A DNA stretch of 64,000 nt from Bacteroidota bacterium. GTDB lineage: Bacteria > Bacteroidota > Bacteroidia > Palsa-965. Shown here one piece after another: positions 1-64,000 of the stretch. The translations under genes and the position numbers were made by a program. The stretch spans positions 124,001 through 188,000 of the forward strand of contig JADBYT010000008.1 of the NCBI GenBank assembly GCA_020402865.1, read 5' to 3'. Under the pieces are notes generated by a model that was not told the DNA's origin, did not search any database, and saw nothing but the letters and a program-made list of their open reading frames with translations. The number at the start of each line of letters is the position of its first letter. Position 1 is the first letter of the stretch.

Positions 1-1
1 T

Positions 2-358
2 GCCGCCGGCGGTGTGCCGCTTATGATTGCCGTAAACTGGTGGATGACAGCCGTGTGCGCCTTTGCCATTGCCGCACGCATAAGCAGCCACACCTGGGTG
101 CGCGCACTGCTGGGCGCCGCCCTCATGACTTTTCTCGACGCGCTGATTGAGCCTATGGCCACACCGCTCAATTTCTGGTATTTCGAGGGCGGTCTGGCGC
201 CGCTGCGCAACTACATGGCCTGGTTCGGTATGGGCTTTTTTCTGCAGCTTATGGGCATTACGCTGGGTGTAAATCCGCGCAATCCGCTTGCTGTGGCCGT
301 ATTTTGCCTTCAGGCCCTGCTTTTTATTGTACTCAATGCCGTGAACATTTTTAGCTGA
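2..358 (+). CDS. Carotenoid biosynthesis protein, CruF/DUF422-like (3' part only)
   Basis: The reading frame is already open at base 2, so the gene begins before the window and only about 118 C-terminal residues are seen. They form a very hydrophobic, multi-span membrane protein. The stretch AVNWW near the left edge and the acidic FLDALIEPM segment inside a helix resemble the CruF/DUF422 family, whose members act as carotenoid 1',2'-hydratases or in related carotenoid steps. The call leans on context as well: crtZ follows 44 bases downstream and a lycopene cyclase domain gene follows that, all on the same strand. A GTG (14) and an ATG (23) exist in frame but would cut off most of the family domain, so neither is taken as the start. 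Substrate specificity cannot be judged from a fragment. Confidence 0.7.
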   Translation, partial: AAGGVPLMIAVNWWMTAVCAFAIAARISSHTWVRALLGAALMTFLDALIEPMATPLNFWYFEGGLAPLRNYMAWFGMGFFLQLMGITLGVNPRNPLAVAVFCLQALLFIVLNAVNIFS

Positions 359-402
359 AATCTGTTCATCTTTGTGGTAATTCCATTCCGCATTTACACC
401 AC

Positions 403-864
403 ATGAACATATTACTTAACATTGGCATTGTACTGGCTACGTTTTTCTTCATGGAATTCATGGCCTGGTTTACGCACAAGTTTGTGATGCACGGCTTTCT
501 CTGGTACCTCCACCGCGATCATCATCAGGGCAAGGAAGGCTGGTTCGAAAAAAACGATTCGTTCTTCCTCATCTTCGCCGTGCCCAGCGCATATTGTTTC
601 ATGACCGGCATCATGTACAATGATTTTCGTTTGTTCATCGGCATTGGCATTGCGCTTTACGGCTTGTGCTACTTCCTTGTTCACGACATCATCATTCACC
701 AGCGTTTCAAAATCTGGCGCAAGTGGGACAATAAATATGTGCTTGGCATCCGCCGCGCACATAAAATTCACCACAAGTATCTGGGCAAGGAAGACGGCGA
801 AAATTTCGGCATGCTCATCGTCCCCATGCGCTACTTCCGTCAGGGTTACAAAGAACAGGCCTGA
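403..864 (+). CDS. crtZ: Beta-carotene hydroxylase (fatty acid hydroxylase superfamily)
   Basis: This 153-residue integral membrane di-iron oxygenase should hydroxylate the beta-ionone rings of beta-carotene to give beta-cryptoxanthin and zeaxanthin. All histidine clusters of the family are visible: HKFVMH (25-30), HRDHH (37-41), HDIIIHQR (94-101) and HKIHH (120-124), set among hydrophobic helices. Length is normal for bacterial CrtZ. A near-consensus -7 box (CATCTTTG, 367-374) lies 28 bases before the ATG. The TGA stop overlaps the ATG of the lycopene cyclase gene (TGATG), so the two are probably translationally coupled. With the cyclase and the upstream CruF-like gene it indicates a yellow-orange hydroxylated carotenoid pathway. 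Confidence 0.93.
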   Translation: MNILLNIGIVLATFFFMEFMAWFTHKFVMHGFLWYLHRDHHQGKEGWFEKNDSFFLIFAVPSAYCFMTGIMYNDFRLFIGIGIALYGLCYFLVHDIIIHQRFKIWRKWDNKYVLGIRRAHKIHHKYLGKEDGENFGMLIVPMRYFRQGYKEQA

Positions 865-1559
865 TGAGTCCCAACCTCACCTACATCATGCTGCATGCGG
901 GCGCATTTACGTTTCCGTTTCTGCTCAGCTTCGATAAAAAAGTAGCATTCTGGCGCAGCTGGAAGTTTTTGTTTCCTGCAATATTAGTGGTAGCCGCACT
1001 GTTTGTAGCGTGGGATATTTATTTTACCAAACTCGGCGTGTGGGGTTTTACGCCGGAATATGTGCTTGGCTATTATCTGGTTAACCTTCCGCTCGAAGAA
1101 GTTCTTTTCTTCATTACCATTCCCTATTGCTGCATTTTTATTTACGCCTGTCTTGAAGCGTATATCAAGCGCGATTATTTTACCAATGTACACCGCTGGA
1201 TTACCGGAATGGTAATGCTCATTGCCTTCACACTCGGCTTTTTATATTTCGACCGTTACTACACTTCGTGGACGGGATTGATTTCGGGTGTGTTGCTGGC
1301 GTATTTGCTTTTTGTGGAAAAAGCAAAATGGATGGGGCGTTTCTGGATGAGTTATGTGGTGGTGCTGTTGCCGTTTTTTATCTGCAACGGCATACTTACT
1401 TCAAAGCCGGTAGTGTGGTATAATGATGCGGAGAATCTGGGCATCAGAATGTGGACCATTCCGGCCGATGATTTGTTGTATAATCTGATTATGCTGCTTG
1501 GCGTAACGTGGATTTTTGAGCGGCTGCGTACACGCTGGAAAACCTCAAGTGCAGCTTAG
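864..1559 (+). CDS. Lycopene cyclase domain-containing protein (fused CrtYc/CrtYd type)
   Basis: This 231-residue protein has about seven predicted membrane spans. It carries the heterodimeric-type lycopene beta-cyclase repeat twice. The first half has the signature PLEEVLFF (76-83). The second has a related acidic motif in a helix, IPADDLLYN, near residues 195-205. In actinobacteria the halves are separate CrtYc and CrtYd proteins; Bacteroidota and archaea often have the fused form seen here. The expected reaction is cyclisation of lycopene ends to beta-carotene, the substrate of the upstream CrtZ. The start overlaps the crtZ stop by one base. The second-half motif reads ADD rather than the more common P-x-E-E/D, so the assignment rests on overall architecture and on the neighbour. 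Confidence 0.85.
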   Translation: MSPNLTYIMLHAGAFTFPFLLSFDKKVAFWRSWKFLFPAILVVAALFVAWDIYFTKLGVWGFTPEYVLGYYLVNLPLEEVLFFITIPYCCIFIYACLEAYIKRDYFTNVHRWITGMVMLIAFTLGFLYFDRYYTSWTGLISGVLLAYLLFVEKAKWMGRFWMSYVVVLLPFFICNGILTSKPVVWYNDAENLGIRMWTIPADDLLYNLIMLLGVTWIFERLRTRWKTSSAA

Positions 1560-1562
1560 TCT

Positions 1563-2126
1563 TCAGGTAAAGATCTCTTTTCCTCTTTTTTCAAGCTCCT
1601 GCTTTATTTCGTTGTAATAACGGATATAGTTTTTTCTGGCCTTTTTATGCACTTCGGCAATTACCTGTTCATAATGCAGGGCAAGTTTTCTGAGTTCTCC
1701 CTCCGATAATTTATATAACGGTGTATGAGCCAATTCTTCCGCACTCGGCTCGTAAGTTGAATTAAACGCTTCCTCTGCAATTGATTTAGCAGGCACGTTA
1801 TTGAGTTTTTTCAACACAAATTTATTTTTGGGCAATTCACTTAACCCAGTAAAATCAAGATATTCACTTACCACACTTTCATCCATAGTTATCGGCACCC
1901 GTTCGTTGTACAAACGGTCTGTACCGTCTTTTTTAACGCCCGATATCCAGTATTCCTCACCTGTTTCCACATCAAAATGATTGTATTTGTAGCCTTGTGT
2001 GCGCTGAAATACTTTTCCGTTGAAATAAACCGTCTGACGGCTTCGCGTAAAAAAGCCACGGCCAATCCACGCTTTACCCGAAAGTCCGCGCGATTTATTT
2101 TCCACATAAATCAGTTTACTTAGCAT
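1563..2126 (-). CDS. Conserved hypothetical protein of Bacteroidota
   Basis: A 187-residue soluble protein without signal peptide or membrane segment. A TTG three codons further upstream is possible, but ATG at 2126 gives the natural N-terminus MLSKLIYVE. The N-terminal half is beta-rich and contains YFNGKVFQR followed by DVETGEEYWISG, a pattern I associate with small Bacteroidota proteins of unknown function (sometimes mislabelled as DXP synthase in databases). The C-terminal 60 residues are a charged helix ending in EIKQELEKRGKEIFT. It converges on the carotenoid operon with only three bases between the stops. No catalytic motif is recognised and no function is proposed. Confidence 0.75.
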   Translation of the reverse strand: MLSKLIYVENKSRGLSGKAWIGRGFFTRSRQTVYFNGKVFQRTQGYKYNHFDVETGEEYWISGVKKDGTDRLYNERVPITMDESVVSEYLDFTGLSELPKNKFVLKKLNNVPAKSIAEEAFNSTYEPSAEELAHTPLYKLSEGELRKLALHYEQVIAEVHKKARKNYIRYYNEIKQELEKRGKEIFT

Positions 2127-2237
2127 AACTAACAATACTAAACATCGCTAAATTTAATTCTTTCACATCAACTATTTTATACCTTAACGGTTGTTAATGT
2201 GTTGAAATAACTCAATGTTAAATCCGATTCGATTTCC

Positions 2238-3668
2238 ATGAGCCACAAACAACCCGGGTTATTCTTTCTGTTGATACTGGCTTTTGCTTCATTCTGTATG
2301 CGGGTAAAGGCGCAATCGCCCTGCACGGTGCCGCCAAACTGTATTGTGAATAACGAAGTAGGTGCACCGCAACCCAATGGCGATATGAACTCAACCCCGG
2401 GAAATTTGGTAAACGGCTGGTATGTATCGCACGGCACGCCAACACTGTTTGGCAACGACTGTCCGACGAGTACAAATAATTGCTCCATCTGGATGTGGTC
2501 GTATTCGGGTGGTGGCGAGGGTGTGTTTACCTGCTACAATTTTCAGGCGGGGCAAACGTATGAGCTTTGTTTTTGGGTACGCAATACCAATGCCATTACC
2601 GGCAACGGACATTTGCAAATCTGGATGACCAATAATTTTTCCGAGTACCAGAATGGTTTTTCATTGCCGCCGCAAAATGTAACCGGGCAATTGATTGATT
2701 CGTCGTTCATCAACAACCAGAACTGGGTGCAGTTAAGTTTTACCATTACACCCACAGCCAATTTCAACACGCTGCTCATTTATCCCTTCATGTCGGGGCC
2801 GCCCATCAATAACCTGCAATACGAATTGCAAATTGATGATATCCGCATTACGCCACCCGGTTCGGGCGGTGGCAATTACACTATAAGCAGCACACAAAAT
2901 CCCATTGACTGGTGTGGCAGCACGCAGCTATGTGTAGCCAATTTGCCGCAGGGTGCCACCGTAAACTGGCAGCCGGCATTTGCACTTAACACCGTTACCG
3001 GCAACTGTGTAACCGCCGCACCATGCAGCACCACTACATACACTGCTATTGTAAATGCCCCTGCGGGTTGCCCCAATGCCTGTTCGCCGCAAAGTGCGGG
3101 CGATACACTGAGCATTACGGTTAATGCCTTACAGCCACAGGTGCAGCTTGTTACTACCGGCCCTGCGCAATGTGGCGATCCGGTGTGGCTTACGGCCAGT
3201 TTACCACAAAGCAACTGCGTGCTTAACGGCCAGTGGCTGTTGCCTAACGGATCTGTTGTGAGCGGCGATTCGCTGCTGGTAGTGGCTTCTGGTGTTGCAC
3301 CAAACAGCAACTATCAGTATCAGCTTTTTTCGCCCGACAGTGCGTGCATTACATCGGGAGCATCCATCAATATTGACGCCGCGCTGAGCGAAGGCCCTGT
3401 TTACATTCCCAACACAATTACACCAAACGGCGACAACCTGAACGATTTATTTACTGCTTACAGCGCAGGCTTTTCGTATTTCAATCTGAAAATCTTCAAC
3501 CGCTGGGGAGAGCATATTTTCGAAACATCAGACCCTGCCACCGGCTGGAACGGCGCCTGCAACGGCAATGTGGTGCAGCAAGACACCTATGTGTATGTGG
3601 TCGAATATCAAACCAACTGTTCGCTCAGCCGCCGTAAAAAAACCGGTCATGTAAATATTATCCGATAA
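2238..3668 (+). CDS. Secreted protein with gliding-motility-type C-terminal domain (T9SS type B cargo)
   Basis: A 476-residue exported protein. Residues 1-26 are a signal peptide (hydrophobic run LFFLLILAFASF, likely cleavage after VKA). Residues about 30-210 begin with N-GDMNSTPGNLVNGW and resemble a beta-sandwich lectin or carbohydrate-binding-like module. Residues 215-385 are Ig-like, with several cysteines probably forming disulfides. The last 90 residues are the gliding-motility-associated C-terminal domain: YIPNTITPNGDNLNDLF, then IFNRWGEHIFET and a closing GHVNIIR. That domain is known to direct export through the T9SS and surface retention. The gene stands alone between a convergent hypothetical and another cargo gene. 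The ligand is unknown. Confidence 0.88.
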   Translation: MSHKQPGLFFLLILAFASFCMRVKAQSPCTVPPNCIVNNEVGAPQPNGDMNSTPGNLVNGWYVSHGTPTLFGNDCPTSTNNCSIWMWSYSGGGEGVFTCYNFQAGQTYELCFWVRNTNAITGNGHLQIWMTNNFSEYQNGFSLPPQNVTGQLIDSSFINNQNWVQLSFTITPTANFNTLLIYPFMSGPPINNLQYELQIDDIRITPPGSGGGNYTISSTQNPIDWCGSTQLCVANLPQGATVNWQPAFALNTVTGNCVTAAPCSTTTYTAIVNAPAGCPNACSPQSAGDTLSITVNALQPQVQLVTTGPAQCGDPVWLTASLPQSNCVLNGQWLLPNGSVVSGDSLLVVASGVAPNSNYQYQLFSPDSACITSGASINIDAALSEGPVYIPNTITPNGDNLNDLFTAYSAGFSYFNLKIFNRWGEHIFETSDPATGWNGACNGNVVQQDTYVYVVEYQTNCSLSRRKKTGHVNIIR

Positions 3669-3735
3669 TTTGCAAATACTGACCACTTTTACCGCCACTT
3701 GATTTATTTTGCCATTTGCAGCATAAATTCAGGCT

Positions 3736-6237
3736 ATGAAAAAAATCGGGACAATTTTATCCGGCTGTTTTGTGATGCTGAATCTGGCAGCACAGGATTT
3801 CCGCCAGCAAATAGGAGTAAATGAGGGCGACAACTTTGCGCAAATCTGTGCAAAAGCTGATGCGCACTGGAGCCGTCAGGGCCCGGTAGCCACAGCCAAC
3901 AATGCGCCGCCGTTTACCGACAATGCTTATCATGCCTACCAGCGCTGGAAATGGTACTGGCACACCCGCCTCGACCAGAACGGCAATTTCCCTGATGTGG
4001 TGGCCGCACAGGCCGAAGCCGATGCCATGCGCAGCAACCAGCGGGTGGCTGTAAATCCGCCCTGGACATTCATTTCGCAAACCGTGGGCGATGGCGGCTA
4101 CAACGGCATGGGCCGCACCACCTGCATTGCCTTTCATCCTACCAATGCAAACACGTTTTTTGTGGGCGCTCCCATTGGCGGCCTCTGGAAAACAACCGAC
4201 GGCGGCCAGAGCTACACACCGCTCACCGATGCTTTGCCTTACGTAAGCGTTGGAAGCTGCCTTGTGGACCCTACCAATCCCAACACCCTTTACATTTCCG
4301 TAGGCGACCATCAGGGCTGGTGGAACTACAGCCTCGGCATTTACAAAAGTACCGACGGCGGCGCTACATGGAATGTAACCGGTTTAAACTGGCAGCTTTC
4401 GCAGGGGCGTGCTATTTCGGGCATGGTAATGGATCCGAATAATGCGCAGATCATCTATGCCGCCACCTCAAACGGCCTTTACAAAACCACCAATGGCGGC
4501 ACAAACTGGACTGTAGTGCGTGCCGGCTACTATTCGGATGTGGAAATGGAGCCGGGCACTTCAAACGTATATGCCGCCCTGCACGATTACTGGGGCTCAA
4601 GCGAAGTATTCCGCTCAACCGACGGCGGCGCCACATGGACACAACTCAGCAGCTTTGCGCAAAATTACAACTGGATTCGCATTGCTGTAACACCGGCCAA
4701 TGCGGCCATGCTGGCTGTACAGCTTTCTTCGGGAAACAAACCCCTGTACGTATCTTACAACTACGGCGCAAACCTCAACTACGTTTCAGACTGCCCCGAA
4801 ACCGACATCCTGCTTATTTCGCCCAACAACGCCAGCATTATATACTGCGGCGCCGTGTATGTGTATCAGTCAACCGATGGCGGCGCCAACTGGAACACGA
4901 AAAGCTACTGGTTCTACAACCCGCCCTATCCCGAAGTACATGCCGACCAGCGCAACGTGGCTTTTCACCCGCTCAATCCCAACATGATTTATTTCTGCAA
5001 CGATGGCGGCGTGTACAGCTACTCCGAAAGCGGCGATTCATTTACCGAACTTTCAAACGGCCTCCTTATCACGCAGTTTTACAAAATTGCGGCATCCGGC
5101 ACCAACGCACAACTCATTATTGGCGGCACACAGGACAACGGCGGCCGCCTACGCATGAACAACGGCCAGTGGCGTGCCACCAACGGCGGCGATGCCATGG
5201 AAGTAGCCATTGACCCGGTAAACAACAATACCATTTACACCACTTACATAAACGGCATTCTTTACCGTTCATACGATCAGTGGACCAACGACACCTACAA
5301 CGGAATAAGCGCAAACATACCCGGGGGCACACCAAACGGAAGCTGGGTAGCTCCTTACATGCTCGATCCATCAGACCATCTCACCCTTGTGGCCGGTTAC
5401 GACGATGTGTGGCAAACCACCGACCAGGGCAATACATGGACTGCGCTGAGCAGCAACATTGCCGGTGGCAATACGCTCGAATGCCTGATGATTTCGGCCT
5501 CCAACCCAAATATCATTTTTGTATCGGAAGGCGATAACCTTTACAAAACCACGAACCGGGGCGGAAGCTGGTCAACCGTTTCAGTACCCGGCACGGCGCC
5601 CATTACCTCCATTACCATACACCCGGCCAATGCACAGGAAGTATGGATTACGCGAGGCGGTTATGTAAGTACGTCTAAAGTATTTCATTCCATAAACGGC
5701 GGTACCACGTGGCAAAACTGGAGTACGGGCCTGCCCAACGTGGCGGTGAATACGTTCATTTATCAGCAGGGCCCGGGTGGCGTGGTGTATGTGGGCACGG
5801 ATGCCGGCGTGTTTGCCCGCGATACGCTGAGTAATACGTGGATGGCATGGGGTACGGGGTTACCCAAAACATCGGTAACGGATCTCGAAATTTATTACCC
5901 CACCATGAAACTCCGCGCCGGAACGTATGGACGTGGTATCTGGGAAGCGGACCTTTCCACACCGCTTGGCACAGCGCAGCAGCCTGTTCAAACCAATACG
6001 TTTACTGTATATCCCAATCCGGCAAACGGCGAAATTACCATCACGCTGCCACAGGAAAACACCAAACCGGCAGAAATAAGTATTTGGAATGCGCAGGGCG
6101 AATTGGTACTGCTAACGCAGGCCGCTGCCGGTGTGCAGCGCAGCACACTCGACCTGAGCACACTGGCTAAAGGTGTGTACATGGTGCGCGTGCAACAGCA
6201 AAACGAAGTAAACGTTCAAAAACTCGTACTGTATTAA
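3736..6237 (+). CDS. Secreted BNR/sortilin-type beta-propeller protein with T9SS type A sorting domain
   Basis: An 833-residue exported protein. After a signal peptide ending near residue 19 (LNLAAQ) it has a long run of Asp-box/BNR repeats such as YKSTDGGATW, YKTTNGGTNW, FRSTDGGATW and YQSTDGGANW, spread over residues 130-700. This is the fold of sialidase-like and Vps10/sortilin-like propellers. The sialidase arginine triad is not evident, so glycosidase activity should not be assumed. The C-terminal 75 residues carry the type A T9SS signal (VYPNPANGEITITLP, then GVYMVRVQ and KLVLY), normally removed on the cell surface. A strong terminator hairpin follows the stop. Likely a secreted or surface-anchored binding protein. 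Confidence 0.88.
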   Translation: MKKIGTILSGCFVMLNLAAQDFRQQIGVNEGDNFAQICAKADAHWSRQGPVATANNAPPFTDNAYHAYQRWKWYWHTRLDQNGNFPDVVAAQAEADAMRSNQRVAVNPPWTFISQTVGDGGYNGMGRTTCIAFHPTNANTFFVGAPIGGLWKTTDGGQSYTPLTDALPYVSVGSCLVDPTNPNTLYISVGDHQGWWNYSLGIYKSTDGGATWNVTGLNWQLSQGRAISGMVMDPNNAQIIYAATSNGLYKTTNGGTNWTVVRAGYYSDVEMEPGTSNVYAALHDYWGSSEVFRSTDGGATWTQLSSFAQNYNWIRIAVTPANAAMLAVQLSSGNKPLYVSYNYGANLNYVSDCPETDILLISPNNASIIYCGAVYVYQSTDGGANWNTKSYWFYNPPYPEVHADQRNVAFHPLNPNMIYFCNDGGVYSYSESGDSFTELSNGLLITQFYKIAASGTNAQLIIGGTQDNGGRLRMNNGQWRATNGGDAMEVAIDPVNNNTIYTTYINGILYRSYDQWTNDTYNGISANIPGGTPNGSWVAPYMLDPSDHLTLVAGYDDVWQTTDQGNTWTALSSNIAGGNTLECLMISASNPNIIFVSEGDNLYKTTNRGGSWSTVSVPGTAPITSITIHPANAQEVWITRGGYVSTSKVFHSINGGTTWQNWSTGLPNVAVNTFIYQQGPGGVVYVGTDAGVFARDTLSNTWMAWGTGLPKTSVTDLEIYYPTMKLRAGTYGRGIWEADLSTPLGTAQQPVQTNTFTVYPNPANGEITITLPQENTKPAEISIWNAQGELVLLTQAAAGVQRSTLDLSTLAKGVYMVRVQQQNEVNVQKLVLY

Positions 6238-6260
6238 TTTAACCAGCCCGAAAGGCCCGA

Positions 6261-6302
6261 ATGCCCGTTGTCAGCACTGCAACTGACAACGGGCATTTTT
6301 TC
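6261..6302 (+). terminator. Intrinsic terminator after the BNR protein gene
   Basis: A perfect 14-bp stem (ATGCCCGTTGTCAG paired with CTGACAACGGGCAT) with an 8-base loop is followed by six or more T. It lies 23 bases past the stop of the upstream gene and isolates it from the peptidase gene. Confidence 0.88.
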
Positions 6303-6339
6303 ATGATCAATACAGGAAGGAGATATGCACGTTGCGGCT

Positions 6340-6347
6340 TATATTTG
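6340..6347 (+). promoter_or_regulatory. Bacteroidota -7 box TATATTTG before the M20 peptidase gene
   Basis: An exact match to TAnnTTTG lies four bases before the ATG at 6352 and inside the sequence that would be coding if the upstream ATG at 6325 were used. It supports ATG 6352 with a leaderless or nearly leaderless transcript. Confidence 0.6.
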
Positions 6348-6351
6348 TGGC

Positions 6352-7740
6352 ATGTCAACCCAACGCGATTATATCCAGCAGCATAAAGACCGTTTTCTGA
6401 ACGAGCTTTTCGAATTATTACGTATTCCTTCGGTGAGTGCCGATCCGAAATACGCGCCTGATGTGCAACGCACGGCTGAAGCGGTAAAAACCAGTTTGCT
6501 TGCCGCAGGTGCCGACAGTGCAGAAATCATTCCCACGCCCGGCCACCCGATTGTGTATGGCGAGAAGCGCATGGGCGATAACCTGCCCACTGTGCTTGTG
6601 TATGGCCACTATGATGTGCAGCCGCCCGATCCGCTGGATCTCTGGACATCGCCGCCGTTTGAGCCGGTAATCCGCAAAACCGACAAGCACCCCGACGGAG
6701 CTATTTTCGCACGTGGTTCGTGCGATGATAAAGGACAAATGTACATGCACGTAAAAGCACTGGAAGTGATGCTGAAAACCGGCACACTTCCCTGCAACGT
6801 GAAATTTATGATTGAGGGTGAAGAGGAAGTTGGCTCGGCCAACCTCGGCGATTTCCTGCGTGCACACAAGGAAAAGCTCAAAGCCGATGTGATTCTGATT
6901 TCCGACACATCAATCATTGCCAACGATACGCCTTCTATTGACGTGGGCCTGCGCGGGCTTTCGTACATGGAAGTGGAAGTAACCGGCCCCAACCGCGATC
7001 TGCACTCAGGCGTGTATGGCGGTGCGGTGGCAAACCCGGTAAACATTCTTTGCAAAATGATTGCTTCGCTGCACGATGAAAACAACCGTGTAACCATTCC
7101 GGGTTTTTACGACAATGTGGCTGAGCTGAGTGCCGATGAACGCGCCGAACTTAACCGTGCGCCGTTTGATCTGGAAGAATACAAACGCGATCTCGACATT
7201 AACGACATACACGGCGAGAAAGGCTATACAACCATTGAACGCACCGGCATTCGTCCTACGCTTGACGTAAACGGCATTTGGGGCGGCTACACCGGCGAAG
7301 GTGCTAAAACCGTACTGCCTTCAAAAGCCTACGCCAAAATTTCGATGCGTCTGGTGCCCGATCAAACCTCGAAAGAAATTTCCGACAAGTTTGCCGCGCA
7401 TTTCCGCAGCATCGCTCCGGCCGGTGTGAAAGTGAATGTGTCGTATCACCACGGCGGCGAGCCGGTGGTGGTTTCCACCAACTCCAATGCCTATCGCGCA
7501 GCCAGTGCGGCCATGGAAGAAGCCTACGGCAAAAAGCCGGTGCCCACGCGTGGTGGTGGCAGCATTCCCATTGTGGCCCTCTTCAAAAGCGTGCTCGGCC
7601 TCGATTCTATCCTCTTCGGATTTGGTCTTGATTCAGACGCGCTGCACTCGCCCAATGAACATTACGGCGTGTTCAATTACCTCAAAGGCATTGAAACCAT
7701 TCCGCTGTTTTACAAAAATTATGTAAACAGCAGCAAGTAA
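6352..7740 (+). CDS. M20/M25/M40 family dipeptidase
   Basis: A 462-residue cytoplasmic zinc peptidase of the CNDP/PepV-like group, expected to cleave dipeptides or other small amide substrates. The metal-site motifs are all present: GHYDVQP (His and Asp ligand region), ARGSCDDKG (bridging Asp), EGEEEVGS (catalytic Glu and ligand Glu), ISDTS (Asp) and a final His in DALHSPNEH. The central dimerisation or lid domain is in place (GLSYMEVEVTGPNRDLHSG). An ATG at 6325 has a Shine-Dalgarno-like AAGGAG before it, but the exact -7 box between the two ATGs argues for 6352 as the start. It is transcribed alone between two terminators. The exact substrate cannot be told from sequence. Confidence 0.93.
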   Translation: MSTQRDYIQQHKDRFLNELFELLRIPSVSADPKYAPDVQRTAEAVKTSLLAAGADSAEIIPTPGHPIVYGEKRMGDNLPTVLVYGHYDVQPPDPLDLWTSPPFEPVIRKTDKHPDGAIFARGSCDDKGQMYMHVKALEVMLKTGTLPCNVKFMIEGEEEVGSANLGDFLRAHKEKLKADVILISDTSIIANDTPSIDVGLRGLSYMEVEVTGPNRDLHSGVYGGAVANPVNILCKMIASLHDENNRVTIPGFYDNVAELSADERAELNRAPFDLEEYKRDLDINDIHGEKGYTTIERTGIRPTLDVNGIWGGYTGEGAKTVLPSKAYAKISMRLVPDQTSKEISDKFAAHFRSIAPAGVKVNVSYHHGGEPVVVSTNSNAYRAASAAMEEAYGKKPVPTRGGGSIPIVALFKSVLGLDSILFGFGLDSDALHSPNEHYGVFNYLKGIETIPLFYKNYVNSSK

Positions 7741-7761
7741 TTGCATTCATTAACACTATCG

Positions 7762-7800
7762 AAACCGGCACAGGTACTATCTTGTGCCGGTTTTCGTTTT
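7762..7800 (+). terminator. Intrinsic terminator after the M20 dipeptidase gene
   Basis: An 11-bp stem (AAACCGGCACA with TGTGCCGGTTT), a 10-base loop and a T-rich tail (TTTTCGTTTT) sit 21 bases after the stop codon and just before the start of the LEA14-like gene. Confidence 0.8.
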
Positions 7801-7816
7801 CACTAAAATACCAGTC

Positions 7817-8302
7817 ATGAAAATTGTACGTCGCTTTTCACTGCTGTGGCTTCTTCCACTTGTCTTCACCCTCAGCGGCTGTGGCCTGAAACCTATTGTG
7901 CCCAAAGGCATCGAAGGCATCAAGTTTTTGAAACTTGATCCGATTCAGGGCGTGGTTATTCTCGATCTGGGAATGAAAATCGACAACCCGAACGGCATTG
8001 CCTTTACCCTGTTTGGCTCGGAACTTGAAATAAAAGTGGGTGGAGTTGATCTGGGAAAAGTGACAATTAATGAGAAAGTTAAAATTAAGCGCAAAACCGA
8101 AGACGTGTATCACGTAAAAGTAAATGCAAAAGTAGCTGATGTAATACGCAGCATCCCGGCGCTCATTAAGATAATTGCACAGAAGCAGGCTAATGTGGAG
8201 GTAAAAGGATGGATACGCGCGGGTGCTTTAGGATTGAGAAAGACCTTCCCGGTTGAACTGAAACAGGAACAGGTCCCTGCGTCTGATCATCAGAAGAAGT
8301 GA
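7817..8302 (+). CDS. LEA14-like (WHy domain) lipoprotein
   Basis: A 161-residue lipoprotein. ATG 7817 gives a compact signal peptide MKIVRRFSLLWLL with the lipobox LSGC, so Cys21 should be lipidated. The mature part matches the LEA type 2/WHy beta-sandwich: FLKLDPIQGVVILDLGMKI, then DNPNGIAFTLFGSELEI with the typical N-P-N-x-x-x-F-x-L feature, and a later helical strand (VADVIRSIPALI). Such proteins are stress-associated in plants and of unclear role in bacteria. The last 50 bases, encoding LKQEQVPASDHQKK and the stop, recur at 10472-10521 with four mismatches. The AT-rich two-gene insertion therefore starts right at the 3' end of this gene, which may have received its present tail from the inserted element. 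Confidence 0.85.
   Translation: MKIVRRFSLLWLLPLVFTLSGCGLKPIVPKGIEGIKFLKLDPIQGVVILDLGMKIDNPNGIAFTLFGSELEIKVGGVDLGKVTINEKVKIKRKTEDVYHVKVNAKVADVIRSIPALIKIIAQKQANVEVKGWIRAGALGLRKTFPVELKQEQVPASDHQKK
8253..8302 (+). repeat. Left copy of 50-bp direct repeat bounding an AT-rich island
   Basis: This sequence is the 3' end of the LEA14-like gene including its stop codon. It matches 10472-10521 at 46 of 50 positions in the same orientation. A duplicated gene 3' end on both sides of a foreign-looking block is the usual footprint of site-specific integration into that gene end (attL-like). Confidence 0.85.
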
Positions 8303-8339
8303 GATGTGGAGCTGTCTGAATGGGTTTACCTTGAACTGA

Positions 8340-9176
8340 TTATTTCTTCTTGCCTTTTTTTATGGACTTTTTTTGTTTGGATTCTGCTAAGTAATTTTCG
8401 TTAGTAATAACTTTTTGTCCGGTTTTTAGCTCCAGATCACGCCTTGCCTTTCCGGCAACTGATCCGCCTTCATTGGCTACAATTCGATTTTCGGCAAATC
8501 CTTTGGGATTTCTTGTTTTTACAATAGCTGTTGTAGAGGCTTCACCCAACATTGAAAAAATCAGTTCAAGATCATTCATGTGATCCCGGAGATTTTCAGA
8601 CTTCAATCCTTTTACTTTCTTATACTCAGAAGGAGTCAAGCCAAATGTTGCTTTCGAAATTTCAGCGGTTAGTATTGCATATTCTATTTGTTCTCTAACG
8701 CCCCTGTTTTTCCATTCTTCAGTAAGTTCTTCACGAATGGCTATGCTCCGCATTCGTTTTTCTATCCAAGCGTCGGAATAGCCTTTAAGTTTATATAATT
8801 CTCTGGTTCGTTGTGTCGCCAGTTCAGGGTTCTCAATTTCATCTAACCGGTCAGCACCAACTTGTGCCAGCCAAAGTTTAAATGGCTCAGCTTTGGGTGA
8901 CGGAATAGATTGAATGATTCTTAAAAGACCTTGAGCATGAGCACAATTCAGTTTCTGTTTACCACCAGCTGTGCTTACAGGAAGGGGGGTGACAAGTTGT
9001 CCCCACCCTTGAGAAAGCAACTCGTCTCTTTTGCGCATTTTTTTAATGTAATCCGCTGGATTAGGTGTATCGGTGAGAATACTCACAACATCAGCAACAA
9101 CGAAATACCATTTCTGATCAGATTCGTTCCAAACTGTTCTGATTTGTTTGCTTTCAAATAATTTAATCGAATTCAT
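8340..9176 (-). CDS. Bro-N domain protein, DinD-like
   Basis: A 278-residue soluble protein. Residues about 5-110 form the Bro-N DNA-binding fold (IRTVWNESDQKWYFVVADVV, then DYIKKMRKRDEL and the LNCAHAQGLLRIIQSIPSP segment). Residues 150-275 match the DinD-type tail, with VREQIEYAILTAEISKATFG, SENLRDHMNDLELIFSMLGE and EGGSVAGKARRDLELKTGQK. E. coli DinD is SOS-induced and inhibits RecA; Bro proteins are common in phages, plasmids and defence islands. The C-terminus is a lysine-rich tail (KKSIKKGKKK). The gene is AT-rich compared with the host genes, lies in the direct-repeat-bounded block and follows the HEPN gene on the same strand by 69 bases, so both may be one transcript. Its role here is inferred, not shown. 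Confidence 0.88.
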   Translation of the reverse strand: MNSIKLFESKQIRTVWNESDQKWYFVVADVVSILTDTPNPADYIKKMRKRDELLSQGWGQLVTPLPVSTAGGKQKLNCAHAQGLLRIIQSIPSPKAEPFKLWLAQVGADRLDEIENPELATQRTRELYKLKGYSDAWIEKRMRSIAIREELTEEWKNRGVREQIEYAILTAEISKATFGLTPSEYKKVKGLKSENLRDHMNDLELIFSMLGEASTTAIVKTRNPKGFAENRIVANEGGSVAGKARRDLELKTGQKVITNENYLAESKQKKSIKKGKKK

Positions 9177-9245
9177 ACTTTTTCTTTTTAAGTCAAACTC
9201 TATCAGTAAATGAAAATATTTGGTGTTATATTACTCTAAAGCTGC

Positions 9246-10322
9246 TCAAACCGATATATTATTTGCTCCTTTTAGTAACCAATTAGATAAACTTAGCCTC
9301 GCAAGTTGCATTGACTCATTATAAGTTGTGTATTGTTTATCCGCATTTACAGATTCTCCCCAGTCAATTTCCTCATCGCCTAAAAGCAAGACACCTGCAT
9401 GAACAATTTTTGACCTAAGATCATAGATTTTATTATACTTTTCTATTGATTTAGATGTATCTGAAACATAAGTCTTCAAAAACTCTTTGAATTTTGTTTT
9501 AATTCCCCAAATAGGCCTTTGACATTTAGAACAAGTGAATGGCGAAGTTTTTATTGTTTGACAGTCATTACATTCAAATTCTATTCCTTTATTTTTGCTT
9601 TTGAATTCATAATTCACGATTGTTTCGATAGCTGAAACAAAGGATAGGAAAGACAAACTCTTCATCCTGTCTTTAATTTCTATACCATTACAAATAAGAT
9701 GAATGACGGAATTTGTAACTTTTTTTCTACTATTATCTAAATTAAAATACTTGTCAACTGATTGACAAATTGTGTTCGGAAAATTTATCTCTATACTTCT
9801 ATCATCACTTGGAACACGTCGATAGTATTCACTATGTGCAATCAACTTTGCATTAGGAGATTGTTGCTCTGAAAAATCGGTAATGCGTAAATCATCCGCA
9901 ATACTCGGATAGTAAAACTTAGGGAAAAATGTCTGACTTGATGCTCTTTTAAAGTCTTCTCTCTCATTTTCGCTCAATTCATGGCTTGGTAAAGCTATAC
10001 CCCATTTAAATTCACTTTCTTGGTTGACAAAAAATCTATGATTTGTCAATACCGACAATAATCGCAATAACCGATTTAACTGATTAGTTTTTTGAGTACT
10101 TTCAAGGAGCCAAGGCGATAATTCTTGTAACTCATCAGGAAGTTTCACTTCAGTCACTTCATCAACATAATATTCTATGACCAATGGAAAATCACTACAG
10201 TATGGAGAGACTGGAGAATTTTTAAATTCACAAGGATAAATTTGGAAATAATCACCAAATTTTAATTGCGTTTTGAGTTGCGATTTACTGAAGACAATAC
10301 TTCTACAGATTTTCCTATTCAT
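9246..10322 (-). CDS. HEPN (ApeA-like) protein with embedded zinc ribbon, putative defence RNase
   Basis: A 358-residue soluble protein, strikingly AT-rich. Residues 1-200 are a mixed alpha/beta region I cannot assign to a family. Residues about 205-350 look like an ApeA-type HEPN helical domain: a first helix SLSFLSFVSAIETIVNYE (222-239), then two CxxC pairs (C251/C254 and C264/C267) making a zinc ribbon, then KFKEFLKTYV, and a final helix with the RNase signature R-x4-H (R303 and H308 in RSKIVHAG). HEPN proteins with this motif are commonly metal-independent RNases in abortive infection or toxin systems. ApeA itself is a known single-gene anti-phage protein, but here the N-terminal domain differs from anything I recognise. 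A -7-like TATATTCG lies 32 bases upstream. Function is inferred from the motif and the island context. Confidence 0.7.
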   Translation of the reverse strand: MNRKICRSIVFSKSQLKTQLKFGDYFQIYPCEFKNSPVSPYCSDFPLVIEYYVDEVTEVKLPDELQELSPWLLESTQKTNQLNRLLRLLSVLTNHRFFVNQESEFKWGIALPSHELSENEREDFKRASSQTFFPKFYYPSIADDLRITDFSEQQSPNAKLIAHSEYYRRVPSDDRSIEINFPNTICQSVDKYFNLDNSRKKVTNSVIHLICNGIEIKDRMKSLSFLSFVSAIETIVNYEFKSKNKGIEFECNDCQTIKTSPFTCSKCQRPIWGIKTKFKEFLKTYVSDTSKSIEKYNKIYDLRSKIVHAGVLLLGDEEIDWGESVNADKQYTTYNESMQLARLSLSNWLLKGANNISV

Positions 10323-10471
10323 AATAAAACACTTTGATTTCTTTCAATTTATTTCGAATATACCCAACAAACTAAAAAAACGCCACTTAGAACAACTAAA
10401 ACACTGATAGACAATACCTAAAACAAACAAGTCAGCGGCTTTCTGGCTTAAAAAAATCACTCTAATTCTGT
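10323..10471. other. AT-rich non-coding stretch upstream of the HEPN gene
   Basis: This is the right-hand end of the AT-rich island between the HEPN start codon and the right direct repeat. It holds A-rich runs and the possible promoter described separately. No open frame with family similarity is seen, and there is no integrase or transposase fragment. Confidence 0.6.
10355..10362 (-). promoter_or_regulatory. Possible -7 box TATATTCG for the HEPN gene
   Basis: On the minus strand TATATTCG (one change from TAnnTTTG) lies 32 bases before the HEPN start codon in an AT-rich leader. The same octamer precedes the glycosyltransferase at 48882 and the PpiD-like gene at 61142, which suggests a tolerated variant. 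Confidence 0.4.
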
Positions 10472-10521
10472 TTGAACTGAAACAGGAACAGGTGCCTGCA
10501 TCTGATCAGCAGAAGAAGTAA
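10472..10521 (+). repeat. Right copy of 50-bp direct repeat (orphan 3' end of LEA14-like gene)
   Basis: It encodes LKQEQVPASDQQKK and a TAA stop without any start or upstream gene body, which makes it a displaced gene end. It matches 8253-8302 at 46 of 50 bases. Beyond it the normal composition of the host returns immediately. Confidence 0.85.
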
Positions 10522-10525
10522 TATC

Positions 10526-10628
10526 CCGGTGGCTTCGATAAACTCAGCCACCTTGAGCAGTAACGGAGGCTGAGCCTGTCGAAGCCACCGGTAACAATGC
10601 CGGAGGCTGAGCTTGTCGAAGCCACCGG
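10526..10628. repeat. REP-like palindromic element, three copies
   Basis: Three related 27-28 bp units carry the core GGCTGAGCCTGTCGAAGCC. One is in reverse orientation (10526-10552) and two are forward (10564-10591 and 10601-10628, 27 of 28 bases identical). The first and second units can pair as a large hairpin. Elements with this core are widespread intergenic repeats. They lie directly next to the right end of the AT-rich island and stop just before the promoter of the ABC exporter gene. Confidence 0.85.
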
Positions 10629-10637
10629 CATTCCGAT

Positions 10638-10645
10638 TATCTTTG
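10638..10645 (+). promoter_or_regulatory. -7 box TATCTTTG of the ABC exporter gene
   Basis: Exact TAnnTTTG match, six bases before ATG 10652. This spacing again implies a leaderless or almost leaderless message and decides against the GTG/ATG-like starts further upstream. Confidence 0.65.
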
Positions 10646-10651
10646 CTTCCG

Positions 10652-12511
10652 ATGAAAAAATTCTTCGGTGTACTGAAGTATGTGGATGGTTACTGGCGTA
10701 ATGCCGGCATGAATATCTTCTTCAACATTCTTTCGGTAATATTCAATTTGCTTTCGCTGCTTACGATTATGCCGCTGCTGGATCTTTTGTTTCAGGGTGG
10801 TGATGCGCGTTTGGCGGAAGTGGCGGCGGCAGGTGCACCTGAAATCACATCGCCCAAAAGCCTTGTGGCGCGTGTAAATTACGAGCTGGCCGAGTATATT
10901 ACCCGTGCAGCCGATATGCCTGCGGCCAAAATGCAGGCGCTCATTTACATTTGTATTGCGGCAGTAATTTTCATTTTCTTTAAAAGCCTTTTCCGCTACC
11001 TGGCCATGTATTCGCTGGCCACCATCCGCAACGGCGTGGTGCGCGATTTGCGCAATAAAATGTACGACAAGGCCCTGCGCCTGCCGCTGAGCTATTACAG
11101 CAACGAACGCAAAGGCGACCTGATAAGCCGCATGACTGCAGACGTACAGGAAATTGAGTGGAGCATTATGAGTTCACTCGAAATGATTTTCCGCGAGCCT
11201 GTTACCATTATCGGCTTTCTTATTTACCTGATCTGGGCCAGCCCCGAACTTACCTTGTTTGTGCTGGCGGCCACGCCGGTGGTGGGCGGTTTGCTGGCTA
11301 TTGTAGCCAAAAGTTTGCGAAAAACTTCGCACAAGGCAAAAGCCAAACTCGGACTGCTGCTTTCGCTTATGGAAGAAATGCTGGGCGGGCTGCGCATTAT
11401 CAAAGGCTTTAACGCGGGTAAAAAAGTAGGCGATCGTTTCAAAAACGAAAATGACGAGTACACCCGCATCATGGTGCGTAATTACCGCCGCATTGATCTG
11501 GCTTCGCCGCTGAGCGAGTTTCTGATTGTGTGCGTAATGACCGTGATTATGTACTACGGCGGCCGCCTTGTGCTGTATGGCGATGGTACGCTGCCGGCAG
11601 CGCAGTTTTTCGGCTACGTGGTGGTGTTTTCGCAACTTATTACGCCGGTGCGGCAGTTTTCGCAGGCTTATAATAACGTGCAGAAAGGCCTTGCCTCGGC
11701 CGACCGTATAAACGCCGTGCTGGATGCCGAAGAAACCATCAGCGACCCGCCGCAGCCAGTTCCGTTGCAGGCTTTTGAACAAGCCATTGAGTACCGCAAT
11801 GTATCGTTTGCCTACACGCGTGGCGATGACGGATATGCCCTGCGTAACATTGATTTAACAGTACAAAAAGGCAAAACTATTGCGCTGGTGGGGCAATCAG
11901 GATCAGGCAAAACCACACTGGCTGATCTGCTGCCGCGCTTCTACGATGTAACCGAAGGCGAAGTACTGATTGACGGCCAGAACATCCGCAATTTCCGCCT
12001 GCACGATTTGCGCGCACTCATGGGCATTGTATCGCAGGAGTCGATACTCTTTAACGATACGGTGTACAACAACATCGCCTTTGGTGTGGAAAATGCCACG
12101 CAGGAAGAGGTTGAAGCCGCCGCCCGTGTAGCCAATGCGCACGATTTTATTACCGCCATGCCCGATGGCTACCAGACCAACATTGGCGACAGAGGCAGCA
12201 AAATGTCGGGCGGGCAGCGGCAACGAATTGCCATTGCGCGCGCCGTACTCAAAAATCCGCCCCTGCTCATACTCGATGAGGCCACCTCGGCGCTTGATAC
12301 AAGCTCGGAGCGGCTGGTGCAGGATGCCCTGAACAACCTGATGCGCAACCGCACCTCACTCATCATTGCGCACCGCCTGAGTACCATACAGCATGCAGAT
12401 GAGATTGTGGTACTCCAACACGGAAAGATCATCGAGCGCGGCAGCCATGCACAACTTCTTGAACAACACGGAGCCTATAAAAAGCTCTACGACATGCAGG
12501 TTTTTGTATAA
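10652..12511 (+). CDS. MsbA-like ABC exporter (fused transmembrane and ATPase domains)
   Basis: A 619-residue half-transporter that should work as a homodimer in the inner membrane. Residues about 20-330 form the six-helix ABC exporter domain, including the long cytoplasmic loop with RMTADVQEIEWSI and the coupling region. The C-terminal ATPase has Walker A GQSGSGKTT (about residue 414), signature SGGQRQR (about 519), Walker B LLILDEATS (about 538) and the switch His in AHRLST (about 573). In Bacteroidota this type is usually annotated as a lipid A or lipid exporter (MsbA group), fitting the LptC and KdsB genes elsewhere in the window, but peptide or drug export cannot be excluded. The gene stands alone after the REP elements. 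Confidence 0.92.
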   Translation: MKKFFGVLKYVDGYWRNAGMNIFFNILSVIFNLLSLLTIMPLLDLLFQGGDARLAEVAAAGAPEITSPKSLVARVNYELAEYITRAADMPAAKMQALIYICIAAVIFIFFKSLFRYLAMYSLATIRNGVVRDLRNKMYDKALRLPLSYYSNERKGDLISRMTADVQEIEWSIMSSLEMIFREPVTIIGFLIYLIWASPELTLFVLAATPVVGGLLAIVAKSLRKTSHKAKAKLGLLLSLMEEMLGGLRIIKGFNAGKKVGDRFKNENDEYTRIMVRNYRRIDLASPLSEFLIVCVMTVIMYYGGRLVLYGDGTLPAAQFFGYVVVFSQLITPVRQFSQAYNNVQKGLASADRINAVLDAEETISDPPQPVPLQAFEQAIEYRNVSFAYTRGDDGYALRNIDLTVQKGKTIALVGQSGSGKTTLADLLPRFYDVTEGEVLIDGQNIRNFRLHDLRALMGIVSQESILFNDTVYNNIAFGVENATQEEVEAAARVANAHDFITAMPDGYQTNIGDRGSKMSGGQRQRIAIARAVLKNPPLLILDEATSALDTSSERLVQDALNNLMRNRTSLIIAHRLSTIQHADEIVVLQHGKIIERGSHAQLLEQHGAYKKLYDMQVFV

Positions 12512-12572
12512 ACTACCTGATGAACGGGTAAGAGCCGGGCTTTTTTTACTCGTCAGATGCCCGGCTTATGCG

Positions 12573-12580
12573 TATATTTG
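12573..12580 (+). promoter_or_regulatory. -7 box TATATTTG before a T9SS cargo gene
   Basis: Exact TAnnTTTG match 34 bases before ATG 12614, followed by an A-rich stretch directly upstream of the start codon, a feature associated with efficient translation in Bacteroidota. Confidence 0.6.
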
Positions 12581-12613
12581 AATCATCAGTCATACACGAC
12601 CCAACTAAAAAAA

Positions 12614-13543
12614 ATGAAACATACCTTACTTTCTCTTTTTGCCGTTTCAGTACTCGGCACTTCAGCAATGGCTCAGATGCCCACCATGGATTTCGAATCA
12701 TGGACCAGTCAGGCCGGCCCTCCGGCCTACAATGACCCGCAGGGCTGGGCAACTGTAAATATTTTGTCGAATGTATTACTTGGCGGCAACCCCATAACCG
12801 TGTTCCGCGAATCAAACAACCCGCACGGCGGCACCTATTGTATGCGCATTACCAGCGCAGCATTAACCAGTAACCCGGCTGTGGGCCAGATTCCTGATAC
12901 TGTTGGCATTGCCCTTACCGGCACCATTACCCTTTTCCCTACTCAGGGCATTTTCCCCGGCTTTGCATACAGCGCACGTCCCGCCAGCATTTCGTCATAT
13001 ATGCGCTATGCACCTGCCGCAGCTGGTGACTCCTGCTTTTTCTTTGCCGCACTGACCCGCTGGAACGGCTCAGGACGCGACACCATTGGCGTAGCCGGAA
13101 CCGTAATTAGTACTGCTGTATCCAACTGGACACTTTACAACATGCCTTTCTTTTACGATCCGGCTTTCCTCAATGTACAGCCCGATTCGTTTGTAATTGC
13201 ATGTTCGGCAACAGATGATGAATACCCCAAAGTAAACAGCTCAATGTTTGTGGATGATATCAGCCTTACCGGCTGGGTGGGCATGAATGATCCGATGGTA
13301 TTAAACGCCGTGAATGTATTCCCCAACCCGGCATCTGAGTTTACCACCATCCGCACAAACAATCCTGCCGCCCGCGAAGTAGTGGTTTTTGACATGACGG
13401 GCCGCGAAATTGCCCGTTATGCAATTGACAACGGCGAAGTGAATGCCGACGCCTGGAAAATGGCCGCCGGTGTATATAACTACACTATTCTCGACGAGAA
13501 AAAAGAAATATTGAGCCGTGGCAAATTCAATGTGAGCCACTAA
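12614..13543 (+). CDS. Secreted protein with T9SS type A sorting domain
   Basis: A 309-residue exported protein. ATG 12614 gives a clean signal peptide (KHTLLSLFAVSVLGTSAMAQ). The mature region (about residues 20-225) starts with MDFESW and resembles the jelly-roll, carbohydrate-binding-like domains often found in Bacteroidota cargo proteins; the later stretch SMFVDDISLTGW is a typical end of such a module. The final 75 residues are the T9SS type A domain: VNVFPNPASEFTTIRT, VVFDMTGREI and a terminal GKFNVSH. No catalytic residues are recognised. It is monocistronic, with its own promoter and a strong terminator. Confidence 0.87.
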   Translation: MKHTLLSLFAVSVLGTSAMAQMPTMDFESWTSQAGPPAYNDPQGWATVNILSNVLLGGNPITVFRESNNPHGGTYCMRITSAALTSNPAVGQIPDTVGIALTGTITLFPTQGIFPGFAYSARPASISSYMRYAPAAAGDSCFFFAALTRWNGSGRDTIGVAGTVISTAVSNWTLYNMPFFYDPAFLNVQPDSFVIACSATDDEYPKVNSSMFVDDISLTGWVGMNDPMVLNAVNVFPNPASEFTTIRTNNPAAREVVVFDMTGREIARYAIDNGEVNADAWKMAAGVYNYTILDEKKEILSRGKFNVSH

Positions 13544-13563
13544 TTACTGTCTAAAAAAAACAT

Positions 13564-13602
13564 AAACGCCTCACCGTCAAACCGGTGAGGCGTTTGTTTT
13601 TC
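13564..13602 (+). terminator. Intrinsic terminator after the T9SS cargo gene
   Basis: Perfect 13-bp stem (AAACGCCTCACCG with CGGTGAGGCGTTT), 6-base loop, then GTTTTT. It lies 20 bases past the stop, and the A-rich left flank could let it act in both directions. Confidence 0.9.
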
Positions 13603-13679
13603 CCCATAAATGAGGAGTTAACTGAGTCAGACTCCCAAAACTGGAACTAAAATTGTACTTGCCCCCGGGTGGTTTTTCC

Positions 13680-13687
13680 TAATTTTG
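13680..13687 (+). promoter_or_regulatory. -7 box TAATTTTG of the L,D-transpeptidase gene
   Basis: Exact TAnnTTTG match 16 bases before ATG 13704. TTG triplets 21-27 bases further upstream could serve as the -33 element. Confidence 0.55.
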
Positions 13688-13703
13688 TTCCGGCACACAC
13701 TAC

Positions 13704-15401
13704 ATGAAAACACATTTTTTACCTCCTCTGCTTTTATTGTGGATTATTACATCGTGTAATGAACCTATTTCCAAGAATGAAAAACAGGTTACTGAGGATG
13801 ACCCTGCACGTGTAACCGAGCTTGTGAAAAATTACCTCAGCGAACATGTAGCGGATTTTCCGGGAAGTGGTAATGTAAACATTGACGGAAACGCGGTAAC
13901 CACACCGGGACTTATCAAAGAATTTTATCAGGCAAACGGGTTTGCTCCGGTATGGACAGCCTCGGGCACACTTACTCCTGCGGGAGATTCGTTGCGTGAG
14001 CTATTACTCAATGCTGAAGATTGGGGACTAATACCGGCTGACTATCATGCGCGACTGATTGATAGTCTGGCACGCACGGCTTACGACTCGGTGAAAGAAG
14101 ATTACAGCATAAATAAACTTGCCCACAGTGAGATTCTGCTCACTGATGCCTTCTTCAATTTTGCGGTACATGTATCGGTAGGCCGTATGCAAAACGACTC
14201 GGCGGAAGAACGGCAGTGGCGTGCGGAAATTCTGGACACGAATTTAGTAGCCGTGCTTACTGACGCGCTGAAGCAAAAATCGCCTGCGGTTACGTTCAGG
14301 GCTATGGAGCCACAATATGCCGAATACAAAGCATTGCGCGCATTTATCCCCGGTTTTCGCAAGGAGTTTGAACGAAAAAACTGGGAAGTACTGCCAAAGA
14401 TTGAAGAAGACACACTGGCTTTTCGGGAGGCGCTGGTGAAACGTCTTGTGGACGGACACGATCTCGATACTTCGCGAAACGGTTCCGACTCACTGGCGGT
14501 GGCCGGGGGCTTAAAATCATTTCAACGCCGGGTAGGTCTTGAACCCGATGGAAAAGCAGGCCGCAATACGGTACGCGCACTTAATGTAACTTATAAGGAT
14601 CGTATCCGCCAAATGGCTGCCACACTCGAACGCTGGCGAATTGAACCCAAACGGGAAGAACGCTATGTATGGGTGAATATTCCCGAATTCAGAATGCACG
14701 TTATGGATGGCGATTCGATGATCATGGAATCGAGAATTGTGGTGGGCGCCCCAAAAACACAAACGCCTGAACTCGACAGCAAGATTAATCAGATGATTCT
14801 TTTCCCATACTGGCACGTGCCTTACAGTATTGCCGGAAAAGAAATTCTGCCCCATGTGAAACGAGACAGTACCTACTTGCGCAAAAACCGCTACGAAGTG
14901 CTTGACCGTTCGGGCAATATTGTAGATCCGAACACCGTAAACTGGAAAAAGTACAGCCAGAACAACCTGCCTTACAAATTTCGCCAGAAAACCGGCGACG
15001 ATAACGCACTTGGTATTTTAAAGTTCAACTTCAACAACAAGCATGGTGTATATATGCACGACACCAACAGCAAAGGCTATTTCAACCGCGAAACACGCGC
15101 CCTGAGCCACGGCTGCATGCGCCTCGAAAACTATATGCAACTTGCATACTATCTTATCCGTGAAGACAGTGTGAAAATGCCAAGCGATACATTCGATGTA
15201 TATATGAAATCAGGAAAACAACGCACGCTTGCCGTACGCAAACCCATTCCTATTCACGTGCGCTATTTTACCTGTATTCCAAACAGTGAAGGACGAATAA
15301 TACTATACACGGATATTTACGACCGGGATAAACGTATGATCCGCACACTGTACGGTGAAAAAACAGAAGACAAAAAAGAAGTCGCTGCAAAAAAGAAGTA
15401 A
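13704..15401 (+). CDS. L,D-transpeptidase lipoprotein, YcbB/LdtD type
   Basis: A 565-residue envelope enzyme that should form 3-3 cross-links in peptidoglycan or attach proteins to it. The signal peptide ends in the lipobox ITSC (Cys18), so it is probably membrane-anchored through lipid. Residues 60-260 match the scaffold domain of YcbB-like enzymes (EFYQANGFAPVW, then GLIPADYH). A peptidoglycan-binding repeat follows at about 270-300 (LKSFQRRVGLEPDGKAG). The YkuD catalytic domain spans about 320-500, with the active site SHGCMRLE (His469, Cys471). The tail is lysine-rich. A second, much smaller L,D-transpeptidase lies at 35898-36431, so the organism has at least two of these enzymes. Confidence 0.93.
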   Translation: MKTHFLPPLLLLWIITSCNEPISKNEKQVTEDDPARVTELVKNYLSEHVADFPGSGNVNIDGNAVTTPGLIKEFYQANGFAPVWTASGTLTPAGDSLRELLLNAEDWGLIPADYHARLIDSLARTAYDSVKEDYSINKLAHSEILLTDAFFNFAVHVSVGRMQNDSAEERQWRAEILDTNLVAVLTDALKQKSPAVTFRAMEPQYAEYKALRAFIPGFRKEFERKNWEVLPKIEEDTLAFREALVKRLVDGHDLDTSRNGSDSLAVAGGLKSFQRRVGLEPDGKAGRNTVRALNVTYKDRIRQMAATLERWRIEPKREERYVWVNIPEFRMHVMDGDSMIMESRIVVGAPKTQTPELDSKINQMILFPYWHVPYSIAGKEILPHVKRDSTYLRKNRYEVLDRSGNIVDPNTVNWKKYSQNNLPYKFRQKTGDDNALGILKFNFNNKHGVYMHDTNSKGYFNRETRALSHGCMRLENYMQLAYYLIREDSVKMPSDTFDVYMKSGKQRTLAVRKPIPIHVRYFTCIPNSEGRIILYTDIYDRDKRMIRTLYGEKTEDKKEVAAKKK

Positions 15402-15584
15402 GCTGAGTCAGATTAATCCTGTTACGCACTATTCACTCAATTATCCTGCACACAACTCAACTGCGGCCGCCAGTTACTCATTGGGCTTAGGCTAACGATT
15501 TTCATGGATATAGATTTGTTGCCGTTAAGTGGTCTTTGAACGTTCGTCCACCTCTGCAACAACAAATCAAAAACAATTTATCCC
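15402..15584. other. Intergenic region
   Basis: Between the L,D-transpeptidase and the next cargo gene I see no open frame with family similarity and no hairpin. A GTCTTTGAAC segment about 50 bases before the next ATG may be a weak -7 region. Confidence 0.4.
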
Positions 15585-16862
15585 ATGAAAACTACACGTC
15601 TTCTGGCTGCCTGTGCAGCTATACTTACAGGCTGTTCAGGCCTCTATGCCCAGGGCTGGCTTGGCCAGTCGGGAAACCGTCTGATTGCATATAATTCTAC
15701 TCCGTCGCTCACACCGCTCACCGTGGGTATAGGTGTTTCATCGCCCACAGCCCTGTTTCACACCAACGGCACACTCCGCTTTGACGGACTTGGGTTAAAC
15801 AATACGCTGACACGCGTGCTTGTAACGGATGCATCAGGTAATGTAGCTTATCGCGATGTATCCACACTCAGCTCAAACTCATGGCTGATTACAGGAAATA
15901 CGGCCGGTGCTTCCGATTTCATTGGCACAAACAACCTGCAGGATTTTCGTTTCCGCACAAACGGTACGCAAAAAATGGTGCTCACTACCGGCGGCACACT
16001 GGGTATCAACATAACTGCGCCCTTTGCCTCGCGTCGTTTGCATTTGGCCGGTTCTACGCAATTTGATGTAAATGCTACCGGCGACGGAACCTGCCGATAC
16101 CATATCAATCGCCCGGACAACAGTACGTATGAAGCATTTATTTCGTTCAACACAAACAACACCAATTACGACTGGATTATCGGTACAGACAATGATGGTA
16201 CCGGCGACTGGGTGCAGGCATTCGTATCGAGTGTAAATGGCAGTTCGACGCGTTTAATTACCGCCCGCCGCGACGGACGGATGAGCATTGGATTTACTTA
16301 TCCCTATCGTCCGCTTGCTACACTGGATGTAAATTGCGGACTGGTTAACGGTGCCGGTCTGACATTGGCCAAAAGCGGACTCCGTTTAGCTGATCTGCCC
16401 GCCGGCACAGGCCGTATTCTGGTAGTTGACGACAGCGGTTATGTGTACCGCAGCAACCAAACCGCCATTATGCCCAATGGTGATGGCTATAATCAGCTCG
16501 AATCACAACTTCGCACCACCCAGAATGAAGTAGAAAACCTCAAGGCCGAGCTTGCCGCCTTGCGCAGTAATACACAATCTGGTGCTTTACCTCAAAGCGG
16601 ACAAGCACTGCTTTACCAAAATCAACCCAACCCGTTCAGCACTTCTACTGAAATACGCTACTTCCTGCCCGAACATACACAATCGGCAGAGTGCATTATT
16701 TACAGCATGGATGGCAAACAACTGAAACGGATTCCGATTCAGGGCACCGGAAATGGCAGCATCACCATTGAAGGCAATGAACTCTATGCCGGCATGTTCA
16801 TTTACAGTCTTGTTGTTGATGGCAAAGAAACCGAAAGCCGTCGCATGATTCTCACTCGCTGA
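15585..16862 (+). CDS. Secreted fibre-like protein with coiled coil and T9SS type A sorting domain
   Basis: A 425-residue exported protein. The signal peptide contains LTGCSGLYAQ; either lipobox or ordinary cleavage after YAQ is possible, and the T9SS domain favours the latter. Residues 40-280 are rich in short beta repeats (VGIGVSSPTALFHTNGTL, VLVTDASGNVAYRDVS), the style of phage tail-fibre and trimeric fibre proteins common in Bacteroidota. Residues about 300-330 form a coiled coil (NQLESQLRTTQNEVENLKAE), the usual place of a trimerisation stalk. The end is a sorting domain (NQPNPFSTSTEIRYFLPE, then MFIYSLVVDGK and RRMILTR). It may be a surface fibre or adhesin. No enzyme motif is seen. 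Confidence 0.83.
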   Translation: MKTTRLLAACAAILTGCSGLYAQGWLGQSGNRLIAYNSTPSLTPLTVGIGVSSPTALFHTNGTLRFDGLGLNNTLTRVLVTDASGNVAYRDVSTLSSNSWLITGNTAGASDFIGTNNLQDFRFRTNGTQKMVLTTGGTLGINITAPFASRRLHLAGSTQFDVNATGDGTCRYHINRPDNSTYEAFISFNTNNTNYDWIIGTDNDGTGDWVQAFVSSVNGSSTRLITARRDGRMSIGFTYPYRPLATLDVNCGLVNGAGLTLAKSGLRLADLPAGTGRILVVDDSGYVYRSNQTAIMPNGDGYNQLESQLRTTQNEVENLKAELAALRSNTQSGALPQSGQALLYQNQPNPFSTSTEIRYFLPEHTQSAECIIYSMDGKQLKRIPIQGTGNGSITIEGNELYAGMFIYSLVVDGKETESRRMILTR

Positions 16863-16871
16863 TCAATACAT

Positions 16872-16905
16872 GAACAGCCGGTAGCCATTCCGGCTGTTCT
16901 TTTTC
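16872..16905 (+). terminator. Intrinsic terminator after the fibre-like protein gene
   Basis: Ten-base stem (GAACAGCCGG with CCGGCTGTTC) followed by five T, nine bases after the stop. Confidence 0.85.
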
Positions 16906-16969
16906 AAAAAAGAGCCCCGGCCGCAAAAACTCATGGTTTTTATGTATCATAGCTGATGTAAATAAAGTT

Positions 16970-19948
16970 TTGAGAAACAGATATCCCATATTTACTCGCT
17001 TACGATTGCCGGTACTTCTGTATCCGGCAATATGGCTTTTATGCCATACGCTTCATGCCCAGCAGCCTGCATTTATTCAATACACGGTAAATGACGGACT
17101 TCCTTCGATGGAAGTGTATAAAGTGTTTGAAGATTCAAAAGGACTAATGTGGTTTTGCACTGATGTTGGAGTTTGCTCCTACAACGGGTATCGTTTCAGA
17201 CATTTCACGTCTGAACAGGGTTTGCCAGACAACACCGTGATGAACATCAGGGAAGATCATCGGGGCCGCATCTGGTTTTATACCATTACAAGTCAGCTTT
17301 TTTACATTGAGAACGACAGTGTGCATACCATTGCGGCCAACAAGTGGATATTTAATAATATCGGAGTAGGTGTAATAAGTTCATTTACTATTACGGTAAA
17401 TGATACAATTTACTGTGGCGTTAATTTCGGAAAGGGGATCATAAAAATTGTGCCCCCTTATTCGGAAAAAGATGTAAGCTGGATACCCTATGAAACTAAG
17501 TCCGACTTTTTTGTGTACGATGTGGGTACGGAAACACCTGTAGTGGGTTTTGGTGCGTTATACAAAATCAATACATCAAAATTATATCGGAATACGATAC
17601 GTTTTTACAAGCATAACCAACCCGATCAGATTATTGAACTACCGGATTCAATTAACCACACACACATACGTGCTTGTAAAATTGCTCCTGATCATTACTT
17701 CATAGCCACTGTAAAAGCTGCGGCCGAAATAAAAAATAAATCACTCGTACAATACCAACCGCTTCCCTCATACTGCTCCTGTCTCTGTATCGATAAAAGC
17801 CGGAATGGCTGGCTTGGAATTTATGAGCACGGTGTGTACAGTCAGTTTTGCGGTAAAAAAAGCATTCCTGTTATTCCCGATTTTCTCAGCCCTTCCACAA
17901 TTACCGATGTATGCATCGACCAAAGTCAGGGATTATGGTTTTCAACACTTGCAAATGGGGTGTATTATATTCCTTCACCTGCCTATAAAGCCTACACCGG
18001 ACATCAGCAAAACGAAAACAGTTTCCCTCGGGCATTTTCATACGTTGGCGATACAAGTTTTTCGGCTTCTGTTTCAGGAAAAGAGTTAATTATTACGCAT
18101 AGAGGAAAAGACGGAAATTATTCAAATGAAATTATTCCAAGTCCTGTTACCATCCTTGATATACTGGCTATTTCACCCGACACACTCATTATTGCCAGTA
18201 CGCGATCGCAAATGCTCGTTTTAGGGAAAACACCCAGGTTTTATCCGATCCATGAATCGAAAAAAAGTGAATTCTATGCCTATTCCATTTCTTACTACAA
18301 CAAAAAGGCCTATCTGGTAAACGGAAGCGCAATATTTAAGGTAAATCCGGCTACCCAGCTTGTAGAAGAATTGATCTGGACTCCAACGCGAACGAATAAA
18401 ATTGTAATTGACAGCAATGGAATACTGTGGGCAGGTTGCATAAACGGCTTGTGGAAATACGAACAGGGAAAATGGGATTATCACGGCCAGAAAGATCCTT
18501 TACTAAAAAACAGAATTGACGATTTAGAATTCGACACTTCAGGGCATTTATGGATGGCGACCAAGGGCGGAGGTGTGCTCATCTATGACAGGGAAAAGGC
18601 AACCGCAATAACTACCGCCCACGGGCTGAGTAGTATGATTTGTCACGACATTTTTATGGCTGGACATGATTCGGTAATTGTAGCTACTCAAAATGGCATC
18701 AGTATAATTAGCAAAGCTGGGAAGCAATGGATAGTGAAACGTTTCGGAAAAGACAGCGGATTACCGCAAACAAAAGTACTGCGGGTGCGAAAAAAAGGCA
18801 CGTTGATCTGGGGGATGAGTCACAACGGGTTATTTAGTTTTGAAGCAGGTGAAGCATCACGATACACTTCCGTTCCTCGTTTATATTTCGAACAAATCAT
18901 TATAAACAATAAACCGATTAAGATGCAGAGCGGCACCACCGCTCTCAGTGCCAATGAAAATACAATTACCATTCACTTCTTTGGATTGAATTATCGCAAT
19001 CCCGGTAACCTTACTTATTACTACAGATTAACCGGACTGAGCAGCAACTGGAGTCGCACAAACTCAACGTCCGTTCAGTTTATCTCGCTTCCACCGGGCA
19101 ACTACTCATTTGAACTGATGGCTGAAAACACCGACGGGCAGCGAAGCCTGGAAAAAATCAGATTCAATTTTCACATTGCAGCACCATTTTGGCGCACCGG
19201 CTGGTTTATTTCCATTTGCATATTGCTCACGGTGGTCAGCATATTACTGCTGATTAAACTGCGCATTTCAAAAATTAATACACAAAACCAGATCAACCGT
19301 CGCATTATCACTTCCGAAATGACAGCCTTGCGCGCGCAGATGAACCCGCATTTCGTATTTAACGCCATTAATTCAATTCAGCACTACATTCTTCGCGACG
19401 ATACCTCTTCGGCACATAAATCGCTTACCAAGTTTTCAAAACTAATTCGTAATGTACTTGATAATTCTAAACAGGAAACCATTACGCTTGAAAAAGAAAC
19501 AGAAACGATAAGACTTTATCTTGAGCTTGAATCACTTCGTTTTTCGGAGGGTTTTGAATACAGTATTCAGATAGACGAAGGCATTGACCCGCAAATTACG
19601 TTCATTGCCCCCATGCTGATTCAGCCTTTTGCTGAAAACGCAATATGGCACGGATTGCTTCATAAACGCGACGGAGCTGGCAAACTCATAATCAGAGTAG
19701 AAAGAGTGGAGGACTTATTGCGGATATATATTGATGATAACGGGATTGGCCGAAAAGCCGCCGAGGAAATCCGTCAACTGTCGCCACGCCAACACAAACC
19801 TGTGGGTGTAAATAATACACTCGAACGAATCGAGCTGATACGTCTGCAATACAATAAAAACATAAGCGCCACCATCATCGACAAAACACATGACGATGGT
19901 ACTCCGGCCGGAACAACTGTTATTCTGCAAATTCCTGAACTACACTAA
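16970..19948 (+). CDS. LytS-type sensor histidine kinase with periplasmic two-component propeller
   Basis: A 992-residue membrane sensor. No ATG lies near the N-terminus; TTG at 16970 restores a complete signal sequence (VLLYPAIWLLCHTLHAQ), so TTG is chosen. Residues 35-690 are Reg_prop-like propeller repeats (VNDGLPSMEVYKVFEDSKG, TSEQGLPDNTVMNIREDHRG, DDLEFDTSGHLWMATKGGG). They are followed by a Y_Y_Y domain (about 690-745), one membrane helix (about 750-770) and a LytS-like kinase: QMNPHFVFNAINSIQ with His793 as probable phosphorylation site, and an HATPase-like part with ENAIWHGLLHK and IDDNGIG. The LytTR regulator gene follows after 12 bases, so the two form one signalling pair. The external signal is unknown. 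Confidence 0.92.
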   Translation: MRNRYPIFTRLRLPVLLYPAIWLLCHTLHAQQPAFIQYTVNDGLPSMEVYKVFEDSKGLMWFCTDVGVCSYNGYRFRHFTSEQGLPDNTVMNIREDHRGRIWFYTITSQLFYIENDSVHTIAANKWIFNNIGVGVISSFTITVNDTIYCGVNFGKGIIKIVPPYSEKDVSWIPYETKSDFFVYDVGTETPVVGFGALYKINTSKLYRNTIRFYKHNQPDQIIELPDSINHTHIRACKIAPDHYFIATVKAAAEIKNKSLVQYQPLPSYCSCLCIDKSRNGWLGIYEHGVYSQFCGKKSIPVIPDFLSPSTITDVCIDQSQGLWFSTLANGVYYIPSPAYKAYTGHQQNENSFPRAFSYVGDTSFSASVSGKELIITHRGKDGNYSNEIIPSPVTILDILAISPDTLIIASTRSQMLVLGKTPRFYPIHESKKSEFYAYSISYYNKKAYLVNGSAIFKVNPATQLVEELIWTPTRTNKIVIDSNGILWAGCINGLWKYEQGKWDYHGQKDPLLKNRIDDLEFDTSGHLWMATKGGGVLIYDREKATAITTAHGLSSMICHDIFMAGHDSVIVATQNGISIISKAGKQWIVKRFGKDSGLPQTKVLRVRKKGTLIWGMSHNGLFSFEAGEASRYTSVPRLYFEQIIINNKPIKMQSGTTALSANENTITIHFFGLNYRNPGNLTYYYRLTGLSSNWSRTNSTSVQFISLPPGNYSFELMAENTDGQRSLEKIRFNFHIAAPFWRTGWFISICILLTVVSILLLIKLRISKINTQNQINRRIITSEMTALRAQMNPHFVFNAINSIQHYILRDDTSSAHKSLTKFSKLIRNVLDNSKQETITLEKETETIRLYLELESLRFSEGFEYSIQIDEGIDPQITFIAPMLIQPFAENAIWHGLLHKRDGAGKLIIRVERVEDLLRIYIDDNGIGRKAAEEIRQLSPRQHKPVGVNNTLERIELIRLQYNKNISATIIDKTHDDGTPAGTTVILQIPELH

Positions 19949-19960
19949 TACCCCTACACC

Positions 19961-20725
19961 ATGCATGCAATTATAGTAGATGATGAAAAAACAGGCGCCG
20001 AAGCACTCTTGCTGCTTCTAAAAAAATATTGCCCGGAAATTCAGGTGCTTTCACTCATTCATCATGCACCGGATGCGGCAGCCGAAATACGCCGGTTAAA
20101 ACCCGATATTCTTTTCCTGGATATCGAGATGCCGTTTCTGAATGGATTCGAAGTCATTAAGCATGTGCAGGACATGAATTTTGCACTCATCTTTACCACG
20201 GCCTGGGATCACTATGCGCTTCAGGCTGTGAGGCACAGCGCCATCGACTACCTGCTGAAACCCATAGATCCTGAAGATCTTGTGGCTTCGGTGGATAAAG
20301 CCTCGAAACGTAATCATCTGCATTTCCGCACGGCAATTGAAACACTCACCGCCGAACTCAAATCGCCTTCTCAGGTAAAACGCCTTGCCATTCCCAATCA
20401 GGACAGTATTGTGTTTGTGGACTGGTCTCAAATTATTTACCTCGAGGCGGACTCCAACTACACACACATCTATACCACATCAGGAAAAAAGCACACCGTT
20501 TCGCGTACGTTAAAAGAGTATGACGAACAGCTTGACACCAATCAGTTTTTCAGAGTTCACAATACATTCCTCATCAACCTCAGCCATGTAGAGAAATACA
20601 TCAAAGGCGACGGAGGTTATGTGCTGATGAGCAATGGCAACAGTATTGATGTGGCGCGAAGAAAGAAAAACGAATTACTTCAACTGCTTACCGGACAAGC
20701 CTCAACAGACCGGTCAAAAATATAA
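19961..20725 (+). CDS. LytTR family response regulator
   Basis: A 254-residue cytoplasmic regulator paired with the kinase ending 12 bases upstream. Residues 1-120 are the receiver domain: acidic pair Asp7-Asp8, phospho-acceptor Asp54 in LFLDIEMP, and Lys100 in YLLKP. Residues about 145-250 form the LytTR DNA-binding domain (IIYLEADSNYTHIYT, then RTLKEYDEQL and FRVHNTFLINLSHVEKY). Such regulators bind imperfect direct repeats upstream of target genes; I could not pick out a convincing target site by eye. Its paralogue lies at 43419-44165. It converges on the PorE-like gene. Confidence 0.95.
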   Translation: MHAIIVDDEKTGAEALLLLLKKYCPEIQVLSLIHHAPDAAAEIRRLKPDILFLDIEMPFLNGFEVIKHVQDMNFALIFTTAWDHYALQAVRHSAIDYLLKPIDPEDLVASVDKASKRNHLHFRTAIETLTAELKSPSQVKRLAIPNQDSIVFVDWSQIIYLEADSNYTHIYTTSGKKHTVSRTLKEYDEQLDTNQFFRVHNTFLINLSHVEKYIKGDGGYVLMSNGNSIDVARRKKNELLQLLTGQASTDRSKI

Positions 20726-20773
20726 CACTGTACTCGAACAGATTTCCGGACCGACTGCAATAATGTGCATTCT

Positions 20774-22924
20774 CTACTTTGGCATATTTCCTTCCCACTT
20801 ATCCATAATCACACCCTCACGGATGGGACGGAATGCCGTGCGTCTGTTGCGCTGGTGAGCCGACTCCTGCTCGTCTTTAGTAGGAAGTTTGTTGATATCA
20901 GCTTCAGTAATGAGTGGCTGCTTTTCGCCATAACCTTTGGCAACAAGTCTGTCGGCTGAAACCCCTTTAGAGATAAGATAGTCCACACAACTTTTTGCAC
21001 GATCCTGTGAAAGGCGTTCGTTGTATTTATCGCTGCCCCGCGCATCCGTATGCGAACTGATCTCCACACTGATGTTGTCGTTCAGCTCAAGAAACTTAGC
21101 CAGATCGTCGAGAATTTTCTGCGACTCGGGCCTTAATGTGGCTCTGTCGAAATCGTACTCGATACCGGGAATTACAATTTCACCGGCAGGAATAGGTGTG
21201 AGGAAGAAATCATGTTCGAACTGCCTGCTGTCTGTAAGACCTACCGTTGAAATATTGGTGGCATCGCCAAAAAATTTATTTTTCTGGGCTTTGATATAAA
21301 GTTCCTGATTCAGCGAAAGCGAAGTTTCGTAATAACCGGCTGAGTCGGTAATGATATAAAAGGTTTCCTGATCGCCGCGTATGTCTTTAAACGTAAGCAG
21401 CGCATTACCGATAGGTTCATTGGTTTCCACATTATACACATGGCCTTTGAGACTGAACACCAACGGTTCGTTCTGAAACTGATAGGCGCGGTAACAATAA
21501 CCATTTCCGGCAGGCCCGCAGGTTGAACACTTTTCACGGTCGGATGAAAAATAGCCTTCCTGCTGCAAACGATCAAGCACAAAATAAGCATCATCGCGCG
21601 AGGAATTGAACGGCGCATCAAGATTACGCGGCTGGCTCCAGGTAGAATCGTCGGTGTTGAAAGATGTTTTTACAATATCAAAACCGCCAAAGCCACCCAT
21701 TCCGTTTGAACTGTAAAACAGCGTACCTGAGGTAAAGTGAAAAAACGGTGTAATCTCATCACCAGCTGTGTTAATGAGTGCCCCCATATTTACCGGATTC
21801 GAGGCGTTACCGTTTTCATCTATCTGCACCGACCAGATATCAAGCCCACCGAAACCGCCTTCACGGTCGGAAGCAAAATATAATGTGGTGCCATCGTTAG
21901 ACATACACGGATGCATGGCACGGGTGCCGGGTGTATTTACCGAGGCATTTAACTTCAAAGGAGCCAGCCATTCTTCGCCCACACTCCGGCTGAGAAAGAT
22001 CGCACATTCCTGTCCGTTTTCACTCCAGCGGGTAAAAAACAGATGTTGCAAACCAAACGACACACTTGCAGCCCCTTCGTTTACCGGCGTATTGAGCACG
22101 CCGAGATTTGTTTTCATCTGCTGCGGCGGAAGCCATAAACCGTTTACCCGTGTAGCCAGATACACATCGGTGGTGTAGGCTTCAAGTCCCGGATTATTTT
22201 TCGCATCCGCACTTACGTTACCAATACGCCCGCTGGTAAACAACAACTGATCAGAGTTGCTGTAATACGTAGCTGCAAAAGCAGTTGTTCCGGCATTAAT
22301 TACTGAATCAAGCAGCCACGTACGTACTGCTTTTTTCACGTGAGTAGAATCAAGTGCAAAAAGACAGCCGTTGATGTTGCGTGTTACTTTTTCCACACGC
22401 GCATCGCCCTGAGGGAGGGTAGCGAGATACGTTTCAAATTGTTTCGAAGCATCATCGTACTTTGCATTGTTCATGAGCGCAACACCATACCAGTAGCGCA
22501 CTTCCGAAAAACGATCATCAGGAATCTGTGCGGCCAGCGCATACCATAACTCCGCATTATCATAATCATGCAGCAAACGGTAACATTCGGCAATGCGATG
22601 TGTGACATAGCGCGTACGCGGATCGTTCCCCTGCACGGGTGGAAGCTTTTTTGACGTAGTATCTGTCTTTTGCGAAGCCTTGTTCAACGCAGCTGAATCA
22701 ACTGTTTTTCGGGGCGGAACGTAAGGCCTGCATTCATACGGTGTAACCAGATCACGATCGCTGCCGGGCATAAAGGTTACTACATGCTGATAACAGGTGA
22801 GCGCCAGTTTGTAATCTTTTTTCAGAAAAGCCTGATCGCCAAACTCCATCCAGTCGCGGCGGCTCTGCGCCGAAACGGAAGCTGCACACAAAAACGCGAA
22901 ACAAAAAAACAAAAAACGTTTCAT
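20774..22924 (-). CDS. PorE-like OmpA family protein with TPR, PD40 propeller and carboxypeptidase-regulatory domain
   Basis: A 716-residue envelope protein; ATG 22924 is chosen because it overlaps the porP stop (TGATG), although an in-frame GTG lies one codon before. Domain order: signal peptide (FLFFCFAFLCAASVSAQ), TPR-like helices (about 25-190), PD40/WD40-like beta-propeller (about 215-430, with LYFASDREGGFGGLDIW and LFYSSNGMGGFGGFDIV), a carboxypeptidase-regulatory-like beta-sandwich (about 480-560), and an OmpA C-terminal peptidoglycan-binding domain (about 590-690, with SHTDARGSDKYNERLSQDRA). This is the architecture of Porphyromonas PorE, which ties the T9SS trans-envelope complex to peptidoglycan. 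Its position after an adhesin and PorP supports a T9SS role. Confidence 0.9.
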   Translation of the reverse strand: MKRFLFFCFAFLCAASVSAQSRRDWMEFGDQAFLKKDYKLALTCYQHVVTFMPGSDRDLVTPYECRPYVPPRKTVDSAALNKASQKTDTTSKKLPPVQGNDPRTRYVTHRIAECYRLLHDYDNAELWYALAAQIPDDRFSEVRYWYGVALMNNAKYDDASKQFETYLATLPQGDARVEKVTRNINGCLFALDSTHVKKAVRTWLLDSVINAGTTAFAATYYSNSDQLLFTSGRIGNVSADAKNNPGLEAYTTDVYLATRVNGLWLPPQQMKTNLGVLNTPVNEGAASVSFGLQHLFFTRWSENGQECAIFLSRSVGEEWLAPLKLNASVNTPGTRAMHPCMSNDGTTLYFASDREGGFGGLDIWSVQIDENGNASNPVNMGALINTAGDEITPFFHFTSGTLFYSSNGMGGFGGFDIVKTSFNTDDSTWSQPRNLDAPFNSSRDDAYFVLDRLQQEGYFSSDREKCSTCGPAGNGYCYRAYQFQNEPLVFSLKGHVYNVETNEPIGNALLTFKDIRGDQETFYIITDSAGYYETSLSLNQELYIKAQKNKFFGDATNISTVGLTDSRQFEHDFFLTPIPAGEIVIPGIEYDFDRATLRPESQKILDDLAKFLELNDNISVEISSHTDARGSDKYNERLSQDRAKSCVDYLISKGVSADRLVAKGYGEKQPLITEADINKLPTKDEQESAHQRNRRTAFRPIREGVIMDKWEGNMPK

Positions 22925-23943
22925 CACAGTCGGGGGCAGTTAGGTGGAACCACAGGCGATTTACGTTTGGCTACATAAACCACAGAAAATTCAATACCGC
23001 CACGATTGTTGGATGCCGGTTTTAGCGTGGATACATTTACATCATAACTGATCCGGTAGGTATATTCACCGTGCTTGAGTCCGAGTTCGAAAATAAATGC
23101 ATCGCGGGTGCGGAAAGTGGGACCGGCAATTACGTATGAATCACTGTTTGGCAAGTAAATATTGGCAAGCAGGCCAAGCACCATTTCCCGGTTATTGAGT
23201 TGCCACATCGAAAGGAAACGAGGCTGCAGCGTAAGACGTTCATTTATTCCCACTCGTCCGCCGGCATGCAACACATAGCGTATCGGCAATCGCGTAGTCA
23301 TTCCAAAAAACGATTCATTCGGCCTGTTCAGATGAAAAGCTGAAAAGCCGACAAACGGATTGAACCGGCTACGTTCACGGGCAAAGTAATACAACGCACC
23401 GGCACTCACATCAAGCAGATATTGCTGTTCATTCCCCGCAAACATTTCACCACTTGGCAAACTTTGATCGAAACTTCCCCCGTTAGCCATCGTGTACTGA
23501 TTGTTCCATGTAAGCTTACCGAAATTCACACTCTTCTGCGTAAAACCGGCATTCATGCCAAATGCCACGTGATGCTCATTGGCATCATCAAGCTGCAAAT
23601 CATACGCAGCCGAAGCATTTAAACTCAGCACATTGAAATTGCCAACACCTGCACGGTTATTCATCAGCTGCACACCCACTCCGTAGCGGCGTATCGGTTT
23701 ATCCCATGCCAATGCCGCCGTTTGAAATGGCCGTGTAGCAACTGCCGTCCATTGATTCCGGTAATTGGCATGGATGCGGAAACGCCCGTCAAACATACCC
23801 GTCATGGCCGGATTGAGATAAATTTTCGCCGCATCATAATGCGTGAGGTGAAAATCCTGCGCACGCAAATTGTGTGCACCACACAGCACAACACAAATCA
23901 ACATTGCGCCGCTCAGTCTGAATGTAGTTAGCCTTTTCTTCAT
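22924..23943 (-). CDS. PorP/SprF family type IX secretion system membrane protein
   Basis: A 339-residue outer membrane beta-barrel. ATG 23943 overlaps the stop of the upstream adhesin gene (ATGA) and gives a proper signal peptide (RLSGAMLICVVLCGAHNLRAQ). The mature start QDFHLTHYDAAKIYLNPAMTG carries the family hallmark (Q-F-x-x-Y and the LNPA-TG motif), followed by RIHANYRNQW. PorP/SprF proteins work with the T9SS in delivering and attaching cargo with the gliding-type C-terminal domain to the cell surface; SprF serves SprB in Flavobacterium. The gene lies directly between such a cargo gene and the PorE-like gene, so the three probably form one dedicated delivery unit. Confidence 0.93.
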   Translation of the reverse strand: MKKRLTTFRLSGAMLICVVLCGAHNLRAQDFHLTHYDAAKIYLNPAMTGMFDGRFRIHANYRNQWTAVATRPFQTAALAWDKPIRRYGVGVQLMNNRAGVGNFNVLSLNASAAYDLQLDDANEHHVAFGMNAGFTQKSVNFGKLTWNNQYTMANGGSFDQSLPSGEMFAGNEQQYLLDVSAGALYYFARERSRFNPFVGFSAFHLNRPNESFFGMTTRLPIRYVLHAGGRVGINERLTLQPRFLSMWQLNNREMVLGLLANIYLPNSDSYVIAGPTFRTRDAFIFELGLKHGEYTYRISYDVNVSTLKPASNNRGGIEFSVVYVAKRKSPVVPPNCPRL

Positions 23944-26900
23944 CAGCGCAAAAGTGTTACATCGCCCGAAAGGAAATAATCGCGCCCGTCGGGTGTGGTG
24001 GCCCGCACTGTATATACGTACACGCCCACAGCCTGCGGTATGCCCTCGCGCGTGCCATCCCACGACACAACCTGTGAGGTGGTGATGTAAATCAGTTCGC
24101 CCCAGTTATTATATATGCGTACTTCGAGATTCGTAAACGGCCCACCGAAAACCTGAAACACATCATTCTGTCCGTCGCCGTTGGGCGAGAAACCACTGGG
24201 TACATCGGGCGGTGTACTAATGATGTAATCCACAAGTGCGGTATCGGTGCAGCCATTCGTATCTGCCACCACTAATGAAACCGTGTAAGTGCCCGGATTC
24301 TGCCATGCATGTGAAGGATGCTGCACAATTGAAGCTGCTGTAGAATCGCCCCAGTTCCATAGCCAGCTTACAATGTTGTTGTACGACTGATCGGTGAACT
24401 GGATTTGCTGTGTGGTATTTCCAAATCCGTAGGGCGTGGAGGTAAACTGTGCCGTGGGGGAAGGATAAATATCAACCGGCGCCGTTACTGTATCGCGGCA
24501 ACCGAAGTTAGAAACGGCAATAAGGCTCACCGTATAAGTGCCCGAAGCATTATAATAATGCAACGGCTGTTGCTGGGTCGATGAATTGTTATCACCAAAC
24601 AACCATTGCCAGCCGGTCACGCTACCGGTATCCACAGTTGACAGGTCGTTGAAAACCGTACCGTCTTTCAAACAGAAACCGGAAGTACTGAATAACGCCT
24701 GCGGATAAGGATATACAAACACCTGCTGCACTTCGGTATCCGGACAACCATTTGCCGATATGGTGGTGAGCGAAACCGAGTAATAACCACCGGCCGGATA
24801 GAGATGTTGGGGAGATGCAAGCGACGAACTGTCTGCCGCGCCCGAAAGCGTATCGCCAAAGTTCCACAGCCAGCTTACAATAGGCGTAACTGAAGTGCTC
24901 TGGTCGGTAAAGTTCATTGCCACGTCAGGACAAATGCTGGTGTGGCTGAATGAGCTGTTGGGTGCGGGAATAATAATCACAATTACCGTATCACGCTGCT
25001 GGCGGCAACCACCGTTGTTCAGTGTATTAAAAATAAGCGCCACCTGTCCGTTGGCAAGATCGCCGGGGCCCGGAAGATAGGTGGTAACAAGTGTTGTATC
25101 GCCGCCGGGGAAACTGCCGTCGCCGGTGGTTGTCCAGTAGCCGCTGCCCGTGCCGCTTGCCGCAATTACAGGGAAAGGCAGCTTACTGCAGGCTGTATCG
25201 GGTACAGTGAATGTGATTGAAGGAGTGGCTGTAAATGTAATCAGTACACTGTCGCTCACAGGCAGGCAGTTTCCGTTGCCGGTGGTGCTGAGGTAAATAA
25301 CCACACTGCCGGCATTGCGGTCGGCCTGACTGGGGAAGTAATCGGTGCAAAGCTGGTTGGGTGTGCTGAACGTACCGCTGCCAGTGGTTGACCATACACC
25401 GCCGGTGGCAAGGCTTATTGTGGCGCACACACTTACATAAGGCGTATCCACGCACACGGTAATATCAATTCCGGCGTTTGCCGTGGGCGCAGGGCCGAAG
25501 CTGATGCGCACCGAATCATAATCATGCGTACAAAGTGTGGGGCCGGTAGTTTGCAGCACAAGTACCGCATAACCCGAATCGAGTTCGGTTTGAGTGGGCT
25601 GATAGGTAGAATTGAGTACGGAGGCCGAAGGCGTAAATGTACCTGCCCCCAGCCATATTCCCCCTGTAGCATTTAACACCGAACCACCAAGCCCTACTCC
25701 TGCATTGTTGTAGCAGGCCACCGTATCAGATCCGGCAAGGGCAATAGGCGGTGCCAGCACATCAATAATATAAGGCACAGTATCCTGACAGCCCAGAGAA
25801 TTGGTAGCGGTATGCAGCACGGTGTATGTACCGCTCGACTGGAAAATGTGTACCGGATTTTGCACCGTACTCTGGTTCCCGTCGCCAAAATCCCACCAAT
25901 AACCGGTAATGCTGGCGTTTCCGCTTGTTGACGAACTATCAGTAAAGCTCACGGCATCACCCACACATACGCTGTCGGTTCCAGGAATGATATACGCAGT
26001 TACGGTTGAAAATTCGACCTGCCGGAAAACAGTATCGGCACATGGTGTATTGGGATTAATTACCAGCATTACATTGTAAGGACCAATGCCGGGATAAGTG
26101 TAGGCGGGTTCGAAAGCGAAAGATGTATCGGTAGTAACGGTGGTATCGCCAAAATCCCAGAACCATGTAGAGGCATTACCGGTACTTTGGTTATCAAACT
26201 GAATCGTGTTGTTGTTGCTCAAGCAAGCCTGTGCAGGCTGGCCGATGATGGGTTGCGCAATGGGCGGACAAAACACCACATTGAACTGAAAGTCGCGCAC
26301 AATTTCACCAATTTTCACACCATTGCGATATTCTTCACAACGAATACCGGCCACAAACTGTCCGATAAAAGGAGGCGAGCCGCTCAGGAAACCCGTTTGC
26401 GGATCAAGTGTAAGTGGTGCGCCGCCGGTTGGATTGGTTACTCCAAAGCCGGGAAGAAAAACCACTGTGGGAAATACACACTGTCCGTTAACAAACGTCG
26501 GCGGATCATCTTCGTAGGGATTATAAAACGAATACACAAGCGAATCGCCGTCGGGATCTGTAGCTGAATAGTCGAAATCAATAGGCTGCTGTGCACACAC
26601 AAAAACCGGCGGCGGCTGCACCCAAGTGGGCGAACTGTTTGTGATAACCTGTGCATTGTTGGGAATGTAGGTGTACCACGCAGTACCAAGATTTGTAATG
26701 GGACTGGAGTTGACATTTACCAGTGTGTAGTTACGGCAGCAATATTGCACAAACAAGTGATAACCGCCCGGTTGGGGCGGCAGCCAGTTTACCACACGTG
26801 TGTAAATTGCTTCTTCGAGGCATAGTCCGGGATCGGCGGCACAGGAATCAATAGCCGGATTCACCACACTTGAAGAAGTGAAATTCATGGTAATATCCCG

Positions 26901-27125
26901 ATCCGGCGAAAATGAATTGCCTGCAGTATCGCGCACTTCTACCCGCACACTGCCCGGAAAAGCAGAGTTACCTGGCAAACAGTCGCGATACATTTTTAGC
27001 GTAATCCGGTAAGTGGAGCCGCCCAAATGCTCGTAAGTAAGTGATGCGCCCACCACGTGTGTAGCCTTTACACTGAAAGGCAACAGCAGCAGCAGCAGCA
27101 GCAGGGGTAGCAGTTTTTTCAACAA
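23943..27125 (-). CDS. Large PKD-repeat surface adhesin with gliding-motility-type C-terminal domain
   Basis: A 1060-residue exported protein. Signal peptide: LLPLLLLLLLLPFSVKA. The N-terminal module (THVVGASLTYEHLGG, then TYRITLKMYRDCLPG) is typical of large Bacteroidota SprB-like adhesins. Five PKD domains are seen by their WxWxFGD cores (WFWDFGDTTVTTD, WWDFGDGNQST, WLWNFGDTLSG, WQWLFGDNNSS, WLWNWGDSTAAS); between the second and third lie several cysteine-containing Ig-like repeats (ATGGIWLGAGTF-like). The C-terminal 85 residues are the gliding-associated domain (PSGFSPNGDGQNDVFQVFGG, then IYNNWGELIYIT). It is the first gene of the overlapping operon with PorP/SprF and PorE-like proteins, its likely export and anchoring partners. 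Ligand unknown. Confidence 0.92.
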   Translation of the reverse strand: MLKKLLPLLLLLLLLPFSVKATHVVGASLTYEHLGGSTYRITLKMYRDCLPGNSAFPGSVRVEVRDTAGNSFSPDRDITMNFTSSSVVNPAIDSCAADPGLCLEEAIYTRVVNWLPPQPGGYHLFVQYCCRNYTLVNVNSSPITNLGTAWYTYIPNNAQVITNSSPTWVQPPPVFVCAQQPIDFDYSATDPDGDSLVYSFYNPYEDDPPTFVNGQCVFPTVVFLPGFGVTNPTGGAPLTLDPQTGFLSGSPPFIGQFVAGIRCEEYRNGVKIGEIVRDFQFNVVFCPPIAQPIIGQPAQACLSNNNTIQFDNQSTGNASTWFWDFGDTTVTTDTSFAFEPAYTYPGIGPYNVMLVINPNTPCADTVFRQVEFSTVTAYIIPGTDSVCVGDAVSFTDSSSTSGNASITGYWWDFGDGNQSTVQNPVHIFQSSGTYTVLHTATNSLGCQDTVPYIIDVLAPPIALAGSDTVACYNNAGVGLGGSVLNATGGIWLGAGTFTPSASVLNSTYQPTQTELDSGYAVLVLQTTGPTLCTHDYDSVRISFGPAPTANAGIDITVCVDTPYVSVCATISLATGGVWSTTGSGTFSTPNQLCTDYFPSQADRNAGSVVIYLSTTGNGNCLPVSDSVLITFTATPSITFTVPDTACSKLPFPVIAASGTGSGYWTTTGDGSFPGGDTTLVTTYLPGPGDLANGQVALIFNTLNNGGCRQQRDTVIVIIIPAPNSSFSHTSICPDVAMNFTDQSTSVTPIVSWLWNFGDTLSGAADSSSLASPQHLYPAGGYYSVSLTTISANGCPDTEVQQVFVYPYPQALFSTSGFCLKDGTVFNDLSTVDTGSVTGWQWLFGDNNSSTQQQPLHYYNASGTYTVSLIAVSNFGCRDTVTAPVDIYPSPTAQFTSTPYGFGNTTQQIQFTDQSYNNIVSWLWNWGDSTAASIVQHPSHAWQNPGTYTVSLVVADTNGCTDTALVDYIISTPPDVPSGFSPNGDGQNDVFQVFGGPFTNLEVRIYNNWGELIYITTSQVVSWDGTREGIPQAVGVYVYTVRATTPDGRDYFLSGDVTLLR

Positions 27126-27272
27126 ATCAGGGTTTTAGTATGAAAATGCTAATATAGGCAAAACAAAAATTGACGCAAATTTCAACCATGTAATCTATAC
27201 ACAGCCTGCATTTCACAACTTTATTCGTGCATATTTATACCTGTTTATCAGTATTTGCAGCAATAAAAACGG

Positions 27273-27725
27273 TTATTGGGCCTGTGTGGAAAGACGGAAA
27301 CAGAAATAACCACCGTAATTGCAGAATGATAAATGCACGTAGTAATTCCCGTCGGGCAGTGTCGAAAAATTGAGTACCGGGCGGCCATGCAGGGCGCGCA
27401 AATGTTCGGCATCAGCAAGATACAATGGCTTTACCTGCCCGAGATTCTGCATAAGTCTGGTGTAATTTGCTTCAGTGAAAACACTCACACGCGTTTCTCT
27501 TTTCACTTTCGGGAAAAACACAAGCAAATGATCGCCAAACTTATTTCGTTTCAGGTCAACCGGCTGCACATCAAAACGCGAGGGTTCGGAAAGATTGATA
27601 AGTTCGGCAGGAATTTCAATGCGGAACTCCGCTTTTTTTTCACGGAACAGGAGCCATCCGAACCAGCCCAGAACCAACGCCAGCAGCGCAACTCCGATAA
27701 GCACAAAGATTCGCGTTGATTTCAT
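27273..27725 (-). CDS. Hypothetical single-pass membrane protein
   Basis: A 150-residue protein with one N-terminal transmembrane helix (FVLIGVALLALVLGWFGWLLF, residues about 7-27) followed by a beta-rich exported part of about 120 residues. Notable pieces are PSRFDVQPVDLKRNKFGDH and a C-terminal LPDGNYYVHLSFCNYGGYFC, with two cysteines that may pair. I do not recognise the family. It is divergent from the next gene, with 46 bases between start codons, so both may share a bidirectional promoter region. Codon use looks like that of its neighbours. Confidence 0.65.
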   Translation of the reverse strand: MKSTRIFVLIGVALLALVLGWFGWLLFREKKAEFRIEIPAELINLSEPSRFDVQPVDLKRNKFGDHLLVFFPKVKRETRVSVFTEANYTRLMQNLGQVKPLYLADAEHLRALHGRPVLNFSTLPDGNYYVHLSFCNYGGYFCFRLSTQAQ

Positions 27726-27771
27726 TCCGTCTTAATTTGCTATCAACTAAATTAGCAAAAAACATATATAT

Positions 27772-29394
27772 ATGAAATTACCTGCGCTTGTTATTGCTGT
27801 TTTTAGTGTGCTTTATCTGCCAGCACAGATTCAAGTGGCCAGCGAAAAAAACAGCCCCGATTACAGGCATCAGGCATATTACGGTGCCCGTTTTTTGCTG
27901 GAAGATAAAACGGGATATTATCTCTTCGCCAACAACAATGCAGCCCTTTCTTACCAGCACCTCAACCGTGAGCTTGAAATAGACCGGGAAGAAATTATTA
28001 CCAATGCCTATAAACGTACCGGCGGACGTAAGCCAATGACTGCTTTTTGCAATCAAGACGAAATCATCGAACTCTCCTACGACGTTCAAACTCCGGGAAA
28101 CATCATTAATTATTTTGCACAGAAAATAGATTTACACACACTGAAGCCCAAGGGCGATGCCAAACTGCTTTACTCTGTTTCCGATTACAGCAGTTCCGAT
28201 CTGGTTAGTGCTGATGGAACCAACATCCGTGAATTCGATTTCACCTGTTCCGGGCGGGGTTTCTGTCTGGTCAATTACAAACCCGACTCATTCTCATTGC
28301 GCAATAACCTGCTGCGTTATGAATTGTATTTTTGTGATAGCTCACTCAACGTTACTGCCCGTCGGGTTATTCAGCTCGATCAGGGTTATATGCTCCACGA
28401 AGTCACCCATTTCCAAAGCAGTAAGGCATTACTTAAATGGCGCAAACGAATCAATCCCAAACGCGAACCTGACCTGATGGTGCTTGTTTCGGCCACAGAA
28501 CCGGGTTTGCGTTACCTGCGCCCCGATTTACAAGGCAAGGAAGTAAACAATTTTTATGTGCAGGAACTCCAGGAGGGCGAACTTGCTGTAAGCGGCTATT
28601 ATACCGATCCGCAAACAAAGGCCACACTAGGAATGTTTCTGTTTCTCTATCAGCCAGCCGATCTGAAACTGATCCGCAGCGCTTTATACCCAATTGATAT
28701 ACGGTTTCATTATGCCGGTGCAACACCCGAGCAGCGTGCCAAACGCCAGTTCCAGCACCAGATCACTCACCTGTATGAAGCCGACAGCGGACGGATTGTA
28801 TTGATCGGCGAATTCCGCAGCTATGAACAAGCCGTGAGTACCCTGCGCACCCAAAACCAACAGGGGAAAAACGCAACCTTTACACAACAAGACAATTGGA
28901 GCACGGCTAATCCGGAAAGCAAAATACAACAGCACGCAAGAGAACGCAATATGCCTGCCACAAGAGTCTCACGCGGGGTGGTTCGTAACGGCAATGATCA
29001 ATACATCCACGGTGCCAGTTATGCCTACTGCATAGACAGCGATGGTTCCCTGAAATGGACTAACCTGATTCCGGTTAATCAAACTGCTGGTTTCGGCGAA
29101 AGTGAATTCATTTCGGTGGCATATACCTTCCACAACAATGCACTCTACCTCGTGTACAACGACCAGATCGACGGACACATCAAATCAACCATTACCAGCA
29201 GCACGATTATAGAAGGCTCATGCCAGCAAACCCTCGTTCGCATCGGCATCAACGGCGAAATACGAAAGGAAGAACTCAGCCAGCAAATCAAACGTCAGCG
29301 CCTCATCCCCGGCTCATCACACCAAACCAGCGAAGGTATTTTACTTGTGAACGGCACTCCGGCTGAATATAATTTCCTGTTACTGCGATTTTGA
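27772..29394 (+). CDS. Hypothetical secreted protein
   Basis: A 540-residue exported protein with a short signal peptide (LPALVIAVFSVLYLPAQ) and no further membrane segments. The body alternates beta-strand patterns with polar loops (YYGARFLLEDKTGYYLFAN, FVLVSATEPGLRYLRPD-like stretches), reminding of Bacteroidota proteins that fold as propellers, but I cannot place it in a named family. It has no T9SS sorting domain (the end is NGTPAEYNFLLLRF) and no lipobox, so it is probably periplasmic. The start is an ATG within a TATATATATG run. The next gene begins 99 bases downstream of its stop. No function is proposed. Confidence 0.7.
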   Translation: MKLPALVIAVFSVLYLPAQIQVASEKNSPDYRHQAYYGARFLLEDKTGYYLFANNNAALSYQHLNRELEIDREEIITNAYKRTGGRKPMTAFCNQDEIIELSYDVQTPGNIINYFAQKIDLHTLKPKGDAKLLYSVSDYSSSDLVSADGTNIREFDFTCSGRGFCLVNYKPDSFSLRNNLLRYELYFCDSSLNVTARRVIQLDQGYMLHEVTHFQSSKALLKWRKRINPKREPDLMVLVSATEPGLRYLRPDLQGKEVNNFYVQELQEGELAVSGYYTDPQTKATLGMFLFLYQPADLKLIRSALYPIDIRFHYAGATPEQRAKRQFQHQITHLYEADSGRIVLIGEFRSYEQAVSTLRTQNQQGKNATFTQQDNWSTANPESKIQQHARERNMPATRVSRGVVRNGNDQYIHGASYAYCIDSDGSLKWTNLIPVNQTAGFGESEFISVAYTFHNNALYLVYNDQIDGHIKSTITSSTIIEGSCQQTLVRIGINGEIRKEELSQQIKRQRLIPGSSHQTSEGILLVNGTPAEYNFLLLRF

Positions 29395-29397
29395 TAT

Positions 29398-29493
29398 GTG
29401 GTTCAACGCGGGGAATTCGCGACCGGACGCAATGCCCCCAATATATGCAGGTTGCAGATTTCTTGTATTTTTGATAGCGAAAACCCAACCGCT
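29398..29493 (+). other. Leader region before the repeat propeller protein
   Basis: An open frame continues in this stretch from 29398, but it has no signal-like or conserved character. It also contains a perfect -7 box at 29466-29473, so it is best read as the intergenic promoter region of the gene starting at 29494. Confidence 0.6.
29466..29473 (+). promoter_or_regulatory. -7 box TATTTTTG
   Basis: Exact TAnnTTTG match 20 bases before ATG 29494. It decides the start of the downstream gene because it would otherwise lie inside the coding frame. Confidence 0.55.
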
Positions 29494-32007
29494 ATGCTTC
29501 GAAAATACCCCGTCTTTTTGCTGTTTGCAATGATTCCGCTGCTGGCGCACGCACAACTCAATGTGCAATGGGTTGGCCGATACACCACAGCCGGCAACAA
29601 TACCGACCGCGCCCGCGCAATGGTACTCGACGCAAACGGTAACACCTGTATGACCGGCACCAGCTGGAACGGAAGCAATTTTGATATTGTCACCACCAAG
29701 TTTGATACCGACGGCAATTTGCTCTGGACAGTTACATTTAATGGTGCTGCAAATGATTTTGATGAGGCACGCGCTATTGCGCTTGATACCGCAGGAAATA
29801 TTATTGTAACCGGCACCACTGCCACTACTGTTACCAATTACGACATTGCCGTTATCAAATACAATGCTTCGGGTGTATTGCTTTGGGATACTATTTACAA
29901 TGGGCCGGGCAACAATTACGACGAGCCGCTTGACGTAATTACAAGCCGATCGGGGAATATTTACATTACCGGCGGCAGCGATGGTTCGGGCACTGGTTCT
30001 GATGTAGTGACCATTGCCTACACACCTGGCGGCACGCAGCTTTGGGCCACACGCTACACCGGTGGTGGTGCTAATATTGATGCCGGAAAAGCGATAACAC
30101 TTGACACTACCGGGAACGTGTATGTAACCGGAACCACCCGTACCAGCAGCGTTAATAATCAGGATATTATTACACTTAAATACAACAGCGCCGGTGTGCA
30201 GCAGTGGTTTCAACGCCTCAACGGGCCGGGCAGTGTATATGACGAAGGCACCGATATTGTGGTAAACGACACCGGCCGTGTGTTTGTGTGCGGCTACGTT
30301 CGCGCACTTACAGGTATTACCAACTACGATTACATTACACTTTCTTATTCTACAACCGGCACCCTGCTCTGGCAACAAAGCTTTAACGCCGCCGGAAACG
30401 AAAACGACCGCGCCAATAAAATTGCGCTCACGCCTTACGGAAAAGTTGTGGTTACCGGACGCTCACTGGGCAGTGCCGCTACTGCCGAAGACTGCACCAC
30501 CATTATGTATGATGCCGCCACCGGCACACCGCAATGGACACGTACATACGACGGAGGAATTATCAACTACGATGATGGCCGCAACCTGCTTTGCGACAAC
30601 CTGGGCAATGTGTTTGTAACCGGCTACTCGTTTACAGCCGGACAAAACCACAACTACCTGCTGCTTGAGTACGACAGCCTCGGCAACCAGATGCTGCTTG
30701 AACGCTGGAACGGTTCGGGCAACAATTCCGATCAGGCATACAGCATTGGCTACGATACGCTGGGCAGTGTGTACCTCGGTGGCATGAGTCGCGGAGCGGG
30801 CACGGGCGAGGATTACGCCGTGGTGAAATTCTGCCGCCTCGAGGCCGATGCGGGTATTGATACTTCTGTTTGTCTCGGCGCATCGGTACAGTTGCAGGCG
30901 GCATCGTCGTTTGGCGGTATCGACAGTGTGTGGTGGGTTCCCGCAGCCGGACTCAGCAATCCGAACATTGTCAATCCAATAGCCACACCCTCGTCCAGCA
31001 CCTGCTACACGGTGTTCATCCGCAATGTATATGGCTGCATCAATGCCGATACGGTATGCATCACCCTGTATCCGCTTCCCGGCCCGGCCATTACTTCAAG
31101 CGGCCCCCTCAGCATCTGCCTCGGCGATTCAGTTTCACTTACCGCTCAGGACACCATCGGTGGCCCCATTGCCTACCTCTGGAACACCGGCGATACCACT
31201 CAAACCATCACCACCGATACTTCGGGCACATTCATCGTAACCATTACCAACGCCAACACCTGCAGCAGTCAGAGCCAGGCCACGGTGAACGTAAATGCAC
31301 TGCCCAACGTTTCGGCCGGAAATGATGTGGGCTTTTGCGCCAGCACCACTGTTACACTTTGTGCCACCGGCGCATTGGATTATGCGTGGACACCCGCTTT
31401 CGGACTCAGCGACACCACCATTGCCTGCCCTGTGGCCGGCCCCACACAAAGCACCACCTACATTGTGTATGGCACTGATGCCAACGGCTGCGTAAACAGC
31501 GATACAGTTAATATTTCGCTTTATCCGTTTACACCTGTGCCCGTAATTTCGCAAAATGTAGCCGTGCTTACTTCTACTCCGGCAGCCACATACCAGTGGT
31601 ATTTCAATGGCAATCCCATTGCCGGAGCCACGCAGCAGAGCTACACACCCACACAAAACGGCAGCTACTATGTGGTAATTACCGACACCAACGGCTGCAG
31701 TTCATTCTCTTCCACATTCACACTGGCCGATGTGGGCATAACCACAGCAAATGCAGAAACGTGGATGCAGCTTTATCCCAACCCCAACAACGGAAATTTT
31801 GCGCTGCACACCACACTTGAAGGCAAAGAAGCCGAGTTACTTATCACTTCTGCCGACGGGCGTTTGCTGCATCAGCAGGTAATTCCGGCCGGCAGCAGCA
31901 CACCGCTTAACATTGAACTGCCGCAGGCCGATGCAGGTGTGTATCTGCTTACACTGCGTGCGGGCGACGGCAGTGTGAAGTACGGACGGTTTGTGATTTC
32001 GCGGTGA
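29494..32007 (+). CDS. Secreted SBBP-repeat propeller protein with Ig-like domains and T9SS type A sorting domain
   Basis: An 837-residue exported protein. ATG 29494 places the signal peptide at the N-terminus (KYPVFLLFAMIPLLAHAQ). Residues about 20-450 hold seven to eight repeats of the SBBP/delta-60 type, each with a core like ALDTAGNIIVTGTT and a nearby YDIAVIKYNASG-like strand; these are propeller blades. Residues 455-735 are Ig-like segments starting with ADAGIDTSVCLGASVQLQA and with ISLYPFTPVPVI later. The last 75 residues are the sorting domain (LYPNPNNGNFALHTTLEG, GVYLLTLRAGDG, KYGRFVISR). Monocistronic, with its own promoter. Likely a surface protein; no catalytic site is visible. 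Confidence 0.9.
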   Translation: MLRKYPVFLLFAMIPLLAHAQLNVQWVGRYTTAGNNTDRARAMVLDANGNTCMTGTSWNGSNFDIVTTKFDTDGNLLWTVTFNGAANDFDEARAIALDTAGNIIVTGTTATTVTNYDIAVIKYNASGVLLWDTIYNGPGNNYDEPLDVITSRSGNIYITGGSDGSGTGSDVVTIAYTPGGTQLWATRYTGGGANIDAGKAITLDTTGNVYVTGTTRTSSVNNQDIITLKYNSAGVQQWFQRLNGPGSVYDEGTDIVVNDTGRVFVCGYVRALTGITNYDYITLSYSTTGTLLWQQSFNAAGNENDRANKIALTPYGKVVVTGRSLGSAATAEDCTTIMYDAATGTPQWTRTYDGGIINYDDGRNLLCDNLGNVFVTGYSFTAGQNHNYLLLEYDSLGNQMLLERWNGSGNNSDQAYSIGYDTLGSVYLGGMSRGAGTGEDYAVVKFCRLEADAGIDTSVCLGASVQLQAASSFGGIDSVWWVPAAGLSNPNIVNPIATPSSSTCYTVFIRNVYGCINADTVCITLYPLPGPAITSSGPLSICLGDSVSLTAQDTIGGPIAYLWNTGDTTQTITTDTSGTFIVTITNANTCSSQSQATVNVNALPNVSAGNDVGFCASTTVTLCATGALDYAWTPAFGLSDTTIACPVAGPTQSTTYIVYGTDANGCVNSDTVNISLYPFTPVPVISQNVAVLTSTPAATYQWYFNGNPIAGATQQSYTPTQNGSYYVVITDTNGCSSFSSTFTLADVGITTANAETWMQLYPNPNNGNFALHTTLEGKEAELLITSADGRLLHQQVIPAGSSTPLNIELPQADAGVYLLTLRAGDGSVKYGRFVISR

Positions 32008-32087
32008 GAGAATGATAGCATTGTTGGAAAGTATATCTCTGATCTGAGATTCTAGTCTTTTTTAATGATGAAATGATTTATAGCATA

Positions 32088-32486
32088 TTACTTTACTCTC
32101 TCAGTAAAGTATGTATGAACGTATTTTGGCAAATATGTCCCGGGCATATCTTTGCTCTCGAAGAAAATTGTATCTGAATTTTTCTTTTGGGTTCTTCTAA
32201 ATTTCTTCAATTCCATTCCATTTTTGGGTTTTATCTTTTTCAGATAGAGTGTATCGAAATTACACCTATCAAGATAGGCGACGAAACAACGTGACTGAAC
32301 ATCTAAACAAAAGGAATCGATTTCTTTACAGCTATCCAATACAACTAATAAAGTATCCCTATCTTCAAGCAAATAACCAATAACATCGTTATTGCTAATT
32401 ATAACCGGTAATACGTTATCTACTTGCCGGGTCTCTTGATTACATGACAAAAACAAGAGAAAAAGCGGGAGAAATTGAAATCTCAT
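32088..32486 (-). CDS. Hypothetical small lipoprotein
   Basis: A 132-residue protein with a short lipoprotein signal (RFQFLPLFLLFLSC, lipobox FLSC, Cys15). The mature domain of about 115 residues is polar and lysine-rich towards the end, with an even spread of strands and three further cysteines. No family is recognised. It is more AT-rich than the surrounding genes and is flanked by non-coding stretches on both sides, together with the similarly AT-rich gene at 32616, so this 1-kb pair may be a later acquisition. Divergent orientation relative to that neighbour. Confidence 0.6.
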   Translation of the reverse strand: MRFQFLPLFLLFLSCNQETRQVDNVLPVIISNNDVIGYLLEDRDTLLVVLDSCKEIDSFCLDVQSRCFVAYLDRCNFDTLYLKKIKPKNGMELKKFRRTQKKNSDTIFFESKDMPGTYLPKYVHTYFTERVK

Positions 32487-32615
32487 GATTACTCAGGCTT
32501 AAACAAAAACAATAGCAATGTACCTGTTTGTCAATAATTGAGCAAGTTCATATTTCTGAAAATCAAATCCAGAACCGCTACTACAGACACAATACACACA
32601 TTCAATTAACAACTC

Positions 32616-33128
32616 ATGAAAACTATTTTCTTGATTCTATTTATCCTTGTTCTAACTCCACTTATCGGACAAAACCATACGGACACTTCGGGATTGAAAC
32701 AAGGGATCTGGATAATAAATTACACCTGTGACTCATCATTCGATGGCTTAAATACTTTAAGAATTTATTCTTATGTAAATGACACATTACATGGAAACTA
32801 TCTTGTGTATTCCAATAATTATAAACTACTTTACCAGACTACATACTCAAAAGGAAAAGTTTTCGGGGCCGAGATTTATTATACACACAATGGGAAACTG
32901 CTACGCACGCAGGTCCATCCATCAGACTCCACATACGTACTGACAGATTTTTTCGGGCGAGGTCGTCCATACAAAATAGCTACCTACACGTTAAACAATG
33001 AACTTCACGGTAGTGCAACCAATTATCGCCGGTCGGGAAGAATAAAGAGTCTCACATACTATGAAAATGACATACAAATGGGCAGTACATTGTATTTTCG
33101 CAGAAACGGCAGGCTAAAGCTGAAATAA
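32616..33128 (+). CDS. Secreted MORN/YwqK-like repeat protein
   Basis: A 170-residue exported protein with signal peptide (KTIFLILFILVLTPLIGQ). The mature part consists of short beta-hairpin repeats of the MORN/YwqK kind: GLKQGIWIINY, DTLHGNYLVYSNN, YSKGKVFGAEIYYTHNGKL, NNELHGSATNYRRSGRIKS and NDIQMGSTLYFRRNGRL, with the G-x-x-x-x-Y/W pattern about every 20 residues. Such proteins are common in Bacteroidota; some are antitoxin-like, most are of unknown role. The gene is AT-rich compared with neighbours. There is no sorting domain, so it is probably periplasmic. Confidence 0.7.
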   Translation: MKTIFLILFILVLTPLIGQNHTDTSGLKQGIWIINYTCDSSFDGLNTLRIYSYVNDTLHGNYLVYSNNYKLLYQTTYSKGKVFGAEIYYTHNGKLLRTQVHPSDSTYVLTDFFGRGRPYKIATYTLNNELHGSATNYRRSGRIKSLTYYENDIQMGSTLYFRRNGRLKLK

Positions 33129-33169
33129 CAGCTAATTCAAGCAAATAATATTGTATTCAACACGCACAC

Positions 33170-33913
33170 ATGAACATCATCGGCATCATTCCCGCGCGCT
33201 ACGGCTCTACCCGCTTCGAAGGCAAGCCACTTACCGATATTGGTGGTAAAACCATGATTCGCCGCGTAACCGAGCAGGCGATGAAAGCGCAGAAACTGGC
33301 TGCTGTGGCTGTAGCCACCGATGATGCACGTATTGCCGACGAAGTGCGCAGCTTTGGCGGTACTGTGGTAATGACTTCGGCCGATCATCTGAACGGTACG
33401 AGCCGCTGCGCGGAGGCTGCCGAATTGCTGGGCGGACAATGGGATGCCGTAATTAATATTCAGGGCGATGAACCGTTTATTCATCCGGGGCAGATTGATT
33501 TGCTGGCGGGTCTGTTTGATGAGCCGGAAACCGAAATCGGTACGCTGGTGAAAAAGCTGCATGATCTTGCCGACCTCGACAATGCGAACATCATTAAAGT
33601 AGTGCTTGATGAAGCCAAACGCGGCATGTATTTCAGCCGTTCGCCCATTCCGCACCTGCGCGGCGTGGAGGCCGGGGCGCGGCTTGAAAAACACACGTTT
33701 TACAAACACATCGGCATTTACGGCTACCGGATGCATGTGCTGCGGCAATTAGTAAAACTTGCGCCCACACCGCTCGAAATGGCAGAATCACTTGAGCAGC
33801 TCCGCTGGCGCGAAAACGGTTTCAGCATCCGCACCGCACTTACCGATCTTGAAACTATTTCAGTTGATGTGCCGACGGATATTGACAAACTCCGCGCCGC
33901 AGGTTTAATCTGA
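33170..33913 (+). CDS. kdsB: 3-deoxy-manno-octulosonate cytidylyltransferase (CMP-Kdo synthetase)
   Basis: A 247-residue cytoplasmic enzyme that joins CTP and Kdo to CMP-Kdo for lipopolysaccharide core synthesis. Family motifs are clear: N-terminal nucleotide loop IIPARYGSTRFEGKPL (residues 4-19), VAVATDDARIADE, the INIQGDEPFIHPGQ segment with metal-binding Asp, YFSRSPIPHLRG, and HIGIYGYRMHVLRQ. The C-terminus ESLEQLRWRENGFSI and VDVPTDIDKLRAAGLI is also standard. Length is normal (about 245-255). The gene is monocistronic. It fits the LPS transport component LptC encoded at 60283, showing a Kdo-containing LPS or LOS. Confidence 0.96.
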   Translation: MNIIGIIPARYGSTRFEGKPLTDIGGKTMIRRVTEQAMKAQKLAAVAVATDDARIADEVRSFGGTVVMTSADHLNGTSRCAEAAELLGGQWDAVINIQGDEPFIHPGQIDLLAGLFDEPETEIGTLVKKLHDLADLDNANIIKVVLDEAKRGMYFSRSPIPHLRGVEAGARLEKHTFYKHIGIYGYRMHVLRQLVKLAPTPLEMAESLEQLRWRENGFSIRTALTDLETISVDVPTDIDKLRAAGLI

Positions 33914-33932
33914 CATCCACATGCTGCCACAT

Positions 33933-34091
33933 GCTGCGGAAAGTTTTGGTGGCCAAAGGTGACAACCCGAAGCTGCGGAAAGTTTTAGTCGCCAAAGGTG
34001 ACAACCCGAGGCTGCGGAAAGTTTTAGTCGCCAAAGGTGACAACCCGAGGCTGCGGAAAGTTTTAGTCGCCAAAGGCGACAAACTTTCCGC
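33933..34091. repeat. Four-copy 39-bp tandem repeat ending in a perfect hairpin
   Basis: Units begin at 33933, 33972, 34011 and 34050 and share a core GCGGAAAGTTTTAGTCGCC. Units two and three are identical; unit one differs at a few positions. Unit four is changed at its end so that it becomes a near-perfect palindrome: GCGGAAAGTTT pairs with AAACTTTCCGC and GTCGCC with GGCGAC around an AAA loop. The hairpin lies downstream of kdsB and may stop its transcript, although no T-run follows. The period of 39 keeps a frame open, but no real gene is indicated. Confidence 0.9.
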
Positions 34092-34241
34092 TCATTTTAA
34101 GCAAGTCTCCAGACTTGCGAGAACGCCTCCCGATGCTGTCATCTGCCCTCATTCAGAAAAAAACACAACTCTAACCTGCTTGTTATTAACCTGTTAATAT
34201 CCAACCCAAAAAAACAAGAGTGCCCGATTTTTTTCTTTGGC

Positions 34242-34249
34242 TACTTTTG
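34242..34249 (+). promoter_or_regulatory. -7 box TACTTTTG of the SPOR protein gene
   Basis: Exact TAnnTTTG match 11 bases before ATG 34261, preceded by a T-rich tract. Confidence 0.6.
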
Positions 34250-34260
34250 AACAACAGAAT

Positions 34261-35370
34261 ATGGAAAATCAGGTAAACGTAGCGCATTACATCAGCGAAC
34301 TGCTGTTCCTCCACGATTGTGTGGTGGTTCCCGGGTTTGGCGGTTTTGTGTGTACGTATGCCCCGGCCCGTATTCATCCGGCGCAGCACACCTTTCATCC
34401 GCCCTCCAAGCAGCTGGTGTTTAACCGCCACCTGCAGCAGAACGACGGTTTGTTGGCACACGCCATTGCTTCTGCAGTGCCGTGCAGCTTTGCCGAGGCC
34501 ATGCAGGCTATTGAGGCGTTTGCCAACGACACCTCTGCAGCGCTGAAAGCGGGTAAAAACGTGCATCTGCACCACATCGGCCGCCTCAGCTTAGATCCTG
34601 AGCGAAACATCCGTTTTGAGGCCGACGAGGATGTGAATTTCCTCATCGAATCGTTTGGTCTGGGCACCTTCCAGAGCATGCCGGTGCTGCGCGAAACCGT
34701 GGCTGAGCAGCCTGCCGTCCAAACTGAGCCCGTGCGCCCGCTGCCCCCGCGCGAAAACAAAGTAAAAGCCGACGAGCGTCCGCCCGTTACGGCCCGCCCG
34801 CTGGTAACCCGCCGCCGCGCCATTGCGGCTGCTATAATTGTTCCGCTTGCTGCGCTGGCCATCTGGCTGCCCATGCAGCGGCTTAATAATGTGCAGCTGG
34901 CCGGCTTTAACTGGAGCGGCAACACGGCTACCGGTAAATACCTGCCGGTAAACTGGTTTAAGCAAATTCAGCCCGTCACCGATTCCTTTCCCATTCCGCC
35001 CGATCTGCGCGGCGATACATCAGGCAATCTGCACATTACCCTCGAAAACGGACAGCCTTTGCCGGTAAGTCGCCACGTGGCCGCGCCGGAATCAACCCGT
35101 GTAGAAAGGCCGCAGCAGCCGCAAGCCGCACCGCAGGCAGTTCAGTCAGGCACGTTTTACGTAATCGGCGGCGCATTCAGCGTACCCGCCAATGCCGAAA
35201 ATTACCGCAAACTCTTAGAGTCGAAAGGTTATCCCACCACACTGCTGCAAAACGTAAAGGGCACGCTCACCCACATCAGCATTGCCAGCTTCACCTCGCG
35301 CGAAGAAGCCGAGCGTTTTATGCGCACCATTCAGGACTCTGTGGCAGGTGCGTGGATTTTGAAGCGGTAA
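34261..35370 (+). CDS. HU/CCDC81-like and SPOR domain membrane protein
   Basis: A 369-residue protein. Residues 1-130 match the CCDC81-like HU-type domains of Bacteroidota: HYISELLFLHDCVVVPGFGG, then YAPARIHPAQHTFHPPSK and a second part with AGKNVHLHHIGRLSLD. A proline- and arginine-rich linker (about 150-185) leads to one membrane helix (AAAIIVPLAALAIWLP, about 195-210). The exported C-terminus ends in a SPOR domain (about 295-369; GTFYVIGGAFSVPANAENYR, HISIASFTSREEAERF), which binds denuded glycan strands of peptidoglycan at division sites. The topology places an HU-like fold in the cytoplasm and SPOR in the periplasm, so the protein may link septal cell wall with a cytoplasmic partner, perhaps DNA. 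This is inferred. Confidence 0.85.
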   Translation: MENQVNVAHYISELLFLHDCVVVPGFGGFVCTYAPARIHPAQHTFHPPSKQLVFNRHLQQNDGLLAHAIASAVPCSFAEAMQAIEAFANDTSAALKAGKNVHLHHIGRLSLDPERNIRFEADEDVNFLIESFGLGTFQSMPVLRETVAEQPAVQTEPVRPLPPRENKVKADERPPVTARPLVTRRRAIAAAIIVPLAALAIWLPMQRLNNVQLAGFNWSGNTATGKYLPVNWFKQIQPVTDSFPIPPDLRGDTSGNLHITLENGQPLPVSRHVAAPESTRVERPQQPQAAPQAVQSGTFYVIGGAFSVPANAENYRKLLESKGYPTTLLQNVKGTLTHISIASFTSREEAERFMRTIQDSVAGAWILKR

Positions 35371-35386
35371 ATTCCAGGTATATTAA

Positions 35387-35652
35387 ATTGAACAGGCCAG
35401 AAGCAGAGCCGCAATATTCCTGAATGCGGAAACGACGCTCATGTATTGGGAAATCGGGAATTTTATCAATCGAAATCTCAAAGAAAACAACCGTACCGAA
35501 TACGGAAGCCAGATTCTTGCGACACTGTCGCAAGAACTGAAACAACACCGGTTCATTCGATCTTTTTCGCTGTGCATCCGCAGTGGTTAATATTAATTCG
35601 CACCCAACTCACGTATTTGCATTTTGGCGAAGTTTCTTCCATAGGTAAATGA
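35387..35652 (+). pseudogene. Remnant of a DUF1016/YhcG-type PDDEXK nuclease
   Basis: An open stretch without a proper start runs from 35387 to a TAA at 35590. It reads EQARSRAAIFLNAETTLMYW and then EIGNFINRNLKENNRTEYGS and QILATLSQEL, which is the N-terminal DUF1016 domain of YhcG-like nucleases (compare the usual L-Y-W-E-I-G and YG-x-x-I-x-x-L-S-x-x-L). In a second frame, bases about 35580-35652 read PQWLILIRTQLTYLHFGEVS, like a later part of the same domain (x-x-QL-T/S-W-x-H). The central part, the start region and the catalytic PDDEXK domain are missing. The gene has thus decayed through deletion and frameshift. Such nucleases often travel in mobile or defence regions. Confidence 0.75.
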
Positions 35653-35881
35653 TTAGCCATGCCACAGATATTGCAACGGCAATATCACCCAGAAAGCCGG
35701 ATGGCTTAAAGCCAAACTTGCTGTAACAGTCTATGCATTTCCCCTCAAAGTGGTTATAAAAGACGAATGGAAACCCAAACTCATCCAAGCCATCATAAGC
35801 AGCTTCACACTTCATTGTAAGCAGCGTACTTATTAGCCAAACTAGAATTGCAGCGATAAATGTTTGTGTAAACGTTTTCAT
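35609..35881 (-). CDS. Hypothetical small membrane protein
   Basis: A 90-residue protein starting at ATG 35881 (an extension upstream would add an unlikely polar leader). It has an N-terminal helix (TFIAAILVWLISTLLTM), a polar middle of about 40 residues with the cysteine pair GKCIDCYSKFG, and a second helix (LGDIAVAISVAWLIIYLW) before a lysine-rich end. No family is recognised. Its 3' end overlaps the nuclease remnant on the other strand. The middle contains the two-cysteine C-x-x-C arrangement, but no thioredoxin fold is suggested. AT-rich. Confidence 0.55.
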   Translation of the reverse strand: MKTFTQTFIAAILVWLISTLLTMKCEAAYDGLDEFGFPFVFYNHFEGKCIDCYSKFGFKPSGFLGDIAVAISVAWLIIYLWKKLRQNANT

Positions 35882-35897
35882 CTTACAATTTCCTGAA

Positions 35898-36431
35898 TTA
35901 CGGATAAATCTCAATCACCGCCCCCGTTTTCACCGCCACATACAACTCCTGCATTTCTTCATTCGTAACCGCAATGCAGCCAGCTGTCCAGTCCATCCAG
36001 CGGTGAAATTTACCAATGTAACCACGTCCGTTTTTAAGTCCGTGTATTTTCACATCGCCACCGGGCGATTTGCCTTGTTTGCGGGCTGCGGCACGGTCTG
36101 CGGCGTTGGGGTAAGAGATGCCGAGGTTTTTATAGTGCGAACTGTTGGGGTTGCGGTCGTTTATGGTGTAGCGGCCTTCGGGCGTGCGCTTGTCGCCTTC
36201 TTCCTGTTTGTCGCCACGGGTGTTTCGGCCAATGGCTACGGTGTAGGTTTTGAGCAGCTGGTTGCCCTGATACGCACGCATTTCATGCGTGGATTTAAAG
36301 ACCACCAGCCTGTCGATTACAGCGCCTTCGGGTAATTTCTTTTCGGGGAAAAAGTAATACGCCGCAGCAGCAAGCAACACAGCAAGTACGCTGAGTGAAA
36401 AATACTTTGCAATACGTTTTATCTTTTTCAC
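35898..36431 (-). CDS. Small L,D-transpeptidase (YkuD domain), membrane-anchored
   Basis: A 177-residue protein with an N-terminal membrane anchor (FSLSVLAVLLAAAAYYFF, about 11-28). The rest is one YkuD domain: VVFKSTHEMRAYQGNQLLKT, the substrate loop DKRTPEGRYTINDRNPNS, His130 in KIHGLKNG and the catalytic cysteine Cys152 in DWTAGCIAVTNEEM. The motif is TAGC rather than the SHGC of the larger enzyme at 13704, a common variant in this family (the ErfK/YafK-like group). It should act on peptidoglycan peptides in the periplasm. The stop lies 16 bases before the small membrane protein gene, and the stop of the adhesin-like gene upstream is two bases away, so these may be cotranscribed. Confidence 0.9.
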   Translation of the reverse strand: MKKIKRIAKYFSLSVLAVLLAAAAYYFFPEKKLPEGAVIDRLVVFKSTHEMRAYQGNQLLKTYTVAIGRNTRGDKQEEGDKRTPEGRYTINDRNPNSSHYKNLGISYPNAADRAAARKQGKSPGGDVKIHGLKNGRGYIGKFHRWMDWTAGCIAVTNEEMQELYVAVKTGAVIEIYP

Positions 36432-36433
36432 CG

Positions 36434-39058
36434 CTACTCTTTTACCAGTGTGCGCGAAATTTTGCCGCTGTCTGTGTGCAATGAAATTACATAAAATCCA
36501 CTATCGAGCGGGCTAAAGTCGATTTGCTGCGAAAACGTATCCTGCACGGCACCAAAACTGCGGCTCATTACCACACGTCCGCGTGCATCGGTAATTTCGA
36601 GCAAAAGAGTTTGTGTGTGTAAACCTGTAGCCTGCACGTGCAGCAAGCCTTGCGCCGGATTGGGGAAAACAGAAAGCGTGTAAGCTGTACCGCTTTCGTG
36701 AAGGCCTACGGTAAATGTAACAAGCACAGTATCGCTGGCCGTGCAGCCGTTGCTGTCGGTCACCATTACCCAATAACTGCCACTGGTATTGGCGTTTATG
36801 GATGATGTGGTTTGCGACGTGCTCCACACATAGGTTGAAAAACCGGCAGCAGCACTGAGCAGCGCGGGCGGATTGACCTGGGTAATGTTTGGGCCGAGGC
36901 TCAGCGCAGGATTGGCATTTACGGCCACATACACGCTGTCGCCATTTACACAACCGTTGCTGTCGGTGGCAGTAAGTACATACGAATTACTTTGCAGCGG
37001 CAAAAAAGGCTGGCCGTTTGCCACATTGTTGTTCCACACATACACTGCCGCGCCCGCCGCTGTAAGTACCAGCGAATCGCCCGCGCAAAGCTGAGCCGAA
37101 GGCTGTGCTGCAATGCTGAGCACCGGCAGCTGATTAACCTGAACAACTGCCTGCACAGCAGCACTGCAACCATTGGTATCGGTGCCGGTGAGCGTGTAAA
37201 GCTGAGTAAATGCCGGCACAAACGGCACACTGTCGGTTATATTGTTGCTCCAACTATAAAATGCCGCGCCATTGCCGTTAAGCATCACCGTATCGCCTGC
37301 GCAAACAGTATCAGCTGTAGCCGTGAAACTCACGGCCGGAAGCGGATTCACAGTAATATATGCCGTATCAGCAGCCACGCAGCCGTTTGAATCGGTGCCG
37401 GTTAGAATGTATTCGCCACCAGCTTCCGGGAAAAAGGGCACATTATTAAAGATGCCGCCGCTCCATACAAACGTGGCAGCACCTGTTCCGCTGAGTACAA
37501 GCGTATCGCCCGCGCATACTGTATCGGCCGTAGCCGTAAAACCCACTATCGGCAAGCTGTTCACCACCAATACGGCAGTATCGGTATTTACGCAACCATT
37601 CAGATCAGCCCCGGAAACAATATATATATTTGAACTTTGTGCCACTACCGGCACGTTATTCAGTATGTTGTTTGTCCACAAATAAAAATTCCCTCCCAAA
37701 CCCGAAAAGGCAATCGTATCACCTATGCAAACTGTATCATTGGGCCATATGGTGTGCGAAATAACCGGAAGCGGATTTACAGTAACAGCAATTGAAGCTG
37801 TATCTGTACACCCATTCCCATCAGATCCGGTAACCATATAATTTCCTGATGTTTGCGGAATAAACCCGACACCATTCTGCACATTGTTTGTCCATAAATA
37901 ATTCAGTGCCCCTAATCCATTTAAAGTGAGTGTACTTCCCGTGCATACCGATGCCGAAGGAGATGCCATAATACTTACAACCGGAAGCGGATTTACAGTT
38001 ACCGCCACTATCTGCGTATCCGCACAACCCACATTGTTTGTGGCAATTAATTGATAAGTATTGGTTGATGAAGGTGTAAACGGCACGTTATTAATCACAC
38101 TGTTGTTCCACACCGTACTTACGGCATTGGTTGCGGAAAGCGTTACGGCTGTTCCCGCACACACCACAGCCGAAGGCCAAACCTGCACGTTTACCGAAAA
38201 CGATGAAAGAAACGGTGTAATAATTACCTGTCCGTTTCCGGTGCGCACCGCAGCTGTGTTACTTTGATTTGTGCCTCCGTTGTACGAACCGCCGCCGCCA
38301 CCGCCTGCACGACAACTGTTGCCTTCGCCGCCGCCGCCGCCCGAGTAACCGCCGCCGCCGCCATTGCCGCACACCGCGCCGCCGCCACCGCCAAAACCAC
38401 CATCGCCCTGCCCGGGCGAACCGAAATTTACCGAACCGGTGCCGCCAGTAAACAGCGGCCAGCTTAAACCGCCCGTGCAGCCGGTGCCGTAAATTGAATT
38501 TTGTCCGGCACTAAGCCAGCCTGCACCGCCCGAACCGGTGCCCGAAGCGCCGTTGCCAAAGCCTCCGTTGCCGTTGCTTCCTCCCAGCGCCGAAGCCGCA
38601 CCGTTGCCCTGCGTACCCGCAGCAGCTACTACAGCGGCAATTCCGTCGCGGCAGGGTTGCGGCCAGTTGCCGTTTCCGCCACCGCCGCCGCCGGCCGCCA
38701 GCAGCAGGGTACGTGATGGCCCGTTGCTTTTCCACACAAACGAACCGCCGCCGCCGCCCGCCGAAGCACCCGCGCCACCGCAACTATTTACCGTGCCCTG
38801 CTGTCCGGCTACGATATAAATGGTATCGCCGGGCAGTACCTGAAAACGCCCTTTTACGCGCGCACCGGCGCCGCCGTTGGTGTTTCCGCCCTGTGCGCCA
38901 AAAGCTTCAATATCGAGCTGGGTTACACAGGCCGGCACCACATAATGCTGCACAGCGCCAATGCGGCCGGTGCCGGTGGCGTTGAACGTGAGTACGGGAA
39001 GCTGCGCAAAGGCCGCAGTGCTGGAAAGCAGGACGAAAGAAAGGAGTCGTTTCTTCAT
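36434..39058 (-). CDS. Glycine-rich secreted protein with seven Ig-like repeats and T9SS type A sorting domain
   Basis: An 874-residue exported protein. After the signal peptide (RLLSFVLLSSTAAFAQ) residues about 30-285 are glycine-rich, with runs such as GGGGSFVWKSNGP, AAGGGGGGNGNW and GFGGGGGAVCGNGGGGGYS; this is the glycine-rich domain style of some adhesins and receptor ectodomains. Residues 290-770 contain seven Ig-like repeats of about 75 residues with a common core like SVCAGDTLVLSGTGAATFVW and ATDSNGCV. The last 80 residues form the sorting domain (LSVFPNPAQGLLHVQATG, then GFYVISLHTDSGKISRTLVKE-like end). The coding strand is C-rich in the glycine part. Probably a surface adhesin. It is the only gene on its strand for about 150 bases upstream. 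Confidence 0.88.
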   Translation of the reverse strand: MKKRLLSFVLLSSTAAFAQLPVLTFNATGTGRIGAVQHYVVPACVTQLDIEAFGAQGGNTNGGAGARVKGRFQVLPGDTIYIVAGQQGTVNSCGGAGASAGGGGGSFVWKSNGPSRTLLLAAGGGGGGNGNWPQPCRDGIAAVVAAAGTQGNGAASALGGSNGNGGFGNGASGTGSGGAGWLSAGQNSIYGTGCTGGLSWPLFTGGTGSVNFGSPGQGDGGFGGGGGAVCGNGGGGGYSGGGGGEGNSCRAGGGGGGSYNGGTNQSNTAAVRTGNGQVIITPFLSSFSVNVQVWPSAVVCAGTAVTLSATNAVSTVWNNSVINNVPFTPSSTNTYQLIATNNVGCADTQIVAVTVNPLPVVSIMASPSASVCTGSTLTLNGLGALNYLWTNNVQNGVGFIPQTSGNYMVTGSDGNGCTDTASIAVTVNPLPVISHTIWPNDTVCIGDTIAFSGLGGNFYLWTNNILNNVPVVAQSSNIYIVSGADLNGCVNTDTAVLVVNSLPIVGFTATADTVCAGDTLVLSGTGAATFVWSGGIFNNVPFFPEAGGEYILTGTDSNGCVAADTAYITVNPLPAVSFTATADTVCAGDTVMLNGNGAAFYSWSNNITDSVPFVPAFTQLYTLTGTDTNGCSAAVQAVVQVNQLPVLSIAAQPSAQLCAGDSLVLTAAGAAVYVWNNNVANGQPFLPLQSNSYVLTATDSNGCVNGDSVYVAVNANPALSLGPNITQVNPPALLSAAAGFSTYVWSTSQTTSSINANTSGSYWVMVTDSNGCTASDTVLVTFTVGLHESGTAYTLSVFPNPAQGLLHVQATGLHTQTLLLEITDARGRVVMSRSFGAVQDTFSQQIDFSPLDSGFYVISLHTDSGKISRTLVKE

Positions 39059-39206
39059 CGCTGTTGTGGTTTGTTAAGGTACAAGCCGCAACGCAGGGGA
39101 ACTGCTGCTTTGGGGTAAATGTAGAAAGATATTCCTGTGTGCACGAAACGACTTGTGAATAATAGGTAACGAATGAGTTAATTCACGGTTTTCCGGTAAG
39201 CGGCTG

Positions 39207-39214
39207 TATATTTG
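39207..39214 (+). promoter_or_regulatory. -7 box TATATTTG of xseA
   Basis: Exact TAnnTTTG match only five bases before ATG 39220. Confidence 0.65.
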
Positions 39215-39219
39215 CCGGT

Positions 39220-40638
39220 ATGTCGAAAACGACACTCAGACTATCGCAGTTGCAGGATCTTGTTCGAGGGGCGCTGGAAGAAGCGTTCAGAGGACAGAGC
39301 TGGTGGGTGCTGGCCGAGCTGGAAGACATAAACGATCAGGGCAGCCGCATTTTCTTTACGCTTATTGAAAAAGGCAGTACCCACGCGCCGCTGGCCCGTT
39401 TGGGCGGTGCGGTGCTTTCGTCGGAGGCGCTGTTGCTGTTCCGCAATTTCGAAGACATTACCGGAAAACTGATAAAAGACCTGACCGGCCAGCAGGTGCT
39501 GATACGTGTAACGGTTACGATGCACCGCACGGCTGGCTTGCGGCTGAATGTGCTGGACATTGATCACCAGTTTATGCTGGGGCAGCTTGAGCGGCAGCGG
39601 CAGGAAACCTACAAACAGCTGGCTGCAAAGCCGGGCATACAACTGGTTGAAGGCCGCTGGCACACGCCCAACAAGGCACTGGCGCTGCCCGATGTGATAC
39701 AGCATATTGCCGTAATTACGTCATCAACCGCAGCCGGCTACGAAGATTTTGTACACAAGCTGCACGGCGATGCATCGGGGATGGGCTTTTGGACAGAAGG
39801 TTTTTTTGCACAGGTGCAGGGCGAGGGTGCGGCCGAATCAATGCGGCAACAGCTGCTGGCGGTGTACGAGCGCCATAAACAATACCCCTTTGATGCCGTG
39901 GTGCTGATACGCGGCGGCGGTGCGCAGAGCGATTTGCTGCCGTTCGACAGTTTGACGCTGGCGTGGCCGGTGGCAAAGTTTCCGGTGCCGGTAATTACAG
40001 GCATTGGTCACCAGCGCAACGAAAGCATTACCGACACCATGGCGCACACCGCGCTGAAAACGCCAACCGAAGCTGCGCAGTTTATTCTTTCGCATAACCT
40101 GGCGTTTGAAGCGGCGGTGCAGCAGGCCTATGCGCATATCATACATCGCAGCAACAGCTTGCTGGCGTTGCACCGGCTGCATCTCGAAAAAACATCGGCC
40201 ACACTGGCCGGGGGCATCAGTGCATTGCTGAATGTGCAGCGTGTGCAGCTTTCGCGCGCGGAAGCAGTTGTTCACAGCGGTACACGCGGCACGCTGCGCA
40301 ATGCGCCGGCAGAACTGATGCAGTTAAAACAACGAATTGTTTCCGGCGCATTGCGCAGCGCCCAGAACAACCGCCACGCACTTGAACAATGTGCGCAGAA
40401 AATTGTGCAGCGCGCCCCGTTCAATGTACAAAAGCAGCACCATCATCTGGCCCTGCTGGCACAACGCATCGAACTGCTGCATCCGGCCAACGTGCTCAGA
40501 CGTGGCTACGCTTATGTAACGCGTGCCGAAAAAATTCTGACCTCCGCGCAGCAAATTCAGCCCAACGACGAAATCATAATACATTTCGCCAGTGGCATTG
40601 TAACCACACATGTTAAATCCGTATCACCCGATGAGTGA
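39220..40638 (+). CDS. xseA: Exodeoxyribonuclease VII large subunit
   Basis: A 472-residue cytoplasmic nuclease subunit that, with XseB, degrades single-stranded DNA from both ends to oligonucleotides. The N-terminal OB-fold covers about residues 5-110 (LRLSQLQDLVRGALEEAF, WVLAELEDI). The central catalytic domain has VITSSTAAGYEDFVHKLHG, RGGGAQSDLLPFDS and TGIGHQRNESITDTMAH, the family hallmarks. A long coiled-coil region (about 295-420) for XseB binding follows, and the C-terminus has HPANVLRRGYAYVTRAEKIL. Length is normal (about 400-480). The 3' end overlaps the start of xseB by eight bases, so the subunits are coupled. Confidence 0.95.
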   Translation: MSKTTLRLSQLQDLVRGALEEAFRGQSWWVLAELEDINDQGSRIFFTLIEKGSTHAPLARLGGAVLSSEALLLFRNFEDITGKLIKDLTGQQVLIRVTVTMHRTAGLRLNVLDIDHQFMLGQLERQRQETYKQLAAKPGIQLVEGRWHTPNKALALPDVIQHIAVITSSTAAGYEDFVHKLHGDASGMGFWTEGFFAQVQGEGAAESMRQQLLAVYERHKQYPFDAVVLIRGGGAQSDLLPFDSLTLAWPVAKFPVPVITGIGHQRNESITDTMAHTALKTPTEAAQFILSHNLAFEAAVQQAYAHIIHRSNSLLALHRLHLEKTSATLAGGISALLNVQRVQLSRAEAVVHSGTRGTLRNAPAELMQLKQRIVSGALRSAQNNRHALEQCAQKIVQRAPFNVQKQHHHLALLAQRIELLHPANVLRRGYAYVTRAEKILTSAQQIQPNDEIIIHFASGIVTTHVKSVSPDE

Positions 40639-40834
40639 ACCACTGACCTACACCGCCGCTTTACATGAGCTTAACGAAATAGCGCGCGCCATCGACAACG
40701 AAACCATTCCGCTCGATGAGCTTTCGGCCAAGGTGAAAAGAGCGTCGGAACTGATCGACTTCTGCAAAAAACGCCTCCATGCCACTGAAGAAGAAGTGAA
40801 AAAAATTCTGGGCGACATGGAAGAACAGGCATAA
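40631..40834 (+). CDS. xseB: Exodeoxyribonuclease VII small subunit
   Basis: A 67-residue helical protein starting at ATG 40631 inside the end of xseA (an earlier TTG-like start would only add a short leader). It has the family pattern of two long helices: TYTAALHELNEIARAI followed by PLDELSAKVKRASELIDFC and KKRLHATEEEVKKILGDMEE. Several small subunits bind the coiled-coil arm of XseA and are required for activity. Length (60-80 residues) fits. The gene follows its partner directly; the DUF1801 gene begins 18 bases after its stop. Confidence 0.93.
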   Translation: MSEPLTYTAALHELNEIARAIDNETIPLDELSAKVKRASELIDFCKKRLHATEEEVKKILGDMEEQA

Positions 40835-40852
40835 TACAAAACCGCACGCCAA

Positions 40853-41308
40853 ATGAGTACCAAACCAACTACACCCGACGCCTACGTGGCCGCCCTGCCT
40901 GCCGACAGGAGAGACATTATTCAGGCCATGCGCGAAACCGTGCTGAAAAACATACCGAAAGGCTTTGAAGAAACCATAAGCTACGGCATGATTGGATACG
41001 TGGTGCCGCACAGCCTGTACCCGGCCGGCTATCATTGCGACCCCAAACTGCCACTGCCTTTTATCAGCATTGCCTCACAAAAAAGCCATATCGGATTTTA
41101 TCACATGGGCATTTATGCCGATCAATCACTCCTTGACTGGTTTATCGCCGAGTGGCCGAAATATTCGGTGAAAAAACTTGACATGGGTAAATCATGTATC
41201 CGCTTCAAAAAAGCCGAAGATATACCCCTTGATCTGCTTGCTGCGCTGGTAAAAAAAATGAAACCCAAAGACTGGATTACATGCTATGAAAAGGGATTGA
41301 AAAAATAG
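40853..41308 (+). CDS. DUF1801 domain protein
   Basis: A 151-residue cytoplasmic protein of the DUF1801/YdhG-like alpha/beta fold. Visible family features: PDAYVAALPADRRDIIQAMR at the N-terminus, IPKGFEETISYGMIGYVVPH in the middle, PLPFISIASQKSHIGFYHMG, and SCIRFKKAEDIPLDLLAALV with the closing KKMKPKDWI segment. Bacillus relatives have been discussed as frataxin-like iron chaperones, but for most members the function is unknown. It starts 18 bases after xseB and may belong to that transcript, although no functional link is known. Confidence 0.88.
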   Translation: MSTKPTTPDAYVAALPADRRDIIQAMRETVLKNIPKGFEETISYGMIGYVVPHSLYPAGYHCDPKLPLPFISIASQKSHIGFYHMGIYADQSLLDWFIAEWPKYSVKKLDMGKSCIRFKKAEDIPLDLLAALVKKMKPKDWITCYEKGLKK

Positions 41309-41460
41309 TCCTGTTCTTTTCTGTGCATAAAACAGAATTTCATTTTTACCCGGCGTAAAATCCAGGTTGTTTATTTGCGTTTTTTCACATCGTGTAGCCG
41401 TATTTTAGCGCACACACCATAACCGTTATGCAAGAAAAAAATCAGACCGGATTTTACGCG

Positions 41461-43410
41461 ATGCGGCAGTTTCTTTTATTTATTTTTCTGATTGTATTTA
41501 CTCAAAGTCCTGCCCAGCAAAAAAAAGATTCGCTCTGGAAATGCTGGACGAATAAGTTGCTTGCCGATACAACGCGTCTGAAAGCACTCAATGAATATAT
41601 CTACGACTATCATATATTAAAACAAACCGATTCAATTCTTGCGCTACTCAAAATACATAATGATTATGCGTTAAAAACAGGCAACAAAAAAGAACAGGCG
41701 TCCAATCTTTCCATGCTGGGCACCTATTATAACAATAAGAATAAATCATTAATTGCCAGAAGTTATTACAGAAAAAGCCTCGGTATTAATCGAAGCATAA
41801 ATAATCAGAACGGTATTGCGGCAAACTACAATCAGATAGGTTTAGCCTACTTTTCAGAGGAACAATATGATTCTTCTATTTATTATTACTTCAATGCACT
41901 TAAGTTATTTGAACAGCAAAAAAACATAAACAAACAGGCCGCAGTGTATAATAACCTCGGATCAATTTATAGTGTGTTGTACGACACTTTGCAGGAACTT
42001 AATTGCTATGAAAAGGCGTATGCAATAACAATGAAATCGGGTAATGTACGTAACCAGATTATCACAGCAATAAACCTGGCTATGTGTGAAGTGAAGATTA
42101 AGGAGCGATGGGATTCTGTTCCGGTTCGTATTAACCGTCATCTTGAACAGTGCAGGAAAGCCGGCTATAAAGACCTTGAAATCAGAATGCTTGCTTCACT
42201 TGCCGATATCTACCTGTATTATAAAGATTATGAAAAATCGCTCTACTATCGCCAGGAAACAGGACGGCATGCACATGAAGCCAAAGACAGTATGGGCATC
42301 TGCAACTACTATTATCATTTGGCCCGGTTGTATTATTTTCAAAAGCAGTATGCTCCGGTACCTGAGTTGTTGAAAAAATCGATAGGCATAGCTGAGCGAA
42401 ACGCTTTCTTACGAATGAAAAAAATAGGTGCCATTTTTCTTTCTGACGTGTATTATGAAACCGGACGCTTTGAAGAGGCACTTAAGTATTACAAGTTATA
42501 CATACAAGCCAAAGACAGTATGCAAAGCAGCCTGACAGAGAAAATAATATTCAGGGAGCAAACAAAATATGAGTATGAGAAAAAAATGCTGGAAGAGAAG
42601 GTGATAAATGACAAAGCCGTATTTGAATTAAAGACACAAACGGCAAAACTGGAATATCAGAAAACATTATGGATAATTCTTTCAATAGGTGTAATACTCA
42701 TTCTTGGCATTTCATTCATTTTCTACCGCAACAATACTCATCAAAAACAAATTATTGCCACCCAGAAACACAATCTCACCAAACAAAAACTTCTCGTCAG
42801 CCAGATCAATCCGCACTTTATCTTTAACTCACTCAATGCCATTCAGAATTATATTTTCAAGGAAAATGTATTTACTGCCGGCGACTATCTCTCACGGTTT
42901 GCAAAGCTGATGCGCATGATTCTTGATTTTTCACGTCAGGATTATATCACTGTCAGCGAAGAGGTTAATTTTCTTGAATCGTATCTTGAGCTTCAGAGCC
43001 TTAGATTCGGAAACAGCTTTGCTTACCAGATAAGCACCGATCCTGATCTTGATGCCGATTCTGCCACTATTCCGCCACTGCTGGGGCAGCCCTTTTTGGA
43101 AAATGCCGTGGAGCATGGCATGAAGAACCTTAACGGGAAATACGGAAAAATAAGCGTGCATATTTATTTAGAATCTGACATGTTGGTTTACGAAATTCAA
43201 GATAACGGCCACGGCCTGCTTGCTCAACATGCGGCAAATAAACCAGCCTCTCAACACAAATCACTTGCCACACAAATTACACGCGAACGGCTTGAAGCTT
43301 ACACAACTACTCAGGCCGCATACCACATACATATTACCGATAAAGCGCAGGCGGGATATCCCGAAACCGGCGTGTTGGTAAAATTATCTCTCCCCTGCAA
43401 ATTTAAGTAA
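41461..43410 (+). CDS. TPR-containing LytS-type sensor histidine kinase
   Basis: A 649-residue membrane sensor. ATG 41461 puts a signal sequence at the N-terminus (RQFLLFIFLIVFTQSPAQ); ATG 41428 is in frame and cannot be excluded. Residues about 40-360 are TPR repeats in the periplasm (GIAANYNQIGLAYFSEEQYD, AAVYNNLGSIYSVLYDTL). A coiled coil (about 365-400) and one membrane helix (TLWIILSIGVILILGISFIF) follow. The kinase core has QINPHFIFNSLNAIQNYIF (His about residue 452) and an ATPase part with GQPFLENAVEHGMKNL and VYEIQDNGHGL. The regulator gene begins 8 bases downstream. The system is a paralogue of 16970-20725 with a different sensor module. Confidence 0.92.
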   Translation: MRQFLLFIFLIVFTQSPAQQKKDSLWKCWTNKLLADTTRLKALNEYIYDYHILKQTDSILALLKIHNDYALKTGNKKEQASNLSMLGTYYNNKNKSLIARSYYRKSLGINRSINNQNGIAANYNQIGLAYFSEEQYDSSIYYYFNALKLFEQQKNINKQAAVYNNLGSIYSVLYDTLQELNCYEKAYAITMKSGNVRNQIITAINLAMCEVKIKERWDSVPVRINRHLEQCRKAGYKDLEIRMLASLADIYLYYKDYEKSLYYRQETGRHAHEAKDSMGICNYYYHLARLYYFQKQYAPVPELLKKSIGIAERNAFLRMKKIGAIFLSDVYYETGRFEEALKYYKLYIQAKDSMQSSLTEKIIFREQTKYEYEKKMLEEKVINDKAVFELKTQTAKLEYQKTLWIILSIGVILILGISFIFYRNNTHQKQIIATQKHNLTKQKLLVSQINPHFIFNSLNAIQNYIFKENVFTAGDYLSRFAKLMRMILDFSRQDYITVSEEVNFLESYLELQSLRFGNSFAYQISTDPDLDADSATIPPLLGQPFLENAVEHGMKNLNGKYGKISVHIYLESDMLVYEIQDNGHGLLAQHAANKPASQHKSLATQITRERLEAYTTTQAAYHIHITDKAQAGYPETGVLVKLSLPCKFK

Positions 43411-43418
43411 CACGAACA

Positions 43419-44165
43419 ATGAAAGCAGTAATTATTGATGACGAACCAAACAACATCGAATTATTAACCACTCTTATTGAACGATTTGCGCCTCAGGTAG
43501 AATTAACCGGTACAGCTACCGGGGTAACCGAAGGCTATACTCTGCTCCGAAAAACAAATCCTTCACTTGTTTTTCTTGATGTGGAAATGAAAGATGGCTC
43601 CGGTTTCGATTTGCTCAAACTTGTACCTCAAATGCCGCTCCGCGTAATTTTTGTAACGGCACACGAGCACTATGCACTGCAGGCATTCCATTACAGTGCT
43701 ACTGACTATCTGCTTAAACCGGTTTCACCGACTGATCTGCTTGCTGCCATAAGAAAAGCCGAACTGGCTGTAAGCCACGATGAACTGATGCTGCAAATGA
43801 ACACGCTGCTCGCAAACATGAATGAGCCCGACGAAAAAAGCAAAAAAATAGTACTCAAAACCATGGAGCGCGTGTACATCACCACTGTTGATGATATTGT
43901 ACGCCTCGAATCAGACGGAAATTATACCACCGTGCATTTAAATGATGGCAGCAAGGTACTCGTATCAAAACTGCTGAAAGATTTTGAACTCATTCTTAAA
44001 GACCTGCACAATTTCTTCCGTACACACCAGTCGCACATTATCAACCTCGACTATTTCTTCTGCTACGAAAAAGCTGAATCGACTGTGATACTGAAAGATA
44101 AATCGTTTGTACCGCTGGCTGTACGCAAAAAAGATCAGTTATTCAGACTTCTGAATATGGAATAA
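43419..44165 (+). CDS. LytTR family response regulator
   Basis: A 248-residue regulator. Receiver domain (1-120): acidic pair Asp7-Asp8, phospho-acceptor Asp54 in VFLDVEMKDG, Lys100 in YLLKPV. The LytTR domain (about 140-245) has ERVYITTVDDIVRLESDGNY, KVLVSKLLKDFE and FFRTHQSHIINLDYFF. It lies 8 bases downstream of its TPR-type kinase and is certainly its partner. Spacing and domain order match the first pair at 16970-20725 exactly. The following gene encodes a T9SS cargo protein with its own leader of about 140 bases, a possible but unproven target. Confidence 0.95.
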   Translation: MKAVIIDDEPNNIELLTTLIERFAPQVELTGTATGVTEGYTLLRKTNPSLVFLDVEMKDGSGFDLLKLVPQMPLRVIFVTAHEHYALQAFHYSATDYLLKPVSPTDLLAAIRKAELAVSHDELMLQMNTLLANMNEPDEKSKKIVLKTMERVYITTVDDIVRLESDGNYTTVHLNDGSKVLVSKLLKDFELILKDLHNFFRTHQSHIINLDYFFCYEKAESTVILKDKSFVPLAVRKKDQLFRLLNME

Positions 44166-44308
44166 CCACGTACTGGTTTATTAGTAGCCCTTTCAAAACG
44201 AATTTACACCAGTACCATACAATTACACATAATTACCTTACGAATTTACATCTGGAGATAAAATGGGTTTCGATCAGAATAAGTTTGCGGGCAATAAACC
44301 AACCTGCT

Positions 44309-46339
44309 ATGATATCAAAAATCAAAAAGACTACAATTGCCGCCACCACAGGGGCAATCGTTTTAATCAGCACTCAAACACTGTTTGCACAAAACTTAAT
44401 TCTAAATTATGGATTTAATGCCGGTACTGTTGTAAGTAATCAGGCTCAGGTAAATAGAGCTACTAACTGGGAACAGGGATGTGGACGAAGTTATCTGGGT
44501 TCAACACAATCATACTTTTTTACAAACTCTGCCGATCTGATCGACGATAACTCTACAAGTGCCAGTTATGACGAACCTTATCCTAATGGTCCTTCTCATA
44601 CAATAACATCACAAGACGGCGATGGAAGATTTGTAGCTTTTAGCGGACGCGCGCAGTCTGACCCCACAATTTATCCTTATCTCACACATCCGGCAAGCAC
44701 TTACGGCGAATCAGTAAAAGGTTCTCTGACAGCGCCACTGAATAGCTGCCTGTATAAAGTTTCTTTCTGGGCAGCAGGTAAAATCCATACAAATGCCACC
44801 ACTCTCAACAATAATCTTGTAGTACAGGCCGTACTGCGCAAAGGCTCAGATTGCAATGCTGAAAAAATCATTTTCACTACTCCTATTATTACCAGCCTCG
44901 ACTGGCAATACTATGAGGGGACATTTGCACTAAGCGCATCAGAAATTAGTTTTGGTTACGATAAAATTGAATTTCGTATTCCTCTACTCCCTCTAGGAAG
45001 TGTTGGTTCCACATGGGCTTTGGTTGATAATACCAGCCTTACTCAGTTATCGGTAACCCGCCCTGATGTGCTGGTTTCACGTAACTACTGCCAGGGCTCT
45101 CCGGTAACAGTTAGCGGATCATTCGTTGCAATAGCCACAAACCACGTATGGAAAATCGAAGAATCGGATGTGGCCGGTGTGGTAGTTCCTGGTGGTTATT
45201 CTTATACCAGTGCAACTATTAACGGCACTCCCGGCCCATACACGTTCCCGGCAAGCAGCAACCTGCCTTGCAACAGGTATTATAAAATTTCGCTTTCACT
45301 CAATTCGCCCTGCGGAAGTTTTTCAGGTACACAAGTAATTTACTATCGTTGCCAACCCACACCCGTTATCAGTTCGTCAGAACCGAACCCGCTTTGCTTT
45401 GGCGAAACAACAACGCTTTCGGTAAACTACTCACCCGTTCCTTTGCAAACATCGGTAGTTTGGAGTACAGGAGCAACCACATCTTCTATCTCCGTAAATC
45501 CTCCCGCAAACCAAACCTTTTCAGTTACAGTAACTGATCGCGGCTGCTCGGCCAGCACATCTTACACCGTAACCCGCAGCAACACCAACAACCCCGGATT
45601 TACACTCACCGCCAGCGCCACAGCCGGCAACCCGTACTTTACCGCCAGTGCTACTCCGCTTATTAACCCTGGTGCAAACGGCATAAACTACTACTGGGAT
45701 ATTGTAGAAATCGACCCGTCCACAGGCAACGAAATCGCCAACACCAAGGTATATAACCCGCAGTGCTGGTGGAATGCAGCAGGTACTACCAGCTTCCAGA
45801 ACTACAATTACCTTACCTCTTATACATCAGCAAACAATGGCTACAGCAACCCTGCCAACTTTGGCTGCAGCGCCACTGCCGGACGTTTTGAAAGCAATCA
45901 TACCTACCGTGTAACCCGCGCTACATGGACAGCCACCTGCCCGTGGACAGCAGAAGTACAACTGATGATGCTTTGCCCTACTTGCCGTACCAACGGAGCA
46001 CCCGAACTGGTAGTCACAAACCTGGGTGTGTTTGATGCAACCAACCTGCCCGAGAATATGAATTACCTGCGTTCGGTACTGGATAACGGTGCACAAAACC
46101 AAGTGCTGCCTTCCGTAAGCATCGCACCCAATCCTTCGCTCGGACTCTTCACACTCAGCAACCTGAGCGGTGCATCCACGCAAGTAGAGGTTTACAACCT
46201 CAGCGGACAGTTAATTCACAGCAGCCTTACAACCGAAAAGGCACTGCAACTTGATCTTACCGCTCAACCTGCCGGCCTATACCTATGCCGCATCACAGCC
46301 AACGGCCACACCGAAACACGCCGTATGGTAATTGAGTAA
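44309..46339 (+). CDS. Secreted protein with T9SS type A sorting domain
   Basis: A 676-residue exported protein starting at ATG 44309 (a TTG eight codons earlier is less likely). Signal peptide: KTTIAATTGAIVLISTQTLFAQ, then a mature start NLILNYGFNAGTVVSNQAQ, the usual opening of a Bacteroidota jelly-roll module (about residues 30-260). Residues 270-560 are Ig-like or fibronectin-like with many conserved cysteines and a segment GLYNTPTYTVTRSNTNN-like in style. The sorting domain is near the end (VSIAPNPSLGLFTLSNLSG, then GLYLCRITANGHTETRRMVI). The gene follows the second two-component pair on the same strand. No enzyme motif is recognised. Confidence 0.85.
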   Translation: MISKIKKTTIAATTGAIVLISTQTLFAQNLILNYGFNAGTVVSNQAQVNRATNWEQGCGRSYLGSTQSYFFTNSADLIDDNSTSASYDEPYPNGPSHTITSQDGDGRFVAFSGRAQSDPTIYPYLTHPASTYGESVKGSLTAPLNSCLYKVSFWAAGKIHTNATTLNNNLVVQAVLRKGSDCNAEKIIFTTPIITSLDWQYYEGTFALSASEISFGYDKIEFRIPLLPLGSVGSTWALVDNTSLTQLSVTRPDVLVSRNYCQGSPVTVSGSFVAIATNHVWKIEESDVAGVVVPGGYSYTSATINGTPGPYTFPASSNLPCNRYYKISLSLNSPCGSFSGTQVIYYRCQPTPVISSSEPNPLCFGETTTLSVNYSPVPLQTSVVWSTGATTSSISVNPPANQTFSVTVTDRGCSASTSYTVTRSNTNNPGFTLTASATAGNPYFTASATPLINPGANGINYYWDIVEIDPSTGNEIANTKVYNPQCWWNAAGTTSFQNYNYLTSYTSANNGYSNPANFGCSATAGRFESNHTYRVTRATWTATCPWTAEVQLMMLCPTCRTNGAPELVVTNLGVFDATNLPENMNYLRSVLDNGAQNQVLPSVSIAPNPSLGLFTLSNLSGASTQVEVYNLSGQLIHSSLTTEKALQLDLTAQPAGLYLCRITANGHTETRRMVIE

Positions 46340-46864
46340 CGAGTGAAGCACATCCCGCTTTCATGCACCGGCCTCTGTTTTTCAAAAAACAGAGGCCGGA
46401 CTTCTATCATCATTACAGAAGCTGCTTTTTACACATAAAAGGCAGAAGTCATACCAACGTATATCAAGCAGGCCATGCACACATCATCACACCACATATC
46501 CCCGTAAGGGTGCGACGCTCGCGCCCCAACGAAAATCAAAACCACAGATTCCCGTAAGGGCGCGACGCTCGCGCCCCAAGACACGATCCCACGACACAGC
46601 CCATAGAAATATCCCCCCCCCAGCATATCTATCCCCAAAAACACCCACGCATCCCCACACCGGGCGCGAACATCGCGCCCCAACGGAAATCAAAACCACA
46701 GATCCCCGTAAGGGCGCGACGCTCGCGCCCCAAGACACAGCCCCACTACACGATCCCAAGACACGATCCCACGACACAGCCCCACGACACAGCCCCACGA
46801 CACAGCCCCACGACACAGCCCAGCGATACAGCCCAGCGACACAGCCCAGCGATACAGCCCCCCC
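46340..46864. repeat. GC-rich repeat field: 50-bp REP-like units and a 13-bp tandem array
   Basis: Between the T9SS gene and the glycosyltransferase lies 525 bases without a gene. A unit with core GTAAGGGCGCGACGCTCGCG occurs at 46501, 46551 and 46705, and a variant at 46661; the first two are exactly 50 bases apart. Each unit contains a GGCGCGA/TCGCGCC palindrome. From about 46758 to 46863 a 13-bp motif (ACGACACAGCCCC and AGCGATACAGCCC) is repeated in tandem seven or more times. Long open frames on both strands arise from the repeat period and low AT content and are not taken as genes. Confidence 0.85.
46368..46399 (+). terminator. Hairpin after the T9SS cargo gene, likely terminator
   Basis: CCGGCCTCTGTTTTT pairs with AAAAACAGAGGCCGG around a very short loop, 29 bases after the stop. 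No T-run follows the stem, but the stem's own T-rich upper part resembles terminators that act in both directions. Confidence 0.65.
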
Positions 46865-48190
46865 CTACCCACGACCAAACCGGGCCACATACAACTCTCG
46901 CCCCAGCACCGCAAACACCACCCCATACTCCAAAAACACAACCCACAAACTCTCATCCACCCCATCAACCCCGTAAGCCGAATAACTCACCCACACCATC
47001 ACCGCCCAAACCAAACCAAACCACCATCTCCCAATCACCCCCCACAACAACACCGGCACCACATACCACGGATGCACAATAGCAGCGCACGCATAATACA
47101 TAAACAAAGCCAGTGCAGCCCTGCGCGCTAACACAGCTACCCCATCATCCTGCGCCTTGCGCAAAGCAAGCACGGCAATACCGAGCAGGCTCAGCAGCAA
47201 TAACACCGGACCAGCTACAGCAATAATGTTATAGCCTTTTACCGCAAAGCCCGCTTCGCGTACCAGATAATACAAGCTGGCATTGAACTCAAACTTGCGG
47301 AAGTACAAATCAATACTGCTCAGCAGGTGCGGCACAAAGCCGCCGGCCAGCAGTGGCACAAAACACAAAGCTGCCACGCCACATGCCACAAGCGCATACT
47401 GCAGTGTGCGGCGTGTGCCAAGCAACCGCCACAGCAGCGGCAACAGTAGCAGCGGAAGCAGCTTGGCGGCAATACCCAAACCAAAAAGTACGGCCGATAA
47501 ATAAAAGCGGCTGTTCAAATAATACATTGCCGCCACGCAAAAGAAAACCACCAGCGCCTCCGCATGCAGATTGCCCGTAAGCTCAATTATCACCAGCGGA
47601 TTGAGCGCATACAGCAACGTATTGCGCACAGGTATATTCATTCGCACCAGCAGGCGTGGCAGCAGCATTAGCGTACCCGCCTCAGCCAGCAGTTGCAACA
47701 CACGCAGCACAAGCACGCTACCATACACACTCTGCGGCGATAGCTTGGCCGCCAGCCAGAACGTGGCCTGCGCCACCGGCGGATATACCGTAAAATATTC
47801 AGGCGAATTAAGCTGCCCGTACAGTTCACACGTAAGCCCGGCGGCTTTACCGGCTGCCGTGTGCAGCACATCGCGCGGCAGCAGGGCAAAAGGCTCGTGA
47901 CCTGCCGCAAGCAGGCGGCCGTCCCACACAAAGCGGTAAAAATCATCACTCAGGTTGGGCAGCATAAACAGCAGCAGCAGCCGCAGTACAAATGCAGCCC
48001 CCAGCAGCTGCGGCACTTCTTCTTCGCGCGTGTGGCGGTAAATAAACCACGCCAGTGCCGTACAGCTAAAGGCAAGCGTAAGCAGCTGCAATGTCGCTGT
48101 GCGCGGCGTAAGGTAGCCCAAAGCCGCTATACCCGTGGCAAGCAGCGCAAGCAATACATTGCGCACACGGTATGCGGCGGCTTCGTTCAC
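46865..48190 (-). CDS. Polyprenyl-phosphate-dependent mannosyltransferase-like membrane glycosyltransferase (GT87/DUF2029)
   Basis: A 441-residue integral membrane protein with about ten helices. Features of the GT-C fold are visible: the acidic loop NLSDDFYRFVWDGRLLAAGH (about residues 99-118), PVAQATFWLA in a periplasmic loop, and the helix pair LLYALNPLVIIELTGNLHAE. GT87 members transfer mannose or other hexoses from polyprenyl phosphate to glycolipids. Start: GTG at 48190, overlapping the stop of the upstream glycosyltransferase (TGGTGA), so both are coupled. A dolichol-phosphate mannose synthase-like GT2 next to a polyprenyl-P-dependent GT-C enzyme is a coherent donor-plus-acceptor pair. 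The donor sugar is inferred from family. Its 3' end abuts the GC-rich repeat field. Confidence 0.83.
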   Translation of the reverse strand: MNEAAAYRVRNVLLALLATGIAALGYLTPRTATLQLLTLAFSCTALAWFIYRHTREEEVPQLLGAAFVLRLLLLFMLPNLSDDFYRFVWDGRLLAAGHEPFALLPRDVLHTAAGKAAGLTCELYGQLNSPEYFTVYPPVAQATFWLAAKLSPQSVYGSVLVLRVLQLLAEAGTLMLLPRLLVRMNIPVRNTLLYALNPLVIIELTGNLHAEALVVFFCVAAMYYLNSRFYLSAVLFGLGIAAKLLPLLLLPLLWRLLGTRRTLQYALVACGVAALCFVPLLAGGFVPHLLSSIDLYFRKFEFNASLYYLVREAGFAVKGYNIIAVAGPVLLLLSLLGIAVLALRKAQDDGVAVLARRAALALFMYYACAAIVHPWYVVPVLLWGVIGRWWFGLVWAVMVWVSYSAYGVDGVDESLWVVFLEYGVVFAVLGRELYVARFGRG

Positions 48191-48882
48191 CAGTATTTAA
48201 AAATCGTGGTTATTATCTTGTAGCCTGCCAGTATCGTGCCTTTCACCGTACCGCTTATTTTCGAAAAACCAATACGGCGGCGGTACGTCACAGGCACTTC
48301 GGCTGTTTTCATTTTCAGCTTGGCGGCCTTAAGCTGCATTTCCACCGTCCAGCCATAAGTAGTATCGCGCATCGCAATTTGTAAAAGCGCCGCATACTTC
48401 ACCGCCCTGAACGGGCCCAGATCCGTGTAGCGCACACCATACAGCCAGCGCATAAGCGTGGTGGCAAGCCAGTTGCCAAACACCTGCTGCGGGGTCATCG
48501 AACCTTTTTCGCGGTTGCCCAGCGCGCGCGAACCGATCACCAAATCAACCCCTTCATTCAACACAGGCGCTATCAGCAACGGCAATTCTTCCGGACGGTC
48601 CGAATAATCGGCATCCACAAACACCACAATATCGGGCTTCACCGCCTGCTGCGCAATCCACGCCATACCGCACAGGCAGGCAAATCCGTAACCCTGATTA
48701 GTTTCGTCCAGCACAACAGCTCCGGCAGCGGCTGCGTTCTCACGCGTGGCATCGTTCGAATTGTTGTTAACCACAATAATGTGGCGCAGCATAGCACGCG
48801 GCAGCGCATTCACCACTTTGCCTACCGAGTTTTCTTCGTTATAGGCCGGAATAATTACGTCAATTATGGGCGATGTGTTCAT
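48187..48882 (-). CDS. Family 2 glycosyltransferase, dolichol-phosphate mannosyltransferase-like
   Basis: A 231-residue GT-A enzyme starting at ATG 48882; the open frame continues upstream for 63 codons but that part is unrelated in character. Motifs: IDVIIPAYNEENSVGKVV at the N-terminus, HIIVVNNNSNDATRE (nucleotide-binding region), and the metal-binding VFVDADYSDRPEELPLL. The C-terminal half has GNWLATTLMRWLYGVRYTDLG, then GWTVEMQLKAAKLKMK and VPVTYRRRIGFSK. Such enzymes make polyprenyl-phosphate sugars or glycosylate lipids. The next gene overlaps it and probably uses its product. A -7-like TATATTCG lies 12 bases upstream. Confidence 0.9.
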   Translation of the reverse strand: MNTSPIIDVIIPAYNEENSVGKVVNALPRAMLRHIIVVNNNSNDATRENAAAAGAVVLDETNQGYGFACLCGMAWIAQQAVKPDIVVFVDADYSDRPEELPLLIAPVLNEGVDLVIGSRALGNREKGSMTPQQVFGNWLATTLMRWLYGVRYTDLGPFRAVKYAALLQIAMRDTTYGWTVEMQLKAAKLKMKTAEVPVTYRRRIGFSKISGTVKGTILAGYKIITTIFKYW

Positions 48883-49253
48883 TGGCCTCAGATACGAATA
48901 TACAGTGTTGCAGGATGTGAAAAAAAGAGAATAAGAAGCAAAACCTGTGGTTGCAGCAAATAACCACCTGTCCCGCCATCCGCTATACGCCGGCAGCATA
49001 CAGCCCGGAATACATTTTACAGCCGGGGTGCCGCTGCTGTCGGGGCTACAGAAATAACTTCCGTGTTCCATAACACCACCTGCTCCCCCGCCCCCCGCCT
49101 GGTGAACACGCTCGCAGCATCATCCCGTAAAAAAACACCCGCATCATGCCTCAAACATCAGCTGGCAGCGGCGTTGCAACTTTTTGCCAAACACCGCAGC
49201 CGGAGTAACGCTCGTAGCGTTTAAGACCTCGCAGAGTTGCTTAACTTTATACA
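48883..49253. other. Intergenic region between divergent glycosyltransferase and hydrolase genes
   Basis: About 370 bases. It holds the minus-strand promoter-like octamer described separately, a C-rich stretch (about 49078-49100), and a small palindrome AACGCT-CGT-AGCGTT (49207-49221) that continues as TTAAGACCTCGCAGAG and looks like a dispersed intergenic repeat. A TAACTTTA (49242-49249) just before ATG 49254 may be the weak -7 box of the hydrolase gene. No gene is supported. Confidence 0.55.
48895..48902 (-). promoter_or_regulatory. Possible -7 box TATATTCG of the glycosyltransferase pair
   Basis: Minus-strand TATATTCG lies 12 bases before ATG 48882, one mismatch from TAnnTTTG. It also argues against the longer open frame upstream. 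Confidence 0.45.
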
Positions 49254-50303
49254 ATGAAATCGCTGCTGATTGTGCTTTTGCTTCCGGCCGTACTGCTTTT
49301 GTGCGCCGCACCCTCGTGCAGCGAACCGGCAGCCGCTACAGCTGCCATGCCCACAGCAGCCACCGTGCGCGACTCTGCACTTGTGGCCGGCTTTGGTTTC
49401 GAGGCACCGCCACAACCGGCCGACTCATCCGTATTTGCGGCCATGCGGCGTTGCGGCGGCAACTGGGTTGCACTTATACCCTACGCCTTTGTACCCGCCG
49501 GCAAAACCGAAATCTGGTTCAATCACCCGCGCCAGTGGTGGGGCGAACGCAGCGACGGCATCATCGCCTGCACACAATTGGCCCGGCAGCAGCAGCAGCG
49601 CATCATGCTCAAACCGCAGCTCTGGCTTGGCGGCGGCCAGTTCACCGGCACCTTCACATTTAGCGACACAGCCTTCTGGCATGCCTTCGAGCTCAACTAC
49701 GCGCGCTACATCCTGCACTACGCACGCCTGGCTGATTCGCTGCACATCGAACTCTTTTGCATCGGCACCGAAATGGCTGCTTTCGTAAAAGCACGGCCCG
49801 CCTACTGGCAGCAACTCATTCAGCAGGTGCGCAGCGTATATAAAGGCAAACTCACCTACGCCGAAAACTGGGACAGCTGGGCACAATTTCCACACTGGCC
49901 GCTGCTCGACTATATTGGTGTGGATGCATACTTTCCGCTCAGCAACGCGCAAACACCAGCCGTTCCCGAATTAGTGGCCGCGTGGAAACCTTATCAGAAT
50001 GCCCTGCAAACGGCCAGCGAAAAAACGGGAAAACCCATACTCTTTACCGAATTCGGATACCGCAGCTGCCACCACGCCGCACAGCAACCCTGGCTTGCCG
50101 ATACCGATTCGCCTGTAAACCTTGCCGCACAGGAAAACTGCTACGAGGCATTGTTGCGTACATTTGTACCACACAACTGGTTTGCCGGCGGCTTCGTGTG
50201 GAAATGGCATGCCAGCCAGCAGGCAGGCGGCATACACAACAACGATTTTACTCCGCAAAACAAACCGGCACTCAAACGCATCGCCACATGGTACGCGCAC
50301 TAA
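49254..50303 (+). CDS. GH113-like glycoside hydrolase lipoprotein
   Basis: A 349-residue exported protein with lipoprotein signal (LIVLLLPAVLLLCAAPSC, lipobox APSC region, then SEPAAATAA linker). The mature part is a TIM barrel of the GH113 beta-mannanase-like type: NWVALIPYAFVPAGKTEIWF, IMLKPQLWLGGGQF, FCIGTEMAAFV (with the likely acid/base Glu in GTE), YAENWDSWAQFPHW, LDYIGVDAYFPLS, ILFTEFGYRS (likely nucleophile Glu in TEFG) and GGFVWKWHA. Mannan or mannose-containing glycan is the expected substrate, but family members vary. Located next to two mannosyltransferase-like genes on the other strand. Its TAA stop overlaps the ATG of the rhodanese gene. Confidence 0.85.
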   Translation: MKSLLIVLLLPAVLLLCAAPSCSEPAAATAAMPTAATVRDSALVAGFGFEAPPQPADSSVFAAMRRCGGNWVALIPYAFVPAGKTEIWFNHPRQWWGERSDGIIACTQLARQQQQRIMLKPQLWLGGGQFTGTFTFSDTAFWHAFELNYARYILHYARLADSLHIELFCIGTEMAAFVKARPAYWQQLIQQVRSVYKGKLTYAENWDSWAQFPHWPLLDYIGVDAYFPLSNAQTPAVPELVAAWKPYQNALQTASEKTGKPILFTEFGYRSCHHAAQQPWLADTDSPVNLAAQENCYEALLRTFVPHNWFAGGFVWKWHASQQAGGIHNNDFTPQNKPALKRIATWYAH

Positions 50304-50791
50304 TGTTTTTCGCCTCTTTTCTCTCTCTTTTCACCTCGTGCAGCGCACAGGTAAGCAGCGGCAGCTACAACGCCATGCTCAAAACACTGCTCAGCCACAG
50401 CGTTCCCGAAATCACCGTCGATTCACTCGAAAAATGCGTAGGCAGTGTTACCCTGCTCGATGCCCGCGAAACCGCCGAATTCAATGTGAGCCACATCGCA
50501 AACGCCCGCCACGTGGGTTACGATAAGTTCAACATGCAAACCGTGGCCGGCATCGCCAAAGACCGGCACATTGTAGTGTACTGCTCCGTAGGCTACCGCA
50601 GCGAAAAGATTAGCGAAAAACTCAAAGCCGCCGGCTATACGCATGTATCTAACCTCTACGGTGGCATTTTCGAATGGGTAAACCAGGGCAACAATGTGGT
50701 TGACAACAGCGGTAAGCCTACTGCAAAAGTGCATGCCTACAGCAAAACCTGGGGTGTTTGGCTTACGAGCGGAGAAAAAGTGTATAAGTAA
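50303..50791 (+). CDS. Rhodanese-like lipoprotein
   Basis: A 162-residue exported protein. ATG 50303 overlaps the hydrolase stop (TAATG); an ATG at 50288 is in frame but less likely. The signal peptide FFASFLSLFTSC ends in a lipobox with Cys13. The single rhodanese domain (about 45-150) has VTLLDARETAEFNVSHIANA, the active-site loop VVYCSVGYRSEKISEKL with catalytic Cys in YCSVGYRS, and NLYGGIFEWVNQG. Rhodaneses of this kind transfer sulfane sulfur, or use the loop to bind other groups. It is unusual to find one as an envelope lipoprotein coupled to a glycoside hydrolase. Role unknown. Confidence 0.88.
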   Translation: MFFASFLSLFTSCSAQVSSGSYNAMLKTLLSHSVPEITVDSLEKCVGSVTLLDARETAEFNVSHIANARHVGYDKFNMQTVAGIAKDRHIVVYCSVGYRSEKISEKLKAAGYTHVSNLYGGIFEWVNQGNNVVDNSGKPTAKVHAYSKTWGVWLTSGEKVYK

Positions 50792-50792
50792 A

Positions 50793-52274
50793 TTATCTGC
50801 GATTCTGGCTCACCGAGTAATAAAACACCGCACCGAATCCTCCCGCAAGCATTACATGAAACGGCAGCAAACCATAATCGCCAAGCCGGATGCCGGTAAT
50901 AATACCATATATAAAATACAGCATCAGTAAAGCCTCTGCCAGCACCAGCGGCGTAAACGCATTGCGCACATACACATTCCCCGCCCAGCCATCGGCATCC
51001 GTATTTATGTTGAATTTAGGCGTGCGTACAAAAGGCGTTTTACGCCCTGCATAACCTTCAATCACAGCCACTGCATTGTGCAGCGAAAGCCCCATCGACA
51101 CGGATAAAAAAAGCGGAAAGCTGCACAAAAAATGCCACACACCTTTGCCCTGTGCTTTATAATAATTCCGGCTCGATACATAGTACAAACCGCCAAGCAC
51201 CACAAAACTCAGCAGAAACAACGTTGCCACCATAAACAAGGCATTGAGGGCGGGAAAATGTTGCTTCGCGAATAATAACGGCACACTCGTAAGTGAGGTT
51301 ATAACCACACTTATAAAAACTGCACTATTCAGTAAATGCAATATACCATGCCATTTTTCACCAAACGAAAAACGCGACCGGAGCACATTTCCGATATGTT
51401 TCCGGGCTACTTCTGCGCCGCCTTTTGTCCAGCGATATTGCTGTGATTTGAGCGCACTCATTACCGGCGGCAATTCAGCCGGTGAAACTACGTCTTCGAG
51501 ATACACAAACTTCCAGCTCTTCAATTGGGCGCGGTAACTCAGGTCAAGATCTTCGGTAAGTGTATCAGCTTCCCAGTTGCCGGCATCAAGTATGGTTTTT
51601 TTGCGCCAGATTCCGGCTGTGCCATTGAAATTGATAAAACCGCCCATGTTCCGGCCTACCTGCTCTACGGTAAAATGCGCATCCAGCGCAAAAGCCTGCA
51701 GGCGGGTAAGCATACTGTAATTGCGGTTAATATGTCCCCAGCGTGTTTGTACCATGCCGGTTTGCGGGTCGGCGAAATAGGGGATCGTTTTTTCGAGAAA
51801 ATCTTCACCCGGCACAAAATCGGCATCAAAAATGGCCACAAACTCCCCTTTCGCTGTTTCCAGACCGTATTTCAGCGCACCGGCTTTAAACCCTTCGCGG
51901 TTGCTGCGGCGCAGGTGTACAATGTCCACACCTTTCATTTTCCATTCAGCCGCTTTCGCTGCAATTATGGCCGTAGTTTCGTCGGTCGAATCGTCGAGCA
52001 CCTGTATTTCCAGCAGTTGTTGCGGATAGCGTATGCGGCACACGGCATCAATAAGCCGTTCAGCCACATACTGCTCATTATACACCGGAAGCTGAATGGT
52101 CACGTGCGGTCTCAGCGTTTCATCGCGCAGGTAAACGTCTTCGGGCCTGCGTTTGTGCAGATAACGCCAGAGCAGCTGTGCCTGCGAAATGCTGTATAAA
52201 CTCACAAACAACAACCCCAGGCCATACATGCACACACAGGCCAGCAAAAACACATCAGTCAATGTATTGCTCAT
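50793..52274 (-). CDS. Membrane family 2 glycosyltransferase, cellulose synthase-like
   Basis: A 493-residue inner membrane enzyme. An N-terminal helix is followed by a GT-A domain with HVTIQLPVYNEQYVAERLID, LEIQVLDDSTDETTAI, the metal motif AIFDADFVPGEDF, acceptor ED in TLTEDLDLSYRAQL, and QQYRWTKGG (Q-x-x-R-W). Four to five C-terminal helices complete it. These are the motifs of processive or single-addition synthases (cellulose synthase A, ceramide glucosyltransferase-like). The gene is the last of the minus-strand operon with the DUF547, FAD oxidoreductase and 4Fe-4S genes; spacing to the 4Fe-4S gene is 11 bases. What it makes is unknown. The organism's outer membrane glycolipids would fit. 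Confidence 0.9.
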   Translation of the reverse strand: MSNTLTDVFLLACVCMYGLGLLFVSLYSISQAQLLWRYLHKRRPEDVYLRDETLRPHVTIQLPVYNEQYVAERLIDAVCRIRYPQQLLEIQVLDDSTDETTAIIAAKAAEWKMKGVDIVHLRRSNREGFKAGALKYGLETAKGEFVAIFDADFVPGEDFLEKTIPYFADPQTGMVQTRWGHINRNYSMLTRLQAFALDAHFTVEQVGRNMGGFINFNGTAGIWRKKTILDAGNWEADTLTEDLDLSYRAQLKSWKFVYLEDVVSPAELPPVMSALKSQQYRWTKGGAEVARKHIGNVLRSRFSFGEKWHGILHLLNSAVFISVVITSLTSVPLLFAKQHFPALNALFMVATLFLLSFVVLGGLYYVSSRNYYKAQGKGVWHFLCSFPLFLSVSMGLSLHNAVAVIEGYAGRKTPFVRTPKFNINTDADGWAGNVYVRNAFTPLVLAEALLMLYFIYGIITGIRLGDYGLLPFHVMLAGGFGAVFYYSVSQNRR

Positions 52275-52285
52275 TGCCGCAAAGA

Positions 52286-53689
52286 TCAGGATAATCCGTT
52301 CAGCTTTATACCGTCGTTACCAATACTGATCGGATTGTCGTTTATGCGGCCTTCTTCGGGTCCGTTTTCGAGTTTGAGTACGCCGCGCGGACAAACCGCT
52401 GCACATATTCCGCAACCTACACACGATGCACGTACAATATTCTGGCCTTTCTGCGCGTAGGCCCGCACATCAATTCCCATTTCACAATAGGTTGAGCAAT
52501 TGCCGCAGGAAATGCATTGCCCGCCATTGGTGGTAATACGGAAACGCGATTTAAAGCGCTGAATAATGCCCATGTAACCTGCAAGCGGACAACCAAAGCG
52601 GCACCACACGCGGCTTCCAAGCACCGGATAAAATCCCACACCAATTACGCCCGAAAAAGCTGCACCAATAAAAAACGCATACGGCTGCTGGAAATACGTG
52701 TAAATACTCAGCCCGAAAATTTCCGATTTGCCGGAAAAATAACCGTAAAGCGTGGCCGCTGTCATAATCACTACCAGCGCAAGCACACCGTGTATCATCC
52801 AGCGTTCAAACTTCCATGCAGAAACTTTTTTCGATGAAAGCTGACGGAACGGATCGCCTGCCGTTTCGGCCAGTCCGCCGCAACCACACACCCACGAGCA
52901 GTACCAGCGCTTCCCCGCAAAATAAGTAATTACCGGAGCTCCGATCAGAAACAGAGCTATGCCGGCCACCAGAAACAAACGTCCCAGCGCACCACCTTCC
53001 AGCATGGCATTCAGGTGCCAGTCGTGAAAGAAATAATAATTCAGTGGCCAGATGTTTTTGATGTCTTTGGCAAAGTAAGCCTGCCCGGTAGTAAGCCCTT
53101 CGAGAATTTCGGGAATGAGATACGCCAGAAATAATTGTGATGCAATTACTACCGATGTACGGATAAGCTGATAGCGGTTGTGCCGGTACTTGAGCATAAA
53201 CTTAATGCCCAGCGCCAGTATAGCCACTGTGTAAAGTGTACCATATACAAACCACTGCGAGGTGGAATTGCTGCCGCTGAAAAAACGTTTCAGCGGATCA
53301 AACAGGGCAATAAGTCCGGTGTTGTTACCGTCTTTCCCCAGCCCCAGTGTTTCCGGGAACCAGTAAAGCGCCACGTAAAAAGCCGTAAGCACAATGCCTG
53401 CCACCCAGCCCCAAAGGCCCCTGTTGGTAAGCGACGATGTGAACACACCGTTGTTTTTTATTCCCGCCGGCACGTTGCGGTAAAGTGCCAGCGAATAAAT
53501 AATAACCCCGGCTACAATCCCCAGCAACGATGCAGCAAGCAAAGCCGCATTTACCGGCACCAGATGCGCCCATGCCAGCAACAAATAAACCACCGCAAGC
53601 ACAGCGAGCGCAAAACCGCCTTTTTGAGCGGCATGCACACCTTGCGGGTGCGGTTCGGATAGCGATAAACTTGGCTCAGGGCTTTTCAT
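52286..53689 (-). CDS. Membrane 4Fe-4S binding protein (NapH/RdxA-like polyferredoxin)
   Basis: A 467-residue membrane protein with about eight helices and an unusual set of cysteine motifs. CSWVCGCGG (about 264-272) and CRFGCPLAGYMG (about 372-383) match the NapH/NosR-type conserved C-x3-CP or C-x3-C-x-C motifs at the cytoplasmic face of helices. Two ferredoxin motifs follow near residues 392-430: CISCGNCSTYCEMGI and CVGCGICAAVCPRG. Such proteins carry electrons between quinol or flavoprotein partners and periplasmic reductases. Here the upstream gene (overlap ATGA) is an FAD/NAD(P) oxidoreductase, a natural electron donor. The terminal acceptor is not apparent in the operon, which is why the module merits attention. 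Confidence 0.9.
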   Translation of the reverse strand: MKSPEPSLSLSEPHPQGVHAAQKGGFALAVLAVVYLLLAWAHLVPVNAALLAASLLGIVAGVIIYSLALYRNVPAGIKNNGVFTSSLTNRGLWGWVAGIVLTAFYVALYWFPETLGLGKDGNNTGLIALFDPLKRFFSGSNSTSQWFVYGTLYTVAILALGIKFMLKYRHNRYQLIRTSVVIASQLFLAYLIPEILEGLTTGQAYFAKDIKNIWPLNYYFFHDWHLNAMLEGGALGRLFLVAGIALFLIGAPVITYFAGKRWYCSWVCGCGGLAETAGDPFRQLSSKKVSAWKFERWMIHGVLALVVIMTAATLYGYFSGKSEIFGLSIYTYFQQPYAFFIGAAFSGVIGVGFYPVLGSRVWCRFGCPLAGYMGIIQRFKSRFRITTNGGQCISCGNCSTYCEMGIDVRAYAQKGQNIVRASCVGCGICAAVCPRGVLKLENGPEEGRINDNPISIGNDGIKLNGLS

Positions 53690-55044
53690 GTATGTTGCGG
53701 GCGTTTGAAAATTTGTGTCCAGCTTTTGGCTTTTGCCACCACTTTTATGCCGGTCTGGGCGGTAAAGGCGGCGGCAATATCCGCTTCAAAAGTTTTGTAA
53801 AATTCGGGGTCAAAATTGGCACTGGCGAGATTTTCGAGAGCGTGTGCCACATTTACTCCTTCGCGCAGCCAGCGGTCAACCAGCTCGTGGCGCAGGCGCA
53901 TACCAAATACATTAATACCGGTGAGGCGTTTTGACGCGGCATCGTACACCGCGCGGAAACTTATTTTGCCGCTAGCATGCTGCCAGTAAAAGCTGCTTTC
54001 GTTCTCGCCCGCATTGGCTTTTACATCGCCGTAAGTCTGGTATTCGATGTCGAAGAATTTGGCCGAATTGAACCAGGGGCCCGGCGCGTATGCGGTGCGT
54101 TTAGCGGTGAGTGTAAGCGCAAGTGTTTCGCCATGAAAGCGGCCGGTGTACCAGAGTGGCTCAATGGCGCGGCGGCCGGGCGGTGGTGTGCGGTATTGGG
54201 CACAGTCGCCAATGGCATACACGTGCGGCTGATCGGTTTCAAAAAATTCGTTTACCAGAATGCCGCGCTCGCAGGCAATGCCCGACTGGCGGGCCATTTC
54301 GGCGTTAGGACTTACGCCCACGGCAATGCCGGCAAACTGGCAGGCAATTTCTTCGCCCTGTGTGGTAACAGCTGCACGCACGCGTCCGTTGCCGTCGGGC
54401 AGAAGTGCTTTGAGCTCGGTATTCAGGCGCAGGTCAATGCCGTGCTCGCGCAGGTGGCGGCTTATAAGCGCAGCTTCTTCGGCAGGCAGCACGTTTCGCC
54501 AGAACTCGTTTTCGCGCACCAGAAAGGTTACGTGTATGCCACGTGCATGCAGCATTTCGGCCATTTCCACACCAATCAGGCCGCCGCCCACTACCACAGC
54601 ATTTGCAATGCCTTTTGTATCGGCCTCCATGCGCTGCAGGTCGTTGTAGCTGTAAAGCCCCTGCACGCCTTTGAGCTCCTGCCCCAGCCAGCCAAAGAAG
54701 TTTGATTGTGAACCGGTAGCCAGCACCAGATCGCCGTAAAACATGCGGGTGCCATCGGTAAATAGCAATTCGCGGCTGGCTGTGTTTACCTGCTGCACAT
54801 GCTTGCGCACCAGTGTAATGTTGTTTTTTGCCCAGAAATTGTCTTCGTAAGGCTTGGTATGCTCAAACTGCATGTGCCCCATGTAAATGTACATGAGTGC
54901 CGTGCGCGAAAAAAAGTAATCGGTTTCCGAAGAAATCACCACCACCGGCCGGCGGCTTCGCTTGCGTACATGCCGTGCGCAGGTTATGCCGGCAATGCCG
55001 TTGCCAATAATTACAAGTGTTTCTGAGGCCGAAGGTTCATTCAT
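53686..55044 (-). CDS. NAD(P)/FAD-dependent oxidoreductase (class I pyridine nucleotide-disulfide-like)
   Basis: A 452-residue cytoplasmic flavoprotein. The FAD-binding motif is VIIGNGIAGITCARHVRKR (residues 10-28, GxGxxG). The NAD(P)-binding motif is VVVGGGLIGVEMAEML near residue 155. The second FAD motif is YAIGDCAQYRTPP near 275. It resembles nitrite reductase NirB N-terminal or rubredoxin reductase-like enzymes and has no redox-active disulfide of the glutathione reductase type. The last 30 residues (NFDPEFYKTFEADIAAAF) are unusual. The gene overlaps the membrane 4Fe-4S gene by four bases (ATGA) and probably feeds electrons into it. Upstream, the DUF547 gene ends 29 bases before its start. 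Confidence 0.92.
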   Translation of the reverse strand: MNEPSASETLVIIGNGIAGITCARHVRKRSRRPVVVISSETDYFFSRTALMYIYMGHMQFEHTKPYEDNFWAKNNITLVRKHVQQVNTASRELLFTDGTRMFYGDLVLATGSQSNFFGWLGQELKGVQGLYSYNDLQRMEADTKGIANAVVVGGGLIGVEMAEMLHARGIHVTFLVRENEFWRNVLPAEEAALISRHLREHGIDLRLNTELKALLPDGNGRVRAAVTTQGEEIACQFAGIAVGVSPNAEMARQSGIACERGILVNEFFETDQPHVYAIGDCAQYRTPPPGRRAIEPLWYTGRFHGETLALTLTAKRTAYAPGPWFNSAKFFDIEYQTYGDVKANAGENESSFYWQHASGKISFRAVYDAASKRLTGINVFGMRLRHELVDRWLREGVNVAHALENLASANFDPEFYKTFEADIAAAFTAQTGIKVVAKAKSWTQIFKRPQHT

Positions 55045-55073
55045 GAATGTGTAGCGTTTAAATGAAATTGGCC

Positions 55074-55808
55074 TTATTCGTTCAGTGTCCAGTCGTAAGT
55101 TAAATAGTCCAGCTTCGCATTGGCATTTATTTTCACGTCTGAATACTTGTTTATCACATCAATTACAGTTTGATTCCCCTTCTTGAAATCCATCGCATAC
55201 CAATCGAAAATTTTCGACACTTTGGGCGTAGCAGCCGAAACCTGATTGCGCTTCACGTCTTTCAGAAAAGCACGCCCCTGCGCATCCAGCTGGCTTTCGA
55301 GCTTTTCGGGCGTGTAGGCTGCGTTGAGCAGAATGGGGCACGATTTTGAAGCACACACCAGCGCAAAATGAATCCGGTAATCGTTAAACTTTTTGCGGAG
55401 CTTGGTGTGTTCAATGTTGTTCAGGTCAAGTGTTTCCTTGCCAATTTTGATAAACTTAATATCCCACGGCGTATTTACAAACGGCACTTTGCCTGCAATA
55501 TCTTTTATACTCTTTACCGGATAATATTTAATAATGAGTTTAACGGTAAATGCATTGTAGGCATTTATCCAGAATGCTTTTTCCTGATTGGCGGTCCAGG
55601 AAGCATCAGGGGGATTATCGCTGAGCAGTTTCAGGTACTTGTTCAGTTCCACCGAATCGCGGATAAAGGCTTTGTAGTTAACCTTTCCATCGGCCGTTAC
55701 GTTTTTTTTGAGCAGGTTATCCCAGGCGGTATGCGCGGGGGGAGCAGCAACTAAGTTTGTCACCAGCAGTAAAAACGCGGCGGTAAAAAGCAGCAGTCTG
55801 GATTTCAT
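55074..55808 (-). CDS. Exported DUF547 domain protein
   Basis: A 244-residue protein starting at ATG 55808; the open frame continues 34 codons upstream but lacks sense. The signal peptide is SRLLLFTAAFLLLVTNLVAA (cleavage after VAA). The DUF547 domain covers the rest: NYKAFIRDSVELNKYL, the hallmark EKAFWINAYNAFTVKLIIKY, HTKLRKKFNDYRIHFALVC and SKSCPILLNAAYTPEKL, then SKIFDWYAMDF. The conserved Cys in LVCASKSCP and the Trp-Asn motif in WINAYN suggest an enzyme active site, but the reaction is unknown. In other bacteria DUF547 proteins also appear beside flavoproteins and glycosyltransferases. It is the first gene of the minus-strand operon. Confidence 0.88.
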   Translation of the reverse strand: MKSRLLLFTAAFLLLVTNLVAAPPAHTAWDNLLKKNVTADGKVNYKAFIRDSVELNKYLKLLSDNPPDASWTANQEKAFWINAYNAFTVKLIIKYYPVKSIKDIAGKVPFVNTPWDIKFIKIGKETLDLNNIEHTKLRKKFNDYRIHFALVCASKSCPILLNAAYTPEKLESQLDAQGRAFLKDVKRNQVSAATPKVSKIFDWYAMDFKKGNQTVIDVINKYSDVKINANAKLDYLTYDWTLNE

Positions 55809-55916
55809 GGCTGAATTGATTTGGTAAACGGTACATACGCAAACAAAGGCCATACCGGATTTTGGAAAGTTAGCTATTTTACAAAACTTGCACACAAGCG
55901 CATTGGTCAATTCCGC

Positions 55917-55924
55917 TATATTTA
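55917..55924 (+). promoter_or_regulatory. Near-consensus -7 box TATATTTA before the interrupted lipoprotein gene
   Basis: One base from TAnnTTTG, 19 bases before ATG 55944. If functional, the interrupted gene is still transcribed. Confidence 0.4.
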
Positions 55925-55943
55925 CCTGTTATAACCTTCCTCC

Positions 55944-56843
55944 ATGAAAAAAACAGCCATCCTTTCAGCCGCTTTGCTGTCGCTTGCCTTTGCTTCCTGA
56001 GGAGGCAGCTCTCAAAAACAATCCGAAAAAGACGCTGCCAGCCGGCCGCTCTCGGCCTACGAAATTGAGCAGCGCATGAAAGACAGCCTCGCCAAGCTGC
56101 CACCCAAACCCGTTACCTTCGATGAGGCGCTGGCCGATACGCTCAGCATTGCGCATAATGTAAGCATTGAAGGTTACCTGCAGCTCCCGCAGCTTTCATC
56201 CTCCAGCGACCGTGGTCAGAGTATGAACTTCTTCGGCCGCCACAACCAGATGGATGGCAAGGATATTTATGCCACCATTCCCACCGGCTCCGGAAAAAAC
56301 AAAATGAAATCGCTGCCTAAAAACTATAAGCCGTCCGACGTATCCATTACCGATAAAAACGGCAAACCTGTGGGCCTTAACGAACGGGTGAAATTATCGG
56401 GCAGTATTTATGCCTCCAAAGATTACAGCGATCCGAAAAAATACACCCTCTTTTTCACCGTAACCGATATTTAAAAAGTGGACGAAGCCGCCGCCGATTA
56501 CCCGGCCATGAACTGGCCCGAACTTACCACCGAAGCCAGCAAGAACGAAGAAAACTACGACAAGCCTTTCTACCTCGAAGGCAAGCTCGAAGTGCCCATG
56601 TTTGTGCTCACCGGCCAGGAAATGACCATTGATCTGGTATCCGCCAAAGGCGAGAAATTTACCGTGAAAATTGTAACCGGTACAGGCAACAGCCAGATGG
56701 AAGACCTGGTGGAAAACTGGTCGCAGGCCGATGTGAAAATACGCGACAACAAAGGCGCTGTGATTTCGCTCAAAAAACCAGTGAAAGTGTATGGCGTGCT
56801 GGCGCTCGACGGGCTGCACGTAGAGGAAATTGCAGCCAAATAA
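55944..56843 (+). pseudogene. Two-domain lipoprotein gene interrupted by two in-frame stops
   Basis: A single frame of 300 codons runs from ATG 55944 to TAA 56841-56843. It contains TGA at codon 19 (55998-56000) and TAA at codon 177 (56472-56474), with no frameshift. The N-terminus KKTAILSAALLSLAFAS is a lipoprotein signal and the TGA sits where the lipobox Cys should be (LAFAS-stop-GG). After this, domain one (about 60-176; VSIEGYLQLPQ, SGKNKMKSLPKNYKPSDV, RVKLSGSIYAS) and domain two (about 195-298; FYLEGKLEVPMF, GNSQMEDLVENWSQADV, PVKVYGVLALDG) are alike and look like a tandem duplication of one beta-rich module. The second stop lies in the linker. Without recoding the product is destroyed. 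Alternatives are assembly or sequencing error, or very recent loss. Confidence 0.8.
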
Positions 56844-56937
56844 ACCGGCTTGTGATTCATTACAGCGTTGAGAACAGTTGTTTTCAGCGCTGTTTTTTTT
56901 ACACAAAACCATGCGCCGGTGTTTACGCTTCTCATCT

Positions 56938-56945
56938 TACCTTTG
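56938..56945 (+). promoter_or_regulatory. -7 box TACCTTTG of the FUSC-like gene
   Basis: Exact TAnnTTTG match seven bases before ATG 56953. Confidence 0.65.
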
Positions 56946-56952
56946 CCAAACC

Positions 56953-57498
56953 ATGACCCTGCCCGGCATCAAGCTCTCCGCCCTGCTCTACGCGGCCCGC
57001 ATTATTATCGGCTGCCTCATCACCTGGTGGTCGCTGTTTTACCTTACCGATACCAAAAAAATCTGGGCCATCATTTCGGTCATCATCGTAAGTGAGCCTG
57101 ATTTTACAAGCATCCGCCAGAGCATGGTATCGCGCATCATCAACACTATTACGGGTTGTGTGCTGGGGCTGGCTTTTATAGCCGTTTTCGGGCTTAATTT
57201 CTGGTCTATGATTGGTGCGGTGGCTGCTTCGGTGCTGGTGGCTGTTTCCTTCCCCAATTATCCCTCAAGCTGGAAACTGGCACCCGTTACGGTTATCATC
57301 ATCATGATGCCCGTTTTGCCCGATGATTTTACGTGGGACGACTCGTTGCTCACCGCGCTCATGCGCACCGGCGAGGTGCTTTACGGCAGTTTGGTTGCGT
57401 TTGTGCTGGGCTGGCTGTTTACCGAGTTTTTTAAAAAACGGTTCCCGTTGTTTGTGCTGGAGGATGAGGAGAAGGAGAAAAAGGGCGAGAATGAGTGA
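56953..57498 (+). CDS. FUSC-like inner membrane protein
   Basis: A 181-residue membrane protein starting at ATG 56953, seven bases after an exact -7 box (an upstream ATG at 56878 is not supported). It has four to five helices: ALLYAARIIIGCLITWWSLF, IWAIISVIIVSE, IINTITGCVLGLAFIAVFG, MIGAVAASVLVAVSFPN and LYGSLVAFVLGWLFTEFF, with the hallmark SEPDFTSIRQSMVSRIINT near residue 50 and a charged C-terminus (DEEKEKKGEN). This is the aromatic acid exporter/FUSC-type fold, in its short form. Larger members export hydroxybenzoates or other aromatic acids. Substrate not identifiable here. Monocistronic, between the interrupted lipoprotein gene and the palindromic element. Confidence 0.8.
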   Translation: MTLPGIKLSALLYAARIIIGCLITWWSLFYLTDTKKIWAIISVIIVSEPDFTSIRQSMVSRIINTITGCVLGLAFIAVFGLNFWSMIGAVAASVLVAVSFPNYPSSWKLAPVTVIIIMMPVLPDDFTWDDSLLTALMRTGEVLYGSLVAFVLGWLFTEFFKKRFPLFVLEDEEKEKKGENE

Positions 57499-57561
57499 TT
57501 GAAGGCGTAGGAGCGAACCATCAGTGCATTTCCAAACCGTTCGGCTCGCGCTTTCCACGCC

Positions 57562-57666
57562 AATCCGGCAGCCGCAAAAACCATCTGTTATCGCTAAACT
57601 TTCCGAGAGTTATAAACTCTCGGAAAGTTTAGGGAATTTGATTTTGGTTTTTGCGGCTGCCGGATT
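57562..57666. repeat. 105-bp compound nested palindrome
   Basis: Outer arms of 22 bp are perfect inverted repeats (57562-57583 and 57645-57666, core AATCCGGCAGCCGC). Inside them lies a second perfect inverted repeat of 18 bp (57594-57611 and 57615-57632, core CTAAACTTTCCGAG) with a 3-base loop. The element starts about 60 bases after the FUSC-like gene and ends about 90 bases before the tRNA gene. It has no coding capacity. It could be a MITE- or REP-like element, or a compound transcription terminator. Confidence 0.92.
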
Positions 57667-57709
57667 TCTGTTACAATCGCGGCTATGGATTCAAACCGTT
57701 CAGTGCCAT

Positions 57710-57745
57710 AAAAAAAATCGCCCGATCAAAAATGATCGGGCGATT
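57710..57745 (-). terminator. Intrinsic terminator of tRNA-Phe
   Basis: On the minus strand a 13-bp perfect stem (AATCGCCCGATCA with TGATCGGGCGATT), a 4-base loop and an adjacent run of T follow the tRNA gene after 7 bases. Confidence 0.9.
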
Positions 57746-57752
57746 AACCGTG

Positions 57753-57825
57753 TGGTTCGAGTCAGAATCGAACTGACGACACAAGGATTTTCAGTCCTTT
57801 GCTCTACCAACTGAGCTATCGAACC
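57753..57825 (-). tRNA. tRNA-Phe (GAA)
   Basis: A 73-base tRNA on the minus strand. The acceptor stem pairs GGTTCGA with TCGAACC and the discriminator base is A. The D-arm is AGCTCAGTTGGTAGAGC, the anticodon stem AAGGA/TCCTT with loop CTGAAAA (anticodon GAA), and the T-arm has the GTTCGATTC loop sequence. CCA is not encoded. A terminator follows directly. The gene has no mobile element attached, but the nested palindrome lies 87 bases beyond its 3' end. Confidence 0.97.
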
Positions 57826-57982
57826 AGCTTTGCCGGGGTGCAAATGTACACACAAAATTGATTTTGCAAAAAAATATCCGCTTTCCAGTGCAGCAGGCTC
57901 AATTACAGCCGATTATTTTTGATAAAAGGCCGGCCAAACTGTAATTCGTGTTAAAAACGGGGCGTTGGGGCGGCGCTGTGCG

Positions 57983-57990
57983 TACCTTTG
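57983..57990 (+). promoter_or_regulatory. -7 box TACCTTTG of coaX
   Basis: Exact TAnnTTTG match 18 bases before ATG 58009. It supports ATG 58009 rather than the GTG- or ATG-like start at 57988, which overlaps the box. Confidence 0.6.
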
Positions 57991-58008
57991 GGCACCAAAC
58001 TGCAATTT

Positions 58009-58749
58009 ATGCCGTGGAACCTCATTCTCGATTTCGGGAATACCCGCCTCAAGGCCAGCCTGTTTTTCGACGGGGCTTTGCGTGAGCACCATGTGCTGGA
58101 AACGCCTACAGCCGAAGCGGTGCTGGAAATAGCGGGCGGAAAACCCGTGCAGGCCGGCATGCTGGCTTCGGTGCGGACTGACGATGCAGGGCTGGAGCAT
58201 GCGCTTTCGCCGTATTTTCCGCTGCTCCGCCTCGGGCCTGATACGAAGTTGCCAATTACCAATGCGTATGGCAGTCCGCATACGCTGGGGTACGACCGCA
58301 TAGCGGCCTCGTGCGCAGCGGGGCAACTTTTCCCGGGGCAGCCCGTCTTGGCCATTGTGGCAGGAACCTGCATTACATATAATTTCACAACGGCAGCCGG
58401 CGAGTTTCTGGGAGGAGCCATTTCGCCGGGCATAGGCATGCGGCTGCGTGCCATGCACGAATACACTCAGAAGCTGCCGCTGGTGGACATGGAAGGGCCC
58501 ACGCCGTTTCCGGCTACCGATACACAAACCTCACTGCGCACCGGTGCCGTGTATGCCGCACAGCTCGAAGCCAAAGCATTTTACCACGAATTGAAGGCAA
58601 AATACCCCGATCTGGCAGCCGTAATTGGCGGCGGCGATGCCCCGGTTTTGGCAAACGGGCTGAAAAATGACATCTTTGCACGCCCGTTTCTGGTTCAGGA
58701 AGGGCTCAACCGCATATTAGAGTATCATGCATCCAGCATTCAGCGCTAA
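58009..58749 (+). CDS. coaX: Type III pantothenate kinase
   Basis: A 246-residue cytoplasmic enzyme that phosphorylates pantothenate, the first step to coenzyme A. Motifs of the ASKHA fold: LILDFGNTRLKASLF (residues 4-18, phosphate 1), LGYDRIAASCAAG (substrate loop), IVAGTCITYNFTTAAGEFLG (phosphate 2) and GGAISPGIGMRLRAMHEYT, with VIGGGDAP at the adenosine end. One detail: in VAGTCITYN the usual D-x-G-T-A motif reads AGTCITY, an alternative also seen in Bacteroidota CoaX. The start of the outer membrane protein gene overlaps its end by 23 bases, so coaX leads an operon with OMP and LptC. Confidence 0.93.
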   Translation: MPWNLILDFGNTRLKASLFFDGALREHHVLETPTAEAVLEIAGGKPVQAGMLASVRTDDAGLEHALSPYFPLLRLGPDTKLPITNAYGSPHTLGYDRIAASCAAGQLFPGQPVLAIVAGTCITYNFTTAAGEFLGGAISPGIGMRLRAMHEYTQKLPLVDMEGPTPFPATDTQTSLRTGAVYAAQLEAKAFYHELKAKYPDLAAVIGGGDAPVLANGLKNDIFARPFLVQEGLNRILEYHASSIQR

Positions 58750-60283
58750 GCGCGCCCTGTTTTTTTGCTTTTTGGCCGTGTTTACAGCGGTTGGCAACCT
58801 CGCGGCTCAAAATCCCGCCGTACTTCAAACCGTTAGCCCCTACTCACGCTTCGGACTTGGCGAGCTCAACGCGCTTTCAGGCCCTTTCAATCAGGGACTT
58901 GGCGGGGGCGGTATTGGCTTGCGAAACGACTCGCTGCTGCCAATTTACATCAACCACGCTAACCCGGCTTCACTCACAGCCCTGCCCATCACTACCTACG
59001 AAGTGTCGCTCGTATCCAATACCGTACAGCTGCAAAATGCCGCTTCAACCGGCACATTTAACCGCACCTCGCTGGGGCAAATGACGCTGGCTTTTCCCGT
59101 TACTTCGTGGTGGGGAGGCTCGCTGGGCTTTGCGCCCTATTCTACGGTGGGCTACAACGTGGTGAACTCCGCTGTTGAACCCAATATTGGCTCCGTTACC
59201 TACAAATATCAAGGTACCGGCGGCGTCAATCAGGTGTACACCGCGCAGGCATTTCGTCCGTTTGCCAACCTGGCTAAGCGTTACCAGCTTTCCGACAAAT
59301 ACGAAATGCAACGCCGCGCTGCCGACACCACAGCCATGAAAACAAAAATGGCCCGCCTCAATGCCCTTGGCAATATCTCCATCGGCGTGCAGGTATCGTA
59401 CCTTTTCGGATCAACCAACAACATACGCCGCGACGAATTCCCCGATTCACTCTTCAGCTACAACAGCCGCATCAACCGCAGCATCCTTTTCCGCGATGTG
59501 TATGCCACTTTCGGACTGCAGTATGGTTTTATTTTCCACAAAGCACTAAACCCGGTTTACGAAAACCTGCCCGACTCGGCCGTAACCGGCAAATCGGTGT
59601 TTAAAAACACGTTTACCTATGTGGCCAACGGCAAAACACAGGATGCCCCGCTGTTTGTAAAACGCAACGGCATTCGCGGAACAGTAGGGCTTGTATTTGC
59701 CCCTGCCACCGAACTCACCGTGAGTTACGAATTGCTGGCCGAACGCTATAAAGTAAGTGGCGGCCGCGATCTTATTCTCGACACCGTACTCTATTATAAA
59801 GGTGTGCCGGGCCGTGTAAACATGCCACCCATGTTTGGTTTGGGCTTTGCCCTGAAACGTGATTACCGCTGGCTTTTTCAGGCCGACGTAATGGCTCAGC
59901 AATGGGGCAACCTTACCATTCTTGATGTGAACCCCGGTTTGCGAAACAGTCTGCGTGCTACTGCCGGCTTTCAGGTACAGCCCAAACCGGCCGGACGAGG
60001 CAATTTCTTTACAGCGGTGCAGTACCGCATTGGGGCTCGCTACCACCAGACTTCGCTTCAATTCAACAATGTGGGGCTGAATGAAATGGCGGTGAACCTG
60101 GGCTTTGCCTTTCCGCTGCCCTACCGCACCCGCCTCGGCGAACCTGTTTCGCGGGTAAGCCTCGCAATCGAAGCCGGACAGCGCGGCACAATTGAAAACA
60201 ATCTTGTAAAAGAAAGTTTTTTCCGTGTGTCGCTCGGCGTGACCATCAACGATAAATGGTTTAACCGTTATCGTTTCGACTAA
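58727..60283 (+). CDS. Outer membrane beta-barrel protein
   Basis: A 518-residue protein. Signal peptide: LFFCFLAVFTAVGNLAAQ. The mature protein begins PAVLQTVSPYSRFGLGELN and has many alternating amphipathic strands, with glycine/aromatic patterns typical of FadL/OmpP1-like barrels, such as RATAGFQVQPKPAGRGNFF, RIGARYHQTSLQFNNVGLNE and ending EIFRVSLGVTINDKWFNRYRF-like strand. A known Bacteroidota family of putative OMPs starts the same way. The start overlaps coaX by 23 bases; the stop overlaps lptC (TAATG). As the neighbour is LptC, a role in envelope transport is conceivable, but I have no motif for it. Confidence 0.85.
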   Translation: MHPAFSAKRALFFCFLAVFTAVGNLAAQNPAVLQTVSPYSRFGLGELNALSGPFNQGLGGGGIGLRNDSLLPIYINHANPASLTALPITTYEVSLVSNTVQLQNAASTGTFNRTSLGQMTLAFPVTSWWGGSLGFAPYSTVGYNVVNSAVEPNIGSVTYKYQGTGGVNQVYTAQAFRPFANLAKRYQLSDKYEMQRRAADTTAMKTKMARLNALGNISIGVQVSYLFGSTNNIRRDEFPDSLFSYNSRINRSILFRDVYATFGLQYGFIFHKALNPVYENLPDSAVTGKSVFKNTFTYVANGKTQDAPLFVKRNGIRGTVGLVFAPATELTVSYELLAERYKVSGGRDLILDTVLYYKGVPGRVNMPPMFGLGFALKRDYRWLFQADVMAQQWGNLTILDVNPGLRNSLRATAGFQVQPKPAGRGNFFTAVQYRIGARYHQTSLQFNNVGLNEMAVNLGFAFPLPYRTRLGEPVSRVSLAIEAGQRGTIENNLVKESFFRVSLGVTINDKWFNRYRFD

Positions 60284-60831
60284 TGCGGTTTTGGCTCACC
60301 GGCTTTGCTTTTGCTTTACTCGCGGCCTGCTCCAACGACCCGCGCGAAGTAAAACGCCTCACCCGCAAAGACACATTGCCACTGCAAACTGCAAAGGATG
60401 TAACGCTGTATTATTCAGACAGTGCCAAGGTGAAAATTAAACTCACCGCCCCTCAAATCGACGATTACGCCGGAAACGAACCGCGCACCGTAATGCCGCT
60501 GGGCATGAAAGTGGAGTTTTACGACGACGACATGAAGGTGAACTCGTCAATCTCAGCCCGCTATGCTGTGCGTAACGAGCGCACCAACCTCATGGAAGCC
60601 CGCTCAAACGTGGTGGTGGTAAATACAAAAGGCGAAAAACTGGAAACCGAACAGCTTTTCTGGGATGATCGTATTGACAGTATTTATACCGACAAAAAAG
60701 TAAAGGTGACCAGCGGCTCGCAAATTATTCACAGCGAAGGACTCCGGGCCGATCAGACCTTTAACAATTACCGGTTCAAGAAGGTAACCGGTATCTTTGC
60801 ACTCCCTGATTCTGATACTAATCCGAAATGA
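60283..60831 (+). CDS. lptC: LPS export system protein LptC
   Basis: A 182-residue lipoprotein with signal FALLAACSND (lipobox LAAC, Cys16). The mature region is the LptC/OstA-like beta-jellyroll: VTLYYSDSAKVKIKLTAPQI, then RTVMPLGMKVEFYDDDMKV, SARYAVRNERTNLMEARSNV and ETEQLFWDDRIDSIYTDKKV, VTSGSQIIHSEGLRADQTF. LptC passes lipopolysaccharide from the LptBFG ABC complex to LptA. Bacteroidota versions are often lipid-anchored, unlike the membrane-spanning E. coli protein. The gene is coupled with the OMP upstream (TAATG) and the small membrane protein downstream (ATGA). KdsB (33170) supplies the Kdo for the same product. Confidence 0.9.
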   Translation: MRFWLTGFAFALLAACSNDPREVKRLTRKDTLPLQTAKDVTLYYSDSAKVKIKLTAPQIDDYAGNEPRTVMPLGMKVEFYDDDMKVNSSISARYAVRNERTNLMEARSNVVVVNTKGEKLETEQLFWDDRIDSIYTDKKVKVTSGSQIIHSEGLRADQTFNNYRFKKVTGIFALPDSDTNPK

Positions 60832-61022
60832 ATTCATATTTCCGCTTCTCCGAATATATGTGGCTTGGACTGGCCGTTATCTGTGCCGGTCTTACCGCAT
60901 GGTTTTTCCTCACCAAACAAAGCGATAACGGCTTTTTTGCTATGGGCATGGCGGCTCTGGCAGGAGTAATGTATGGACTCCGCCGCCGGTTTAATAAGTC
61001 GCAGTCGAAACCCAAACCCTGA
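60828..61022 (+). CDS. Small two-helix membrane protein
   Basis: A 64-residue protein. Two helices (MWLGLAVICAGLTAWFFL and FFAMGMAALAGVMYGL) are joined by a short charged loop (TKQSDNG), and the tail is basic (RRRFNKSQSKPKP), so the C-terminus likely faces the cytoplasm. The ATG overlaps the lptC stop (ATGA), which suggests it is translated with LptC. I do not recognise a named family. Its place directly after LptC may point to an accessory role in the same process; this is inferred from position only. Confidence 0.75.
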   Translation: MNSYFRFSEYMWLGLAVICAGLTAWFFLTKQSDNGFFAMGMAALAGVMYGLRRRFNKSQSKPKP

Positions 61023-61102
61023 TTTGGAGCCTCTGAACTTCTGAAAAACAAAGATTTAACTCCAAACTCGAACCGATTTATCGGGATTTTACCGACAAAT
61101 CG

Positions 61103-61110
61103 TATATTCG
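61103..61110 (+). promoter_or_regulatory. Possible -7 box TATATTCG of the PpiD-like gene
   Basis: TATATTCG lies 31 bases before ATG 61142, the third instance of this one-mismatch variant in the window. Confidence 0.45.
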
Positions 61111-61141
61111 TGCCCCGAATTCAATTAAACGTCATCATTCC

Positions 61142-63304
61142 ATGACCATTTTATCGCGCATACGCAGCCGTGTAGCCCTTTTGGTAGGGATCATTTTTGT
61201 AGCCATTCTGGCTTTTGTACTGACTGATATTTTCAGCGGACAGTTTGGACTTTTTGGTGCCGGTGGCCCCGGAGATGTGGGCACTATCAATGGCAACAAA
61301 ATTTCCTACAAGGATTTCGACAACAAGATCCGCTCGTACAGTGACGCCAATGAAAACATGAGCGACCAGCAGCGCCAGCAGCTTTCTGATGGTGTTTGGG
61401 CCGAAATGATTGACCAGCTGGTGTATCAGCCCGAGTATGATGAACTCGGTATTTTGGTAACTACCGACGAGCTGGCCGAGCAGATGATGGGCGACAAGCC
61501 TTCTGATCTGATGCGTCAGTATTTTCAGGATCCGCAAAGCGGCCAGATTGCACCGCAGTACGCCAATCCGGATGGATCGCTGAATGGTAAAGCCATTCGT
61601 GAGCTGGTGAAAAAATTCCAGCCCAAAGATGTAGCCCAGTGGGAAAAAATTGAGCAGGAAATGCAGAAGCGTCTGGTGCGTGAAAAATACAACACGCTCA
61701 TTCGTAAAGGTCTTTATGTAACCTCAAGCCAGGCCATCCGCGAAGACAAGGAAGAAAAAACCAGCTACGCGTTTACCTATTTCAGCAAGCGTTACAGCGA
61801 AATTGCCGACTCAACCATTAAATGCACCGACGAAGAGCTGAAGGCTTATTATAAAGCCAATCCGCACAAATTCAAACAGGCCGATGATGCCCGTTCAATT
61901 GAATTTGTAAGTTTTGATGTACTCCCTACGGCTGATGATATTGCAGCCCAGCGCGAAGAGCTTTCTAAACTTATGCCTGAATTCAAAACCAAATCAGGCC
62001 GCGACGACACTGCTTTTGTATCCAGCCTTTCTACCGACGGTGTGTATGCGTCTAAAATGCTGCGTCCGGGTCTTTATCCTGTGGGCACCGACAGTATGTT
62101 TATTAAAGCCAACGCCGGCGATGTACTCGGACCCTTCAGTGTAGGTGAAAACAATGTGATTTACAAAGTACTCGGTCAGCGTTTCTCTTCAGATTCTGCC
62201 AAAGTGCGTCACATTCTTGTAGCCATGAAAGGCGGCACACCCGAAGCCACCCGCACCAAAGAGCAGGCTAAACTTCGTGCCGACAGTATTGCCAAAGTGA
62301 TTAAAGGCGGCAAGAAAATGGAAGATCTGGTTGAAAAACTCACCGACGACCAGGGCTCAAAATCAGGCAATAAAGGCGATTACGGCTGGTTTACACAGGA
62401 AACCGGATTCGTACAGCCCTTTAAAGATGCCGGTTTCAACAATCCCAAAGGCGCTGTAGTTGTAGTAGAAACACAGTTTGGCTACCACGTAATTCAGGTT
62501 ATCGACCGCACCAAGGAAAGCCGCAAAACTGAAGTAGTAGCCATTGAGCGTAAGTCAGAGCCTTCGGAACAAACAATTACCAGCATCTTCAACAAAGCAG
62601 CTGAGTTTGGTGGTAAAAACAACAACCTCGAACTCTTCAATAAAGCCGTAACCGATGGCAAATTGTCGAAACAAGCCGGTGAAAATGTAACCGAAAACAG
62701 CCGTTACATTGCCGGTATCGATCAGCCCCGCCCCATCATCCAGTGGATGTTTGCCGACAAAACCGAACTTGGCTCGGTGTCTGAGCCTTTCACTGTAGGT
62801 CAGCAGGCCGGCCAGCAGAAATTTGTGGTATGCGTGCTTACCAAAATTGTTGAAAAAGGCACTAAGCCGTTTGAAGATAAAGACGTGCGCACAATCTGCG
62901 AACTTGAAGTGCGTAAGAAGAAAAAGATTGAGCAGTTTACCAAAGAGATCAACGCTAAGAAAGCGGCTACAATTGATGCCTGGGCTGCCAACCTGAAACT
63001 CACAGCCACTCCGGCAACAGCCAATTTTGCCAATGCGGTACTGCCTATGGCCGGCAACGAAGGCCGCGTAGTAGGCTGGATGGCTGGCAACCCTACCCCC
63101 AACAAACTCTCCGGCCCCATTGCCGGCGATCAGGGTGTGTATGTGGTAATGATTACCGGTGTAACGCCTGCCGAACCGCTGAAAGATGTAAAAACACGTC
63201 AGCAATCAGCCACAAGCGCAATGGGCGGTCAGGCCGACTCACGTGCTGCTGATGTACTTCGCGAAGATGCTGACATTGTAGATCATCGCGCCCGTTATTT
63301 CTAA
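61142..63304 (+). CDS. PpiD/SurA-like periplasmic foldase with parvulin domain
   Basis: A 720-residue membrane-anchored peptidyl-prolyl isomerase. The N-terminal anchor is RVALLVGIIFVAILAFVLTD. Residues about 45-250 form the SurA_N_3 chaperone domain (GTINGNKISYKDFDNKIRSY, ELVKKFQPKDVAQWEKIEQE). A long central region leads to a parvulin domain (about 350-460): KVRHILVAMKGGTPEATRTK, DLVEKLTDDQGSKSGNKGDY, GWFTQETGFVQPF and TQFGYHVIQVIDRT. The C-terminal 240 residues are similar to PpiD-like proteins. PpiD works near the SecYEG exit, helping fold outer membrane proteins. In an organism with several large T9SS cargo proteins it would be a key foldase. Confidence 0.94.
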   Translation: MTILSRIRSRVALLVGIIFVAILAFVLTDIFSGQFGLFGAGGPGDVGTINGNKISYKDFDNKIRSYSDANENMSDQQRQQLSDGVWAEMIDQLVYQPEYDELGILVTTDELAEQMMGDKPSDLMRQYFQDPQSGQIAPQYANPDGSLNGKAIRELVKKFQPKDVAQWEKIEQEMQKRLVREKYNTLIRKGLYVTSSQAIREDKEEKTSYAFTYFSKRYSEIADSTIKCTDEELKAYYKANPHKFKQADDARSIEFVSFDVLPTADDIAAQREELSKLMPEFKTKSGRDDTAFVSSLSTDGVYASKMLRPGLYPVGTDSMFIKANAGDVLGPFSVGENNVIYKVLGQRFSSDSAKVRHILVAMKGGTPEATRTKEQAKLRADSIAKVIKGGKKMEDLVEKLTDDQGSKSGNKGDYGWFTQETGFVQPFKDAGFNNPKGAVVVVETQFGYHVIQVIDRTKESRKTEVVAIERKSEPSEQTITSIFNKAAEFGGKNNNLELFNKAVTDGKLSKQAGENVTENSRYIAGIDQPRPIIQWMFADKTELGSVSEPFTVGQQAGQQKFVVCVLTKIVEKGTKPFEDKDVRTICELEVRKKKKIEQFTKEINAKKAATIDAWAANLKLTATPATANFANAVLPMAGNEGRVVGWMAGNPTPNKLSGPIAGDQGVYVVMITGVTPAEPLKDVKTRQQSATSAMGGQADSRAADVLREDADIVDHRARYF

Positions 63305-63324
63305 ACCCGATTTGTTCAGATAAT

Positions 63325-63357
63325 AAAAAACGCCGTTCGCACTGAACGGCGTTTTTT
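63325..63357 (+). terminator. Intrinsic terminator after the PpiD-like gene
   Basis: Perfect stem AAAAAACGCCGTTC with GAACGGCGTTTTTT around a 5-base loop, with the tract of T in the stem. The A-rich left flank could also serve the other direction. It lies 20 bases after the stop. Confidence 0.9.
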
Positions 63358-63433
63358 ATTAAAAATCGGATACCGCTATACTTCAGCCAGCAGGCAATAC
63401 GTACATTTATGCTGACCTTACTTATGCCCCGTT

Positions 63434-64000
63434 ATGAAAACTGCTCAACACCTCTGGCAACACGGAAGTTGGACCGCCGTAGCTGAAACACTTGTACACG
63501 CACAGCTTTGCATTGTATTCGGTTCACGTTATACGCTTGAGCAGAATGGAGGGGCTCTTCATAACTTGCGGGCCATGTACCCCAACGCATTCGTGGTAAG
63601 CTGCAGTTCGGCCGGTAATATTTTGGATGAATCGCTGCTTGATGATACGTTGGTGGCTACGGTAATTGAATTTGCGCATACCCGTGTGGCGGCACGCAGA
63701 TATGCAATTAGCCAAACCGATGCAGCCACACTTGGCAACCAAATTGCCAGCGAACTTGATGCTGCTGATCTGGCAGGGGTGCTTTTATTTAGCACAACAG
63801 GAATAAATGCGGGGCAACTGCTCAACGGCATAAACGCAAAACTTCAGGGGCGTGTGCCTGTATCAGGCGGTGTGGCCGGCGATGATTACCGGTTTGAGCT
63901 TACACTTACCGGCCTGAATGAAGACCTGAGCAATCAGCAAATTGTAGCTGTTGCATTTTACGGCAGCAAACTGCGCATTGCCCACGGCTCTAAAGGTGGC
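63434..64000 (+). CDS. FIST N-terminal domain protein (3' end outside window)
   Basis: The gene starts at ATG 63434 and stays open to the end of the window (189 codons), so it is incomplete. The residues match the FIST N domain: AQLCIVFGSRYTLEQNG, PNAFVVSCSSAGNILDES, TVIEFAHTRVAAR, GVLLFSTTGINAGQLLNGIN, RVPVSGGVAGDDYRFE and LSNQQIVAVAFYGSKLRI. FIST proteins are intracellular sensors, often linked to histidine kinases or chemotaxis proteins; the FIST C domain would follow. The start is preceded by TTATGCCCCGTT, without a clear -7 box; TACATTTA at about 63400 is a weak candidate. Confidence 0.87.
   Translation, partial: MKTAQHLWQHGSWTAVAETLVHAQLCIVFGSRYTLEQNGGALHNLRAMYPNAFVVSCSSAGNILDESLLDDTLVATVIEFAHTRVAARRYAISQTDAATLGNQIASELDAADLAGVLLFSTTGINAGQLLNGINAKLQGRVPVSGGVAGDDYRFELTLTGLNEDLSNQQIVAVAFYGSKLRIAHGSKGG

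Follow-up and report, generated by a model that had tools for sequence, protein, structure and literature searches.

The nested palindrome at positions 57562-57666 lies within a compound element: judged from its sequence, the whole feature consists of a diverged Flavo-1-like repeat with a REP-like palindrome inside it. We consider it probable that this compound of two dispersed repeats, Flavo-1-like on the outside and REP-like on the inside, is a mobile or high-turnover hairpin that acts as DNA. Flavo-1 is an "sRNA" family of Bacteroidota that has been catalogued as a small RNA since 2010 and has lacked an explanation. The RNA motif is Rfam RF01705, of Weinberg et al. 2010 (PMC2864571), and the review PMC9029176 places it among the most abundant sRNAs.

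Structure and immediate surroundings of the element

The whole 64,000-nt stretch of DNA that was analyzed is referred to here as the window. A sequence-only reading had described a perfect 22-bp inverted repeat enclosing a perfect 18-bp one with a 3-base loop, and this description proved exact at the coordinates given in Table 1, the inner arms (57594-57611 and 57615-57632, 18 bp each) being perfectly complementary around the loop ATA. Folded with RNA parameters, positions 57545-57685 gave -80.1 kcal/mol, compared to -33.6 ± 3.3 kcal/mol for 200 dinucleotide shuffles (z = -14.2). When the window was shuffled 100 times, the exact 20-mer arm was never matched by chance. A scan of the 340-kb contig that contains the window (arms of at least 15 bp, loops of 3 to 8 nt) yielded 18 palindromes in total, and none had arms longer than the 21 bp of the present one, which shares this rank when one mismatch is tolerated.

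The nested palindrome belongs to the hairpin of a larger repeat, the tip of which is lengthened in this copy and holds the second palindrome. The end points of this repeat, 57510 and 57716, were set by eye from sibling copies. Its 5' conserved end (TTTTATTGCACC-n-ACGGTTTGAAT type) is on the high-coordinate side and its 3' conserved end (GGTTCGCTCC type) on the low-coordinate side, and the sequences of the small hairpin at the 3' end recur at the ends of sibling copies.

Table 1. Features of the element and its surroundings (positions in the window)
Feature	Position	Strand	Remarks
Flavo-1-like dispersed repeat, whole extent	~57510-57716	-	~205 bp; same end sequences at sibling copies elsewhere in the genome
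Small hairpin at 3' end of repeat	57510-57547	-	57510-57518 pairs with 57539-57547; read from the sequence
Flavo-1 core hairpin (Rfam RF01705)	57540-57688	-	All 76 model positions; 35.9 bits versus curated 42
Outer arm, left	57562-57583	.	22 bp, perfect
Inner palindrome	57594-57632	.	Arms of 18 bp, loop of 3 nt; belongs to a dispersed family that has 15-bp arms and the 3-nt loop in common
Outer arm, right	57645-57666	.	22 bp, perfect; pairs with 57562-57583
Terminator-like hairpin of tRNA-Phe gene	57716-57745	-	Arms of 13 bp and a loop of 4 nt, with a minus-strand T run behind; distinct from the element
tRNA-Phe (GAA)	57752-57825	-
Second Flavo-1 copy in the window	48965-49048	-	Short tip, without the long nested stem; 38.8 bits with RF01705 (<42), 48.1 bits with R1 (model built here)

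That the element is an ordinary transcription terminator, serving either the tRNA or the gene that ends at 57498, is in our view highly improbable. It does begin only about 12 bp past the stop codon of that gene, and its hairpin is highly stable. However, the tRNA already possesses a hairpin of its own (57716-57745) between itself and the element, copies of this repeat are scattered over dozens of places and lie in either orientation, and inspection of the element's sequence did not reveal the combination of a G+C-rich hairpin with a T run right behind it that marks an intrinsic terminator, there being no T run directly after the hairpin on either strand. As a terminator of tRNA-Phe in particular, the element was rejected because that gene has a separate one.

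The tRNA gene had also been proposed as an insertion site. tRNA-Phe was found immediately upstream of coaX in four relatives (G001, G005, G002, and G010), none of which carries the element there, while the remaining relatives either showed no tRNA-Phe near coaX or had a different arrangement (G004); the other copies examined lie between protein genes. Since its own terminator intervenes and the element is absent in 4/4 syntenic relatives, tRNA-Phe is a neighbor and not a target, and tRNA-targeted insertion was discarded.

A dispersed repeat related to Flavo-1

When positions 57499-57712 were compared by BLAST to the genome from which the window comes (4.9 Mb, 49 contigs), many places matched through the element ends and thus beyond the palindromes alone. 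A pattern for one element end, GGAGCGAACC, had 38 matches in this genome versus 4 for the reversed-pattern control, and a pattern for the other end, CCGCTGCAATCRGGGCTA, had 41 versus 6 with up to 3 mismatches. In the sibling copies, the ends and the hairpin base are conserved and the hairpin tip is almost wholly different, being long and self-complementary in the class of copies to which that of the window belongs. With ends and hairpin base found at many places, the element is a copy of a dispersed repeat and not a single local structure, and its absence beside tRNA-Phe and coaX in all four relatives that have this arrangement shows that it does not occupy one fixed location throughout the group.

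In a permissive Rfam scan, the copies matched RF01705 (Flavo-1, type sRNA). The window copy covered the full-length consensus hairpin, model positions 1-76 including the internal loops, with a score of 35.9 bits when 46 kb were searched (E = 0.00045), and because this is below the gathering score of 42, a scan at gathering level had reported the tRNA alone. A model that we built, R1, matched the window copy at 57540-57685 with 20.2 bits. Among the best 150 of 637 candidates scored in the same genome, at least 39 matched RF01705 at an E value of ≤10, at least 11 of them above the cutoff of 42; the best sibling among the matches listed reached 58.7 bits, and the window copy itself is outside that list. 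With a score under 42 and siblings that pass, we therefore regard the window copy, by sequence comparison, as divergent from but related to Flavo-1: its siblings provide the link, and its score does not make it a member. It shares with the Flavo-1 motif the same core, a UAGCCC..GAUUG.AG.GGAAA / ..UUG.AGCGGAAAGC.GGA hairpin, but adds conserved ends beyond the 76-nt model and the 105-nt nested stem with its second palindrome.

The family is patchily distributed. Among 99 genomes (98 relatives and the window's own), at least 37 had an RF01705 match at an E value of ≤0.001 and at least 22 had one above the cutoff. Counts in relatives are lower bounds, no more than 42 candidates having been scored per genome: in genomes of the same genus they ranged from 0 (G003) to at least 24 (G001) among the candidates scored, and a distant genome, G075, had at least 42 copies.

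Several arrangements of copies were seen along the way. At the end of contig C1 of the window's genome, a gene 3' end is repeated in tandem together with a Flavo-1 copy, and the same sequence terminates contig C10; the probable cause is a tandem duplication at which the assembly broke off. Contig C39 (positions 1-12000) has four Flavo-1 copies within 9 kb, three of them at a spacing of about 1.6 to 2.1 kb and with similar stems, which suggests that a gene unit was duplicated along with its Flavo-1. In genome G111, one intergenic region has two copies in opposite orientation, of which one has a stem that looks like a complete A-hairpin-T terminator while the base of the other is enlarged and seemingly disrupted.

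A second dispersed repeat in the tip

The palindrome in the tip is one of a family, 33 bp in length, with 15-bp arms, a 3-nt loop, and an invariant CGAG...CTCG. A pattern search of the genome gave 30 pattern matches, corresponding to 15 places, one of which (C26:59220) was left out since it matches the pattern without being a palindrome. Adding the window copy and two copies found by BLAST (C2:464919 and C10:170216), we compared 17 copies, the pattern being non-exhaustive. Eleven of the 17 are located inside Flavo-1 hairpins, one of these (C1:259223) lacking half its base, and six are outside (C1:58053, C15:186109, C15:186989, C2:461170, C13:2333, and C2:464919, the last one counted as outside on account of a sequence context without a Flavo-1 base). 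The idea of one palindromic repeat inside another therefore holds, the inner one being a repeat in its own right with copies outside Flavo-1 as well.

The arms of this family are nearly perfect, with 252 Watson-Crick pairs, 1 G-T, and 2 mismatches among 255 cells. In 14 of the 17 copies, the Watson-Crick run ends with pair 14, 15, or 16, whereas in the other three (the window copy, C2:461170, and C10:170216) it extends to pair 17 or 18. Several copies, both inside and outside Flavo-1, have A-rich outer arms, for example, AAAACAAAAAC / GTTTTTGTTTT.

Presence and absence at orthologous sites

For 20 kb of G075 that contain three Flavo-1 copies, 40 congeners served as a comparison, and junctions were taken from thirteen of them. 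The element was present in 4 of 11 relatives examined at site B, in 2 of 8 at site C, and in the one relative examined at site A. In the adjoining 80 kb, G075 and G113 share a long stem at one site, where G104 has a quite different, short stem and G106 has no element, and at another site the element was present in G075 and G128 and absent from G113 and G106. A difference of stems at a shared site may represent replacement of the stem or a second insertion there. No transposition event was seen directly in these comparisons, and neither a target duplication nor exact ends were readable, as occupied and empty orthologous sites are too diverged. As to the traits of a MITE (terminal inverted repeats and a target-site duplication), no long terminal inverted repeat was seen in the aligned copies. 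Where several species have the element behind the same gene, long retention with loss could, against mobility, also be the reason.

Pairing in the hairpin base is almost free of G-T

We aligned 98 copies, including that of the window, with a model built here (alignment A2) and scored nine basal pairs. With the qualification that A2 was fitted to these nine pairs and that its cells lack independence, the 872 cells comprised 862 Watson-Crick pairs, 6 G-T, 1 A-C, and 3 others (99.5% paired), and 236 cells were changed on both sides versus 6 on one. One of the basal pairs displays all four Watson-Crick forms (34, 31, 22, and 10 copies). For comparison, 30 tRNA loci of the same genome (from 43 matches, the best 150 of 197 candidates having been scored) had 39 G-U among 507 paired cells (7.7%) versus 6 G-T among 868 for Flavo-1, giving a Fisher P value of 3e-12 if cells are treated as independent, which they are not. 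The ratio of one-sided to double changes, 6:236 for Flavo-1 versus 19:222 for tRNA (P = 0.008), was a weaker contrast than the G-U share. In RNA minimum-energy folds of the copies of the window's genome, helices of at least 8 bp had G-U in 12 of 390 pairs, compared to 14.7% in folds of shuffled copies; this is low and yet above zero, which speaks against a DNA reading, as does the poor folding of the tip in several short-tip copies.

Compensatory evolution in RNA usually proceeds via G-U. The near absence of G-U therefore indicates either pairing that matters in DNA or paired changes that are made in one step. The former is nevertheless open to two objections, namely, that the absence of G-T from the base could reflect isolated 2-bp helices, which would be equally strict in RNA, and that the covariation may in part be due to quasi-palindrome correction during replication and not to selection.

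A reading built on one-step changes would have the palindromes kept perfect by a mutational process, template switching that mends quasi-palindromes in the course of replication, with little or no function, in an old and slowly lost family. The double changes without intermediates agree with it, as do arms that were seen to remain perfect though their sequence turns over completely, and the sister genomes G127 and G105 have the same stem at the same site, differing by one compensated G-C / T-A pair. It leaves unexplained, however, the conserved unpaired G.A, the conserved ends, and the high copy number in some genomes, and the 33-bp inner unit retains its CGAG...CTCG, beyond what mere symmetry would demand. 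We hold it to be quite unlikely.

At the conserved unpaired positions, G.A was found at columns 12/205 of A2 in 98 of 98 copies, A.G at columns 14/203 in 96 of the 96 copies with letters on both sides, and a G.A-type opposition at columns 17/200 in 97 of 98; columns 9/208 had A.G in 89 of 98 copies and were swapped to G.A in the other 9. The four oppositions are unpaired in Rfam consensus scoring. Because these mismatches are invariant and 9/208 swaps between A.G and G.A, whereas the other strand would show C.T, the pattern suggests a fold of one particular strand.

Orientation and gene context

Genes around 54 elements (31 of the window's genome, 23 of G075) were assigned with a simple ORF caller, and both neighbors could be assigned for 47 elements. 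Seventeen of these lie between convergent genes and 10 between divergent genes, and those among co-directional genes are split evenly, 10 in sense and 10 in antisense. Assigned sides were gene 3' ends in 32 of 56 cases in the window's genome and in 27 of 45 cases in G075.

These counts bear on a second reading, that Flavo-1 is a structured RNA acting in or near mRNAs, for example, in 3'-end protection or protein binding, and that the nested stem is an expanded tip. The Rfam type "Gene; sRNA" agrees with it, as do the one-strand conservation of non-Watson-Crick G.A positions and the many copies close behind stop codons that the above shares of gene 3' ends reflect. In addition, according to the part of PMC9723704 that deals with Flavo-1, several 5' transcribed regions coincide with Flavo-1 matches. 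The same part of this source, on the other hand, has many matches outside such regions and finds matches alike in sense and antisense, in agreement with the 10:10 split observed here; as far as it goes, we count it as unsupportive of Flavo-1 RNA expression in Flavobacterium psychrophilum. With no orientation bias, nearly no G-U, and a patchy distribution among close relatives also standing against an RNA, we rate this reading as unlikely, and Flavo-1's designation as an sRNA as doubtful. Taken together, G-T depletion, turnover, and the lack of strand bias favor a role of Flavo-1 as a DNA hairpin.

A candidate DNA hairpin element

In structure, the outer repeat has a conserved base, in which invariant G.A mismatches separate short Watson-Crick helices, underneath a highly variable, self-complementary tip, and the inner repeat is a REP-like 33-bp palindrome placed in the lengthened tip. 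The mobile or high-turnover DNA hairpin that we favor would operate as follows. One strand would fold while single-stranded, as it may on the lagging-strand template; the conserved base would be recognized by a protein; and the repeat, whether mobile or merely of high turnover, would undergo copying or loss, with an enzyme, possibly of the HUH/Y1 type, moving it. The tip would be free to change provided that its self-complementarity stays.

A bolder version, which we put forward tentatively and would not expect to hold in full, is that Flavo-1 is no RNA at all, that it is a single-stranded-DNA hairpin element with a G.A-studded base read by an enzyme, and that its tip is a slot taking other palindromes, resulting in matryoshka-like nesting. 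If the G-T depletion holds family-wide, it would provide a simple sequence test to tell hairpins selected as RNA from those acting as DNA, and Flavo-1 would shift from the RNA catalogue to that of mobile DNA. The nesting, for its part, offers a natural archive of how one palindrome enters the tip of another.

Integron attC sites have an imperfectly paired conserved base, unpaired bases, and a variable terminal structure within 60 to 150 nt. The Flavo-1-like hairpin may be likened to this layout, by resemblance alone; unlike attC sites, the Flavo-1-like copies are single, stand between unrelated genes, and had no R-box cores or cassette arrays that we noticed.

RAYT-like genes and REP-like features

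The sequence-only reading had also suggested a REP-associated or IS200-like transposase. Such genes are present; their distribution showed no link to Flavo-1, and their link to the inner palindrome is weak. The window's genome has three RAYT-like Y1 genes, all of which match NCBIfam NF047646, one above the cutoff. Y1/RAYT genes (PF01797) were found in 14 of 16 genomes picked for Flavo-1 and in 17 of 20 picked with one copy or none, so that across the 36 genomes they do not track Flavo-1. RAYT or IS200 as the mover of Flavo-1 is thus unsupported, such genes occurring in 31 of 36 genomes regardless of Flavo-1. Nine RAYT neighborhoods in other genomes included eight without a Flavo-1 match at an E value of ≤0.1 and one with two weak matches; in the window's genome, two of the three RAYT genes have Flavo-1 at distances of about 4 and 7.5 kb. 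A search of solved structures with one RAYT gave no relevant match.

Palindromes occur near all three RAYT genes, at a density on contig C8 of about one per 19 kb. Only that on C2 belongs to the inner family, the other two genes being near unrelated palindromes. The C2 palindrome (C2:461170) is 228 bp upstream of the RAYT start, yet its link to the gene is weak because it sits 8 bp behind the stop codon of another gene. The RAYT on C8 carries NHLH, WQ, and YIHQNP, which a section of PMC6006769 gives as signatures of RAYT subclass 2.6, a Bacteroidetes group; the RAYTs of this subclass are described there as flanked by "atypical secondary structures" with copies elsewhere.

As in the REP/REPIN and RAYT systems, in so far as they are outlined in portions of PMC3733652 and PMC6006769, short dispersed intergenic palindromes are found here together with RAYT-like genes. 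The inner family has the size and dispersal of a REP, namely, a 20- to 40-bp extragenic palindrome (33 bp, 17 places examined). It differs in copy number, about 17 to 18 copies having been found with a non-exhaustive pattern versus often >100 per genome for REPs, in the absence of GTAG or CGTC as a common tag in the flanks of the 17 copies, and in RAYT genes that are not clearly flanked.

The surroundings of the RAYT-like genes are themselves rich in repeats. Downstream of the one at the end of C19, a 20-bp inverted repeat (GGGCGCGAYGCATCGCGCCC) is followed by a tandem 19-bp unit (TAGATAAATCCCCGCGCCC) up to the contig end. Near the C2 gene, degenerate 11-bp tandem repeats (CCTAAACCCCG / CCTAAACTCTA) abut the palindrome, as if one arm had been multiplied. 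Between the C8 gene and recQ (C8:50950-51130) there are several nested palindromes with 3-nt loops, and nested palindromes similar to one of them (GCGGGAAGTTT..AAACTTTCTGC) are present at C6:62-66 kb.
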